The notes beneath the pieces were generated by a model. That model was not told the DNA's origin and did no database searches. It worked only from the letters and a program-made list of their open reading frames with translations. The position numbers and the translations under genes are program-made. From Paramacrobiotus metropolitanus (taxonomy: Eukaryota; Tardigrada; Eutardigrada; Parachela; Macrobiotidae), in assembly GCF_019649055.1 (NCBI RefSeq), contig NW_026570281.1, positions 1 through 64,000 on the forward strand: a DNA stretch of 64,000 nt, given 5' to 3'. Positions within the stretch are counted from its first letter, which is position 1. Every line of letters starts with the position of its first letter. Positions 1-64,000 of this stretch are shown piece by piece.

Positions 1-1016
1 TCTGTGTGCATCTCACAGAAAGTATGAACATGCTACACATTTTCGAAAAAGTCATCTGTTTTGCCAAATGTTTCGGAAAATCAAAATCATTTGCAAAACC
101 AGAAATGTTTTGCCTTCGACCAATGACGACCAATATGGGCAGAGATGTATAGTACAATAATAACACTTCAGCGGCATACAATATTGTAATCATTAGGTCA
201 GTACTGTAATACTTCAGAGAACTTTCACAAATTTAATAACAATATCATTACAGTGTCACAACCTAATTACGGTATGCAAGTTCCGGTCGCACTAGCGCCA
301 TAACGTAATAATACAGTTATACGCGTACAATTGTACATACAGAAAATATACTCTAGTTACCGAGATTTACAGAAAGCGTGGACTTGCCAATCTTTGTGTG
401 ATAATAGGTGCATTGGTAATTGATAATAATTAGCTGCCCAAATCTTTACAATTACAATTTTTCATATTTACTTAGCAGAGTACTCAGCCGAAAGTGCTTT
501 GCTATTATTTCAAATCTTGTTTTTAATATTTTGTGGTTAAAAACGAGGGGAAGAATTGGAAACCGATTTTTGAAGTATGAGCAAGAACTGGAAAACTGGT
601 GTGCTAAAAAAGTCTTCACAGAAAAACTTTTTTCGAAATGTTTTCCTCGTGAAACAGAAAAACCTTTTTCTGTGTCAAGAAAAACAGAAAAGTATGAATC
701 CTGTATTATACGAGAGGCAAAAATAAGTTTCTAACCACGAGGTCACCAGGCAGATGATAAAAGGAACTGCAGTGCGGAGGTAACACCCACAGGTGACAAT
801 GCCATACAGTACCTTGGGTGGGTAATGTCAGATGTGTTAGTCCCACATTGCACTGCACTGTAACATACGGCATATTATCATTCGCACATACAGGATAGAG
901 ATGTGAACGTGAACGTCAAGATCAAAGCTGTTTCCGACTTTCAGTGCATTTAATAACAGTCCGACCTAATTACTCTTTACTCGGTACACAGCGTGCTGGT
1001 CTGCTGGATAACAGTC
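1..1016. other. No gene recognised
   Basis: AT-rich sequence. One 104-codon open frame at 420-734 has low-complexity, Lys/Phe-rich content and no domain, so it is not called. Nothing else stands out. Confidence 0.5.
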
Positions 1017-1995
1017 TTATTTGCCACGCAAGGACGCAAACACCCGCTTTAGGTAATCCTCAACAACAATGCGCAGATTCTTGAACGTCAGCATGATGAC
1101 GACCGGATCGACAATGGTTTGCAAAGAAAACGTAATCCCGCCTACGTGCAGCCACCTTCTCAAAAACGTGACATTATGTGGTTGCTCGTTCGTTAACATC
1201 CTGTAGATATTATAGGACGTGCCGGGAATCCAGCAGACTGCCGTGCTAAGCGTCAGCCCAGCCAGTAACAATAGCGCCCGCTTTGGATCCTTCTTAACGC
1301 CCTCAACCGCAGGAATCTCCGCATGAATGATTGCACACCGATACCACTGTGTGGATGCCGCGTTTAAAGCGCCGTCCCCGCCAGCAGATCAAATAGATAT
1401 TGGCGAGTATCATACCGGTTATCGGAGCCGCCACCAGAACAACCGCCCGCGCGGTGATCCACGAATGCAAGGCCTTCATATTGATGATACAGAGATCCAC
1501 ACGTGATAGTGGGATTTTATATATCATGGCGTCCAGTAATAAACCTGGAAGGCTGAAAACATGGACATAGACCCACATTCCAATACATAGGCTGATTGCC
1601 ACTCGGGGATTGTGCTTACGTTGGTAGTGCAACGGGCGCAATATAGCCCAGAGACGATTTACTGTCACAAGGAGGTGTGCATGTACGATAATCGGTGGGA
1701 TACCGAAGTTAGCGTAAGTGAACAGGATGCAGATAGGCTCTCCCAGTTTCCAATGATAAGCGGTCAACGAGTTCAGAATGGCAATTGGACCGCTGATGAA
1801 CACGTAGAACAGGGTGGCAATTGTTAAGTTGATGAGGTAGACACTAAAAGCGGTGTGGAGTTTACGGGAGGTCAGCAACATAATTAGTAGGAACACGTTG
1901 AAAATGGTCTCCAAGATGAATTCACTGAGAGCGATATATGACTGCAATTCCCAGGCAGTGGTAGAATTGGCATGGGTTCCATTTGATAAAAACAT
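1017..1995 (-). CDS. Rhodopsin-like (class A) G protein-coupled receptor, divergent
   Basis: Proposed structure is complement(join(1017..1292,1345..1995)), 308 residues, with a 52-base phase-0 GT..AG intron at 1293-1344. Seven hydrophobic segments are visible. The N-terminus has NGT and NST glycosylation sites. A Cys before TM3 (GEPIC) and one in loop 2 (DLCIIN) could form the usual disulfide. The DRY motif at the end of TM3 is replaced by NRL (NRLWAILRPLHY). TM6 keeps CWIPG, and TM7 has DPVVIMLTF in place of NPxxY. Family knowledge says such a protein is a plasma-membrane receptor; the ligand is unknown. The ATG at 1995 is the first in the open frame. Without the intron the frame stops in loop 3, and the antisense-free paralogue at 13.7 kb supports the join. 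Start choice is moderately uncertain because an upstream 5' exon is possible. Confidence 0.8.
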
Positions 1996-3971
1996 CTCTA
2001 TAATAACAAACACGTAAATTGATTCCTAATAAAGCCTTTTCTGCGTGCCTCACATGATCTCAAGCTTAATTATGGAATACTGCCATATAGCCAAACGATA
2101 TCAATGCAGTGCAGGCGTTCGTGCATACCATCAATCATAAATCAGCAGCATAATTAAATTACGCAATTTAGAATCAAATGGCCATTGTTACAACTGATAA
2201 ATCGGCGGTTCTCATTGTTTTCTCACAATACGATCCCAAAGGAAGAGATCATGCGCGTGTAAATGCGCGCAGTGTTTACATCAACTGCAAGACAAAACCT
2301 CATATAGATATACATGTATATGCTTCATAAATGGACTGCTCGGCGGACCGCTCCAATTATTATCCGCATATCCCGTCGTCTACGATTTCTTTTGCCCAAG
2401 TAATAGCAGTAATTATGTAGCGAGATACAGTACGCGCTCGGATTTAGTCCAAAGAAGAACGGCCGCGTGACAGCGAGTAGGCCTTGCCGAAAGCATGCAG
2501 CAACTCCCCCAACGCTTGCGCAGGTTAGTAATGATTTTTGCTGGGCGGCATTGATTTTGCGCCATCGCAAGTGTCGTGCTACTTATTGTTCTAGGTACAG
2601 CAACTGTCATGTTCACGTTCACCGATCCCTACCAAGCAACCCACACGTTCAAGGAACGAAATTTAAATTTTATTGTGTCTGCTGCCACATTGCGTGTTAC
2701 GGTGTTCTCATGATAAATTGATAATAGCGTCTCTACACCGTGAACTTCCGCATTTGCACAAAGGTACTATACACTGAGCAGCAAAGTACAAATATGTGAG
2801 ACCAGAACGGCTTGAGAAAGACTGCAGAAATTGTGATATCCTACTGGCTGAATTTAGGCACGCAATAGTTAGCGCGGTGTTGTTTTCTGATCTTTGTCTT
2901 TTCTAAACTGCCACGAAGCAACGAAAATATGAATAAAGGAGAACGGTACTAGCGAAGAGGACTGCTAGATTCTTTGCCCTGTCACATTCTTTAATCTAAC
3001 AAAACTAGGCCGATGTTTCCGTCAGCTTTAATTTTTTGTGGTGAGCAGAGAGGCATTGATTATACCCACTACCCTAGAACGATGCCTCGTACAGTCATAT
3101 CAAATGAGAAAGTCCGGCATGAATTTCTTGTGCTGCATGTACGAGATACATTACCCGAACCACTGGGACGGTTTGAAGTACATTGCTACTTTCATAACGA
3201 CCGATGGTGCAAAAGTCGCCTCGCAATGCGAGAACTGCGTACAGATTTGTACAGACGTGCGGTAGGAAGTACAGGTACCTAAAGCTATAAATCGTGGATG
3301 CAGTATTTTGTCCATCGCTTGGAGTAATCTGTGAATAAGATTAAAACCAAAATTATAATTAATTTTAAACCGAATTAAGTAAGGGTCATAGTATGCCAGA
3401 AGTAGCAATGCTATCTCGATAAGATCAGACCCTGCCGCATGCCGCAAAGAATTATTTTTCGGCAGCAGTTCCATGAACGGTTTTAGGTCGGTTTTTCATT
3501 TCTCTCAGACCCGGTAATGTTCTCGATTAGACTACCATTATTTTGCCTTTGACAGTTTTTACTATGTGCGGTAGTTGAAAATATCACAATCATGCAGTTG
3601 TAGCAACACTAGGAAAGTACCGGACCTGTGGTAAACTGAAAGATATGCTGCTAAGCGCTGCCACAATACAGAATACACTCCTTAGGAATCCCATGGCAAC
3701 CGGCAACAGTGCTTCCGGTGAAATCCAAGCAAAAGTCGCCAAATATTTTCCGGCTTCGGGTTATGTAAAATTATACAATAAAAAGAGCTGAATACGTTTG
3801 CCTTCCAAATCCACCAAGCGTATCGTAACTGCATTCCTTCATCAGTGCCGAATCAAACACGCCCGCTCTCCTCTCAACATCCCTTCACTGAGCAACAAAC
3901 CTTCGCATACCTCAGGAATTATTTCGACATTTTGACAGTTAGTTATATTGTTCTGCCTTGATTGGCCGTAC
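1996..3971. other. Intergenic, no supported gene
   Basis: Several overlapping 60-110-codon frames lie on both strands at 2325-2721 and 3013-3474. None has a recognisable domain, and they overlap each other in different frames. The frame at 3038-3265 is Cys-containing and could be an isolated exon, but I see no partner exons. Confidence 0.4.
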
Positions 3972-5762
3972 ATGGCACCCGACAACCAAGCGCACTCGCC
4001 CTCAACATTAACCAGGCTTAGCAACGATCTACAGCCGCAGAAAGTGCTAAAGAAAGCCAAAATGTAAGGTCAACCGTTATTTCCCAGCAAGGCATTGCAC
4101 GATAACAACTGCAATACTTTTGACCAGGTTTGTTGTCAAGATTCGAAGGGCACAGCCCATCGGTTCAGCAGACTCCACTTTCGTTCAAGCCAAACGCAAA
4201 TCTCTTTCCCCAGAGTTTTTGCCGCCCCGGCCAACCCGAATACGATTTCAGCAAAAAAGCACACAGACCGGCGAGGACACCAGCACACCGCTGAATCCTG
4301 TTCAATCCGATCGGATTATCGATGACACATTTTCGCACGCAAATTACGAGCCAACTGCCAACCGGGAGGGTGTGTGCGCTGAAACCCAGACAGACGATGA
4401 CGTCAACAGGCCGCGTATCCGTCTGATCAATCCGTCACCTCCCCCGTCGACTGTACCGTCACATTCACCGGGCCCCAGTTTTGTGGTAGTGAAAACAACC
4501 AAACGCAGGAGACCAACGATTAAGAGAGTGCGCAGTCAGCGCAACTGTAATGAGGTCTTCGATGGTATTGAGCCGACAACCGTTGACAATTTCCTTAATA
4601 CAGTGAAATTAACACGAACTGATGCGGTAGAAGAAGCTACCAATAAGCGCCACAAACCAGAGTCCGCATCGAGGCCGATTGCTACAGAAAACATCTGCAA
4701 GGTTAAGAAGAAACAACCGGTTAAAAAGCAGGTCACTATTGTGGCACCGGATATTATACCTTCGTCAGCAGAAGAAGACATCAGGTATAAAAATGTTTCC
4801 GCTAGGGTGAATATTCAACGATGGTGGTCAAGAAAGCAGACCAAGCAGAAACCAAAACTTGAAAAAAGCAGACCAAAGCATGTTTTGCCCGCAGGAGCAC
4901 AGTAATAAAGAGAAACCGAGCATCGCCGAGGAAGGTTAGCGCAGCTCCGCTACGCCGTTGCCTGGTGCCCGGGTGTCATACTGAATTAAAACTTCCCCGT
5001 CCATCCGGAATGCGCTACCACGGCTTACCCAATGACGCTGGATTGCGACGAGCATACCTGCGATTGTGCGGGCGAGACCAGAAGATTTCCGTATCGGGAT
5101 TCGTCTGCGGCAAGCACTTTATCGCGACTGATTATGAACCAAACGGAGTGCTCAAGAAAAATGCATTACCCTCCGTTAACTTGTCCGAACCCGGAAAGTT
5201 CTGGTACGATCGATGGTTACGTCACTAAAAAGCAAATAACTGTATAATTTATAAATTCGATTGTCTTAGCAGCGCACCGGAAATCGTAGTCAAGGCTGCT
5301 CCCGAGTTTAGCGACTTAGATGGAAGAATTTACATCACGTGGTGCGAATGACCTTTAACGTTGACATCCATAAATTTCATTGGAACTCTGCATAAGCATT
5401 CTGTGGTTTGATTTAGGAATCAACTAGCTTCTCCCATTTTCCGGCCGCCGTTGACCGCCAGTGACGATTGCTCGAACTGGGTTCCGTGTGCTAGTCTAGC
5501 AGACTGCATTCAGTTCGTTCGTCTGCGAGTGCGCCCTGCGGGTATTAAGGAGTACACGCTGCAGTACTCGGTGGTGGATATGATACAAATCTTTCGTGAT
5601 TTATCGGTTTACCTTTGGAGCGATGATCGACTGGTACCCCGTGAGCGTTATATAGGGAAACTAAAAGAATTCTCAGAGCGGGAATTGCTAGTCATGCAAC
5701 TTGAGAGGTTGTTTCGGTTTGATTTTGCATCGCATGACTTGCACGACAACGCAGGGATATGA
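3972..5762 (+). CDS. THAP-type zinc-finger protein
   Basis: Proposed join(3972..4063,4128..4806,4872..5203,5417..5762), 482 residues; all intron phases agree and the total is a multiple of three. The THAP domain is internal (about residues 287-365): C-x4-C (RCLVPGC), about 42 residues, then C-x2-H (FVCGKHF), followed by NALPSVN matching the AVPxxF motif. The Trp usually conserved in the core looks replaced. The N-terminal 280 residues are basic, Ser/Pro-rich and probably disordered, with possible nuclear signals (KRRRPTIKRVR). THAP domains bind DNA through zinc, so a nuclear transcriptional or transposase-derived role is inferred. The first intron starts at a strong GTAAGG donor and splits the codon at 4062. 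Weakest joins are 4806/4872 (65-base intron avoiding a frameshift) and the donor at 5203 (5215 also works). No transposase domain is visible. Confidence 0.62.
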
Positions 5763-7566
5763 CCCCAGAAATCATTTACGGAAGTTTTTACCATATCATC
5801 TTGCATTTTTTACTGCAGACATTTCGTTTCCGGTGATGAGATTTCTGGAATTCTTGAGAAGCTACCAAAACAGTGATATCAATTTTTGAATTTAGAAACT
5901 GTACAGTGTACACGCACATTAGAAGCATGGACTTCATACTCTACTGAGTTACTGAGTATGCTGTTGAGAAACTCATTAGAATTTTGTTCTGAGTGGTTGC
6001 CAACATCCTGTAAACTGTTCATCACTACTATCAGTGGGTGTGTTTCTGAACATACTTGCCTGGAAACACCAAAGCAAGCAGTTCAGTAGTTGTGTCGAAA
6101 TTTCCAGTTTCCGAACTTTCCGTTCGGTATACTACGACCGTATGACGCGATGGCAGCATTGGGAGCAAATTCGGCCAAATCTTTCAGGAAACTCAAGAAA
6201 TCCGATCGACACCAAACGTTGACTGCGGTCGTATATAGGAGACTACAGGATTCTATCAGCTCCGGTCCTGATTAATTTTAGAAATCATCAGACTGTTTTC
6301 ATTCCACGGCCCACGCTGATTAGACCGCGGACACTCTACTGGCCGGTTGTACCGTCGGCGCCAAATCCATTTGTGCATGTCGCGGAGTATGTAACGGCAT
6401 TTTAGGGTGTTTCACTGTGCATTTCGGCGCGCAAAGCATGAGACAGGTCCAAATTGAAGTCGAAAAAAGTTAGACTGCCCCTTCGGCACTGGACAACGAT
6501 GAACTTTGTGGGCCAACAAAGGTCATATCGTACTTATCGTTCCTTTGCAGCTGTGGCTGATTTCTAGCTCATCGTCGATTGGCACAGCGTGCATTACGCA
6601 ATCCCAAAACACTGTCCACGTATCTGGATTTTACGATACGCAGCGGTACTTGATGAGAAACATTCACGTTTATAAGAAACGTTTTCAAGTGTCCCGCCTA
6701 TGAAAGCCGATTTTCTGTCCACAGCGTCTACATACAAGCTCAGTTTAGTGTGCGCATAACAAAAGTTGCTTTGTTGTTTGCAACGGAAGAAGAATAATGG
6801 CAACTTAGAGATGTGTGATATCACGGGTGACTGCAGAATAGCGGATGCAATGTCCGTCCTAGTATTGTTTCGGGCGAGAAGGTACTGGCTATTTGATGCA
6901 AGAGTGCTGACATATGGTAACCAAATTTGCTCAATGGATCACAAGGTGTGCTGATGCTGATAAGTTAAGTGTGTATTGTCTACGGCGCCCCATGTATACA
7001 TGAAGTTTATAAAAATTTAACACTGTATTCAACATGAACGTTGTTTTTGCTGAGAATGTGCAGCCAGAAATCCAAAGAACATAATTATATAAACTAGTGT
7101 CCCGACAACCGATCGACCACAATGACTCGATCCTCGACTCATGCAATTTAAATTTAAGTAAAGCACAAGTTAAACAGGTATTCGTCAACATAGTATCACC
7201 TTCGTACCCTCATTGGGAAAAGGAATTCTATCAGCCCGCAGACATAGTTATTGGGTCAAAGATAGAACTTACTGCAAACTGAACCGAGGTGCTTTGTTTC
7301 ATACTACGGAATGCAACAAGTTAAATCCAAGATGATATGCGCAGAATGTTTTACGGAAGGCAGTAATGTGCTGCATTAGAAAATATCTCGGGCGGAAGCT
7401 GATCGGTTACCAATCTGGAGCAATCGTTGCTGGAGACTGGAGTCACCGGCTCCCGGACCAGAGTGTTCTTTCCGTACTGTCTGCTCGGTTTAGATAAAGA
7501 TCACCGTGGGACAAAAGTCACAAAATGGATGCGTTGCCACCCGGCCCAGTCTAAAGGAATTTTCAG
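5763..7566. other. No supported gene
   Basis: Small overlapping frames only. A segment around 7179-7275 begins after a possible acceptor (TTAAACAG) and encodes a Trp/Tyr-containing stretch, but no family is recognised and no exon chain could be built. Confidence 0.35.
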
Positions 7567-7797
7567 GCCAGCTGTTCTCCGAAAAAAAGCTGGTTGTTTA
7601 TTGCTCAGTGTAATAGGACAACCGAGCACAACACTGCGGTGCTATATTGGACATTTTTCGGCGATTGTGTGAACGGCGCGCTCAATCCAACTGACCCCTG
7701 CCAGGTCGAGTCATACACACGGCCGTATCCAATGTGGTTCAGTCAGATCGACTTGACTGATCGTGAAGCGAATCGCTTTCTTGCAAATGCTCGCTAG
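7567..7797 (+). CDS. Possible 3'-terminal exon of an unrecognised secreted or extracellular protein
   Basis: The sequence opens after a good acceptor (GGAATTTTCAG) and runs 76 codons to a TAG. It contains five Cys residues and segments such as NTAVLYWTFFGDC and RPYPMWFSQIDLTD that look like folded extracellular sequence. No initiator or upstream exon could be joined in phase with confidence; the upstream stretch at 7400-7480 is a candidate. It lies in the same orientation as the MAM gene 600 bases downstream but shows no MAM motif. It may be a chance frame. Confidence 0.25.
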   Translation, partial: ASCSPKKSWLFIAQCNRTTEHNTAVLYWTFFGDCVNGALNPTDPCQVESYTRPYPMWFSQIDLTDREANRFLANAR

Positions 7798-8384
7798 TTT
7801 TTGCCTGTTGGGCTGTTGTGCGCCAAATTTCAAAAATTTGCGGCTGATGAAAAAGCCAGCCCCATCGTATGCATCATAGCCATATCAAAGGTAATTAATT
7901 ACCAAAATAATTAGAATCGAAAATTAACCCGGCACTGGGCCGGTAGCGCTGGTTGTATTTCAGTAAGATAAAATTAAGATTATAGTTTGTTTGGCTGTAC
8001 TAGAATACTATCGCGGTCGCGGTTTGCGGTCTTTATAATCAGTAATTTTCGCCGTGCAAAAGAGATAAAGACAAGTATTTTACATCGTATGCATTAGCAC
8101 TGATAAGACATTCACTCGCTACTGTTATAGTCTAGCAAAACAAAAGAAAATTTGTCTTTGCCTGTAGTTTAGTTATCCGTCAGCTCTTAAATATGGAAGA
8201 GCTTCTTAGAAATTTCACGATGACAATAGTTGCCGGTAGTTATCTTATCGATGCCGTACCGATACGACAGAAAAAAGTCCAGTTTCTCCATCAGCATTGT
8301 TCAAGCGCTTAATTTACATGGCACCACAGATTCTGGCATATGGAAAAAATTTGAATTCTTTCTATACCAAACAAAATTTTAAAA

Positions 8385-10648
8385 ATGGCGCTCCACTGGC
8401 TGTTGACCTTTTTTCTAGCAGGTAAGAAAAACCATACAAAAGTTCTAGAGCTCCGGTGTACAGAATAGAACGAATGAGTGGAAGTCGCAGTCGATTGTGC
8501 ATGTCAATTTCGTTTCAGTGGTGCTGCTACGCATTTCGGAATCAGAAGCTAAGGTTTCGTGCCAGTTTAACACCAACTATTGCGGATGGACTCGTCCGGA
8601 TGGGGCATGGGAAATCCGAGACTCCATCAACGGCTACCGCACGGTCTATAATGCAGCAGAAAATTTTGCCGGTATACCGTACAATAAAAATATAGTAGTT
8701 AATACGGGTGATTTTTGTGATGCACGATCGTAACTGCGCAACAACTTTGGCTACAGTTAGAATACCGAATTGTGCCGCAGGTGCCAGTGGAATCGCCCGC
8801 ACTCCGACGCGAGACAGCTACGGTTTAAACGGGCATCATTTGCTGTCAGAGCCCATCTCCCTGAACACCACAACCAAATTGTCATTCTGGATATTTTTAA
8901 GCGAAATGGGGTACATTAGCCAAAATCACTACCGGTATTTACCTAATGCCCACATGTATATTCAATCAGCCAGTGGTAACTGGGAAGAAATTTGGGCGCT
9001 AACGAATAACGGCCGTTACGAAACTAGCCAGCACGTGACGTTAACTCTGGAGCCCATGGAATATTTCCGGGTAGGTGGTGCATTTGAAAAGTGACAAAGA
9101 CGGAAGCACTCTAGTTGCCGTTCGTGTGTGTTTGCAGTTAAGGCTCAAGATTGTTGCCGCTTGGCATCAGTCGGGTGTGATGGCCATGACCCTACACAAA
9201 GAAGGTAGCACAAAATTTTCTGCTGCAGTAAAACAAGACTGCCGTTTATATAAATTTATTATGTGCATAATTCACATAATATATTTATTTAATATACACG
9301 CTTATAAAAATTAATAATTATACTTACACAAATTCCCGATCGAAGCAGGAAACGAAGAAAACTATACTATGACAGCTGAAAAACAGTCATAACTCTTAAG
9401 ACGACCTCTTGTTTAATTTTTAGGAGAGAGCGATGGCTTCCTTTCTTGTACGTTTCGATCAGGTACCTGTGGATGGATTAATGCCGGTGATGGGCCAATG
9501 TGGGTGACGGGATGCAACGACGCTAGCTCCCTGTACAGGGCTCCCGATATCTCTGCTGGTATGTTCCGTGCTACATATTCACACTAGTGATTACGCTGAT
9601 GTAATTAAGTCGAAGCCGTCTTGGGGCAGACAACCTTTGCCTCATAGCTCGGAATGCCAACAGCACAGAAACCATCACAGCTGCGTTGCAGTCGCCGATG
9701 TTGCTGCACGCCGAAGTGTCGCGGTTTGCCTTTTATTTCCGTTGCGGTATTAATGCGGAATTAGTGTTCGTTATCGGTGCCAAGCAAGAGAGCGTCAAAA
9801 TCTGGCGACGCGATTCCTGGGAGCATGCTTTTATCGAGGTTGATGCGTTAGACAATGTCCAGGTGCGCTCTTCACATGATCATGAGTAAAACGCTCATAA
9901 ATAAATACCGACAGGCTTCGTCGCTTCGATGTCAGTTGTCATTTCAAACGGATGAGCACGGCTGCAGAACCTTAAAAACAACTTGCTGCCTTTTTAATTT
10001 TCACCTTGATACCTGTTTAATGCGGGCACTAAAAATCTCGGGTGCTGTCTTTTAGTTCAAAATTGTTGCTACTTTGCCTTACGGTTCCTACTGCGCCATC
10101 GACGAGGTCACCTGGAGTGCGGATAACGGAGGTGAAAGCACAATAATTATACTTAATCTAAAAGCGTTCTAACGGAGACTTGATACTTTTTAGGTTACAC
10201 ACTACTGCCACACCAAACGAGCATCGCAACATCTAAAACGCCCACAACGGAGATCCCAGAAGTAACCTCAACGTTCTCCGGGAGTACTGAAACAACTATC
10301 ACTGTCCGCTGCCAGCGAGGCAACCTGACCTTTTCCGAAATGAATTTCGATATGTCGGAGGCGATGCGCACTGAACTGCACTGTGACAACACCTTGAAAT
10401 GTCGCCGCATCCTCAGCCAGGCGCACCAGTGGATCTTGGATCATCCGCATCAAGCACGTGCCGAGACCTCTGTGGATATAATTAGCGTGGTGTGTGACGC
10501 GCAAAACGGCTTATCCGTTTCCAGTTCTAATCCGGAAGAGAGCGAAGCATCGAGCTTAGTGTTTATAACTGCCGTCAACTTATCCTGTCGGTCAATTTTC
10601 GTCGACTTCCTGAAAGCTCTGGCGGCACTAGGTCCAAGCAGTTTATAA
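8385..10648 (+). CDS. Secreted protein with two MAM-like domains
   Basis: Proposed join(8385..8421,8519..8671,8757..9070,9138..9204,9424..9558,9648..9862,10056..10131,10194..10648), 483 residues; every junction keeps phase. Residues 1-12 (MALHWLLTFFLA) are a signal-peptide core ended by a GTAAGA donor. MAM-like unit 1 (about 24-190) opens with VSCQFNTNYCGW. Unit 2 (about 192-333) opens with LSCTFRSGTCGW and ends with CAIDEVTW, the usual MAM C-terminal signature. Each unit is coded by three exons with intron phases 1, 0 and 1 at matching positions, so the second arose by tandem duplication. The C-terminal 150 residues are a Thr/Ser linker and a Cys-containing region I do not recognise. No transmembrane segment is seen, so secretion is inferred. 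MAM domains mediate adhesion or accompany extracellular proteases; no protease is present here. An AATAAA follows at 10684. Confidence 0.83.
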
Positions 10649-10683
10649 AGGACATTGGCAGTAATACTAACACAAGTTGCTTA

Positions 10684-10689
10684 AATAAA
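10684..10689 (+). terminator. Polyadenylation signal of the MAM gene
   Basis: AATAAA 35 bases after the stop codon of the MAM-domain gene. Confidence 0.6.
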
Positions 10690-12299
10690 GTAAACCGTGT
10701 CTTATTTACAAAGGCAATGACTTACGGATTTGGTGAGTTAGCACAGCTGCACAGGTACAGTATGTTTAGCAAACTTTGTTTTATGACTGTGATGATCTTC
10801 GATTTCGGAATAAGATTGTAACATTTATTGGAGATAGTATCACAACAAGAAAAATCTGACCAACTACTTAAATCTGCAGCCAAGCGCAGTTGGCGATGTT
10901 AATTATTATTTTCTGCTTCTAAGTGTATTGAGTGTGTATGGCCAGTATGGGTATTACCAATCGATTCGTCGCAGTGCAAGTCGGCGATTCACACTGCCCT
11001 TTATCTGGTGCATCGCCAATGTTTCCGCAGAACACCAAAAATCTATTGTTTAGAGATAGCATCACAGACGCAGTTTTTCCGCCGAAAGCGGCTGCTTGCA
11101 CATCTGGTGTCCATCAGTCCATGTAGCAAAGTATGAAACGCGGATTTGCGGTGGTTCTAGTGTGAGCGTTGCTGAGGGCAGTTACGCTACAGTAATGTTT
11201 GAGACAGCATCTTAGCTACTTGTCAAGTTCCGAAAGATTAGAATGTTATTGTTATTCAGTAGAACGCAGATCCAACGCCTATCGGCCACGAATTGCACAA
11301 GAAACCAATAAATCAAAAAGTCAACAAAATCGGCCTCAGACACATAAAAATTGATCAACAAAGCATCGAATATGACAGTGGGAGTCACCAAACATGCAAA
11401 CTGAGCGCAACATATAATATATTGCGCTCAGTTTGCATGTTTGTTTGCATAGACACAGGCATTTACTGCAAATTAAATTTTTCCCGTTACGAATTTAAAA
11501 AAAAACAAAACAACGAAAAACAAGAAACAATTTGACAATGAGTTCGGATGCAGCCTTCCGTAAGCTAGTTATAGGCTTTCGTAACCAACTAACGTAACAT
11601 ACAAGATTACTAACCGGTAAGTACTGTAATATTAGCAATGCAGCTGAATTAGGAAGACGTTCGCCATCCGCGGTCGATAATAAACCAAGTTGAGTTTGAC
11701 CTTTAGTTCAGTGACACTATCCTTTGCAACTTGAAACGAACATGCATCGTTCCTGATTCACAAGGTGATAAAGCACGTTCGACTCGATGACACTGGATGT
11801 TACTCCAGGTTTTGAAGAACGAGCCTCTGGAAACCGGACACACAACACTAACTGTGAATACAACTTGTTCCATTGCCGCACATTGGTGATTGATTTCTTT
11901 GTTTAAATGTTTAAATGGTAAACCTTGCAAACAATTCACAAATTTTTAGTTACCTGTAACCATTCTCTACAACTCGTTCACACCCTGCTGCTTTTCCTAG
12001 GATAGTATGAGTATGATAGTTGCACATTACAGATCGGAAAAATCGCGCATACGTGGTCTTTCATTTGCCGATCTTCAGTGATTCAACAGGACGTAGAATG
12101 TATTCCAGTACGAGGAGGAGTGATTCAGTTCCCACTCCGCGCAATAGCACCGTCCCAGGCTATCCTCATGTGTGCTATTCGACCCCATACGTAGGTAGTT
12201 CGCTTTGCATTTGACAGTTCGCCGCTTCGATTTATACATACATCCATACTCCAAAGCAGAAAGGCTATGTTTGTTGGTACATTGGCAGTACTGAAGCGT
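10690..12299. other. Intergenic with a perfect hairpin
   Basis: No coding region is supported. Short frames at 10932-11126 and 12020-12214 lack domains. The main structure is the 22-bp stem hairpin annotated separately at 11389-11443. Confidence 0.45.
11389..11443. repeat. Perfect 22-bp inverted repeat (hairpin)
   Basis: Arms 11389-11410 and 11422-11443 are exact reverse complements separated by 11 AT-rich bases. The stem includes CATGCAAACTGAGCGCAA. It lies outside any gene I can support. It could be a pre-miRNA-like stem, a small foldback element or a cruciform site. Confidence 0.85.
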
Positions 12300-13740
12300 A
12301 GTACAATTTAGCCCTTTAAAGGCCGCACTGCCCTTTAAAGGTCTGTAGACACTGCTGTCAGGGCGGGCTTATGATTCAGCCCTTCTGTCATTGGTTGGTT
12401 TTGGGTTTTTTCCTGTCTGGGCATTTTCATGCGTTTTGATGGCTCTGTAAGGCAGCTGCGCTGCCTACAGAGACCAGTTGGTTTTGGCTTGCGCGCAAGC
12501 GCGGTGTGTGTTCAGATTTCGGCATTAAAGCCTACATCCGGGTTCGTTTTGTTCCTCCGTCGATGGACGATGCGCGCTTAGCCAGCGCCATCTGATACTG
12601 CACTATTCGTTTTCAGATATACATGGATTGCTAAAGGCCACATCAAGAGGCCGACTATTGACCCCCATGATCTTACCATTATAAAGAAACAGTAACTCGT
12701 ATCGGATTTTTATTAGCGCAAGCCAGTCACACTGCAGATTTTGTTAACAACAAAAAAAATGATTTATTATAACAGAAAAATTTCTCTCAAATTATCCGTT
12801 AAATCAATGGTTCCAAGGACAGACGCCGCGTTGCCCCGCTGGATTTCGATCGATAGACGCTGGCGTAAGAATTCGTGTGATCGAGGTTCACCCGTGTGCT
12901 GCTGCAATCGCTTTCCGATTTCCTTCACTAAAGCGGATGCCGATTTTCCCCAGGGCCCGAATGTTTCAAAAGCTAACGCCGCAAAAATGTATCTGCCGAC
13001 GAGGTACGCATATTGTCTGGTCTTCCTGTCTTCGGCCTGGGCAGCGGCGGATCCCGCCGCTGTTGAATTTGACTTGATATGCGACAAAGCGACGGTGTCG
13101 ACGCAGGTGACGTCCCAAGCTAAGCACATGCCACGCTTCCAGGCAAACGTCGTGCATCCGTCCGGACGTCGCTCGGACGTGTGGGATGTGCCGCGGGGCT
13201 CAAGCTTCGCCGGGATACCCGCCGATACTAATGATCGGCACACAATACTGTTCAGCCCGCCATGGCGAGGGTGTCTACCGACGGAGAAGGAGCATGACAA
13301 TCCGTGGTGGCCATACACGTCAACTGGTTTGCGGCATTTTGCACAAGAATGTGCTTCACAGATTACTGCGCCCAGCCTAAGCCCGACTGAAATCTTCAAA
13401 GTGTCGTCATCGAGTAGGTTTCCGATATGTGCCGAAGGCAGCGCATTTAACCAGATGCCGGCTTCCGGTTTGGACTGGGCAAGGAGACGGGCTCTGTTAG
13501 TTTCGTCGTCACGGAAAACATCCAGCAGTGTTGACAGTGACGCATTACACAGCGGTAAGTCCCACGATCGTTGACAGTTTTGGAAGTTGAGTTCGGGAAG
13601 ATCTGTCTGACCGCTCTTCACTTTCCACTTTTCCCGTGCATCGGTGGAGTCCACAGCAGCGTGATTGGGAAGAAGCAGTGACATTAGTGCAGATGCGGAG
13701 TGAATCGAAGCCAGGAATTGGATTGTGTATCGGATTGTGC
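12300..13740 (-). mobile_element. 5'-truncated retroelement (3' part plus tail region)
   Basis: Contains the 3' coding end of a reverse-transcriptase-type polyprotein (annotated separately), read on the minus strand, and its downstream untranslated region. That region has an AATAAA-type signal (minus strand, 12709-12714). The segment 12705-12780 resembles plus-strand sequence at about 56985-57040, suggesting another copy. The 12300-12540 part holds short repeats of CCCTTTAAAGG and a hairpin around 12450; whether it belongs to the element is unclear. The 5' truncation point is near 13735, next to the receptor pseudogene. Confidence 0.55.
12767..13738 (-). pseudogene. C-terminal fragment of a retroelement polyprotein
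   Basis: An open minus-strand frame of over 300 codons runs uninterrupted to the stop at 12767. It matches my memory of the C-terminal region of reverse-transcriptase polyproteins found in many invertebrates. That region starts with a GIWLNALPS...LDD segment, then a Cys/His cluster (C..H.CAKC...GHHGLSC). After it come RRPDG and WDVTCVDT, which look like PD-(D/E)XK nuclease motifs, and a RQRLSIEIQRGNAASV tail. The reverse transcriptase itself is absent, so the copy is 5'-truncated, as is usual for target-primed insertion. The frame is intact, suggesting a fairly young insertion. The residues upstream of about 13738 are antisense of the receptor pseudogene and are not element sequence. The exact retroelement clade is not determined. 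Confidence 0.65.
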
Positions 13741-14735
13741 ATGATGCGCCCTTTGAATGAAACATTGCAAACAAACGATGGCCTGACTTATACCACCGAG
13801 TCAGTACTCGGCATTCCTAAATTTATCGTTGAATTCAACCTTTACGTGGGGCTGCTAATAATCCTCTTATTGGCCCGAAAACTACCTACCACCTTCACTG
13901 TCTACCTGATCAACCTCACAGCCGTGACGCTTCTCTTCATCACGATAAGCGGATCAATTAGCATCGCCGATCAATTAGATGGCGTGCGCTGGATTATGAG
14001 CGATTTGGGGTGCAGCCTGTTCAATTATGCTAAATTCGCCTTACCTCCGGTGATGATCCAGGCGCATCTTCTGGTATCCATTAATCGATTGTGGGCCATC
14101 CTCAGACAAATTCATTACCGCAAACATCACAGCCAGAAAGTGGCCATTATTCTGTGTGTCAATATGTGGATGTACGTACATATTATCATGCTGCCGGAAT
14201 TATTATTGGACGCTGTTTCCCATAAAATGTCCCCCATCTTTGGGGAAATCTGCATAATGAACGTGAAACCTTTAAATTCGTGGTTTGCTGTGCGCGCCGT
14301 TGTTCTGGTCGGAAGTCCCATGTTGTTTATATGGCTGCGATAAATATTTATTAAATTTGTTGGCGCGGGAGGAGGTTTAGGCGCGGAACTGCTGGTGTTG
14401 CATCGAGCGGTTATCAGCCAGCCAAAAACAGCGTGAGCGGATCGTGAGTGTTAGGAAGGAGCCGAAGCATGCACTGTTCTTACTCGCCGGTTTGACCGTT
14501 AGCACCGTGGTCTGCTGGATTCCAGGGACAGCCGCGGGATTGTATTTGACCTTCAACAGTACCGCTCTTCGGGATGCGGGATTTCTAAAGGCGTGGTTGA
14601 ATGTTGGCGATAATCATGTTCTCCCTGCAAACCATCGTGGATCCAGTAGTCATTTTGTTGACCTTCAGAGAACTGCGTTATGTTGTGAAGCGATGCTGTT
14701 CTCTGAAATATATCCTAGTCCCATACCCTAGATGA
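13741..14735 (+). pseudogene. Broken paralogue of the rhodopsin-like receptor
   Basis: Closely similar to the receptor at 1017-1995 along its length: matching TM1-TM5, NRLWAILR at the TM3 end, CWIPG in TM6 and VDPVVILLTF in TM7. At least three lesions break it. A frameshift near 14320 lies inside TM5. A stop (TAA where the paralogue has a Leu codon) follows at about 14348. A one-base insertion near 14607 shifts TM7 into another frame. The loop-3 region also shows no clean intron. It starts with ATG at 13741, directly beside the truncated retroelement, so the insertion may have removed its upstream exon or promoter. A functional spliced version cannot be built from this sequence; assembly error at three sites is possible but less likely. 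Confidence 0.8.
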
Positions 14736-16154
14736 CCTGTTAGTCCATACACATACATACTGGCATAAAATGCATTTGCTGACAGATATACAGGTTTTAG
14801 ACTGTGCAACGCTCTATAAAGTTTCCTAATGAACACATGGATTCTAATTTTGAATAAGGTGAGAACCGTTGATACTGACTTCAAGTAAAAACTGAAAAAA
14901 TCCGCCGTACAGGCCCGTACTGCCGTATCAACGTCAGAAATGACTAACACGCTAAGGTGCCAGTGACCGTGCCAAACGTTTGCAACGTTCGTATTTTTTA
15001 CGACATTTTTGATGATTTTAGATTGCGAATTTCAATTTACTATTGCTATTAAAATAGAGAGTAGTGCTTGAAAATTAGAGCGACATCAGTCATAACACGG
15101 TAAAAATTAGCGTATAGATTTGGCGCATCTGAATAACCAATGGATTTTGTTTGAACGAAGTCACTGTATATACACTGTTCAGCCTTTAAGTACTAGTGTC
15201 GCGCTAAGAGACCGGGATGTTTTGGTGTTGCTCACACCAGTACTTACTATATGTGAAATTTGGGAGTACTTAAGACAAATACGGGAGTTTCTGTTTTATC
15301 GATTTTTGATTCCCACCATTATGCATAGATGGTGCAAGTTGCAGTTATGCGCTATGGTTACTGCGTAACACGGAAATCGATTCTCACTCGTAACGCTTTA
15401 TAATAATTCTCACTCGTAACGTTTCTGATAGATACAATAATGTCCATGATCCACATATGTATGTTTTTTATTGTGCGTGCACGATTCCACCCACAAAATA
15501 ACAAAGATCACGTGGAGAAACCCGGCATAAAAATGAATCGGGTCAGCTGACTCAGTGGCTTCCCTTTTACATCAGTTTGGAAAGCAGCTTGAAATCAAAA
15601 TTTTACGGATAGAGTACTGTACTAGTACGAAGTATCTTTTACATCTTAATCTTCGTCGGCGTTTTTAACAAAAGGGAACGTGCAATTTAAATACAGCAAA
15701 TCAATATTCCGATTATACTGCGAGTACCGCTGCTGCTTTTCACCAGACGTTTATTGCTTACTCTGACGCGTACGGTATTCGGTAACTGTAGCACAGACCA
15801 AAGCATCTTTATGAAGCGTGCTTGCAAAATTCACAGTTTACAGATATGCATGTGGAACCGCTATCAAACCGGTTATCGTTACTTGCTTTCCTATCGCTGC
15901 TGTTTACACTATAAACTCTTTGTACGGCTGCATACAATAATTATCATACCTTGTGTGTAAGAGTATGTAATGTACATATACAGTCGATATCGGTGAGCAC
16001 GGCTGCGACCACCAAAGTTTACCAAGACCATCGGAAGAGAAAATTAATGTTTATCTTGTAACAGCGATCTGTAATATCGTCAACTGATAGCATAAATAAT
16101 TTTTATTATTTTCGTGCCGTTAGTTTGTCATCATAATTTACAAACCTACCGAAA
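14736..16154. other. Intergenic, no supported gene
   Basis: Short frames only. A small direct repeat (AATTCTCACTCGTAACG) occurs twice at about 15383-15420. The 3' end probably holds the P450 promoter, but I cannot point to a clear core element. Confidence 0.45.
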
Positions 16155-19100
16155 ATGTTGGTATGGATATTCGGAGTTTTGTGCGTCTTGTTTGCGTACT
16201 GCGTCTAGTAAGTGCGCGTGTCGTACAGTACGTTTGCTTACGATGAGAATTATTTTTATCTTACACGCTACAATACGTACTTATGAATTAGTTATATAGA
16301 TATTCATGTGTTCAATACTCATGCAGAATTCGGAATTCTCAAATCATGATCAACGAATTGGATGTTTTCGCCATATGAACCAACGAACCGAACGAATGAG
16401 AATTGCACTCGCCGAACACTTCGCTGTATGGGCAGCCCTACTAGAGCACGGCTACGTAGCGGCGTAGTTAGCGTGCAGTAAAGCCTGTTTTAGGATACAT
16501 CCGGGATAATTATTCGATAGTGCGGAACTGAGTGAGAGATAGCTAAGGTGATAGCGTATTCCCTCAAGGGACATAAAAGTAACTGCAGCCAAGTGTTCTG
16601 CCCGCTGGTTCAGTGGTTCATACATCGAAAGTGTTCAGTTCATTGAGAATGTCGAAGTATACACTTGTTGTTCGTCAGTCTGAACTCTAAAGGCAGTTCG
16701 CAAAATACAGCGGATGCCACAAATGTTAACGGCACTTGGCGAGCATTTAATCTTATCCAGCTCTCCATAGCGATGCCATCTGGAAAAATGAATACTGGCG
16801 GAAAAAAGGCATCCCCGGTCCCTTGCTATATCCACTATTGGGGCGCTTTTTGGACCAAGCTCTGGTATGTTAGTCATGCTACCTAGAGTAGATAGCAGCA
16901 GTAACGCAGCAGCTGTGATTTTTTACGTTATTAGACGGGTCAAGCCAGGTTCGACCAAAAATGGACCGAGAAGCTTGGGAAAATTTTTGGGTAGGTGTCG
17001 AAAACATGATGTGGATAATGACTGTTCCGTTATCCATCGTAAGGGTTTTACATACGCGTTGCTGCTGTACAGCATTTTCGATGGAGGAACACCTGTGCTC
17101 GTCGTGTCCGATACCGGTAAAACGCGATAGTGAGCGTTTAGATCGTTTTGCAGTGTCTGTTAGACGTCTGGTTTATTTGTAGATATGCTGAAAAGTATTC
17201 TAGTGAAAGATTTTTCACACTTTGTGAACCGACGGGAAATCGAGGGCATCAATGGGCCAGTTCTGGACCAGGCTGTCAGTGTTCTCAAAGACCAGCGTTG
17301 GAAAGTAAGAAGCACATTCCTGCACTGGGCGATTTTGTCTTTTCGGTATTTCGGTTGATTAGGATGTCCGAAGTGTACTAGTGCCGACGTTCACATCTGG
17401 CAAGCTGCGCTTGGTGAGCGGATTGATCGTAACTGCAGAAGTTAGTCAGTAACGAAGATTTTGACTGTGTACTAATAGATGAATGCCCTGATCCATGAAT
17501 CCTGTCAGACACTGGTGAAAAATATGGAACTGGTTGCCGAACATGGAACAGAATTCGAAGCTAAAGAGTTAGTGATCTCGTTGTAGTTCTACCTTCTTCC
17601 AACATGTAACCCAGACCTTTTATTAAAACCCAGATTATATGGACGCGTAACAATGGACGTTATTGCTTCGACCTTCTTCGGCATGAAAATTGATTCCCAA
17701 AATGATGTCAACAATGAGTTTGTGAAGAACGCCAAAAAGGGTTTCGAGTTCAACTTTAAGAATCCGCTGCTTATCATCGTGTGTGAGCAAAGTCTTTCGC
17801 ACTTATGTACAAGCTTGTCCGGCAATTCCTAATGGTGTGCAGACAAGACATATACTTCAAGTATATTTAGCGCGACCTTTGTGCTATGGCAGTTGCCAGT
17901 ACATTACGCCGTGAATTTGTATATTTGTATATTTCGCTGTATTGATTTTGTATATTTCGCTGTATTGATTCGTCAGAAATTACCGGACTAGCTTGTATAC
18001 CAATCGCATGTGAAAACATCAACCGTGTGAGCTAAAGTTATTAATTCTTTGGTCTTGCCCAGTTGCGTGGCCCAAGCTGGTGCCTTACATGGTCAAAATG
18101 GGATTCGACTTCTTGATTGACAGAAAGGTCGTGCAGTTTTTCGTCCGCAACACTGAACAAATTGTCAAGCTGCGAACAAGCAGTCAAGTCAGTGTGTACA
18201 ACTTTCTCTTTTATAGCTGCATAAGAACGATAATTGTGGTCATACGTTGTAGGATCAATCCCGGAAGGACTTTCTTCAGCTTATGCTAAACTCCCTCAAA
18301 GGTCATAGCGGTATTGGGCGAAGCCAGAAGGAACCGGCAGGGACTTTGGTTCGCGACGAAGCAGGCGATCACGCCGATATTTTGTCGGACGTTATTTCCA
18401 ACTCAACGGAACCCAGTTACCACTCCAATTACAAGTTGACGACAGAAGTACTGTATTACGCTTTCTCCCACAACCGGCTACAGCTTCATGAAACATGTTT
18501 TTATTTTAGGAATTGGTAGCCCAGTCTGTGATATTCTTTCTTGCCGGCTACGACACCACAGCAAGCGCCCTGAGCTTCCTGACATATTGCCTGACCGTCA
18601 ACCCCGATATCCAAGAGAGGCTTCGTGACGAGATTGACTCTGTTATGAGCGATCGGGAGGTTGCCACCTACGATCTAATCGCCAAAATGGAATACTTGGA
18701 TTGTTGCATCAATGAAGCGCTGCGGATGTATCCGCCGGTTGTGCGTACCGAGCGCGAGTGCAATGAAACATGGACCTACAAAGGAATGACGATCGACAAA
18801 GGAACGGTGGTTGCCGTGCCAATTTACGCCATCCACCATGATCCAGAGAACTGGCCGGATCCAGAACGATACGATCCTGATAGGTATTGCTAAAACTGCA
18901 TTTACCTTTGCCGCGTACTGAAGCATAAATACGATGTACATCGTATTTATGCTTCTTTTCGCGGTTTTTTGGTTAATCTTTTATCGCTGTTACGTAGTAT
19001 ACTAATGCAGTCGTGAACATCCCTACCAATAGATTTTCCCGTGACAGCAAGCATAAAATCAAACCTTTCACCTTCGAAACGTTTGGCCAGGGACCACGAA

Positions 19101-19495
19101 ATTGTGTCGGAATGCGTAAGCTGTTGAAAATCATTAGCATGAGCGTGCGTTCAATGCGTACTGTACATGTGTTAATGTCGCTGCAGGTTTTGCGTATTAC
19201 GAGATCAAACTGGTCATGGTTTCAGTACTGCGAAAATACCGTTTCGTTCCTTCTTCCAAAACCGAGGTAATGCGCACTGTAGTACGGATGGCAAAAATTG
19301 TAATATAGTAGACTAGAATAACCAAAATCAAAGTTTACTTGGATTTTCATTACTGTAGTGTAATAAAAGTAACAGAATGAAATGTAATACGAACAATGTT
19401 TTCAGTTTTTTCCTTCGTAGATTCCTTTGCAACTGACGGACATGAGCTTTCTTCGCGCCAAGAACGGCATCTGGGTGAAACTGGAAAAGATTTAG
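16155..19495 (+). CDS. Cytochrome P450 monooxygenase, CYP3-clan-like
   Basis: Proposed join(16155..16207,16771..16864,16935..16990,17073..17116,17183..17304,17363..17413,17479..17567,17634..17782,18063..18187,18253..18447,18510..18883,19033..19115,19187..19266,19421..19495), 14 exons, 529 residues. All phases agree and the length is typical for microsomal P450s. The N-terminus is a membrane anchor (MLVWIFGVLCVLFAYCV) followed by the GIPGP hinge. Visible landmarks are the I-helix AGYDTT (about 338-343), K-helix EALR (395-398), PERYDPDR (about 444) and the heme-binding FGQGPRNCVG with Cys475. These show a haem-thiolate monooxygenase of the endoplasmic reticulum, likely oxidising xenobiotics, lipids or hormones; the substrate is unknown. 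RKDFLQLM and the FxxGPRNCVGMRFA segment point to the CYP3 clan. Introns hold a 36-bp palindrome (18920-18955) and a tandem duplication near 17927-17971. All key residues are present. Confidence 0.92.
18920..18955. repeat. Perfect 36-bp palindrome in P450 intron 11
   Basis: Two 18-base arms with no spacer (GAAGCATAAATACGATGT and its exact reverse complement). It sits in the 149-base intron between the I/K-helix exon and the haem-binding exon. Confidence 0.9.
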
Positions 19496-19942
19496 AGTGT
19501 ATGCTTTGTTCGGCGGCAAAGCCGGCTCCGTTGCCGAACAAAGGTTTCTCGAACGCATGACTACCGTACATATTAACCAGTTTCCTTGCTATGGATCACT
19601 ACGGCAGCTGTTTAACAGCTTTCAAAAAGTTTTGAACAGCTTATCTTTAGAAGCGCTATCGTGAGGCCCCGAATGAAGACTTTGCAGCTTTATTTCGCTA
19701 CTACAAACTAGAACTGTAGAAGTGCTACCATACGGCATACATTGCATACCTGTATCGATTTCAATAGCTGTGGCTTCTCTATTGCACGAGGGTAATTATT
19801 GTGCTTGTAAACTTATGTAAGTACTAGTTTCGATTCTGCTAGAAGCGATTCAAATCCTAACAAAAATGCTCGTATGGTTTCTGGGAATTAAATGCGTATA
19901 TGTAGATCTAGTGCTAGCACAAGACAGTTATTATTGTTTCAG

Positions 19943-20111
19943 ACATTGCCCGTTTATCCACCAGTGGTACGCACTGGGCGCATATGCACCGAAACGCTTA
20001 AATACGAGGTGTTGAAACTGACCGTATAGAAAGGAAACATTGTGGCGATACCGATCTATGCCATCCACTAGTGACTACGATCCCGAGTACTGTCCGGATC
20101 CGGTGATGTGC
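19943..20111 (+). pseudogene. Decayed exon of a second cytochrome P450
   Basis: After an acceptor-like TTGTTTCAG the sequence reads YPPVVRT, then several substitutions, a stop codon, and IVAIPIYAIH followed by more stops and a DPEYCPDP stretch. This corresponds to the region after the K-helix of the intact P450 just upstream (MYPPVVRTERE...VVAVPIYAIHHDPENWPDP). Stops and the loss of other exons show it is dead. It is probably the relic of a tandem duplication. Confidence 0.8.
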
Positions 20112-20511
20112 AGTAGTATTGGAGTAGACAGCGTTGCTAGAAAGATTTTTTTCCAAGCAAAAATTGCTTCTTATCGCTAAAATAGATGCTCCCACTGTCC
20201 CACAGATTGCTTTTCAAATCACGTGCTTGGGTTTTTCGAACAGAGAAAGGTGTCTTGTGAAAGCTCTGTGCCTGGAGCTCCTTCATTTCGGCTACAATCT
20301 TTTCATGCTGCTAGTAAAAATCATTATGAACGTTTTCTAAACACTTCTCGGAAGACTTATTGCTCAAAAATCAAACAGAGTACAACTATAGCAAATGCTA
20401 TAAAAACACATCCATACCAAACTCTATACTAGCATAAGGAAGTGTGAATCAAAACATCCGCTCACGACGCCAATTTCTAAGTTATCGTGAAAAAACCTAA
20501 ACAAATTGTGG

Positions 20512-22618
20512 CTAGTGGCTAGTGTTCAGTGTTGGGCATTGGTTAGTCCTTTCTCCAGCAAAGCGGTTCACTCGTTGGGTGAGGTTCTTCAGCACTCGGA
20601 AGCCGACATCGTCCTTATCGGCCGCACTGAGTTTGTCCACATCCTTCCCGCGCGAAGTGGGTTGGTCCATCACGTCGCCATGTATGCTCACCGCCGGCTG
20701 CAGAGCTGTCGGCTCCGACCATCCTGATCGAGGCAGCTGTGTGCGAGAGTGGAGAAGCTTGTCCTTGTACAAGCGCTCCAGTTGCGAGTGTATTTGTTGC
20801 TCTTTGACCCATAACCGGTAGGCGAACTTCCAACAAAAGTTCACGTATTTGTTGCGCACTATAACGGCGAAAGCGTTCAAGGCATAGACTACTAAAGCAG
20901 CTTGCAGGATGCAATAGTGTGCACTAAATTGAGTGTGGTATCAGACAGGATTTGCGGCAATTACTAGTACTGACCGTGATAAGTCTCAAAAGCCAGGATT
21001 GAGCTTCGTAACATATCTGCAAATAGTGACATTTGGTAAAGGAAATCTTCGGGAGACTGTAATGGTCAGATGCTGCAGTTAAATGCGTTACAGGCTGACG
21101 GCCCAAGTTAAATGCTACCTCTTTATCATCAAAATTAATAATCATCAGATTTTTTCATCAGGCAATCGAAAGCAACATGAAAATAATTATAAGTTGGTCT
21201 TAGGAAATTTGAATAGGTGGGTGATCAGTTGCTTAAATATTTTATCAAAAGTGATCGGTTGGTGAGAAATGCCGAAGTACATTAGTACGGTACGGCTGAT
21301 ATAAAGGAATAACAAAAACCAAACGAAAATAGGGATCACCCGCCCGGCTTGTGCAACACGGGCACGCACGCAATCACTCCTGTTCAATGTGTTGCGATTA
21401 TTGCGATTGTAATAAAAATGAACTCGTACAAAATGTATGAACATAAGTCGGGGGGGGGGGGGGTGTGAACCGGCATGGGAATTTGCCTACCCGTATTTTT
21501 TTCAAAACCGGTTGCCCCTCCCCCCCGTCAAAATTTAGAAGGGAGCAGACCAGTATGGCTTTCAAAAATGATTGCCCCCCGTCAAATTTATGACAGGGGC
21601 AAAATCTGACACCCCCTTTGTGCCAAACCTCTTGACGCCCTTGCACTCGGACCAGCTAAATGCATAACTCTGGATGGAAATTCTATACTCTCCATTGTTA
21701 GAGCTCAGTTTTAAATCAACAAATAAATCGGGAAACCCACATCCTAACAGAGGAGTTATGATTTTAAAACTCAAAAAACGCCCAAGCCTAATCTCATGGT
21801 CAGTAAAGTAATCTCAGCCCTCAGGCAGTGATTTAACGGCTAATCAAAATTAATATTTTGCGTACTGAGACTACTGACACTTAATAACCGCCAACCTTGG
21901 TGGCTGGCAGGGCTGCACTACACTTGGATGGTGATTCCTAATTTTCGCTACTGGTAGTTTTTATGTGATTCCCATATATTAGCTCCATCCTCGTATATAG
22001 GTAAAACTATCCGTAAGACGTTAAGAACTAAACTAAACACACATGTCTCCTGACTGATTACCAACCCAAATGGCTTTCGGCTCCGCGCACCGTTTGTCGG
22101 TAGTACGCCAAAAGAACTTCCTTGACATGCTCATTCAGCCTGGGATGGGTCACATCCATGTAAGCATTCCACAATACGTAAGTCTGCAAAAAATCTCACT
22201 GCAACTTTCGCCGTAAAACATAGTGGGTATTGCCATATCGGGATAGCAGTGTTGGTCCGTACTTACGCACTTTCGATCGCGGGACCAGGCCCCGCCACAC
22301 CACCACCACCGCGTACAGCAGTACTAACAGCGACACCACGGTCACCGCATGAATATACCGGCTTCCGATGTCCGGATGTAACGCCGGCATCCAAATGAGT
22401 ATGTCATAAATAATGGGCACCATGGCCGCCAAGACCACGTCCCGATGGTAGGTGACCATGGGATTTGTACTGTTCCAAAAGAACTGTTGGTGAGGTCGGC
22501 AGAATATAACGCTAAAGAGACTAGACGGCGAGGCATGCTCGGGTTTAGAGGCAAAGGTCGTCGGGTATGCTTTGCCGAAGGAGAATGAGGAACCCGGGCG
22601 CGTTTGCTCATCGTCCAT
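20512..22618 (-). CDS. Predicted multi-pass membrane protein, family not recognised
   Basis: Proposed complement(join(20512..20923,22062..22183,22220..22618)), about 310 residues. The first exon begins MDDEQTRPGSS. It carries two hydrophobic segments (around VVLAAMVPIIYDILIWMPAL and AVTVVSLLVLLYAVVVVW). The middle exon encodes YVLWNAYMDVTHPRLNEH and an amphipathic stretch. The last exon begins with a third hydrophobic segment (ALVVYALNAFAVIV) and ends with a charged, probably cytosolic tail. The 1.1-kb intron joins in phase 2. The first junction is doubtful: a 36-base intron (22184-22219) would be needed. Otherwise the same frame continues through an in-frame TGA at 22196-22198. A strong donor (GTAAGTACGG, rc near 22265) is out of phase. 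I do not recognise the family. Confidence 0.5.
21450..21463. repeat. 14-base poly-G run
   Basis: Fourteen consecutive G inside the large intron of the membrane-protein gene, near two C-rich stretches at about 21515-21580. Such runs are prone to sequencing length error and could form a quadruplex. Confidence 0.9.
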
Positions 22619-23497
22619 TCAGTCGACTAGATAACAACTGCGGTGGTTCCCATCGAGCCACATTTCCTTTTACAATTCCATTTGTGCAAAATTTTGTAAC
22701 CTTCTCATCTAAGAAAAGCGGGACTGAAAAAAAGAGAAAAACTTTGCTCAAGTAATAGGTACTGGATTGTGTAAAACCACACGAAACTGAAAAAAAGCCT
22801 CTGCTGTATATTGTATCCGCGAACCGTTTTATGACGATGAACTAGTACAAAGTACAAAACACACACGAGTAAATAATTAAAAATATTCATTGCGCAAAAA
22901 ATTACTATAGTAACCACTGGTCCACTATCCAGCGCTACAACAAACTACAGTAGCATTTGTATTTACCAGTTACGATATCTAACTGTTGAAATGTGCTTAT
23001 TTGTTTTCTTCATTTAAAAACTTCATTTGAATGGAAAGTTCTCGCTGCTTGATTGTTTTCTGTTATTAAAATTTTACCCTTGCGACATAATTGTTTTACG
23101 CCGCTAAATTTTCTCATCGTTAGCTGTGGTGACCAGCCTCGCGAGTTCCCTTGGTTTGCCTACTCTAGAAAAATAATTTAAGTAAACTAACTTTACTAAG
23201 CGTGACGAAGTGAGTAGTGACTGAGTACAGTCATGGCAGAAATAAAGAGTTTACAGTATACTGTGCGAATTTACACTATTTACTTACTTACTTTAACAGC
23301 TTTAAAGACTGTACAAGTAGCCTGGAGTAGGTCATCCTAAGGCCCAATGAACAAAATAGAGCAGAACCCGTTCAGATATAAAATTTTATATACATACATA
23401 GCCCGCTCGAACATTTTAGCAGACCACTTGGCACACAAATTGAGCACAGACTTTCGATGTATCTGTACATTCCAAGCAAATTTCTAAATTTATCACA
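22619..23497. other. Intergenic, no supported gene
   Basis: AT-rich; no frame with a recognisable domain. It likely holds the promoter of the membrane-protein gene and the 3' end of the CRAL-TRIO gene. Confidence 0.45.
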
Positions 23498-26400
23498 TCA
23501 TGAATGAACATTATCTCCACGCAGTGACCGCACAAAACACCCAACATCCAACATCGAGCACGTGTTCCCCATACTTTTCTGTGGAACTACCCTCCGTCCC
23601 TCTTCAACCTCTTCCGTTAATCCAAACTTCAGCGTATGAAAAATATTTCCCATCGTCCAGAATGCGAGGATTTCCCGTGGTCCCCCAATCGGCTGCTTTT
23701 CGGGTGGACTGTCCAACTGTTTAACACGACCAATCAATGGACACGTACGTTTCCGTAATAAGCTGATAGCGGCGCAAGACTTACCCACAACTCCCAGAAC
23801 GAAAGACGACTTTTCTCTTTAACTGGTTCTGATACCGGCTGCACAATCGGAAGAACCGCTGCTTCCGGCCGATGAGGCTGCCCGTCCCTGATGAACCCGC
23901 CCATTGCCCATCGCGCCATAAGATCTCGCGGTGAATTCTGGCCCACCCTGAACGTCTCATTGGGTGGCACTGGCTCGGTAGACAAAGCATAATGGAATAC
24001 GTACTTTGCCGCAGCAAAGGTCATGAATGCTAAGAGTGCCCGATCGTTGCGCAAATACTTCAGGATGAGCGGCAATGGTATGCGTCGTTGTGATAAATTT
24101 GTAAGATATTCCGCGATCCGGTTCCACCAAAACAACAGTAAATGGTAGAGGGCAGAGCTCAGCCATTCGAGGAACTGGCGAACTGCCAAAAGACGATCCC
24201 GCCACCTGTTTTGTAGCCCTCTGTGCCACTGCATTCCAAACCTATATAAGCGACTAACTAGTAGCATTATTGCCACTGTATTCCACAACGATTCAGCCCG
24301 GGAAACAATATGGTATTTTTCAGTGCTCCGTTGCGGTTGAACAAAGGTTTGCAGATTAGTCGCTATTGTTGACGAACCTTCGTGCTTCGGATGAAGAGGT
24401 TCAACCCATTCTTCTACTGATGGATGACTTTTGTATCGAGGCAGAAACAATGGACCATCATCGAGCTTGGCAGTTGCTGCCAGCTTGTTTTCGGTTGGAC
24501 TTATGACGGAGGCCGAGGTCGTTTCTAATTCAAGGCTTTCGATTGTAGCTTTGTCCAGTCTGAAGAGATTCGGTGAAGGAGGTCGGTTAACGTCAAGAAC
24601 GTCTGCCGCTTCCACTGACTTCTCCTGTCTTTGAGATACTAGATTTTCGCCCGTTTCTTGCACCGATGATAAGCAGTGCTGAACACGTTCATCAGCCTGG
24701 CGTAGACTGTCTTCGACTAACTCTGCATACGCTGAATGCACCATGGCTTCGGAATTTTTATCGCGACTGTACATGTCGTTGTCCACCGCGTCGGCCTTCT
24801 GCAGCGTTGCTAAATTTGTCGCCGGCGAACGTTGATGGTTGTCATGTAAATCTGCTGTTTTTTGCTCACATGTACATAATTGGTGAGATAAATGACAAAA
24901 GTTGAAACAGCTTAATGATCGAGCAGGAGGTGAAGGAGTCTCTGACAGCTCAGCCAGGTTTCGCTTTAATAACGTTTCCGACTGCAAAATACTGTAATAG
25001 ATTACTGCTCGTGTGCTAAACTCCTTAAATACTGTAAATGATTTTAAACTGCACTCACTTTACAGATAAGCTGGACCGGCGGGGATATTGCTAGCGTAAA
25101 GCGGCAGTTTTCACTAGATCCTTTTCCATCTCCGCTTCCTAGATGTTCGATGTGGCTTTTTTGCAGTATCTCATGTTGACTGTAACCTTTCTCTTGTTCT
25201 TCGTGCGCATGGAAGAATCCTACAGTCCGATTGCCTTCGCCATCGTTCAAATCACTGTTTCCCAACATCTTCTCAAGCGCAGGCGAAACCTTTCCGCGAG
25301 AGTTTAAAATATCCCAGGGATATCTTCCCAGTGCATCGACGCCATGACAGTCACCCACTACCTCTTTGGCCACAGGCGAGACGCACTGAACATTGAGTGC
25401 GGATTGATCTGCAACGGTTAGGTCGTCATTTCTGTTCTCCTTTTCTAGCGATTGTGGATACTCATTATGGATTTCGTCTGGGTCATAGCCCTCATTGTTA
25501 AGATCTCTGCCTTGAAGAAGGACGCTCAAAGTTCGCGAGCCGTCGCTCGGATAGCGCCGGCTCTCGGGGAACCCAACCTCCAGTAACGCAGGGCTGATTC
25601 CGTGAACTTCGGGAGCCAGTGTGTCGTTAATCAAAGGAGCCGCTTCGGGTAGTACGAGTTGCGAGTGCAATTGCGAATCAGGCAACTGCAATTCGTCAGC
25701 TTTGAATTGCGTAAGTGAGTCGTCTGGATGTTCCCTAGAACATAGTGTATCCCATGGATAACGCTTCAACTGATCGACCTTGCTCGTAGTCCCGGTTTCT
25801 GTGCTTCCGGTTTGCTGCGATGGGAAACTAGGATTTTTACTCCCTGTTCCCGAAGCCAGTGTGGTTGCTTCCGATTCTTCATGGCTCCCCGCTTGTAGCG
25901 AGTTTGCCTCTTCTGGTTTTGTTTGATTGAGCTCGCAAATCGAAGGATCAAGTTTCTCTGAAACGATTTCCACGGTTTCGGCTGGTGTCATATCTTTTCG
26001 AACGGGAATTTCACATGCAGGCACTGACACTGGATTGTTACGCCTGAGCAATGAATCCCACGGATATCTCCGCAGTTGTTCCACTTCGCTCACGGGCTTT
26101 TCGACTGCGGATTTCCTGTCCGGGCAGATCGTCTCGGTTGAACTGGAACCCGTTATGTTCGTTTCTTCGAAACTAACCTTCTTTTTGGGACACTGCCCGA
26201 CTTCCACTCGTGACAGAGTCCGCTTGAGCAGCTTCTTGACCGTCGCCGGTTCTTTGACTTCCGCTCTGTGCTCCTCTTTCAGATTCTCCCGCGACATTCC
26301 CGTAGATCGATTAACGAGAACCTGTTCTTTGCAAGTTGTTTTCTGAATATTTCTGGCAGTGTTTTTTTCCTGCTTCCTCGTTCTCGGGATAACTAGCTTG

Positions 26401-27830
26401 TGCAAAAACATTTCCGTGGAACCAGGTTGTAGACAACAGATCTTATCCTCTGGTATGGGCTGGCATGCAGTACCCTCACTGGTAACCGCCGTCTCCACCC
26501 CAGCGCTAAGAGTTTTCGATTGGCTTCGCAATCTGTCCGTCACCTGTACGTCGACATTCACATACCGGTCCGTGGCGCAAGCGGGTGACCTTTTACCGGA
26601 GTCTGTGTCTTGCTGCTGCGGGATACCGTGTTGCTTACGGTAGCAAAGGTCAACTTCAAGAGTTTGAACAGGGTTGCAAGGCGAGGACGGCCGATCGCAG
26701 AGAAGAAGTAAAGCGTTTTGTAGGCAAAAATCGGTGCTAACTAGTGAAGAGTCTGGTTCAGCCAGTATCCTACAGGAACGACAGCCTTATATTCTTACCT
26801 CGCATAACCAGAAAAACACAATCTAATTACAAAAGTGCTTTCGAAAGTAAAATAGACTGTGTATACGTTTAACGATAAATACCAAAATTTCGCAAGATTC
26901 AAACCGCAAAACGGGGAGCCAGTTGGTCAGCACGTACTTCAGTACCTCGTCGTGCTGAGCGAAGCGTACCCTCTTCTTAACACCAAACGGCCAATCCTTG
27001 GCTAGAATATTATCGTACAATTCCAGGCTCTGCTCATCGCTTCTCCAGTTAACCAGAACGATCTTATCGCATAACCCTGGATATCGATAGTAAGCACAGC
27101 CACAAATCAACTCATTCAACAGATGTCGCGTGCTGATTTTTAACCACGATTCGGGATCCATATACGCGAACGATATTACTAACGACAAACACGCAGTATC
27201 CCCATTGTTCCAAATCTTCTCGAAGATCGATACAATCTGGCGAATTAGAGGAACCAGGCCATGTATGCCAACTGCATTGTGTAGTTTAACCGCGTCGCAC
27301 GTTAAAAGACTGAACTGATCGCCGCGTACAAACGACAGTGTTTCATACATTTCGTTGCGCGATTCGCAGGGAAGTTTGTGAACGCCAAAGTGACGCCGCC
27401 ATGATAGTAGATTAACAAGCCACTGGTAGGCTCGTGCCACGTCACCGTTTTCCTCTTGCAGTATGCGCAGCACGAGTGCATCGGAAGTGGATAACCGATC
27501 GATGTCACGGGCGAGAAATTTCCTTTCGATCGCCTTTAAGGAGAAATCCTCATACATTTTAAAGCGCACTTGTCGTACGAGGTCGCTGGAGCTCGTCTGA
27601 AAGTTTTCTGGCGTAGGACTGCGCGGGGAGTTTTCGATGCTCGGAATGTTCTTGACGGGGACGAAGCTTCGCACCGTTCGAAAAGCCGATTTCAGGCTGA
27701 AATGCCTGTTAAAGAATTGAAAGCGTCACCTTTAACGAAGGAAATAGTATTTATTAGTCAGTTGATCGTCAATAAAATTTGACCTTTTGGGGAGCCTTAG
27801 GGATAACCTGGGCGTGGTGGGAGCTGTCAT
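23498..27830 (-). CDS. Large CRAL-TRIO (Sec14-like) protein with RYPWD repeats and C-terminal hydrophobic segments
   Basis: Proposed complement(join(23498..23716,23785..24981,25059..26769,26905..27705,27808..27830)), 1316 residues; all phases agree. Residues about 80-115 resemble the CRAL-TRIO N-terminal helix pair (LARDIDRL...LLSWRRHFGV). About 135-278 form the lipid-binding lobe (SLVISFAYMD, RYPGLCDKIVLVNW). The fold and the RDIDRL start recall MOSPD2-type proteins, but no MSP domain is visible. A long acidic, Ser/Thr-rich region follows, with three copies of a V-x-x-L-x-R-Y-P-W-D-x-L-x-x-R motif (near 26055-26090, 25745-25782 and 25308-25340). The C-terminal quarter has hydrophobic stretches (ALYHLLLFWW, FMTFAAAKYVFHYAL), suggesting membrane anchoring. 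A lipid-transfer or contact-site role is inferred from the fold only. The weakest join is 26905/26769, where other splice choices exist. The seven-residue first exon is also inferred. Confidence 0.72.
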
Positions 27831-29030
27831 GATGCTGCTTCATGTGGCACATGGTAAAGTACACCGAAATTTGCTGTTACTTACTTAGTACTTTTTTCGC
27901 CTAGCGTTTACAGACGTGAAAATGATTTGCTAAAGGTTTCATGAAAAATAAAGATCCTCATTGGTCGGCAATAATTGCCAAGTGATGCTAAGTTGCTAAC
28001 AACACTAGCGTTGCACTTTGAATAGTAAGCCAGACAAGTTGTCCTTGATTTAGGTATTGGCAAGAAACATAACAGATGGTGTAGGTGCAAACAAGCGTTC
28101 GACATTTCCACGGTTTTATTGTTTGGAAATTTGCAAAACATTATTGCATTCGGCACCGCGATTCATCGTCAGAAATTGGTGCACTAGAACAAAGTGTACT
28201 CGAGTGTATTTCGTGTACTAGCGTCAAAGTTTATAAAACTTTGTACACTAAATGAGTATAACTGTTGTAGCACACGGAAGACATATTTTCTCGCACAAGG
28301 GCTTAAGTTACGAACATTTACAACGCATTTCTCATCGCTTTTTTGGAGCACAGAGTCGTTTCAATGCAGGAGCATCTCGGGAGGTGCACAAAATTATATC
28401 CTTGATTTTCTTCAAGTTGTCTGCATTACCGTGGCAATACTTTATTAAGGTCTCAGATTTAAGGTCTCAGAGTTAGCAACTTTACACGATAACGAATTTA
28501 GGGACTTCCGGCGCGTGAAGCATGGCAACTGCCCATTGCGATAATGTGTGTGGTTCGGCTTTTATTTTTAAAGTTTACGAAAACGTAATTCATACATCAA
28601 CGTCAAATCAAACTAAGGCGCAATGTATTAAACATAATGATTAATACAAAACGAGTTACAACAGGTAAATCTCATTTAATTTATCCTTCACTAATAACGG
28701 TCCCGAGTACAGATGTCGTGTTCCTCTCTTTGAATTTCAAGCGACAATCGTTGTCGCAGAAAATTCGTGTGAGCGAGACTCCCGGTATGTAGCTGCAGTC
28801 TTTTGCCAGTCTTTTCGGCCTTTATTGTGAAAGTTTATGAAAACGTGCAGTCTACATACATCAACGTACAATACAAAGTCGGCTTTATAAATAATTTTTG
28901 TTGTTGTTAATGTGTAAACATACGATAAAGTACAATAATATGATTGATTCCCTGTTTCAGTTGCATACTGCTATGCATGCGCGGTCATAACCCCCAGGCA
29001 AAAGATTTCAAACAAATATTTTACTGCACA
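27831..29030. other. Intergenic, no supported gene
   Basis: Two similar AT-rich segments lie at about 28560-28625 and 28815-28880 (shared TTTATT..GAAAGTTTA.GAAAACGT and ACATCAACGT). An imperfect hairpin lies near 28212-28250. No coding support. Confidence 0.4.
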
Positions 29031-29039
29031 AATATTTTA
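29031..29039. repeat. Left target-site duplication
   Basis: AATATTTTA directly before the left terminal inverted repeat; an identical 9-mer follows the right end at 33726-33734. Confidence 0.85.
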
Positions 29040-29227
29040 GGGGAAGGCTCCGCACACCACGTTTCACCACCAAAGTCTCCGTTCACCACGAAACCCCACC
29101 ACCAGGCTCCGCACACCTTTTTTTTTTATTTTAATTTTTTTGAAAAAACCACCTTAATCTCCTAACACCACTAGGAGCATACTGATGCACACCACCAAAT
29201 CTCTGCACACCATATTCTGTGGATGGC

Positions 29228-29807
29228 TCAATTTTTGTTATAACGGGCGGAAAAAGACAGCTCTTCGTCTCGCGGTCTGGCTCCTCTTTTTTGGTACCAC
29301 TCGTTAGCCTCAGCTTCCGTTATAGTTAGCGATTTTTTCGGTTTACTCGCTCGGCCGCCCTGCCAGGACGGTGTTTGAGTTTTTGCACGCTTAGCTTCAA
29401 ATGATGTTATAACCTCCCTCAAGGTTTTTCCAGAAAAGGTGCTCTCCTGTGGGTCAATTCCATTGAGCAGCTCGTTACGCGCAAACCTTCTAAAGCGTAA
29501 AGGCACAATCGATTCCGTTTCCTTGGTTTTGGACAGCCTTGTGGCTAGCCGTAATCTGCTTTTCCGGCGGTAACGTCCCATAAAGCAGCCATATTTGTTC
29601 TTTAACCTGCCAGTTAAGCTCCATCGCCAAACTATCATACACCCAAACTTCCTTTGTCTCCCGATGCCAGCAGGTGGTCAGGAAGTGGATTCGCAGTTGA
29701 AGTGAACATGCACGCAAAATTTCTCCAAATCTAAACCTCGGAAATCTCGGCGAAACATTCCGTACGCCCCAATCAGCCCAGAAACGGTTGGGTGAAGGTC
29801 ACGCAAC
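29228..29807 (-). pseudogene. Ulp1-type (C48) cysteine protease remnant of the MULE
   Basis: One minus-strand frame reads HFLTTCWHRETKEVWVYDSL and then QNQGNGIDCA. This gives the His, Asp, Gln and Cys expected of a Ulp1 SUMO-protease-like catalytic set. Just after the Cys the reading continues only in another frame (ELLNGIDPQESTFSGK to the stop near 29228), so a frameshift has occurred near 29495. Upstream coding sequence (LHPTVSGLIGAYGMF) stops at the nested element and resumes beyond its other end at 32524. The interruption leaves no functional gene. Confidence 0.68.
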
Positions 29808-29813
29808 AGCGAA

Positions 29814-32517
29814 TGTAGCCGGCAGGAAGGTGGACGGGTGGATGGTGGATCTTCAATGAAGGTCATCCACCTTCCTGTTAAGGTCATCCACCTTCCTGGA
29901 AAGGTCATCCACATTTTCGCAGTTGCTGTTCACTGTTACATTCACTAATTAATCATAATCAAAACATATTCGATAGCAGATTAATTACATAAAATAACTA
30001 AGCTAAAGTTCTTAAAAACCCCAGAAAGTCATTTGGCGAATGCATTCCGCTTCCAGGAATACTGCTCAGCCAAGCCCTGCTGTATTTGTAAACTGCAACG
30101 CTGCATCTAGAATGACCATGTGCGCAATTCATTAGACTGCTCCTGAAAACAATTCGCAAGATCTGAAACAAAATGTGGTCTTCGGGCTACACATGCCCGT
30201 TTAGAAGTGCCGGGCTAAGCGTTACGTCAGTGTGTCAACGCCTTTCAGGTATTTCATCTTTAATTTTTTCGTTTTCACGATTCAACAAATTACTGGGTGG
30301 CCGAACAAACTATCACTCGACGCTTTTGTTGTGCTGCGCGCGAACTACCTGACGTAATCTAGGCTTCAGAGACTTGCTCGATAGACAATTTTATTTGCTA
30401 CAACTTCATAGGTCGTTTTCGACATCTCCTGTTATGCCAAAAATCATCCACCTTCCTTCAAAGCTCATCCACCTTTTCCAAAGGTCATCCACCTTTCTTC
30501 GAAGGTCATCCAGCTTTCTTCAAAGGTCATCCACCTTTCTGTAAAGACCCTCAGTTCTTCTGTCTTATGTTACTTATTTACATTATATCCCATTGATCAG
30601 TTTTAGCTTCGACCAATAAACGATAAATGCGGGGAAATGCTTGTGTCGCAGTCGCGCAACGCTATTGCAAGCCATTCATTTACTGACGAAGGATATTGAT
30701 ACTGATATTCGTTAATAACGGCGCCAAATATTTTGAAAGGTGTCTGTTAATTTTGCAAGGATGAAATGCTCTGTACAGATATAGGGCAGATATAGGAAGT
30801 CCCGCAGGACAGCTACGTGGTAAACAGCTACATGCAACCTATGCAATGCTGAAAACAATGATATTTTCCGAGCTGATCTTGCTGTTCTAAACGACTTATG
30901 ATTGACAAATTATTTTTCGTTTGGCATCCTATTTCTTCAATTACCTCCGTAACGTAATCATCGTTATAACTCATTACTTAAAACGTATCCAACACTTTTT
31001 CTTGAACGTTTTTGTAGAAAAAAAATTAGGTGCCATTTTAACGAAGATGCCCGATTCCGTGCAGAAGTTAAAAATTTTCAAAGATTATCAGTATTCTGTT
31101 TCATCAGTAACCGAACGACTGCGTTAGATGTCTTCATTCTGCAACACCCCAATTTCTGCGCATTTACCGTTTGATGGTTGAAGGAAAAAGTGAAACCCGT
31201 CGTATGTAACAAAAACTCAAGACGAAACTGTTGCAGAAAGATGGATGACCTTTACAGAAAGGTGGATGACATTAACAGAAAGGTGGATGACATTTGCAGA
31301 CAGGCGGATGACCTTTGCGGAAAGGTGGATGACCTTTGCGGAAAGGTGGATGACCTTTTGAGAAAGGTGGATGAACTTTGAAGAAAGGTGGATTTCCATG
31401 ATAACAGTCGGTTTAAGTTCTACAACGTCCGCACATAAGATAACCCTGCTGTAGGTGCTCCAGAACTGCACTGTTCGTGATACTAGTAGATTCTGCCGAA
31501 CCTACCCGTTCAGCGTTGATTAATATGACAGAGGCGTCATTGAGTGCATTGAGGTCCATTATGAGATCAATGTATGCTTGCACTGCTCCGGCAGAAAGGT
31601 GGATGCAGGCTCTCAGATATTTCTAGCACTCTGTCTGAACATGTCCTCCCACTCGTTTTTCTTCTCCGAAGTGAATTTGTTTATTTCTAAAATTGAAATT
31701 AAATCCTAAAGGTACACAAGGAGCACGGTAGTCACGTCCTTCATCCGCTAGTCAGCCGGCTGTCTCCGCTGACGCAAAAGTGAAGATCAAACCCTTTCCT
31801 CTCGTTCGGTTTTAAGTAGATCTACCCAGTTAACATTCCAAAAGGTATGAAAAACTTTTCGAAGTTATTTGGTTTACTGTATGGGGCGAATAACGGAAAC
31901 TATGATGGCTTCTTTGCGAGAACCCTGATAGTGCTGACTGTCCAAAGTTTATGGTAAACTTATAGGGCTCTCTAACTTACATTATTCTCAACGAACAGCA
32001 GCTTACTTGGTGCGACAAACTTCTGAAAGTTTTCTTATATTCTTACGAACCTTTGGAAAGTTGATTGGAACGATTCACCCAGAACTGAACGAGAGGAATT
32101 ATCGTCTGCCGAGATAGCCAGCTAACTGGCTGATTGACGATGAGCACGGTGCTTTTCGTCTAGCTCTACCGAGTAGATTTGAATCAAATTTCGGAAACAA
32201 AAACAAAGCTCTCCGGAGAACCAAAACGAGTAGGACGGCATGTTCAGACAGAGTAACAAAATATCTGAGTGAGTCACTCAGAATGACTGCATCCACCTTT
32301 CTGCCGGAGCAGTGCAAGCATAAATTGATCTCACAATGGGCCTGAATGCACTCAATAACGGCTTTGTCAGATCAATCGACGCCGACAGGTTGGTTCGGCA
32401 GAAAGGTGGATGACCTTTACGAAAAGGTGGATGAGAAAGGTGGATGACCTTTGCAGAAAGGTGGATGACCTTCATTGGCGATCCACCATCCACCCGTCCA
32501 CCTTCCTGCCGGCTACA
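29814..32517. mobile_element. Nested non-autonomous DNA element with subterminal repeat arrays
   Basis: 2704 bp starting TGTAGCCGGCAGG and ending with its reverse complement, with inverted similarity over about 60 bp. A 6-bp duplication AGCGAA occurs at 29808-29813 and 32518-32523. Both ends carry arrays of an 18-mer like AAGGTCATCCACCTTCCT (left, forward) or its reverse complement (right). Further arrays occur at about 30440-30545 and 31240-31395. An inner pair of inverted segments of about 170 bp (roughly 31526-31700 and 32170-32372) suggests yet another layer. No credible protein is encoded. Removing the element with one duplication copy rejoins the host protease frame. Confidence 0.8.
31240..31395. 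repeat. Array of GGTGGATGAC units in the nested element
   Basis: Eight near-identical units of about 18 bases (AGAAAGGTGGATGACCTT type) in tandem. The same unit occurs inverted at 29855-29925 and 30440-30545, and again at 32398-32475. They look like transposase-binding subterminal repeats. The open frame across the array is a by-product of its 18-base period. Confidence 0.85.
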
Positions 32518-32523
32518 AGCGAA

Positions 32524-33288
32524 CACATGGCATCCGTGATGTTCGGGGAAACGGTCTGGTTGTTCCGCACCCTGGCACTCTCAACATCCAGCACACTTAT
32601 TCCATTAATAATGTATCGAACGACAGGGTCACCCAAAGTGACATTTACGGTCTCGAGTGACGATATTATGGATGTCTTTAATTGTGACGCTCTTCTCGGT
32701 CTTCTCTCTCACCACCTGTTTTTTTTGCAGTAATCGTTAACACGGTCATTCCTACTAAAAAACATGTTTTATTAAAGAGCATTTTTCGCTCACCTTTAGT
32801 ATAGATTGCCGTGGGAGACCTTCTTTTCTCAATTTAGTCACATGCTCTTGGTCGGACTTTGATAGTATACGGTTTTTTGGGTATAATTGCCACAGGTCTT
32901 TTGAGCGTTCATGATTATGTTCCGCCAAAGAGTCTAATCGCTGGACTACCAACTGTCTGTTCTTTTTCTGAATGGAGACGTGGAGCATCACAGGGCATTC
33001 CAAGTCCTTGCTGTGGGTGACTGGTCGTGACCCTTTGCCTCTTGGGACATAACTGGTGTTGTGTGCGCAATGCCATTTGATGTATTTGTATTGCAAATTT
33101 TTCGCACAATCGTCGGCTGGTGGTAACCTTTCGGAGCGATGAGTTTGAAAGACCGTAAAAGTCTCTTTCTCGTATCTGGCAAGAGCAGCCTCCAAGGCTG
33201 CATAAGAGGCGAAACTCAATCCCACATGCAGGTGTTCGCTCTCGTGGCCATTTTCGTCGTGGTCATCAGAGTAAGAAGTACGCGACAT
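32524..33288 (-). pseudogene. FAR1-type DNA-binding N-terminus of the MULE protein, internally deleted
   Basis: From ATG at 33288 the frame encodes a FAR1/ZSWIM-like domain: LSFASYAALEAALARYEKET, a Cys at KWHCAHNTS, CPVMLHVS, then AEHNHERS and YPKNRILS. A donor follows at GLPRQSILK (GTGAGC, rc near 32797). The next exon (about 32650-32725) continues with VTIKDIHNIV. After that the transposase core is missing and the coding sequence passes into the linker before the Ulp1 domain. Similar genes normally carry a DDE domain and a SWIM finger. This is a deletion derivative. Confidence 0.62.
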
Positions 33289-33725
33289 TTTTCTAGTATG
33301 ACGATGAATCAAGAACGATTTTTAGAATAAAAGTATCACAAACAGGCAGTCAGTTTATGGTAAATTGTGGCTACAAAGAACTTTCTGTGCTTATTTACAA
33401 ATTAAGCAAGCTGTATAATTATAGGCTTGCCTTGCGATATATCGAAAAAACCAAAACATTGTCTGTTCTTTGTACGTACACAGAATTTAATTACATAGCC
33501 CATATTAGTCGTATATACGACCGACTACTGCATACATATCTTCGAAACTACGAGTAAAATGTGGTGTCCCGAGACTACCGACGTTTCAAATATATATAGT
33601 GGTGGCGTAAAAATGGTGGCCCGAGACAAAACGTGGTGCGAATAGTGGTGTGCGCAGCCTGGTGGTGGTGAAAGGTGGTGTGCGGAGACTTTGGTGGTAA
33701 AACGTGGTGTGCGCAGCTTTCTCCA

Positions 33726-33734
33726 ATATTTTAT
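33726..33734. repeat. Right target-site duplication
   Basis: AATATTTTA, identical to 29031-29039. Confidence 0.85.
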
Positions 33735-36700
33735 GCAAAAAGCAGTTTCATATATATTTTTCATGTTTCTTTGGCAAACAAAAATAGTTTTCACGGCAAA
33801 ACAAACTTGGATCCATTCAAAGAAAAAAGCATTTTTTGTTTCCATTTGCCATCATAAGCAAAGCAGCACTGCTGCAATTAATAATGTTGTCGAAGGTCAA
33901 GTACACCAAACGAATACTTCGTATGTATTATCACAAATCCAAGCAATGATGGATATAAAATGATAAAGGATCATCATTTCATCCCAACATTTGCCTGAAT
34001 TTGCAAAAAAACGGCAGGCTTTACTCTCATCCACCGAACAGGCACGGCAGACATATATGCGCAGTTTCACAATTACTGTATCAGATAAAAATTAGTCGAT
34101 GTATGACAAGCAATCTTTAAAGCGAATCTCTAATGGTAAGTGCACTACTTACGTGTACTTACATAAAAATCATTCTAATTAAATTTTCGTGTAACTAAAA
34201 AACTCACAGCGACTAGCCAAGTGTGCATCACAGACGTACTCATGACTGGCTGCTAATAAAAAACACCAGTACGTTTGTGACACAAACATGTGCTGTCTGA
34301 CTGACATGAACAAGATCCACCAAAACAGCTGGCCGATTAACAAAAGCCCCAATTATTTGTAAATAAAATAAGAGATATATCTACGCTGATCCAATGCATA
34401 TATATAAATACTTATATATGGGTTAGCTGCATCGTGCAGTACATGCAGTGCACGGACAAATAATTTTATGAATGGCATACTTTTCTCATTCACAAAATCG
34501 TTGGCCGCATTAGAGCTCACCATCAGTCGAACGCATTAAGATGCAGGCACCGTGAATACTTATTACCGACAAACGCGAATCAAGAATGAGCTGCTAGATC
34601 TTCTAATTGTGCTACATTGTATGAATGCCTCTCTGTATTCCGATATTATGATACTGTAGATGAATTTCATTAATTTCATTACATAACCGTGTATGTACAA
34701 AATGCGTGTGAAGTGCAGTGCACACAATTTCTGAAACTACGAATTATAGCCTTCACTACAGACATGTGGGCTGTAGTAAACAGTTAATTTCTTACAACTT
34801 TGTACAGACTCTTTAATACGGATACTTGTGAGTTGTGTGCGAAAACTGGTTAACTTTATGATAGGGCGGAAAAATTATTTTTGACCCCCTGGTAAGCTAA
34901 TTTTTTTTTATAGTTCGTGCTTAACCTGACGAGCATTCCTCATTTATTAAATTTTGTTTACACGCGTCTTTGTAAACTGTATGTACAACCGATGGAAAAA
35001 TTAAAAGATTAAGACTGCTTATCTGATATGCGTATTTTGATGCGTAATTTTTGAATGGCGACCACTTTTGTTTGGCGCTTATGCCATTTTTTTGATGCGT
35101 AAAACTTGTTTCTTGATGTTTAGTGTTTGTATCCTAAGTATCCTTATTTCTAATGGTAATAGCATTACTGTTTGTAAACGGCATTTCTGTTGCGCGTATC
35201 GTGTGGACTTTTGTTCAAGTCTCGTTTCTTTAACTAGCCGGGTCCGAATGTCCGCACATTAGTTTCTTCCAAAGACGCCAACTTGCTACTTTACTTACAT
35301 GATTCCATCAACTGCAATCACTACCGGTAGATTTGCCTATTGGCTTTGTTCCAGAAGTCAGATAATAAAATTATAGTTTTGAATAATTCTGTAGCTTTTG
35401 GATGCTTTTTACAGCTTATTTTTTCTTTCGGTCTTAATTGATATCGGCACCATATTGGTACTTCATATTATTTTTACAATAATAGTGCAAATAAATGCAT
35501 AATTGGACTTCGAGTCTCATCGATATGCCTGTGTAGATATGACATGTTCTCGTTTGCCCGTTCTACTTAACATCTTCGCTTTGTGATGCACCCTGCCACT
35601 GTCCCGGTCTTTTAGTCGGACTAAATGAAGGATGATGGTGCTCAACTGGTGATGGTAAACGAAACCTGTCAGGCTCCGCACGTTCGCCTACATAAACGCC
35701 CTCCGCACCCCTATACATTGTCATCTGATATTAATTTTGTTTGTTTGTTTAATTTCAAGAAGGCGATGGAGATTGTCAGACATTTTGATCTTGGATGTAC
35801 AAGCAGCCTCTCTAAGCCTCTTTACTTGCGCATTTTAGCTTGTGCTGAATGTACGTTACGTAATTATTATTTTTATATGCCGCAAAATATATAAAGCTGC
35901 AATAATCGAAAATTTTTAATGTACCCGTATATGTATTAAGAATTGCGTTACACATTTACCTATTTGATTACACACCTGTACTAAGGGTTAACGCGTAAAC
36001 TGGCAATAACCTTTACAATTATTTATTCAGCTTACATTTTCGTCTCCTACTAATGACTCACGCTTGGGACTAGAGTAGTCAGTTCCCGAGATAAGTCCAT
36101 ATTCTGAGAAAAACCAGTTGTACTCGTATGCACGATTATTTATAATTGTAATTGTAACCAAAATGTATTACAGTTATTTGATAATGACCATGCTACTTCC
36201 TGGTAATTATGATGTTGACGTTGGTAAACTTCGTAAAAGATAGATCAAAACTCAGAAGTTAAGATAAAATCCTGCCTCACTACTGCAAACTGTACATAAG
36301 AGTAATGCGTGTGAAGTAATGCAAACTGTACATAAGACCTACTGGCTTATGCTCTCGGACTTTGTCCGTCGATATCCATTGATTGTGTGAATATATTGTA
36401 TAGACATGTTGCTGGATATAGCTAATTAGCTACGCAGTACGTATTTAGGGAATGGACATCAAAATCAGTTTCATCAAATTATAGTGTCTGCTTTCTGTAT
36501 AAAGTAATTCTCACTGCCAACGCGCGTATCGCCGTATACAGAATACAGCACGCATACGTTGAACGGATACACGGATACAGACTACGGAGTACATGCACAT
36601 ATTGCACCGGTTGAACATTCCGCGCTATTACTGTAACCCACAATTAATGATCTACACTTGCAGTATCTGCACAGCTGTAATTCAGTAAGTTCTAAACAGA

Positions 36701-36938
36701 CTTGAAAGTTTAATGTTTTTTTCTAGCAAATATATTTACTGCGTACATTTACGTTTTATTTTAGAATTCTGTTGCCAGCTCTTCCAGTCCCAGATTCTAC
36801 GACAACACACTACAGGATGCTCGCACGCTTCCGGTGAAACGGTATAACTGATTATAAATTCACTGGTTTGGCAGCCTGGTTGTCGGCAGCCAGCTCATAT
36901 TCAGCTTCGTCATCCCCCTATCCTTTCCTTTCGCCAGC
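33735..36938. other. Gene-free stretch
   Basis: About 3.2 kb of AT-rich sequence without a supported frame. The frame at 35625-35894 lacks any domain. A short direct repeat (GCAAACTGTACATAAGA) occurs at about 36286 and 36324. Confidence 0.5.
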
Positions 36939-37475
36939 ATGATCCTTTCATGGTATCTTGTGGTCAATATCATGGGAATCTTCCACACAGTGCATGGTTA
37001 GTGTCACCGACTCAGTAGGTGCACAGTTCACAGTACATCGAGGTACCTTAGATCTTATGCTTGTAGAATGCACTATGCTGTGGATCACTTTTGCTTGAAC
37101 TACAATAATTGTCAGCGGTTTGGAAATATTCGGCGACTGTTTGACCTGTAGGATAGTGTTTCTAGTTTCTACCACTATCACTGATTGGCACTGATTGCCT
37201 AATGAGCAGTGCATGTTACAGGTGCGGGGTATCTGTACGGGCCGAGCTTCTCGCCTTTGGCGTCCAGCGGCATGGGTGCCTACATGCATCCCAGTTACCG
37301 CTACGGCTATCCCAGTCCCATGTTCAGCGGGATGGGAATGGGGCCCATGGGAGTGGGAGGAAGCATGGATGCGCCCGGCTTTCTGGCCATGGGTATGGTC
37401 AATCCGCTCCTCGGCGACTGGACGGCCAAGAATTCCGCCTTTGGACTGGGATATGGTTTTCCTATGTATGGTTAG
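36939..37475 (+). CDS. Short secreted Gly/Met/Tyr-rich protein
   Basis: Proposed join(36939..36996,37222..37475), 103 residues. Residues 1-20 (MILSWYLVVNIMGIFHTVHG) look like a cleavable signal peptide. The 225-base intron is phase 1. The mature part is rich in Gly, Met, Tyr, Pro and Ser (YGYPSPMFSGMGMGPMGVGG) with no Cys. AATAAA follows at 37597. Composition resembles structural or cuticle-associated secreted proteins, but no family is recognised and the function is unknown. The ATG at 37209 lies in the intron in the same frame and is not needed. Confidence 0.72.
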
Positions 37476-38403
37476 CACTGCAGACTACTGTCAACAAACC
37501 CGTTCGACTGCTTGAGCGACAACTAGTGTTTTGCGGCCTTTGAGCGCGGACATTTGGAAAAGTCTGCGCCACGCGCCACTCAACGCAGGAAGCCTAAATA
37601 AATTTTTAGAGGACAAGTGGTTTTTATCTTCTTGAGTCGAATCGCTATGAACGTCACTCACTACTCAGTAGTATCTCGTTGAACACAGTAGTTGAACAGT
37701 GCATGTAATCATTCTAATCATGAATCATCTTTCTACCTTTTTTTTATTTCACGATAAAGTCCAGTCAATGCAAAGCGATAAGTTAAAAATCGGTCTTAAT
37801 CACCCTTCAGAATTTGTTGTGCGTATAAAGCATCCCAGCAAGCGAACTGCGATATGTACCAAGTTGCACAATCCTGCCGTCCAGAAACAGTTACAGAAAA
37901 AGGATCTTGAAAGAAAGCATAATTTTGCCGTCAGCTAAAGTACTGTGTTATCTGTAGTGCACAATCAAACATGCAGAAACAGGTGCGGCGTAAAACTGAA
38001 CTAGTAATTTTCCAGCATCGGCGTCTCCCGTGAAATCTCCATATCTCCGGAATATACGAGTATCATGCGGACCCTCGAGTAAGCTGCCAAAGTGTTTATG
38101 CTATTAACACAGCCATTTTGCGAAGCGCTGTTGCTTTATATACTTTAGCCTAGCAACGGTGGAATCACAAAACTCATCTCTTCAAAGCCTGAAAACATTG
38201 TTTACCGTAAATTACTGGTACTTGTAACTTCCGTTCTGATTTTGCCTGTTATCAGTACATGTATAGCGAGTGTTAGCAGTTGTATGAGGACTTTCTCTGT
38301 GCTATATGAAATCCATATTGATTGATGCACAAGTTTCCATACCAGTTATGCTTGTTACAAGGCTGTTTGTTAATTTGGCCGTGATTCTTTGATCGCAGTG
38401 AAG
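37476..38403. other. Intergenic, no supported gene
   Basis: Contains the polyadenylation signal (37597-37602) of the upstream gene. A small basic frame (37699-37938) has no domain. An acceptor-like CAG just before 38402 suggests a 5' untranslated exon for the BTB gene lies here. Confidence 0.4.
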
Positions 38404-40887
38404 ATGAAATTTAGAAAGGCCAAAGCTCCCGCTCCCGGCGTGGAGGTAACTGAGAAGACGGAAGTTTCCGTTAAAACTGAGACCTCCAACAAAGGTGCGG
38501 TTATTGAGAAGTCCACAAAAACCGAAACGTCCACTTCGGCCAAGCTGAAAGGCAAAGTGGTGAAAGCCACCTCCTCGGTGGACGTTAGCGATGCGCACGA
38601 GTACAGCAAAGAGGTCATGACCAACAAGATTCCTGAGCAGATCCTGCCCGAGGAGATTCCCACCGCCCGCCTCATTCTGCGCCGCGACCGCGTGACACAC
38701 TGCGAGGAAATTGGGGCGGCGGTAATGAAGATGCGTGCCAATGACAAGGCATACGACTGTGTCATCATTTGTGGGACGGCCAAAATCCCGGCGCACCGCG
38801 CGGTCCTCATCTCGCATTCGGAGTACTTCAAAAAGATTCTGTTCGAGAGCGGGGACAAGATGATGGTGGATGTGCCGACAGATGGCATCCCGCCGGAGGG
38901 CCTGAAGGCCATTGTGGACTACATGTACTCGGGGGAGTTAAAGGTTACGTTCGAGAATGCCGTGGACACACTGTCTACAGCCAATGTTTTGCAAATGCCG
39001 CAGCTAGTCGAGAGAGCGTCAGATTTTATAAATACGCTGCTGGCTGATGAGAATCTTATGACGACGCTAGAGGTACGTGACACCGTTCAAGTCTAGCACA
39101 ATTTTGAAGTGTAGACTTTTTTTTGATACGCAGGTGACAGGTGTTATGTTTGCAATTTGCAATCCGTTTCCCATCAAATTTTTTCCATACTTTGTGTCGA
39201 CATTTTTACGTCGACATGCATAAAAAATAGGATTGCCCGTTCACCTATTTAAAAAAATTATATTCCAGCATGATGTACAATACTGTGCGTGAGGAAACAC
39301 TTCAATTGGTATATCGATAATTTGTTTCGTACAATTTGCGCGCTTGATGAATTTGAATTTACATTTTTTGTTACGATAGCTGGCCGAGCGAACCGGCAGC
39401 AATATGCTTTACTCGGAAGGTTACAAGCGTTTGGCGCGACATTTCTACGTGCAGACTAAACTTGCCGGCTTCCTGTTATGGGACATCGAAAACGTGATCA
39501 AACTGCTGAGCAGCGATCACATCGTCATTGAGGTGCGTTGAGAGTCTTGGGCGGTTAATGAGCGGAACCGACACTCTGTGTTCTAGACAGAGCTGCACGT
39601 GTTCACCGTGGCTGTTCGGTGGATGCTGCACAAGGAGAGCGAACGGCGTAAGCATTTCAAGCAGCTGATGAACTGCGTGCGCTGGGTGTACATGACCACG
39701 GAGGAGGTCATGAGCTGCATCGATCAAGAGCCGGAGCTCTTGCGGCACCACGATGTTCTGGGACTCTTGATTGATGCCACATGGTACACTGGGTTTGCTG
39801 ACGATTTGTTCATCCATTTAACGTTATCATTATACGTGTATCTTAATACGTCACAACGTAATTGCAATATAACTGCAAAAAATCCTTGCAGTTTGTCTGT
39901 GACGTTTTAGGTACACGACGTTGAAGCACTACAATTTCACGTGGAAGGACTACGTAATCCCACTGCCCCGCATTGCGTCGTTGCGCAAGGAGGACCCTGA
40001 TGTCGTAGTGCAGCGAATCCGCGTTTCGCTAGCTAACCGGCATCATTCCTATGATCACGTGTGGAACCGACGCGAACCAAAGGTCAATAGCTGTATAATT
40101 CTTCCCTAAGCTTATCTCTCCGCCTTTACGGATTGACGTTTGCCATTACATTTTGCAGAGCCTGTTTATGCGGGAGAACAAGCATTTCTGGCAAGGCCAC
40201 TCCCACTCGCGCTCCAAGAGCCGCTCACCCAGTTTGCATGACCTGACCAGTCCGCATGCCAGCCACTCGCACCGCATCGCATCTCCCTTCCGCCATCGCT
40301 CCAAGCACAAATCCCTCTCCAAGAGTAAATCTACCAAGTCGCACGGCTTTTTCTCGCGCAGTCGCTCCAAGTCTAAATCCAAATCCAAATCAAAGTCCAA
40401 ATCAAAGTCCAAATCCAAGAAGCATCACAAACCACACACCCCGGCGGCCGTGTCCCGCAGTGTCTCGCGGATGCGGAAGGCTTTCTCACGCAGCCGCAGT
40501 AAGGGCAAGACGAAGACGGAGAAAACCGAGACTTCCACCAAATCCAGGAGTCATTCGCCCTTCAAGAACCTGGGACCCGCGATTTCTCGGAGCGCCTCCC
40601 GCATTCGCCAGGGGATAAAAAAGAAACTTCCATCGCTCAAGCGGGATAAGAGTGCATCCAAGAAGGAGAAGGTGGAGGTAAAGAAGGAGGAACACACGGA
40701 AGTGTCACGTGGCCGACGGCGTTTTTTGATTTTCCGCTGCGGGAATCGCAGTAAGAGCGCCAAAAAGGAGGTCTCCACTAAAACGGAAAAATCCAATAAG
40801 GACGGGTTGGAGGCCACGAAGACCACGACGAAGGTGGTGGTGACGGGGGATAGTAAAGGTAAAGGTCATGTGCATTTTGTTGTCTAG
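38404..40887 (+). CDS. BTB-BACK protein with Ser/Lys/Arg-rich C-terminal tail
   Basis: Proposed join(38404..39072,39380..39532,39587..39783,39911..40082,40159..40887), 639 residues, all in phase. The N-terminal 70 residues are Lys/Thr/Glu-rich. The BTB/POZ domain spans about 116-215 (DCVIICGTAKIPAHRAVL, LKAIVDYMYSGEL). A BACK-like helical region covers about 235-330 (ARHFYVQTKL, FTVAVRWMLHKESER). The expected kelch repeats are absent. The final exon encodes a 243-residue basic tail with SRSKSRSP, long SK repeats and scattered RS dipeptides. BTB-BACK proteins often dimerise and serve as Cullin-3 substrate adaptors; the tail might target RNA-processing compartments or be a filament or cuticle feature, which is inference. 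AATAAA at 41109. Confidence 0.85.
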
Positions 40888-41108
40888 CTTCCTTTTATAT
40901 TTTTATCGTTTTATTTGTGTTTTTTGTCTTTTCTTTCTGGTTTAATTTTTTTAGCTGGTTGGCAGGAATTTGTAGTCATGTTATCGATTGTAAAAGTTGT
41001 TGTTTTATTTTTTTATACAGAATGCGAGTGTCCGCCTTAATGATTTTTGATCCAGTTATCCCGTAGTGCTGCATTGCTCCCTCCATGACACAAGGACATC
41101 CTTTTGTT

Positions 41109-41114
41109 AATAAA
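41109..41114 (+). terminator. Polyadenylation signal of the BTB-BACK gene
   Basis: AATAAA about 220 bases after the stop. Confidence 0.5.
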
Positions 41115-41964
41115 TTTAATTAACTCAGAGCAGTTTTTAAGACAGCTTTTGGGAAGTAAGACCATGGAAAAGGAAGCAAGTGTTAATGTAACTTTTTTCA
41201 ACCCACAAGACATGTAAATTACATGTAAAATTCAGTGGGGCTGCAGTCAGCCATGTCTTGTTTGGTTCCCCGGTTCCGTTTTTGCGATGTACGGATTTGT
41301 ACATGGAGCTAATGTTGACCGTGATTGCCTGCACTAAAATGGTTGTCTTCTAGTGATCGTGTAGGCATGAAGTGCGAATGGCAAACGCACACGGGGCATG
41401 CTGCATGTGGGCGGTGCATGAAAGCTGAAACAGTGAAGCTGATCCTTGCGGCAAGCAAATAAAACAGACTCAAGAAAACGACAACTGACGTTGGATGACC
41501 CCAGTTGTTTTTATTTTTTTAATTTCTTACACAATCATGTTGTTTTGACTTTTCAGTTACCTTTGTTCTTAAGTTTTTACCTGTTCACAGCGGGATAATT
41601 ATGGTCATGATAGAATGTTGGGTTAGCATGACCTATTTATCGCTCAACCTGCATTGAAATTCGGTCAGTTAGAAGCGCTCCCCAAACCTATCTGTAGCTG
41701 AAAATCCGTAAAATAAGTATACGTAGCGCTGCAGAGGCTGTTAGCACTTCGTATTTTTTATGCTTCAAGTCAAACTGTATAACTTAAACGTGTAGTACAC
41801 AGTACTAAGTACCGAAAAACGTGATTGTTTAATTAAGTACATTGTTTGCAACTATGCATGCAGCGGGCAAAAATAATAGGATAACAGATTGAGAAATGCA
41901 GTGCAAGGTAGTTGCTGGCTTTATTAGTGCACAAAGGACGCATCACTTCTGAAGTGACCAATCA

Positions 41965-42045
41965 GATCCGAAAACTGGTACCACAGCTACACAAATGAAA
42001 CAAAATTTGTTTCGTTTGTGTAGTTGTGGTACCAGTTTTCGGGTC
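41965..42045. repeat. Long imperfect hairpin in the 3' untranslated region of the coiled-coil gene
   Basis: Arms of about 38-40 bp (left around CCGAAAACTGGTACCACAGC, right around GCTGTGGTACCAGTTTTCGG with a few mismatches) meet at a short AAATT centre. It lies between the stop of the coiled-coil gene (42058) and its minus-strand polyadenylation signal (41920), so it is probably transcribed. Confidence 0.8.
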
Positions 42046-42057
42046 ATTTAATGATGT

Positions 42058-45000
42058 CTAGTGATGGTGAACAACATGCGTGACGGCGTGCGATACTTTC
42101 TTAACTCCGGAGTTAAGAACGTTAAATGTCTTCTTCGGCATGGCAAGCAGACCCATGAACGTGCGTTTGCGAAAGGAACCGTTGTCACCGGCGTTTTTCA
42201 GCGACGGTTTTCGCGCTTCCGGCTTTACTGACTCTGCATCGTTTGCCGGCTTTTCGGCAGGAGGATTGGCCGGAGCGTCGCCAGTCGCCTTGCTTGAGAG
42301 GTAACTGCCACCGTCCGAGGGCGCTTCCGTGGGAGGCGGCGCACTCTTGGGTGGCTCAAAGTTAGCGGCTCGCGATGTCCCGCCTAGCGACAGTCGCGCA
42401 TAAAACCGGTGTCAAACAAATAAAGACAGAGCAAGCAATTTTTTCTATTGGTTTCTTGATGATTTTCTGGTAAAAGTTTTTACGGGTGAAAGTAAAATTC
42501 TGATCACTATTTTATGCGCTATTTTGACCGACGTTCGAGAAATGTTACGGGGTAATAACAGTGACTACTACTTTTCAGTCACTGACTACACTGTTAAAGC
42601 CAGGTTTAATAAGGTGTGTGAACCTGTACCTGTAATATTGCAAGAATCTGCTGGCGCTTCTGGTACGAAACACTCCGTCGATCGTTGAAAATTAGTGTTG
42701 GATTCGGAGCCCGGAACCTCTACCGGCTCCATGAGGAAGTACTCATCCTCGCTGATCAGCATCTGTTTGCGCAGATGATCCACGTGGCTCTTTCTGATGT
42801 CGCTTAAATCGCGCTTCTGGCAGTGTTTTGTTCGCCAGAACGCCTCGGCATCGTCACTGTGGGTCTTGGACGACTGTACCTTGTTGACAAAATCGATTAT
42901 GTCGATTCCGCTGCACAGCCGGATATAGGCTTGTAGGGCGGCTGTCGCCGGGACCACATTGTCTGCAGTTTGCAAAGTACTGATTGTCGTTGGTATTATA
43001 TATACCGCTGCATGTGGTGGTTGCGTTCAGTAATTAACATACCGGTGCTGCAGCGATACATGAGCGTGTGGATCTCGCGTTCCAGCCCTTTAAGGACTTT
43101 CTTGTACTGCCGCACCTTGTCCATCATTGCGATGACCCGGCCCTCCAGGACCTCACGCAGACGACTGCGGGTCTCCCCTATTTCTCCATACATGACCTCG
43201 CGGTCCAGCTGCATGGTGCGCACACAACCCTCCAGGGCGCGGATGCGCTTCTCGTTGTAGCGGATGATCTCCTGCTGTTTCTGTGCATAGCGTTCCAGCT
43301 CCCGCTCAACGACCTGGCCAAGTTTGGCGTTCTGCTGGGTTTGGGAGACATATAAGGCTTCGTAGCGATGCAGTTCTCCCTGTAAGACAAACCGAATGAC
43401 CCGTGGAAAATAAGATACCTACAGTATTAGAAACTGAAAGATGTTACCAGACAGCTTCCCGGCAGCAATAGCAATCCCGAAATTATGATTTAACAAAGGA
43501 TACAGTATAATTTAAGATCTGAATTGATTGAATAAAATGGTATATATACTCATGATAAAACTGAATGTTTTGCCTTGACGATGCTAATTACGATCCCATT
43601 ATGGCTAATAATTAAAAAACTTAAATTTTAATTTCCGCCACGAAGGTATAAGTACAAAGTTGGGAAATATTCTGACGGAAATGAATAGAAATAGATGAGA
43701 AACAATAAACTATTGTTCCACTAAAGGTTTCGTAATTATGACACAGTTAGGAAATTCAATTACCTGCAGCATGTTGCGCTCTTTTTCAACGGACTGATGC
43801 AGCCTCTCCAGCGCCTCGCTCTCAGTACTGATCATGGTTTCGCGTTGCAACCACGCCATGGACGAATCATCGACGAGGCCCTCCAGCTTGCCCAGTATCT
43901 GCGCATAATCCTGGACGAACTTCGTGTTCGTGGTGATCTGTTTCTGCAGATGCCGGTCGAAGTCATCACGCAGATCGATGGCACCGGCTATGCGTTTCCG
44001 CTCCCGCGTTAACTGCATGAAGTTGCGGCTCATCAGGTCAACGCTTTCCTTCAGCTTGGCGTCCAGCTGAGCCTGCTGGTTGCGCACACACTCCAGTTTG
44101 GCGCGGGCCGCCTCCACTTTATCGTGGTAAAATTCAGCATTCATGGCCAGACGCGTGGTCTCTTCTTCGTACCTGCAAAGCCGCCCCAGTTCCTCCTAGT
44201 TATTAAATGCAGAAAGCGATTGCCGCTTAATCTTACTATTAACTAAAACGATGCACAAAACTTTAACAGTGGACACGTGCTTTAACAGTGGACAGTGGAC
44301 AAAACTTTAACAGTGGACAGTATCAAATTATTATAATAACTTGCATTTCGGTGAACTTTTCGATACTGCAAACAAGGTATATGATAATAAAACGCTAATA
44401 TTTAACTGAACGCCAACGATCATATTTAATTATTTTATTTATTTAACTGGATGGGACAAATAACTTTTGTTCCGATATTTGGTAACGACGCAGTTTAGGG
44501 AGAAATGCTCAAAAATCACTGTATTTATTATTTGATACCTTTACCTGGTTTTCAGCGATTCTCGATCATTAATGCCTAAGACCAGCGTCTCCATGATGGA
44601 TATGAGCTCCTCCCGTGTGTAGGTGGGGCAGCGGTTGGGATCGAAAAGTGGGCCCGGCTCGTCCAACGTCATTGACCGCACCGAATACAGATCTGGCTCC
44701 TTCTTTTCGGAAGGTTGCGGACAGGGCGTCCGTAGCACCATCGGCACTTTGGCGCCAAACAGCGGATCACCGTACTTGGGCTCCGTGCGCAGATCCAGCT
44801 CGGAGCCTTCCGGCGGGAAACGACGCGAGTAACTAGATTTGGTGCTGCTACGCACGGAGGCCGCGTCATGCTCCGATTTGCGGTCAGGGATTTCCTTCAC
44901 ACGGACTGTTTCGTCGAAGCGCAGTTTCCGGCTGGCGGCATCCGATGGCTCAACCTCGGTAGGCGCTACAAAGTACGCTAAGAAAGGTCACGATCCATTC

Positions 45001-45715
45001 CTTTACAAAATTTGTTTGCCACTGATGACATACTGCAATAGCTTTCTTTTTATCCAATAATAAAGCAGCATCAAAACGTTGTGCATCGAAGCGATGCCTA
45101 CCTAACGGATATTTTATTCGCAGAAATTCAATAAATCATTTTAAAAATTTAATCAATGATGTTTGAAAATTATTTCCGTATTTATTGAGTATAAATTACT
45201 TTCGCTTTCGCTCGTTTTATCACCAAAGATAATTTCTTAATAAATTCGGTGATATCGCTAAGCATTTAAAAAAACTTTCCAATAAATGAATTTAACTGGG
45301 ACGTTTGTAAGATTTATCCTCAGCTCATCAGATGGTTTAGGCTTTTATGAAATGCCGTTTCTTTCGTACCAGCAGCGGTGACTGATGGTGACCTCGCCGG
45401 AGATCCAGCGGGTGACTTCGACTTCTGACTGACTGCTGGGGACTCTGACTTGGGTTGTGTCTTGGAATCGGCGGACTTTGCGGCCGGGGACTCCGCCTCT
45501 TTTGGCGGAGGCGGCTCCTCGCCTTTCTTGCCCTTTTTATCTTTCTTATCCTTGTCCTTGCCCTTCTTTTCTTTCTCCTTTTTCTCTTTCTTAGGCTTTT
45601 CCTCCTTTTTTTTCTTATCTTCCTTTTTCTTTTTGTCTTCCTTCTTGGCAGACGGTTTCTTCTCTTTCTTTTTATCCTTCTCCTTGCTCTTACCTTTGTC
45701 CGCTGCTTTGGCCAT
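42058..45715 (-). CDS. Coiled-coil protein with Lys-rich N-terminus
   Basis: Proposed complement(join(42058..42383,42630..42962,43043..43379,43764..44172,44545..44977,45370..45715)), 727 residues; six exons, all phases consistent. Residues 1-65 are a Lys/Glu/Asp tract (KEDKKKKEDKKKKEEK). A Pro/Ser-rich linker follows. About 262-505 are heptad-rich and charged (EAARAKLECVRNQQAQLDAK, EELEREIHTLMYR-type segments), which predicts a long coiled coil. The C-terminal 110 residues are Pro/Ala-rich, ending in His residues. A Lys-rich start plus central coiled coil recalls basal-body/ciliary proteins such as BBOF1 or CCDC166 (DUF4515), but I cannot confirm that. The first intron (44978-45369) and the intron at 44173-44544 contain AT-rich sequence; the latter holds three copies of CTTTAACAGTGGACA. 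Confidence 0.8.
44261..44322. repeat. Short tandem repeats in an intron
   Basis: CTTTAACAGTGGACA occurs three times within about 60 bases in the intron between exons 2 and 3 of the coiled-coil gene. Confidence 0.8.
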
Positions 45716-48300
45716 GGCGCCGATTTAGATTACAACACGATAAAATAAGATAAAACGATAAAAACAAACAACACACAACGGGTAGCGCTGCGCACTACAC
45801 GGGCGTAGTGACGTAGGTGTACCACAGTTGTTGAAATACGAAGGCTGGGTCTACGTCATAAGCAGCCAGCATGTCCGAACATGCCACCTATACGCTGTGT
45901 GACAAATCAAGGGCTACAAGACACCGATAACAATCTGTCGCTGACTCATTCAGACTCCCGTGCAGTTGCGCAGTTAGTCTTAGCAACAGAGTTTTACGGA
46001 ATAAAGCTGTACAGTATTATCAATAATTTAGCACTATTGTTAGAATTTATCAAATTTTGCCCTACGCATTCCAGCCTAACTGATATCCTGACCACGGGAA
46101 ATATGGCCCTGGTCGCAGTAGTTCAGTAAATTCAGCGTTTATTTTGTACAAGGCGGTTCGGCTTGAAATAAGCAAGTAACCGCTAGCGAAATTGTTAAGA
46201 CTTGGGTACTTTGCATGCGATCATTAGCGATTTTAGACCTGATTTTGGATTCCTTTTAAATCTGGATTTCTTGCGCGGTGGCTGCCAGTATGGTACCGAA
46301 TATTCCGTACAGTGCTTTACTGTATTAACATCGGAACCCGCTGTACACAGCAAGACCACGTTGAAACCCCGGCAGACGCCAGAAGGTCATACCCAGCGGC
46401 CTGCGAGCACGGCTTGTGCGGAGTAGGAAACAATAGTAACTGCATAACAATGATAACATTCTTTCTGAGTGCCTACAGTAGTTGGATACTAATGCAGCTA
46501 TCGAATCTTTCCGAGGGTACTAGCACGTACTCATTTACCATTTGTACAGTTCTGAGCATAATACTGTAACTGGGTCTCCGCCACAATGCTGATAATATAG
46601 TATTCCATGATAATATACGTGTCATACAGTATCTCATAAGAAAACACGGGCTCGGGATTGATAAACGCAGATATTGAACCTGTTCCGTGTTTATGAATCG
46701 GGCTCTGGTTTCAAAAACACGCACGCGCGTAAAATTTGTGCCGCACGAATGCTTCACGCTGGAAAGCCGGTTTTACGGGTGACCTCGATATTCCAACGTG
46801 GATCTTGCTGTGGAATTTTCGTTTCATTCGTCCAATCATTAATGGACTGACGCTCGGCCACAAAGGTTTCCTGTTAGAGATCTACAGAAACTTTAACCTA
46901 GACTGTTATTCAGTGAAGAGACTATAGCTATCAGTACAAGTACTTGATTAACTTGAACGACAAGAAAGCATGCAACTTTCGTAAAGCTTAAATTCACTTC
47001 TTAAATAATATTGTAATAAAGATTCTATGAATATGGTTCTGGAAGAGGATTCGTTTTCACGGTTATGCGTCTATAAAGCAGGGTAGCTAAAAGATCATGC
47101 GTGCATGACTGATATGATACTTGCCTTTTGATTTTGATTTGAAAAAAGTAGTAATTCAGTTTCAAAGCGCGAGTGCGCGAAAAGGTCACAAACGCAAGTT
47201 TGCAATTTACTCTCTAAATCACTAACATCATAATTATTAAGCACAGTAGAAACCCGTTTTAAACCGAAATCGATGAATGAATGGAGGAAACTGAAAAACC
47301 AGAACCATCTGAGAATTCAAACAGTTTCCAAAACATTTTCCGATCGATTCTTGTTTTCAATAACAACCTTACAGTCAAAACGTAATTTTCCTGGGTCTTT
47401 ATTGGAGCGTGAACGCGTCGTCACTTTACGTCAAACCTGTGTAGAATCAAACGGTTACAACAAAATTCAACGATGAACTAATAATGGTTACAATTGGCCG
47501 TAAGTACGAATAATAAGCAGCGTATGCTCACTTTCGATGGTAACAAGAATGTTCATAATCCGCAACTGGATTCCTTCCAGTCCCTCGACATCCGAACTAC
47601 ATATGTACATAGATGATAGATCCGTAAGTCGGAAGGTAAAACCATCGGTCACATCCAAATCCTCCCTTCGCCGACTGCAGTGCCCGGTAAAATGAGAAAA
47701 TCAATCAATCCTCCGTTAAACCAAACCATTTTGAATCTTACAACGTTAACAAACTCCCTCATACATACAACTAGTCAGTTACTAACTGTCTTACAGGCTC
47801 ATTGTTTAGACTGATAAGTTATAAATTTGGCTTTTCTAGATACTGCACAAGTGCTCTGCGCTGCCAGCAAAGCCGACATATTTAAGGTCAGCCTCCATCA
47901 GTGATAAGGATATCATAAAGGATTTTCACAAACTGGTTGAAAACTGACTTGTGAGAACCATTATCCAGCTATAAGATCTCTGCACTGAAAACCCAAACAG
48001 TGAAATAAGGAGCCGCAATCTGGGCGCACAGCAAAGTAGAAGTTGACATGTAGCCTTATTTGTCTAGCTTTGACTAACCCTTTCCAGTGCATTCCAGCGC
48101 AGTTGTATTCGTTTGACGCCAGAGCGTTAAGTCAACGTCTGTAACGGAACCTGCACAGCGTCAGTCTGCTAAATTTGCAAAATTATCTATGGAAACGCAA
48201 CAGAAATTATTGCTATTATACTACCGTTAAAAGCTTCCTGGCAGCGTAAAAAGGCAAAGTACACATCGTAGTATATTCCGCCAGGATTAAGAAAGCCCGG
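45716..48300. other. Gene-free stretch
   Basis: About 2.6 kb with only short frames lacking domains (45881-46129, 46202-46569, 46736-46927, 47273-47476). Likely holds the coiled-coil promoter near 45720-45850. Confidence 0.45.
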
Positions 48301-48915
48301 TATGGCGCGTGTCATACTTATTAAAATTAAAGGTCAACGATCTGCAATTCATCATGAACCTCGTTCATCGATGATACCTACTGTATCGATCACAATCAAA
48401 TCCACGTGTCGGGTAAAAGCAACGATCGGGGTAGAGGGTTTTTTCGATACGCCGACCTGCTCCCATCACGGAGACCGGTTTGCGGCGTTCTCCACCATGG
48501 CTGGCGCGGTGCTATATGTACACCGAGAACCAGTTGAGTGGGTGTCCGAAGAAACAGCCGATCCTGGAAACGAGTGGGGAAGTGAATGCTACGACCAAGT
48601 ATCATGCCGATCAAACGGCAAACGGCGGGCTGGTGCCGGGCATTGTCATTTAAATGGGCAAATGGTGGGTGGAGCGGACGATTTACCAGGGCCCAGTCAC
48701 CACCTGCCCCCTCCAAAAAATTTTGTAATTTGCATGAACAGAGTAGGTATTGGGAATTCTTCAAAAAGTATTTTCAACGGCAATGGTCCAGTGGGCGTGG
48801 CCAAAACCAAATTAACTGCCGTATGTATTGTTAGTTCACTGGCAATACATACATATAGCATTTATATCTGCTTACAGTACCTCTAAATTCTTCTCGGTGC
48901 TGCACTACGCGGGCG
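48301..48915. other. Repeat-derived flank of the retroelement
   Basis: A 194-codon frame starts at 48302 but shows no domain and overlaps a similar-length antisense frame. Sequence at about 48777-48832 (including GGCAATGGTCCAGTGGGCGT) recurs inverted at about 51631-51690, so this is part of a dispersed or inverted repeat. Confidence 0.45.
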
Positions 48916-49075
48916 ATGGAATGGATTCCGACGGACAGAGGAATCCGGGTATTACGACACACGACACGCCCCCTTTAATAGTGGTATCTCTGTTAGAGTT
49001 GAATGCATTTGTGAACTGGTATAAATTGGAGAATGTACAGTGCTAACTTGTGTCACTTGCCAGAGTAAAATTTTT
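48916..49075 (+). repeat. Split direct repeat A1
   Basis: 160 bp beginning ATGGAATGGATTCCGACGG; 158 of 160 positions match A2 by eye (differences near GTGGTATCTC and CACTTGCCAG). Confidence 0.9.
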
Positions 49076-49144
49076 GAAATTAAAATTTTAAGAAATTCTC
49101 GATCTGTGTTTTTTACGTTACCGTTTTCGCATTTATTTATCATC

Positions 49145-50262
49145 ATGTCTGTTACACTCGATGAAGCTCGCACGTTAAATCTGAAGAAGTTGGGCCGCCT
49201 GAATCTCACAGAGGTCAAACGGCTCATCGTCGAAGTTGAAGGCGAGCAAGCGTTCGATGAAACGAAACCTGCTCTTGTCCAGCGGCTTTATGACCTGTTT
49301 CATCCGGATGAATCTCTGGATTTGGAAACTGATGCTGCAGCAGGTAAAGGTGACTCCTGATCTGACCTAGCTACAGCCATCGGAATTTCCGCGACGTCTG
49401 TCTCCCAGCTGTACGACAACGGATACAACTCCATCGACGATGTCATCTTATTGGCAAAGGTCAAGAATTTCCCCGACAACTTGGAATTTATCACAAACGC
49501 CCGCGATCGCAACAAGCTTGAGGTGTTTGTTATGCCCCACGTTCCCAAGTCTCCTCTCGTGGCATCCGCAAGCGACGATGCTTCCCTCCGTCGGAGCCGT
49601 TCAATAACACGTACAAGCTACCACCACCAGGCAGCTTCGGACGACGAGAGTTCCGGGAGTCCAGTTAGCGCTTACCGCAAATCCAACAACTGCTCCCGTA
49701 CTTCCCCTCAAGCCCAAACTCTATCCAGACCGCATACGCTTCCATTCGTGAAAGCAACCCACAAGGCCGCTAAAGATGTTAAGCCGCATGAAATTTCACG
49801 CGACGAGTTGTTGCCGGCAACATCATGGCTGCGCTGGATTTGGCAAGAAAGACCAACGCTTTACCTACGCTGATCGAATTCCTGGAAAACCAAGTCTTTT
49901 TGGCTCGCAAACGATGCATGTATGATGACGAAGCCATTGTGCAATTTGACTGCGAGTTTCGCGAAGCCGCCCAGATTGAGGAGTTTGACCTTTCTGATAT
50001 TACGCATCGCGACCCCACGGCTGACGCATATTTTTCGGCGGATTCCCGTCGAACGTCGGATTTTCAAGTTTGTAACCCAAAGGTCACTTTTGGACAGGCG
50101 AAGCGCACAGCTACCGTGGAACCCCGTTTTCCGAATTACTGCTGTTTCAACTACAACGAAGGCAGACCCTGCCGGGATATCCCTTGCCGTTTTCCACACA
50201 TTTGCGGTTTCTGCCGGAAGGACCATCGCGCCACGGCCTGCACCGAGCAGTCGGCAAAATGA
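49145..50262 (+). pseudogene. Gag-like ORF of the retroelement, decayed
   Basis: Begins ATG at 49145 (MSVTLDEARTLNLKKLGRL). An in-frame TGA at 49358-49360 interrupts it, after which the same frame stays open to 49873. A frameshift near 49800-49825 moves the reading to the frame that ends at 50262. The C-terminal part has a Cys/His-rich segment (CCFNYNEGRPCRDIPC, then FPHICGFCRKDHRATAC). It resembles the zinc-binding end of gag-type proteins in DIRS/Ngaro elements. The N-terminal part looks helical and charged, with a Ser/Arg-rich middle. With one stop and one frameshift it is not translatable as one protein here. Confidence 0.68.
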
Positions 50263-50950
50263 CCTCCATTCGGTATGACCTGTCGAATTCCGGGTTGGTT
50301 ACCTTTGCCTGACATTTTACCGAGACGATTGTTTTCTTTAACTTTTGACCCGGATTCGCCTGCTTCGTGCTGTTACCTTTTCATGCATTATTATTCCCCC
50401 ATATCCTGTGTCCGCTTCGCATTGTCCCTGCCTGCTTTTATACTACATTGCACATTTTTCAGCCTCGTTGCGTATATTCGTTACCTTCTTAAATACTTGC
50501 TAGCGTATGCTTTTGCGCTTATAGCCTTCCGTACATTGTATGGAATTTAAAATCTGCATGGATTTAGGTCAAACTGTGGAATTCCCAGTCCGACTACAAA
50601 CCTCCATTTGCCTTGCCATATTCCGTGGGATGCGACAGGACTTCCTTGCACCCTGCTTTATGCATGCGGTCTGGCGACTGCATGCATCCTTAAATGCCGT
50701 ATTGCGCTGGCGTGATTTCCGCCAGAGCAGTGCTACTACTTTCGTGGATCTTCTAATTTGGTATTACTTTCGCGAATGCCCAACAATGCGCGGAATCCCG
50801 CGCCTTTGGTATCGTGATAAGCTGTTTTCCTTGAATTCAAGGAATCGGCCTGCTTTATCGTTGCACATTCATCACACTTTTCGTTGCCATCATTACGCGG
50901 TATTGGATCGCCTCCAGTCATCTTTGTGTTTTTGCCTTGGGTTTTTGGGT
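50263..50950 (+). other. Non-coding internal part of the retroelement
   Basis: Pyrimidine-rich sequence between the gag-like ORF and repeat B1. A 152-codon frame (50540-50998) is Cys/Leu/Phe-rich and has no motif; I consider it untranslated. Confidence 0.5.
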
Positions 50951-51039
50951 TTGGGGCCGTTTCCGGCCATGTTCGGCATATCTGCCCAAAGGAAGTAAAT
51001 TCCGAGCCCACCTTTCTCGCGTGACGTGTAGGAGTAATG
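50951..51039 (+). repeat. Split direct repeat B1
   Basis: 89 bp starting TTGGGGCCGTTTCCGGCC; one difference from B2. Similarity to B2 may extend slightly upstream. Confidence 0.88.
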
Positions 51040-51196
51040 GAATGGATTCCGACGGACAGAGGAATCCGGGTATTACGACACACGACACGCCCCCTTTAAT
51101 AGTGGTCTCTCTGTTAGAGTTGAATGCATTTGTGAACTGGTATAAATTGGAGAATGTACAGTGCTAACTTGTGTCACTTTCCAGAGTAAAATTTTT
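51037..51196 (+). repeat. Split direct repeat A2
   Basis: 160 bp, the second copy of A1, placed between B1 and B2. Confidence 0.9.
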
Positions 51197-51233
51197 CTTG
51201 TTTTTTTTTTGTGCTTTTGCTCTGTTTGATGGC

Positions 51234-51322
51234 TTGGGGCCGTTTCCGGCCATGTTCGGCATATCTGCCCAAAGGAAGTAAATTCCGAGCCCACCTTTCT
51301 CGCGTGACGTGTAGCAGTAATG
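51234..51322 (+). repeat. Split direct repeat B2
   Basis: 89 bp, the second copy of B1, forming the right end of the element. Confidence 0.88.
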
Positions 51323-51630
51323 CTAGCAAGTACAAAGAGTTGACAAAACTTTGACATTGTCAAGCCAGTCAGTAAAAAGTAAAATTTAGCGAACAAAAAG
51401 TCAAAGCACAGGTTTTCACCAGTACGATGAACACCTTTTAATGAGAATCCTTACATACTTACATTGGCCATGTGCAATCAAATCAAATCGACTACCCGGT
51501 TAGATTTTTGCAAATTGGATGTTGTAAAAACCAAAATTAAGAATTAGTAGCCAAGAAGCACGTCTGCAAATGCAGTAATAACAGATAACACTGATCGGAG
51601 TGCCGAATGTGTTGCCAATACAATGTACAT

Positions 51631-51690
51631 TGATAATACATACGGCCCTTAAATTTGTTTTTGGCCACGCCCACTGGACCATTGCCGACA
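51631..51690 (-). repeat. Inverted copy of a dispersed repeat
   Basis: The reverse complement contains GGCAATGGTCCAGTGGGCGT followed by a CCAAAA-type stretch and CCGTATGTATT, matching plus-strand 48777-48832. The pair flanks the retroelement. Confidence 0.7.
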
Positions 51691-53944
51691 AAAGTGTTTT
51701 TTTAAGTATCCCCCATACATGTTCTGTCTTCGAACAGAATATGAAATTTTTATGAGAGGGGAGGCGGTGGGCCCCTTGTAAGTACTTTATGGGCCATAAA
51801 GAACGGGTAGTACATACGGGTAGTACATGCGTAACCCTTTTTGTGCTTAACATAAGCAGCTTCGTAAATTCTACTTAACCTTGAGAATTCGGCATGTGAT
51901 CGATTTTAAAGCGCAGTCGACCATAACTCAGCTTTTGCTGTCTACGCAGTAACTGTGCGATGCAACATAGTTAAAAGCCTCCGTCGAAGAATGCAGGCCA
52001 TACTTAACTTCGTCCTCTTCAGCGCTTTTTTCCGTCCAAGTAAGAGCATGGAAATCCGTTGACGTTTAGTCTGGCCACGCAAAACATCCTAAAACCGGCT
52101 TGGCAGCAGCAATCACATCGCGCCCTGCAACCGGGACCGAACCAACTGCCATCTACGTTCATTGAAATGCAAAGCCGACACCAACAAGCGCCAAGCGATG
52201 ACCTTAAATCATCGACTTTCTCGGGCTCGGCGGAATACGTACATGCAGAACTGCTTCGGAACTGCCCATACTAAAGGAATATCCGAATACTTCAAACGTT
52301 TTGGTTCTTGGTGGGTAGAACACAGGTCCTTACGGTTCTATGCAAGAAATTGTTTGGTGCCGTTTCGGCTTCGTCAAAAAATGTGTACGTAAGTTTTACC
52401 TGCCGCGGTGGGCAGAAAGATGACCGAACGTATGGTTTTCAACTCCGAGCGCGGCATTATATAGCTCAATAGACCATGTAGTCCAGCCGTGGAAATACAA
52501 CGTCATAAAACAGGACTTCGTAACTCTACATGAAGAGGTTATCAGGAAAATGGCAAGTTATGTAGCCCTTTTGTGCGCGAAATTCCACACGACCGATATA
52601 CGTGGTCTACGGAAATATACATCAGCAGTATAGAAGTATAGAAGATGGAGTCGTAATACAGTGACGTCTTCAGGTAAAGTACTGGTGGTCTGCTACTGCA
52701 CAACTGTTCTCGCACATTTCCTATACGAGATACAATCATGCAATCATTGTTATCGCGAGTTATCAATTAGTGCAGTAATATACGCGTTGACCACTCCATG
52801 AAAACTAAATTAAATACGCTTTGGACGGATGTCCCACCGTCAGACCTTGGATTTAGGACCTTTCCAAATAAGAACGTGCCGAGCGCGGATGCGCGAGGCA
52901 TACCTTGTCACGTACAATACTTACAATAATTATCAATATACTCGTACTATATCCGTGGCCCATGCGAGTGATGCGACCACTACTCGTACGTATGAAAAAA
53001 AGTGGTTAGAACCAGTGGTTTATTGCATCGTCCATTCAATCTTTTTGTCGTATGGTCTGAGCCAGCATTTTAGTTGAATCTAGCACGTCTTTGACTTTTC
53101 TGATATGCATGCAACCATAAACTAACCTTGCCACTAACCATAAGCGAGGTTGCAGTTTAAGAAGCAGTTTATCGGACCTGACTACGTGCTACTTGCTACC
53201 ATTTTCGCAGGCGTGGTCTCCCGTAGCCGTTTTGGTAGCAAGTAGTTCCACAAAATGAGTTTATGTTGGCTGACTACTGCTACGTAGCTGGCTATGTAGC
53301 ACCGACTATGTAGCGCAAATGTCTGCATAAACAGACGATGCTATTGGTAGTCGTGATTAGATTGCTAGCTCGTAAGAACAATGGTTAAGCCATGTAGTAA
53401 CCTCTTGAGGTTGCTAATCCATATACCAACTTCGCAGATAATGCGGAAAAATTCGATACAGTACACAATAACCATTAAAAAGTTTGAAACCAAGTTCGAA
53501 TTAACAAACACGATCGTAATGAAACTTTTTAAATTTAAAATTCAATTTTTTTAACTTTTAAATTAAATTTGAAAGTTAAACCGTTTTTTTTTTAAATTCA
53601 AGTTCAAATAGGAACTTAAATTTTTTTTAAAATTTCAACTTACAACTTAACTCGAAATTTCAAAATTAAAATTTTCAAAGATTTCAGTTTAGATTTTGAA
53701 GATGAAATCTTGAAACAAATCAAATAAATAAAAAATGTTGCACATGTACAATAAATTAAAAAGTTAAAAGCGGATTAAAATAATTTCCAGAAAATAGCAA
53801 TATTACGAGTACCTGTCAGTGGGCTGTCACTTCTAGGGACGCGCTTACCCTTTAAGCGACTCCAATGGGATAATTACTTACGTACGATGATGACTCTTCA
53901 AAGCAAGGTAGCACAAATACTGTTAACCCCATTTCAACAGTTAC
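51691..53944. other. Gene-free stretch
   Basis: Small frames at 52059-52392, 52542-52766 and 52829-53077 have no domain. The segment 53510-53720 is a low-complexity block of A/T runs. Confidence 0.45.
53510..53720. repeat. AT-rich low-complexity block
   Basis: Runs of TTTAAA, AATTTAAAA and similar strings over about 200 bases. Confidence 0.8.
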
Positions 53945-54382
53945 ATGGCATGCTGGGCGTTTCTGCTTTTTGTCGTAGCACTCAAATTACCTTTCAACAT
54001 TCTTACTGCGTATTGGCCTTTTTTCCAGGGTGTGCAGGCCGGCTTCTGCTATCGCCCTAAGTTGTTTAAATCGGGAGACATTATTGCCTGCTCTATTTTT
54101 AATCAGGGACATCCCACTGCGCGCATTGTATCCGCACCCACAGCGTGTAATTTCCCCCCTAGCCAATGGATTCCCGCGTTTTCCAGGCTTTGTTCCCGCT
54201 GTGTTGATCATCTTGTCTTTTGTGATTGGCTGCGGTGCTATCGATGCGGCTCACACCCTGGTTAATAGAAAACGCAGCCGGATTGTATCCGGTTCTGTAC
54301 AATATATTCTCAGCCAATTATTCTACATCCGCACCGGCATAGCATCATCAGTGTGGCGGGATGAATGGTGTCTCGTGCGCTA
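53945..54382 (+). CDS. Possible small Cys-rich secreted or single-pass membrane protein
   Basis: ATG at 53945 begins MACWAFLLF, a likely signal peptide. A 54-base phase-0 intron with a pyrimidine-rich end (TTTTTTCCAG) may follow at 53972-54025. Next come FCYRPKLFKSGDIIACSIFN and SAPTAC, giving several Cys. In the first frame the protein would end at 54265. A short 40-base intron before GCTTTGTTCC (54187) would instead lead into a transmembrane segment (VPAVLIILSFVIGC) and a stop at 54383. Introns this short are unusual here. No family is recognised, and the region could also be a chance pairing of frames. Confidence 0.35.
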
Positions 54383-54561
54383 ATTGCTGCTACCGGCATG
54401 CAAGCGCCCACAGACCGTCCATAGACGGGCGAATATAAAGCCGTGCGTACGGCCAGGTAAGGCGTTTCAGTTGTGCCGACTGGATTGACTAGCATTCCCT
54501 CTGCGGCTTGCCTTAATTTGTCGGTTCCGTGTTGTGCAATACGTTACAAAGCCTGTTTAAT

Positions 54562-55571
54562 ATGCAGTGCGGCGGGAGATGTGTTGCTGTGGTCCTAGCA
54601 GGACTTTTGCTGGTTACGCTGGCATTCGGTTACCCGGCGGAAAGAAGTCTGGACTGTGTCGCTGAGAATGAAAAGGTTTGCACTTTGCAGCTAGTTTTTT
54701 ATTCCTTCCAGGAGTTTCTTACCCCGCTATTGGTAGTGAAAAACTATTTTCATGAACGTTTATTATCAAAATTATAGCAAAATAAATTATGTTTTATTTA
54801 AATGTAAGAGGTGAATCAAAACTTACCCACTGCTTCTTTTTAAAGTATAAAGGTCACTTAGACTATTTACGGAAATCGTTGTGCGTCTTGCAAATAAATA
54901 CTTATCATGCAAGTAAAATTATAAAACTACTGTATAGTTTTAAATAAAATACGTAGGATTTTTATATTTTATTATCAGACATTCTGCATGAGACAATACG
55001 TAGGCGCGATACTTACTGTCTGCACATAAGTACGATAGCTATTCTTACGAGTACAATTTCAGTCACATAAGGATAAACGGATTCGTTTTCCGATAATGCT
55101 TAATTTTATTCGCCGAACTATATATTTAATTATATAACTGGGGCTGTCAATGGGTTAGGGTAGGCAAGCAATCACTGTACTTGCCCCGTCACCCGGCTGG
55201 AGTTTTGCATTGTGGTTAAAGATGGGGCTTATGTACCGCGCTGCATTTGACCATATATATTGCCGCAGCGCTATACTCCAGCCGGTAGACGGGGCAAGTA
55301 CAGGGATTGCTTGCCTCACAGTCAACCACTGACAGTCCCTTAAATATTTCGAAAAAACGAATCAGAATTTAGCCGTAACTCAGCCATAAATTCTCGCTTG
55401 GCTTTTTGGATCAGGCGCTAACTAAGCTCCCTTGTCCTGCAGGGTCAAGCCATGCCGGGGAAGTGTCTGAAGATGCGCGGAATGCCACCGGGAATGGGTA
55501 TCTGCAAGAGTCTCGACGGTCGCTACATCAACATCAACGCCATGTGCTCCAAGTTAGCCTTGCCATTATAG
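54562..55571 (+). CDS. Small secreted Cys-containing peptide
   Basis: Proposed join(54562..54675,55443..55571), 80 residues, phase-0 intron of 767 bases with a strong acceptor (CTTGTCCTGCAG). Residues about 1-23 (MQCGGRCVAVVLAGLLLVTL then AFG) are a signal peptide. The mature peptide has four Cys (LDCVAENEK, GKCLKMRG, MGICKSLDG, NAMCSK), suggesting two disulfides. It is Met/Gly-rich in the middle. AATAAA at 55759 supports a real transcript end. No family is recognised; roles such as a signalling or defence peptide are open. The intron carries a MITE at about 55142-55335. Confidence 0.72.
55142..55335. mobile_element. MITE-like element with about 62-bp terminal inverted repeats
   Basis: The left end (GGGCTGTCAATGGGTTAGGG onward) and right end are near reverse complements over about 62 bases. 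They share AGGCAAGCAATC, TGTACTTGCCCCGTC and CGGCTGGAGT. The centre is about 70 bases with no coding content. It lies inside the intron of the small secreted peptide. A target duplication is not clear. Confidence 0.8.
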
Positions 55572-56127
55572 CCAATCGGATTCCTTCTACATCCGCTGAA
55601 TTCGCAGCCAAGTCACGTTTCTCTGTGATTGGCTCTCTGGCAATAGGTTTTTCTGCGCTCCACCTGCTAAGATTGTCACGCATTCCCAATAGCAGCTTAC
55701 CTTCCTCATAGCGATTTAGCTATGGAGTCTGTTGTACTACACTACTTTGTACTAATCAAATAAAGACAAAATTTATACAGATATCTGGAATACTGGTAGT
55801 ATCAGTGTTTGAGCTTTGCTTGTGCACTTGATATTACCTAGAATCTTCTGCACAATAGATTCGCCTTTCAATATTCTGAGTACATTAACTGTTCAGTGTT
55901 AACGCAATAAAATCAGTTCTAGCCAGAAGCCGAAAATATATGTTTAACACAGCCGCGTCAGCACAAACAACAACGCCCACTTTCATAAATTCATAGAGGA
56001 TGACACAAAACGCCACTGGCATTCGAGTAAATGCCAATGCAATGATATTGTGACTATTCACTACAGGGTGCAAAAATAGATGAATGAAGTAGAAAAACAC
56101 CGATTAGAGCACCCTGACCGTTGTTTA
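55572..56127. other. 3' untranslated region and intergenic
   Basis: Contains the polyadenylation signal at 55759. A 71-codon minus-strand frame (55885-56100) is hydrophobic without a domain and is not called. Confidence 0.4.
55759..55764 (+). terminator. Polyadenylation signal of the small Cys-containing peptide
   Basis: AATAAA about 190 bases after the stop. Confidence 0.5.
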
Positions 56128-57203
56128 GGGCGCATTGTCGTGTCCGACCATTTCGGCATAGTGACATTTCGGCATAGGGCATTTCGGCATGCGGATATTT
56201 CTGTTGTTTTCTAACGTTTTCTTATGAATTCTTAGATCTTCTTAGGTTTTCTTAGGCTTTCTTACCATTAGGTTTTCTTTGGTTTCTTAGGCTTTCTTAG
56301 GTTTCTTAGGTTCTTGGGATTCTTATGCCACGGTATAGAGGAGTTCTCTGGTACTGAATGATATTGTGGAAAAATTCAGTACTTTTTTGCCGTCACACCT
56401 CATTAACATTTCTTGAAAGACAAAAGAAAGACAATGGCCGAAACGGCCATCAAGTTGTAAGCGTGTGGCAGTGATTTTCGGACGATCCATAAAGGCTATA
56501 AACTTTTCACAGACTGAAAGTCATAGTAAGTCAAGAGAATGTGCAATCCGTTTTGAAAAATTCCAAGCGGTTGAGGCTGTAGGTCGTGCCACACGTTTCA
56601 CGTCTTAATTACAACTTGATGCCTTTGACGAAAACATGCCGAAAAGTACTGAATGTTCATCCAGCAGATTTCAACTTCTTTCAATACCAGAGATATTTAT
56701 CTCTCATATACCTTGCTTATGCTTTTCTAGGTTTTCGTAGAGTTACTTAGTTTATCAATCCTCGCGTTTTTTAAATATAATTTTGCAAATTTTCTAATGT
56801 ATGTATCTCATGTAATCCTACGTTTTCTTATTTTTAAAAGATTTCGGTTTTACATGTTTGGCGTGTTTTAGGTTTGCTAGGTTTTATGCCTTCTAAAGTT
56901 CTAGTTTTTTTTAAAATTTCGTGGATTTTTTCTTAACTTCTTAGCTTGGATAAAATTCATTGGCTTATAGGTTTGCCATGGTCATCATTTTATTAGCACA
57001 AGCCAGTTACAATGCATGAGTTTTACAACAAAAACAGAATTGCAGTTACAAAAGGTCTAATTTATCCGCTCCTTCCGCCATGGGTAGGTATTATGATAAT
57101 ATTATCATTATATACATTTTATGCCGAAATGTCCATATGCCGAAATGTCTTATGCCGAAGTGTCCAATGCCGAAGTGTCCAATGCCGAAATGTCGGTACG
57201 CCC
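56128..57203. mobile_element. Non-autonomous element with subterminal CATTTCGGCAT arrays
   Basis: The left end has three copies of CATTTCGGCAT within about 50 bases. The right end has five copies of its reverse complement (ATGCCGAAATGTC type) at 57121-57195. The outer ends are similar when inverted (GGGCG...CCGACATTTCGGCAT). The interior has a pyrimidine-rich CTTAGGTTTT-type repeat (56215-56325). It also has a segment (56985-57040) resembling the retroelement tail at 12705-12780. No protein is encoded. Confidence 0.65.
56215..56325. repeat. CTTAGGTTT-type simple repeat
   Basis: Imperfect repeats of TTCTTAGGTTTTC and TTCTTAGGCTTTC over about 110 bases. Confidence 0.8.
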
Positions 57204-60200
57204 GCATTGTAGCTAATGCGCAACTTCCGTTTGGAGCGAGTACACCACTGCACAGAATCGCAAATCGTCCTAAAATAATGCTGATCCCGTAACGCACCTA
57301 TCAACCTACGGCATTAGTCTCGAGGTAAATAGACGCTGTTCACTGTTGATCAGATCAATCGATAATACTGCCAAAACGATTCTGTTCACTCCTTTATTTT
57401 AACCAAATCTGGAATTCCGAAATTATTGTGTTTATGGTATCGTGCTCTCGGATTAATTTTCAATCACAAAACGGTGCCACATCGATCACTTTATAATTTG
57501 GTTCCTTTACAGTAGATAAACCTAATGCTGACAACAACTGACGGTTGTGGAGATGATAATTTGTAGTTCAGATTTAGGTCTTACGATATTATTGATTTCC
57601 ACATCGCGTCAAATCAATTACTGTGACTTCAGTTGTGAAACACACATGTGTTCTTCGCTAAACTGTACTATGCGCCATGCGGTGTGTGCGGTGGACGGTT
57701 AAGTACAGTACATTTTAAGTCAATCACGACTGCATTTTGCAGGATAATTTCTATAATTTCTTTTGCTACCCAACGGCCGGCAGTGCACCCTTTGGCAAAG
57801 GATAATCGAGAATAACAAATATTCCCGTTGTTCACGGGAAACATCCAAAGGTATCTGGCAGACTGGTGCAGCACTAATTGTTAAATAAAGCCGCACCTGT
57901 GAATGCTTAAGTGTTGGACATGATAAAAATAGGTAAATCGGTTAACAGCAGCAACTGAAATTGTGCCTCGTCATCAACTTTGCCAAGAACCAAGACACTA
58001 CTTATCAGTACTGTAAATGGGCGCACTCCTATGTGGACTCACTGTGAACACTCGGCAGACACCCACACGTGAATATTTTTTGTCAGTATGACTAGACCTT
58101 GCTGAAACACCCGGTGCGCAACGCGCCCACTGGGGATTCCAACAACAAGAGAACAATCGGCGACTGATAGGTGCGACCGACATTAAACATTCACTCAATC
58201 GGAATGATCTGCTGCCATTGTTACTGACAAAGGCTGACCCAAGGGAACGTTGTAGGTGGGAATAATTCTTGCATAGGGAGGTTGCGCAAGAGGATCAAGC
58301 GGTATTAGATATTTACCAGCATCGAATTTCACAAAATATAAGAGGATATGACAGCCTCGGTGTGATTGCGCGCTTTCGTCCTGATAAAAACTTTCATTAG
58401 GTGGGACACAATATAAGCTTTCTTGGGACACAGTGTAAGCCGATTCAGACGAGAATGTGCGTCAACCTTTGAGAGAACGGCCATACCGCCATGTGGGAGC
58501 AAAGGTCACCCCCAACTTATTGTGTTGCTGATGCGACAAAATGGTGATATCATCTTTCCTCCTACAGGACTGTCCTCACTACACAATTAGTACTGTCCGT
58601 AGGCGCCTAAAGCGTTTTGTTGAACCGCATATTAACTATGGTGTGAGGTGGAAGCTTATCGGTTCCGGATTCGTCAGCATCGCGATTTCGAAGGGATGAG
58701 TAGTCCTATTGATACAAAGTCATGCAAAGCATTCGCTCAATATCTTGAAAATATAACAGAAGATCATAACATACAATAATATCGTACGCTACGTGTCTCT
58801 GCTATGAACCTCTGCTAACTGTCTGTTAAGCCGGCGCACTCATTCTCCCAAGTTCGGGTCCTTAATATGCTGCAAATACTTCTGTGCACAAGGAAAAACA
58901 ATCAGTTTTGTTTATCGAGACAAACAGGGCATGGTAAAAGAGCTGTTTCCTGCAAAGTTGTTACGATTTCTTCACACGATTACCGTGTAAAAAACGAATT
59001 GGCGAGCAGTACAGTACGGTATCCATTCGTTTCGGCGAGGTGATACAACTGCCCCTTCGAAGTTAGAACATGGAAGTATTATGCGCGCACGAACGACTGT
59101 CAGATGTTGTTGGCTCGTGCCGACGTCACAGGTTTCATGAGATTCCACTGAGCTTCCTTAGATACTTGGTGCGCTGAGCTAGATGCTAAATCATTTTCCG
59201 CCAGTGATGCATCCGTGTAGTTAAATACCTACGACTGCATCAGAAATATGGCTTTGGCGATTGCTAACATGGAGGACCGATATGTAGGTGCTTCTGCTTG
59301 CTCCAAGTCATTAGGGAATGGCTGTACTAAGAAACAATTCGTGGAAACGTTCAGGTGAAAGAAATACACTGTACACTGTAGGTCGGAAGCCTTAGAGGCG
59401 CTGAATGCGGATCACTGGCCCCTGCGGAGCTCATCTCAGTTCCACAATTCCTGTTCTACTGCTGCTTGTCTTCGTGCCTCGTCGCAAAGATTAGCCTCAA
59501 GGTCCTGGTTATTGAATACTCTAGCCCGTCTTTTTTCTGATAAATTTGCTGACATGTGCGTTATACAGCACAGCCAATCAGAAAACGGTATTTAACGCAG
59601 TCTGCGGCAGCAAAAACATCAACGCGTAACGATTCGATTTTATTTGGGCATTGGGTGAGACACCAGCACCGGAACACGGGTCACCGGCGCAACCGGCCCC
59701 GCCGTTCTTGCTTAAACAACCCCCCGTCTCCGCGCCAAAGAGGGTGGCGAGAGGGAAGAACGATTTATTACATGTGAACCACCTTTACTCCAACACAACA
59801 GCAACTGAAATGCACTAACAGAAATGCACAATCACTTCAAATGCAACATCCACAACCGAAACTGCATTGGTTATACAGTATCGGGACCTGCATCCCAAGA
59901 CACACCCTAATGGGTTTTCTTGGCTGGACACTGGTTAACCAAGTCGTCCAGCCTTGCAATTGCCTCCGTTGCGTTAACCGGAATCAGCTTTGCTAATTCT
60001 ATTTTAAAGCATCGCCCTTCCGAAACATGGCTGGCGAGCGGGAGCTGGAGACAGCGCGTACATTATCGGGCTGTGGTGACTACCACCGCGAGTTCCAATA
60101 ATTAAAACGAAGGGAAGGTCAATGCAACCACCAGCTGCATTCAACAAAAATCCCTGGTTATAACGATGGCTACTGACCAAATTCAAAAGGTTCAAGTTGG

Positions 60201-60574
60201 ACGGCCAGGGAATTTTTGAGCTTACAAATTCCATTCCTTTTGGAGACATGAAGAAAGAAGAGAATTTTGTTGGAAATGTCGTACTTACTTGCTACTTTAC
60301 GCTGGTTGGTGAAACGGCTACTGCGAATCGTTCAATCTGAAGCATTCTGGGCGGCTCTGTCTGTCCATATGGCCGTCAATTTTCGTCCCGAAGGGTGTCT
60401 GTTGTTGTGTGGGCTATTTGCAAACTCCACAAACTATTGAGGGCCCAGACAAATGGCGTTTGTCGGATATGCCACGAACATGTTCAGCAGACCAATCCAC
60501 GCTGCCAAAGGTAAAACTCTTCACCGCGTGTCAGTGTTCATGCGCTCTGCATTCCGAAAATCCAGTTTCCGCTC
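57204..60574. other. Gene-free stretch
   Basis: About 3.4 kb without a supported gene. Small frames (57668-57874, 57998-58431 minus; 59556-59777, 59920-60105 plus) have no domain or splice-consistent partners. Confidence 0.45.
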
Positions 60575-61004
60575 AAAGACAAGACAATCAATCTGGCCCC
60601 GGCCCTGCTATGTAATGCTCAAGCTCAGTTTCCTTTTGTCTGGCTTTCCGCAAATGCAGGAACAGCGGCTCGCCTTCTTCTGCCTCAATTAAACCGGTAA
60701 ACATGGTTATGGATTGGTAACCTTCGATACCGCGCGAATTATTTTCCGTGCTGAAATTTGCTAAACAATTTTCCTCTGCTTTATCGTCAGTTATACGCTG
60801 CGAAAGCAGAAGGATCATTGTTTAGCAAATTACATTGCACGGAAAATAATTCGCGCTCTCAGAAGGTTGCAAACGTAACCATGTTTACCGGTAGATGCAG
60901 ATGGCTGACTCGGCATCCCTGTAATGCATTTGCAGGAAAAGCCAGATTTGCGTTGACGGCACCTATGAGGCAACGGCCGGGGCCAGATTGATTGTCTTGT
61001 CTTT
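60575..61004. repeat. Long imperfect inverted repeat (about 200-bp arms)
   Basis: The left arm from AAAGACAAGACAATCAATC is mirrored by the right arm ending GATTGATTGTCTTGTCTTT. Shared blocks are CTGGCCCCGGCC, GCAAATGCA, ACCGGTAAACATGGTTA and GCGAATTATTTTCCGTGC. Others are TTTGCTAAACAAT and the palindromic centre near 60785. The arms have diverged by substitutions and small indels. It looks like an old foldback or MITE element. Confidence 0.8.
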
Positions 61005-61928
61005 CGCATAATATCTGATTATGGGAAGAGCCGCATCACCACTTGACCTGTCCGCGGAGTTTTACCAATGAACTGCTTGATAAAATAAAAAAACAGACGT
61101 CTCTGACTCTCCGTGTTCTAGACGATTTTGACAGTTTTCAGTGCGACAGATGGAAAAGAAATTTCCAATGAAATCCAAAATTATCGACATGGCAAATACT
61201 TATAAGAGTGTATACCGGGTAATTTAATTATACAAAGGTTAAGCATTTAATTTGCAACCAGCACATGATTACAAGTGATTTACAAACCCATTTTTTTATT
61301 CATGTTAAGATAGCAATTTTAAGTTGCGCTGTTCATACTGTTCACAGTTTTACAACAACTTAAAACCGAATGCTGTTCATTGTGTTCAGAACTTCAGACG
61401 TCGAAATTTCAGAAATTTATTTCGTCTGAATTAAATTATTCTGAATTTACAAACAAAAGTTTTTGCATCTCAGTCATCAAACTATCAAAATCGAAAAAGA
61501 AATCCATAATTATATGCTCAGCAGTTATTTTGGCGGTTGTCGAATTCCACCGTCACAGTCCGTGGCTTTGGCATGATTCAAACTATCCAGTGAACGCTGA
61601 ATAGCGCTTTACACGGGTCAGCTACGCTCAGTGTAAAAAATACATTGTAGTGCCAACTTTCGTGAGTACAGTATGTTAAATACTAAATTCCGAAACGTAC
61701 TGAATTACCATAATACCGTCACCTTTTATGCTAAACAAATTATACGCAAAGAGCTCAAAACTGTTGAGATTGCCGTCTGCGCTAACTTAACAAACACATC
61801 TGCAGAATTAATGCGCAAAAACGTATAATGCACGGCATTTAAAGATACGCAGACGAACAACTGTGTATCGTAAAGACATCCACTAAATGTGACATTTTAA
61901 GCTCCAGGTACATCGTTAGCTAAGAACC
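61005..61928. other. Intergenic, no supported gene
   Basis: AT-rich; frame 61380-61604 lacks a domain. The end contains the 5' region of the secreted Pro/Tyr-rich gene. Confidence 0.45.
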
Positions 61929-62486
61929 ATGGAGAGAGCCACTGTAACAATCATCGTTTCTCTTTGCCTGTGGTTAATCTGTCAGCGTTTTTCTATTCCT
62001 GAAATCAACGTTTTTGGACAACTGTTGGGCTCGTACCCGGTGACACCTTACGGCGTCAACTACGGCGGCGGCTATCCACCAGGGGCCGGGTTTTCGCCCT
62101 CCTACTTCCCCCCACAATCCGCCCCGCCGCGCTACCCTCCGCCGCCAGCAGCCTCTCCGTACAGTGCACCACCGTATGCCGGCTCCCGACCGGGCTCCGC
62201 CCGTCCACCGGGATACAACCCAGGATTTGCCTATGCTCCACCCTACAAAGTGCAGTACGGAAATAGCTATGCAGCCTATTTAGGATACTATCCGTTGAGC
62301 ACCAATTACAGTCTGACCTTTGGAACGCCCGTTCAAATTGGGACGCTTACGCAACAGATCGCCACGTCCAAGATAAATGCCAGTCAATCGTATTACCCAC
62401 CGCCCTACGGGGGGAGGAGGATATCCGCCCTACGGAAAATGAAGAACCTAGCACTGATTTTAAGCATTGATGTAACTCTTAATTAG
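61929..62486 (+). CDS. Secreted Pro/Tyr/Gly-rich protein, probable C-terminal frameshift
   Basis: A single open frame of 185 codons with a good start context (ACCATGG). Residues 1-20 (MERATVTIIVSLCLWLICQR) form a signal peptide. The mature part is rich in Pro, Tyr, Gly and Ala (YPPPPAASPYSAPPYAGSRP, then YPPPYGG) and has no Cys. It resembles structural, cuticle or adhesive proteins in composition only. The last 23 residues (from RRISALRK) differ sharply in composition. One G fewer in the six-G run at 62409-62414 would instead give GGGYPPYGK and a stop at 62440-62442, in keeping with the rest. The run is either an error, a polymorphism or a true change. AATAAA at 62813. Possible partner in character: the Gly/Met/Tyr-rich protein at 36939. 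Confidence 0.75.
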   Translation: MERATVTIIVSLCLWLICQRFSIPEINVFGQLLGSYPVTPYGVNYGGGYPPGAGFSPSYFPPQSAPPRYPPPPAASPYSAPPYAGSRPGSARPPGYNPGFAYAPPYKVQYGNSYAAYLGYYPLSTNYSLTFGTPVQIGTLTQQIATSKINASQSYYPPPYGGRRISALRKMKNLALILSIDVTLN

Positions 62487-62818
62487 AATACTGACCGCCA
62501 TTCCATTTAATATGAGGGCAGACTTGGTTGCCGAAAGAGGCCACAAAGCTGAGCATCATCCGTTCATTGTGTTCAAGCGTGTTGACAGCCGCGCCATCTA
62601 CCAGGAAATGACAGCCAGCAAACGCAACACGGAAATACCTTTCACTAACTCAAATTGTGACAGCCACACTGGATTATCTTGGCGGTTGAAAGGGCTGCGT
62701 GCAGACAAGCGGACGTAGGAGTCGGACAAGACTCAATTTTGTGACCTCTTTCGAAACAACTGAACCTCTCATCTCTAATGTTTTAAGTTTTTGTTAAGTT
62801 TGATAATTGCATAATAAA
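62487..62818 (+). other. 3' untranslated region with a small open frame
   Basis: ATG at 62512 opens a 68-codon basic frame, without signal peptide or domain. It sits between the stop of the Pro/Tyr-rich gene and AATAAA (62813-62818). I treat it as untranslated, though a separate short protein cannot be excluded. Confidence 0.4.
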
Positions 62819-64000
62819 TTTGTGGTTTTGTACAGTTCGCACGTCAACCTTTGTATTATGCTATGGTTGCGCAAAATTTGTTGCAAAATCCCTGCGGTAA
62901 TAATATTAAATTCTTAATAGCGCGGTGAAAAACACGTTTAACAAACAAATATGGCCTCTATTCGCAAAAAAAGAAATTTACGCAGTAGCGTAAACGTGAG
63001 TCCTGCCTGTTCCTTTCGGAAACGGTCGCATGCAGTTATAATCCAGGAAGCAACAAAATAGTGCCGAGACTCACTTATAACGCTCGTCAGGAACGTAAGT
63101 CCAACTCACGGATCGCCTAAGTTTAAAAATACGTTGAGTAGTACACTGCAGTGATGAGTTTTGCTTTCTTGATAGATTTCCAGAAAGTTCACCAGAGTCG
63201 GACAATAAATTTTTCCATCCAGTACTAGGTGGCTTTTCAGTCAATGTCGTTTGACCGTCATCAACTGCATGCGCAGAAACAACAAAAAGACTGGATCAAT
63301 ACCAAGAGACGAAGACGTGTGGCACTCTACTGACGATGACGAACCTGCAAATAAAGCTGCAATCATTAATATTTTGATGTTGTGTCTGCTTGTCCCTGTC
63401 TCTTTTGTGGTAGAAGAAAATATTCGTTCAGGTACATCCTACGGTTGTTCTGCCAATTTGCAAAAAAAATGAATTTTCTGAAATGGAGGCCTCTAACCAT
63501 TCTTTGCAATTGCTGAGGAAAAATACTGACGGTATAATGATCCGGATGCATGGGATTACGAGTGTTAACTGGTGAAACACAAGAAACAAGAAAGCAGCAA
63601 ACACAGAAGAAGAGTACGGATGTGACGTTGGCCGTAAAATTCAGCGAAACATAAAATCAGATTTCGTGGATGTACTTCAGCCTAAGCGTAGCACATACGA
63701 TAATGTAACTATGTATGTACATATTGCGAACTCCAAACGACGTCCTCGGAATTTTGGTTTAATAATAATTGTTATTGGTCAGAAAATGCGTACTAACACC
63801 GAAGTATAACACCAAAGGCTACCAGGTATGCCGGATCATTTCAATGATGCACGATGGATTCCTGCAAAAGACAAAAGTATCAGCATTTTAACCGGTTCCG
63901 ATCATGCTTGCAAATGAAAGGGAGGCCAGACTGACCAGGCAGCTACAGTTTAAAATGTAACAAATTGCACGGCGAATAGTGTCCACGGTTCGTCTACGGT
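62819..64000. other. No gene recognised
   Basis: Short frames at 63251-63472 and 63366-63551 overlap on opposite strands and have no domains. Nothing else is supported up to the window end. Confidence 0.45.

Follow-up and report, generated by a model that had tools for sequence, protein, structure and literature searches.

A probable non-autonomous, gag-only Ngaro-like retrotransposon with split direct repeats and its relatives in the genome of Paramacrobiotus metropolitanus

The repeat-bounded element that we analysed in the window (contig C61:1-64000, the whole stretch of 64,000 nucleotides) is very probably a non-autonomous tyrosine-recombinase (YR) retrotransposon of the split-direct-repeat, Ngaro-like type, which has kept gag, lacks the reverse transcriptase (RT), RNase H and recombinase regions, and would receive these enzymes in trans. 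Searches of 170 Mb of the genome place it in a gag-only family that seems to borrow the enzymes for its copying and insertion from bigger relatives. We infer mobilisation in trans for the gag-only elements, as a preliminary description of this DNA had proposed for the window copy.

Table 1. Features of the window element and of the transposon that carries it
Feature	Position	Strand	Remarks
Host TIR DNA transposon, left terminal inverted repeat	48738-48813	.	82% complementary to 51652-51727; relatives elsewhere in the genome
Left boundary triplet GAT, target-derived	48915-48917	+	identical in 10/11 empty host-transposon copies
A1 split direct repeat	48916-49075	+	2/160 bases differ from A2; at least 40 genome matches
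TATAAAT promoter-like motif in A1	49020-49026	+	second copy in A2, 51141-51147; putative function
gag frame, broken	49145-50262	+	stop at 49358-49360, one frameshift; ~370 codons
gag C-terminal part, open	49825-50262	+	Cys/His zinc-finger-like motifs, read by eye
3' non-coding region, in place of RT and recombinase	50263-50950	+	similarity comparison
Conserved ~107-nt 3' element	50557-50663	+	two predicted hairpins, 50567-50595 and 50625-50656
B1 split direct repeat	50951-51038	+	last triplet is the junction AAT (51036-51038)
A2 split direct repeat	51037-51196	+	repeat comparison, genome matches
B2 split direct repeat	51234-51321	+	last triplet is the right boundary AAT (51319-51321)
AGTAAA poly(A)-like motif in B2	51277-51282	+	putative function
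Host TIR DNA transposon, right terminal inverted repeat	51652-51727	.	complementary to left arm

The element has the order A1-gag-B1-A2-B2 with two pairs of direct repeats (Table 1), and the arrangement A1...B1-A2-B2 of the preliminary description was recovered with the repeats at the places given there. The 160-nt A copies are spaced by 2121 nt, the B copies are 95% identical over 99 nt with one difference in an 86-nt core, and B1 and A2 overlap by 3 nt, the junction triplet. The TATAAAT motif is present in nine of ten aligned non-autonomous A repeats, that of L012 reading TATGAAT. With three differences in about 246 repeat bases, it is fair to regard the window copy as recent, as had been suggested, with the reservation that gene conversion can blur such ages. 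About 690 bases separate the end of the gag frame from B1; this region shows no significant similarity to either enzyme (RT or recombinase), and a tblastn comparison of the whole 64-kb window with the recombinase and RT proteins of relatives gave no match at E 1e-3, which bears out the earlier statement that neither enzyme is left in the element. Elsewhere in the window, frames of Rhodopsin-like 7TM receptors (PF00001) lie on opposite strands, at 1303-2025 (-) and 13591-14343 (+).

The window gag gave no Pfam match, and its C-terminal part is 57% identical over 141 residues to the gag of an enzyme-bearing relative on contig C63 (L031). The anatomy is thus that of the gag-only derivative proposed earlier, although the gag of the window copy itself is broken. 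Its nature as a short non-autonomous form was likewise supported, but it does not stand alone: it belongs to a diverged group of gag-only elements, from which a gag-less branch appears to have arisen. Searching the genome with the C-terminal piece of gag gave 111 matches, and 11 gag loci match it at 71% or more. Searches with the repeats gave 40 scored matches each, the best 40 of 66 candidates for A and the best 40 of 75 for B; among the A matches listed, 25 lie in pairs (one triple) spaced by 1.8-2.1 kb. The first fetch of 20 A, B or gag loci, to which L062 was added later, allowed us to distinguish eight complete gag-only elements (window, L011, L012, L024, L025, L026, L027, and L029), four partial ones (L022, L023, L028, and L062) and nine complete gag-less elements (L013-L021). 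Three of the partial elements (L022, L028, and L062) have no 3' end within the fetched stretches; the assembly may be incomplete, and copies may be missing. Within the stretches fetched, the interiors of the 12 gag-only loci showed neither RT nor recombinase. RT matches at four of these loci proved to be of another kind: those of the L032 RT (residues 16-124) in L024, L026, and L028 are, by coordinates and frames, gag in another frame, and the match of the L033 RT at L012 lies outside that element.

The A and B repeats recur at other insertions, and among 36 flanks of 18 elements (eight gag-only, eight gag-less, and the enzyme-bearing L031 and L036; L015 and the partial elements were left out) no flank-flank match was found at E 1e-4. 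Sixteen of the 17 complete non-autonomous loci were included in this comparison, and none of them share flanks. The window element itself is inserted within a DNA transposon with terminal inverted repeats (TIRs), and all 11 fetched relatives of this transposon (L040-L050, of which L048 and L049 are near-identical) are uninterrupted at the insertion point, with the target triplet GAT in ten copies and AAT in L046. Comparison with these empty sites assigns the G at 51322 to the target DNA, so that the element is bounded by GAT on the left and ends with AAT on the right. An empty site of L012, located about 1 kb away, has matching flanks of 70 and 74 bases (98.6% and 95.9%) and the target triplet AAC, while the left and right triplets of L012 are AAC and AAT, respectively. 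As the boundary triplets differ (GAT/AAT and AAC/AAT), there is no target duplication at either of these sites, the two empty sites that a search suggested in the preliminary description has yielded; such a triplet mismatch without target duplication is the footprint of tyrosine-recombinase integration. In the host transposon, which spans 48738-51727, an internal segment beside the insertion is inverted relative to the fetched relatives.

The same pattern extends to 19 elements with an AAT junction, whose left triplets are AAT (7), AAC (5), GAT (4), ATT (1), ACT (1), and TAT (1). The right triplet is AAT in 18 of them after register correction of two, L015 and L024, which the script read as CAA and AGT and which we read by eye as AAT (16/19 by script alone); that of L020 is ATT, and L056, with no AAT at its junction, was left out of the count. 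Left and right triplets are unequal in 12/19 elements after the correction (by script alone unequal in 14/19 and equal in 5/19), and the seven elements with AAT on both sides cannot on their own separate recombination from a 3-nt duplication. A target duplication would give equal triplets; the pattern observed fits recombination between the AAT junction of a circle and a look-alike target triplet. The two empty sites give the base-by-base origin of the triplets, from target or element, and the integration step is directly testable.

Elements with both RT and recombinase, the partners that the preliminary description advised looking for, do exist in this genome, and those of the closest family are all defective. 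The recombinase family PF00589 has 93 genome matches at E up to 1, of which 20 are over the cut-off. The nearest enzyme-bearing relatives, which have end repeats in common with the window element, are L031 (C63), L032 (C79), and L063 (C109). L031 comprises A1, gag, an RT/RNase H region that lacks about 90 residues, a recombinase of 377 aa (PF00589), B1, A2, and B2; in L032 the RT is whole (PF00078), but the gag frame is broken and the recombinase interrupted; L063 is rearranged, and a further copy on C379 is a fragment only. The DNA of L063 is 96-99% like that of L031, and the RT and recombinase parts of L032 are 88-99%, mostly 98-99%, like those of L031 at the protein level. The B repeat of L031 is 78.6% identical to that of the window element over 98 nt, and the A repeats of the two families are 75% identical over the first 48 nt, to which the resemblance is confined. 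No intact helper of this family was found in the genome searched. In L033 and L056, which are more distant, the frames of gag, RT, and recombinase are open and the repeat order is like that of the window element, their RT being identified by PF00078 and their recombinase frame by similarity to that of L031; L033-L036 gave no A or B match comparable to that of L031.

Several other candidates for a full-length partner were rejected. The locus on C104, with an A match of 77% and a recombinase about 4 kb off, is a solo A-B beside an unrelated element, L056, which has its own repeats; on C35 (L022), A1 and the greater part of gag are present, but the 8 kb fetched contain no B; and the B matches on C19, C46, and C248 proved to be isolated or incomplete repeats. 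Three enzyme-bearing YR elements have gags that start with a SAP domain passing the Pfam cut-off, namely L034 (860-2230), L035 (1081-2319), and L056 (4065-5321); the domain is below the cut-off in L033 and was not reported in the gags of L031, L027, and L036.

In the gag tree, the 11 gag-only gags occupy one side of a branch, opposite L031 and five more distant gags. The support of this branch is 89/92 (not starred), it recurs in 92% of 200 bootstrap trees, and L031 adjoins the gag-only gags with support of 100/100. The tree, with its root drawn at midpoint, leaves out L032, L062, and L063, carries a long-branch warning for L034, L035, and L056, and does not settle the order of the window, L011, L012, and L022 gags among themselves. 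In six between-subfamily pairs of better-kept copies (window, L025, L027, and L022), our own Nei-Gojobori script gave dN/dS of 0.15-0.20 (dN 0.16-0.21, dS 0.79-1.10; 95% intervals of dN/dS within 0.11-0.29), and the range becomes 0.15-0.32 in pairs that include the decaying L012 and L024. Most within-subfamily ratios are higher, although they vary: 0.66-0.81 for L024, a broken copy, against its kin, 0.74 for L011-L012, 0.67 for L027-L029, 0.37 and 0.45 for the window copy against L011 and L012, and 0.28-0.66 among L023, L025, L026, and L028, except for one pair of 1.88 with almost no changes. Judged from these sequence comparisons, gag is probably under purifying selection between subfamilies (dS being about 1), which may be read as a gag lineage kept functional by selection with individual copies drifting after insertion. 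Provided that the enzymes were lost before the subfamilies split, the low dN/dS speaks for Gag being required in cis. Such an early loss is supported by the 3' region that the window, L025, and L027 groups have in common (L022 has no 3' end).

This region contains, about 275-360 nt from the gag stop in the three groups, a conserved element which was present in 9/12 gag-only and 9/9 gag-less loci looked at. The alignment of eight gag-only and eight gag-less copies comprised 16 sequences, 13 of them distinct (L013, recognised by a DNA match instead, was left out). Its RNAalifold structure consists of hairpins with two-sided changes at 4/21 pairs. In the extended structure, 90.9% of cells pair, and the covariation of 0.206, against 0.124 in shuffles, was reached by 0/500 of these and was at most 0.092 when the structure was slid. 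The numbers of paired cells and of cells with a two-sided change were also reached by 0/500 shuffles; the four pairs with a two-sided change were reached by 108/500 and the further pair types by 352/500. Covariation thus appears to lend moderate support to the predicted structure, which was derived from the very 16 sequences used for scoring. The covariance model, run with default filters, matches the window, L023, L059 (a remnant with a B repeat) and, weakly, L060, and four further matches at E 0.5-3.6 were taken as chance; it matched none of eight enzyme-bearing loci (L031-L036, L056, and L063, with L032 and L034 incomplete) and none of the partial gag-only L022, L028, and L062. An Rfam search gave one match, below its gathering score, ARAGORN (bacterial code) reported no tRNA gene, and a typed pattern of the 3' core, which was too strict, matched 0/63 loci. 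We infer that the 3' element is a predicted cis-acting RNA signal, perhaps for packaging.

When the gag-less interior was used as the query, 21 candidates yielded 23 matches. Twelve of these matches extend over more than 650 bases with at least 72% identity, and a 13th (C334) extends over 1.1 kb at 71%; the family thus has at least 12 copies. It retains the 3' element and the element ends. A stretch of its first frame resembles, as read by eye, the gag start (SKKKLDRMNRQHVKR vs. LKKLGRLNLQEVKR), and L020 has a 48-nt DNA match to the gag start. The gag-less family appears to be a derivative of the gag-only elements that would have lost gag.

Two of the alternative explanations concern the nature of the insertion itself. 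It is highly improbable that the element is the remnant of an LTR retrotransposon whose repeats are unusual and which a DDE integrase inserted: a Gag-like protein with a zinc-finger-like motif (by eye) and direct repeats would be expected of it, but the split A/B order, the PF00589 recombinase of the sister L031, and the lack of an identical target duplication at the two known empty alleles speak against it, and the LTR-type duplication named in the preliminary description as evidence to the contrary is contradicted by the GAT/AAT and AAC/AAT ends. A local tandem duplication without mobility, for which the closeness of both repeat pairs might speak, has a practically negligible likelihood, as A units occur on many other contigs (at least 40 matches), with unrelated flanks where tested, and the empty sites are clean; the ordinary tandem duplication also considered in that description is contradicted in the same way by the A and B repeats common to other insertions.

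Tentatively, we consider it quite possible that a long-lived parasitic lineage of YR retrotransposons dispensed with RT and recombinase on a single occasion, its own Gag staying under selection, that it acquired a two-hairpin packaging RNA of its own, and that it later gave rise to a gag-less second-order parasite in which the RNA element and the ends persist; if this is true, Gag is required in cis, whereas RT and recombinase can be shared. Rather unlikely, in our judgement, is the recurrent production of gag-only copies by deletion from an unseen enzyme-bearing family, to whose masters the constraint on gag would then belong. The mostly higher within-subfamily dN/dS agrees with such deletion products, with the caveat that some pairs have values of 0.28-0.48 (and one, with almost no changes, that of 1.88), as do the possible incompleteness of the assembly and the three loci without a 3' end in the fetched stretches. 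Against them, none of the 12 gag loci closest to that of the window (11 at 71% or more, plus L062) shows internal RT or recombinase in the fetched stretches, the gag-only gags keep to one side of their branch in most bootstrap trees, and the window, L025, and L027 groups have in common one 3' region, unrelated to the enzymes, which points to a single enzyme loss.

Under the reading of the window element as a non-autonomous YR retrotransposon, its RNA would start in A1, at the TATA motif, and end in B2, at the poly(A)-like motif, and would be bound by Gag, whether its own product or that of a sibling element, the conserved 3' element perhaps helping. An enzyme-bearing relative, the L031/C63 type being the most likely one, would supply RT and recombinase in trans. 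In the published model for split-direct-repeat elements, the B1-A2 junction rebuilds both ends in a circle, and it would do so here in circular DNA, whose AAT junction the recombinase would join to a look-alike target triplet, so that the target triplet would remain on the left and AAT would stand on the right.

Insertion without target duplication is typical of Ngaro-like YR retrotransposons, and the window element and L012 follow this pattern. The window element also resembles them in the order A1...B1-A2-B2, its internal repeats following the coding part, and its sister elements in the order gag, RT, recombinase; no methyltransferase family was reported by a Pfam scan of the RT frames of L032, L033, and L056 and the first RT frame of L036. 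It differs in its own 3' region and in the absence of RT/RNase H and tyrosine recombinase, the criterion of Ngaro-like elements, the parts of which L031 and L032 have between them. Because of this absence it is only a non-autonomous relative of Ngaro, and it is best called, by structure, non-autonomous Ngaro-like. TR-GAG LTR elements insert by an integrase-type mechanism. The literature compared consisted of excerpts of PMC4157794, PMC9210276, PMC6681497, and PMC6022998. PAT-like elements, which in the excerpt have split direct repeats like the window element and are part of the DIRS group encoding a methyltransferase domain (PMC4157794), differ from the sister and distant loci scanned, where no methyltransferase (Pfam) was reported, and from the window element, which has no such region. 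The TR-GAG elements of plants are described in the excerpt as non-autonomous, the interior between their terminal repeats being limited to a gag domain or to gag plus protease (PMC6022998); the window element shares their gag-only content, but its repeats are split and not LTRs and its insertion is of the recombinase type, which places it outside that group. The gag-only elements are the split-direct-repeat counterpart of these LTR elements. SIRE, a truncated non-autonomous form of VIPER in Trypanosoma cruzi, comprises the first 185 bp, about 30 bp of internal sequence, and 220 bp of the 3' end, according to the excerpt (PMC6681497); it is likewise a YR-retrotransposon derivative that keeps both ends, but, in contrast to the window element, has no room for gag, so that our gag-less family is its closer analogue. 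No gag-only split-direct-repeat family was seen in the open-licence literature searched, from which the exact phrases for non-autonomous DIRS, Ngaro, YR, and tyrosine-recombinase retrotransposons were absent. As had been remarked, descriptions of non-autonomous YR retrotransposons seem to be few, SIRE being one known example. With selection on gag that can be measured, a gag-only group could help to tell what must be provided in cis (Gag, RNA element, and ends) from what can be borrowed (RT and recombinase).

Solo A-B remnants (L030, L037, L038, L052, L053, L057, L058, and one in L056) are what recombination between repeats would leave. In L062 (547-2110), a gag-only 5' part is followed by an inverted gag-less interior, which makes it a chimeric remnant. 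The gag-less L018 (662-3084) has an additional B-A unit (A1..B1-A2-B-A-B2), which may reflect either the collapse of a tandem or another integration event at the junction. The RT-recombinase unit of L034 (2235-8001) is repeated head to tail at a spacing of 2.45 kb, in at least 2.3 copies that are 99% alike. The window element and L011 are 95-100% alike outside the gag block at about 49316-49916 and only 88-92% within it, where L011 is 94-99% like L012; such a mosaic could have arisen by template switching or gene conversion.
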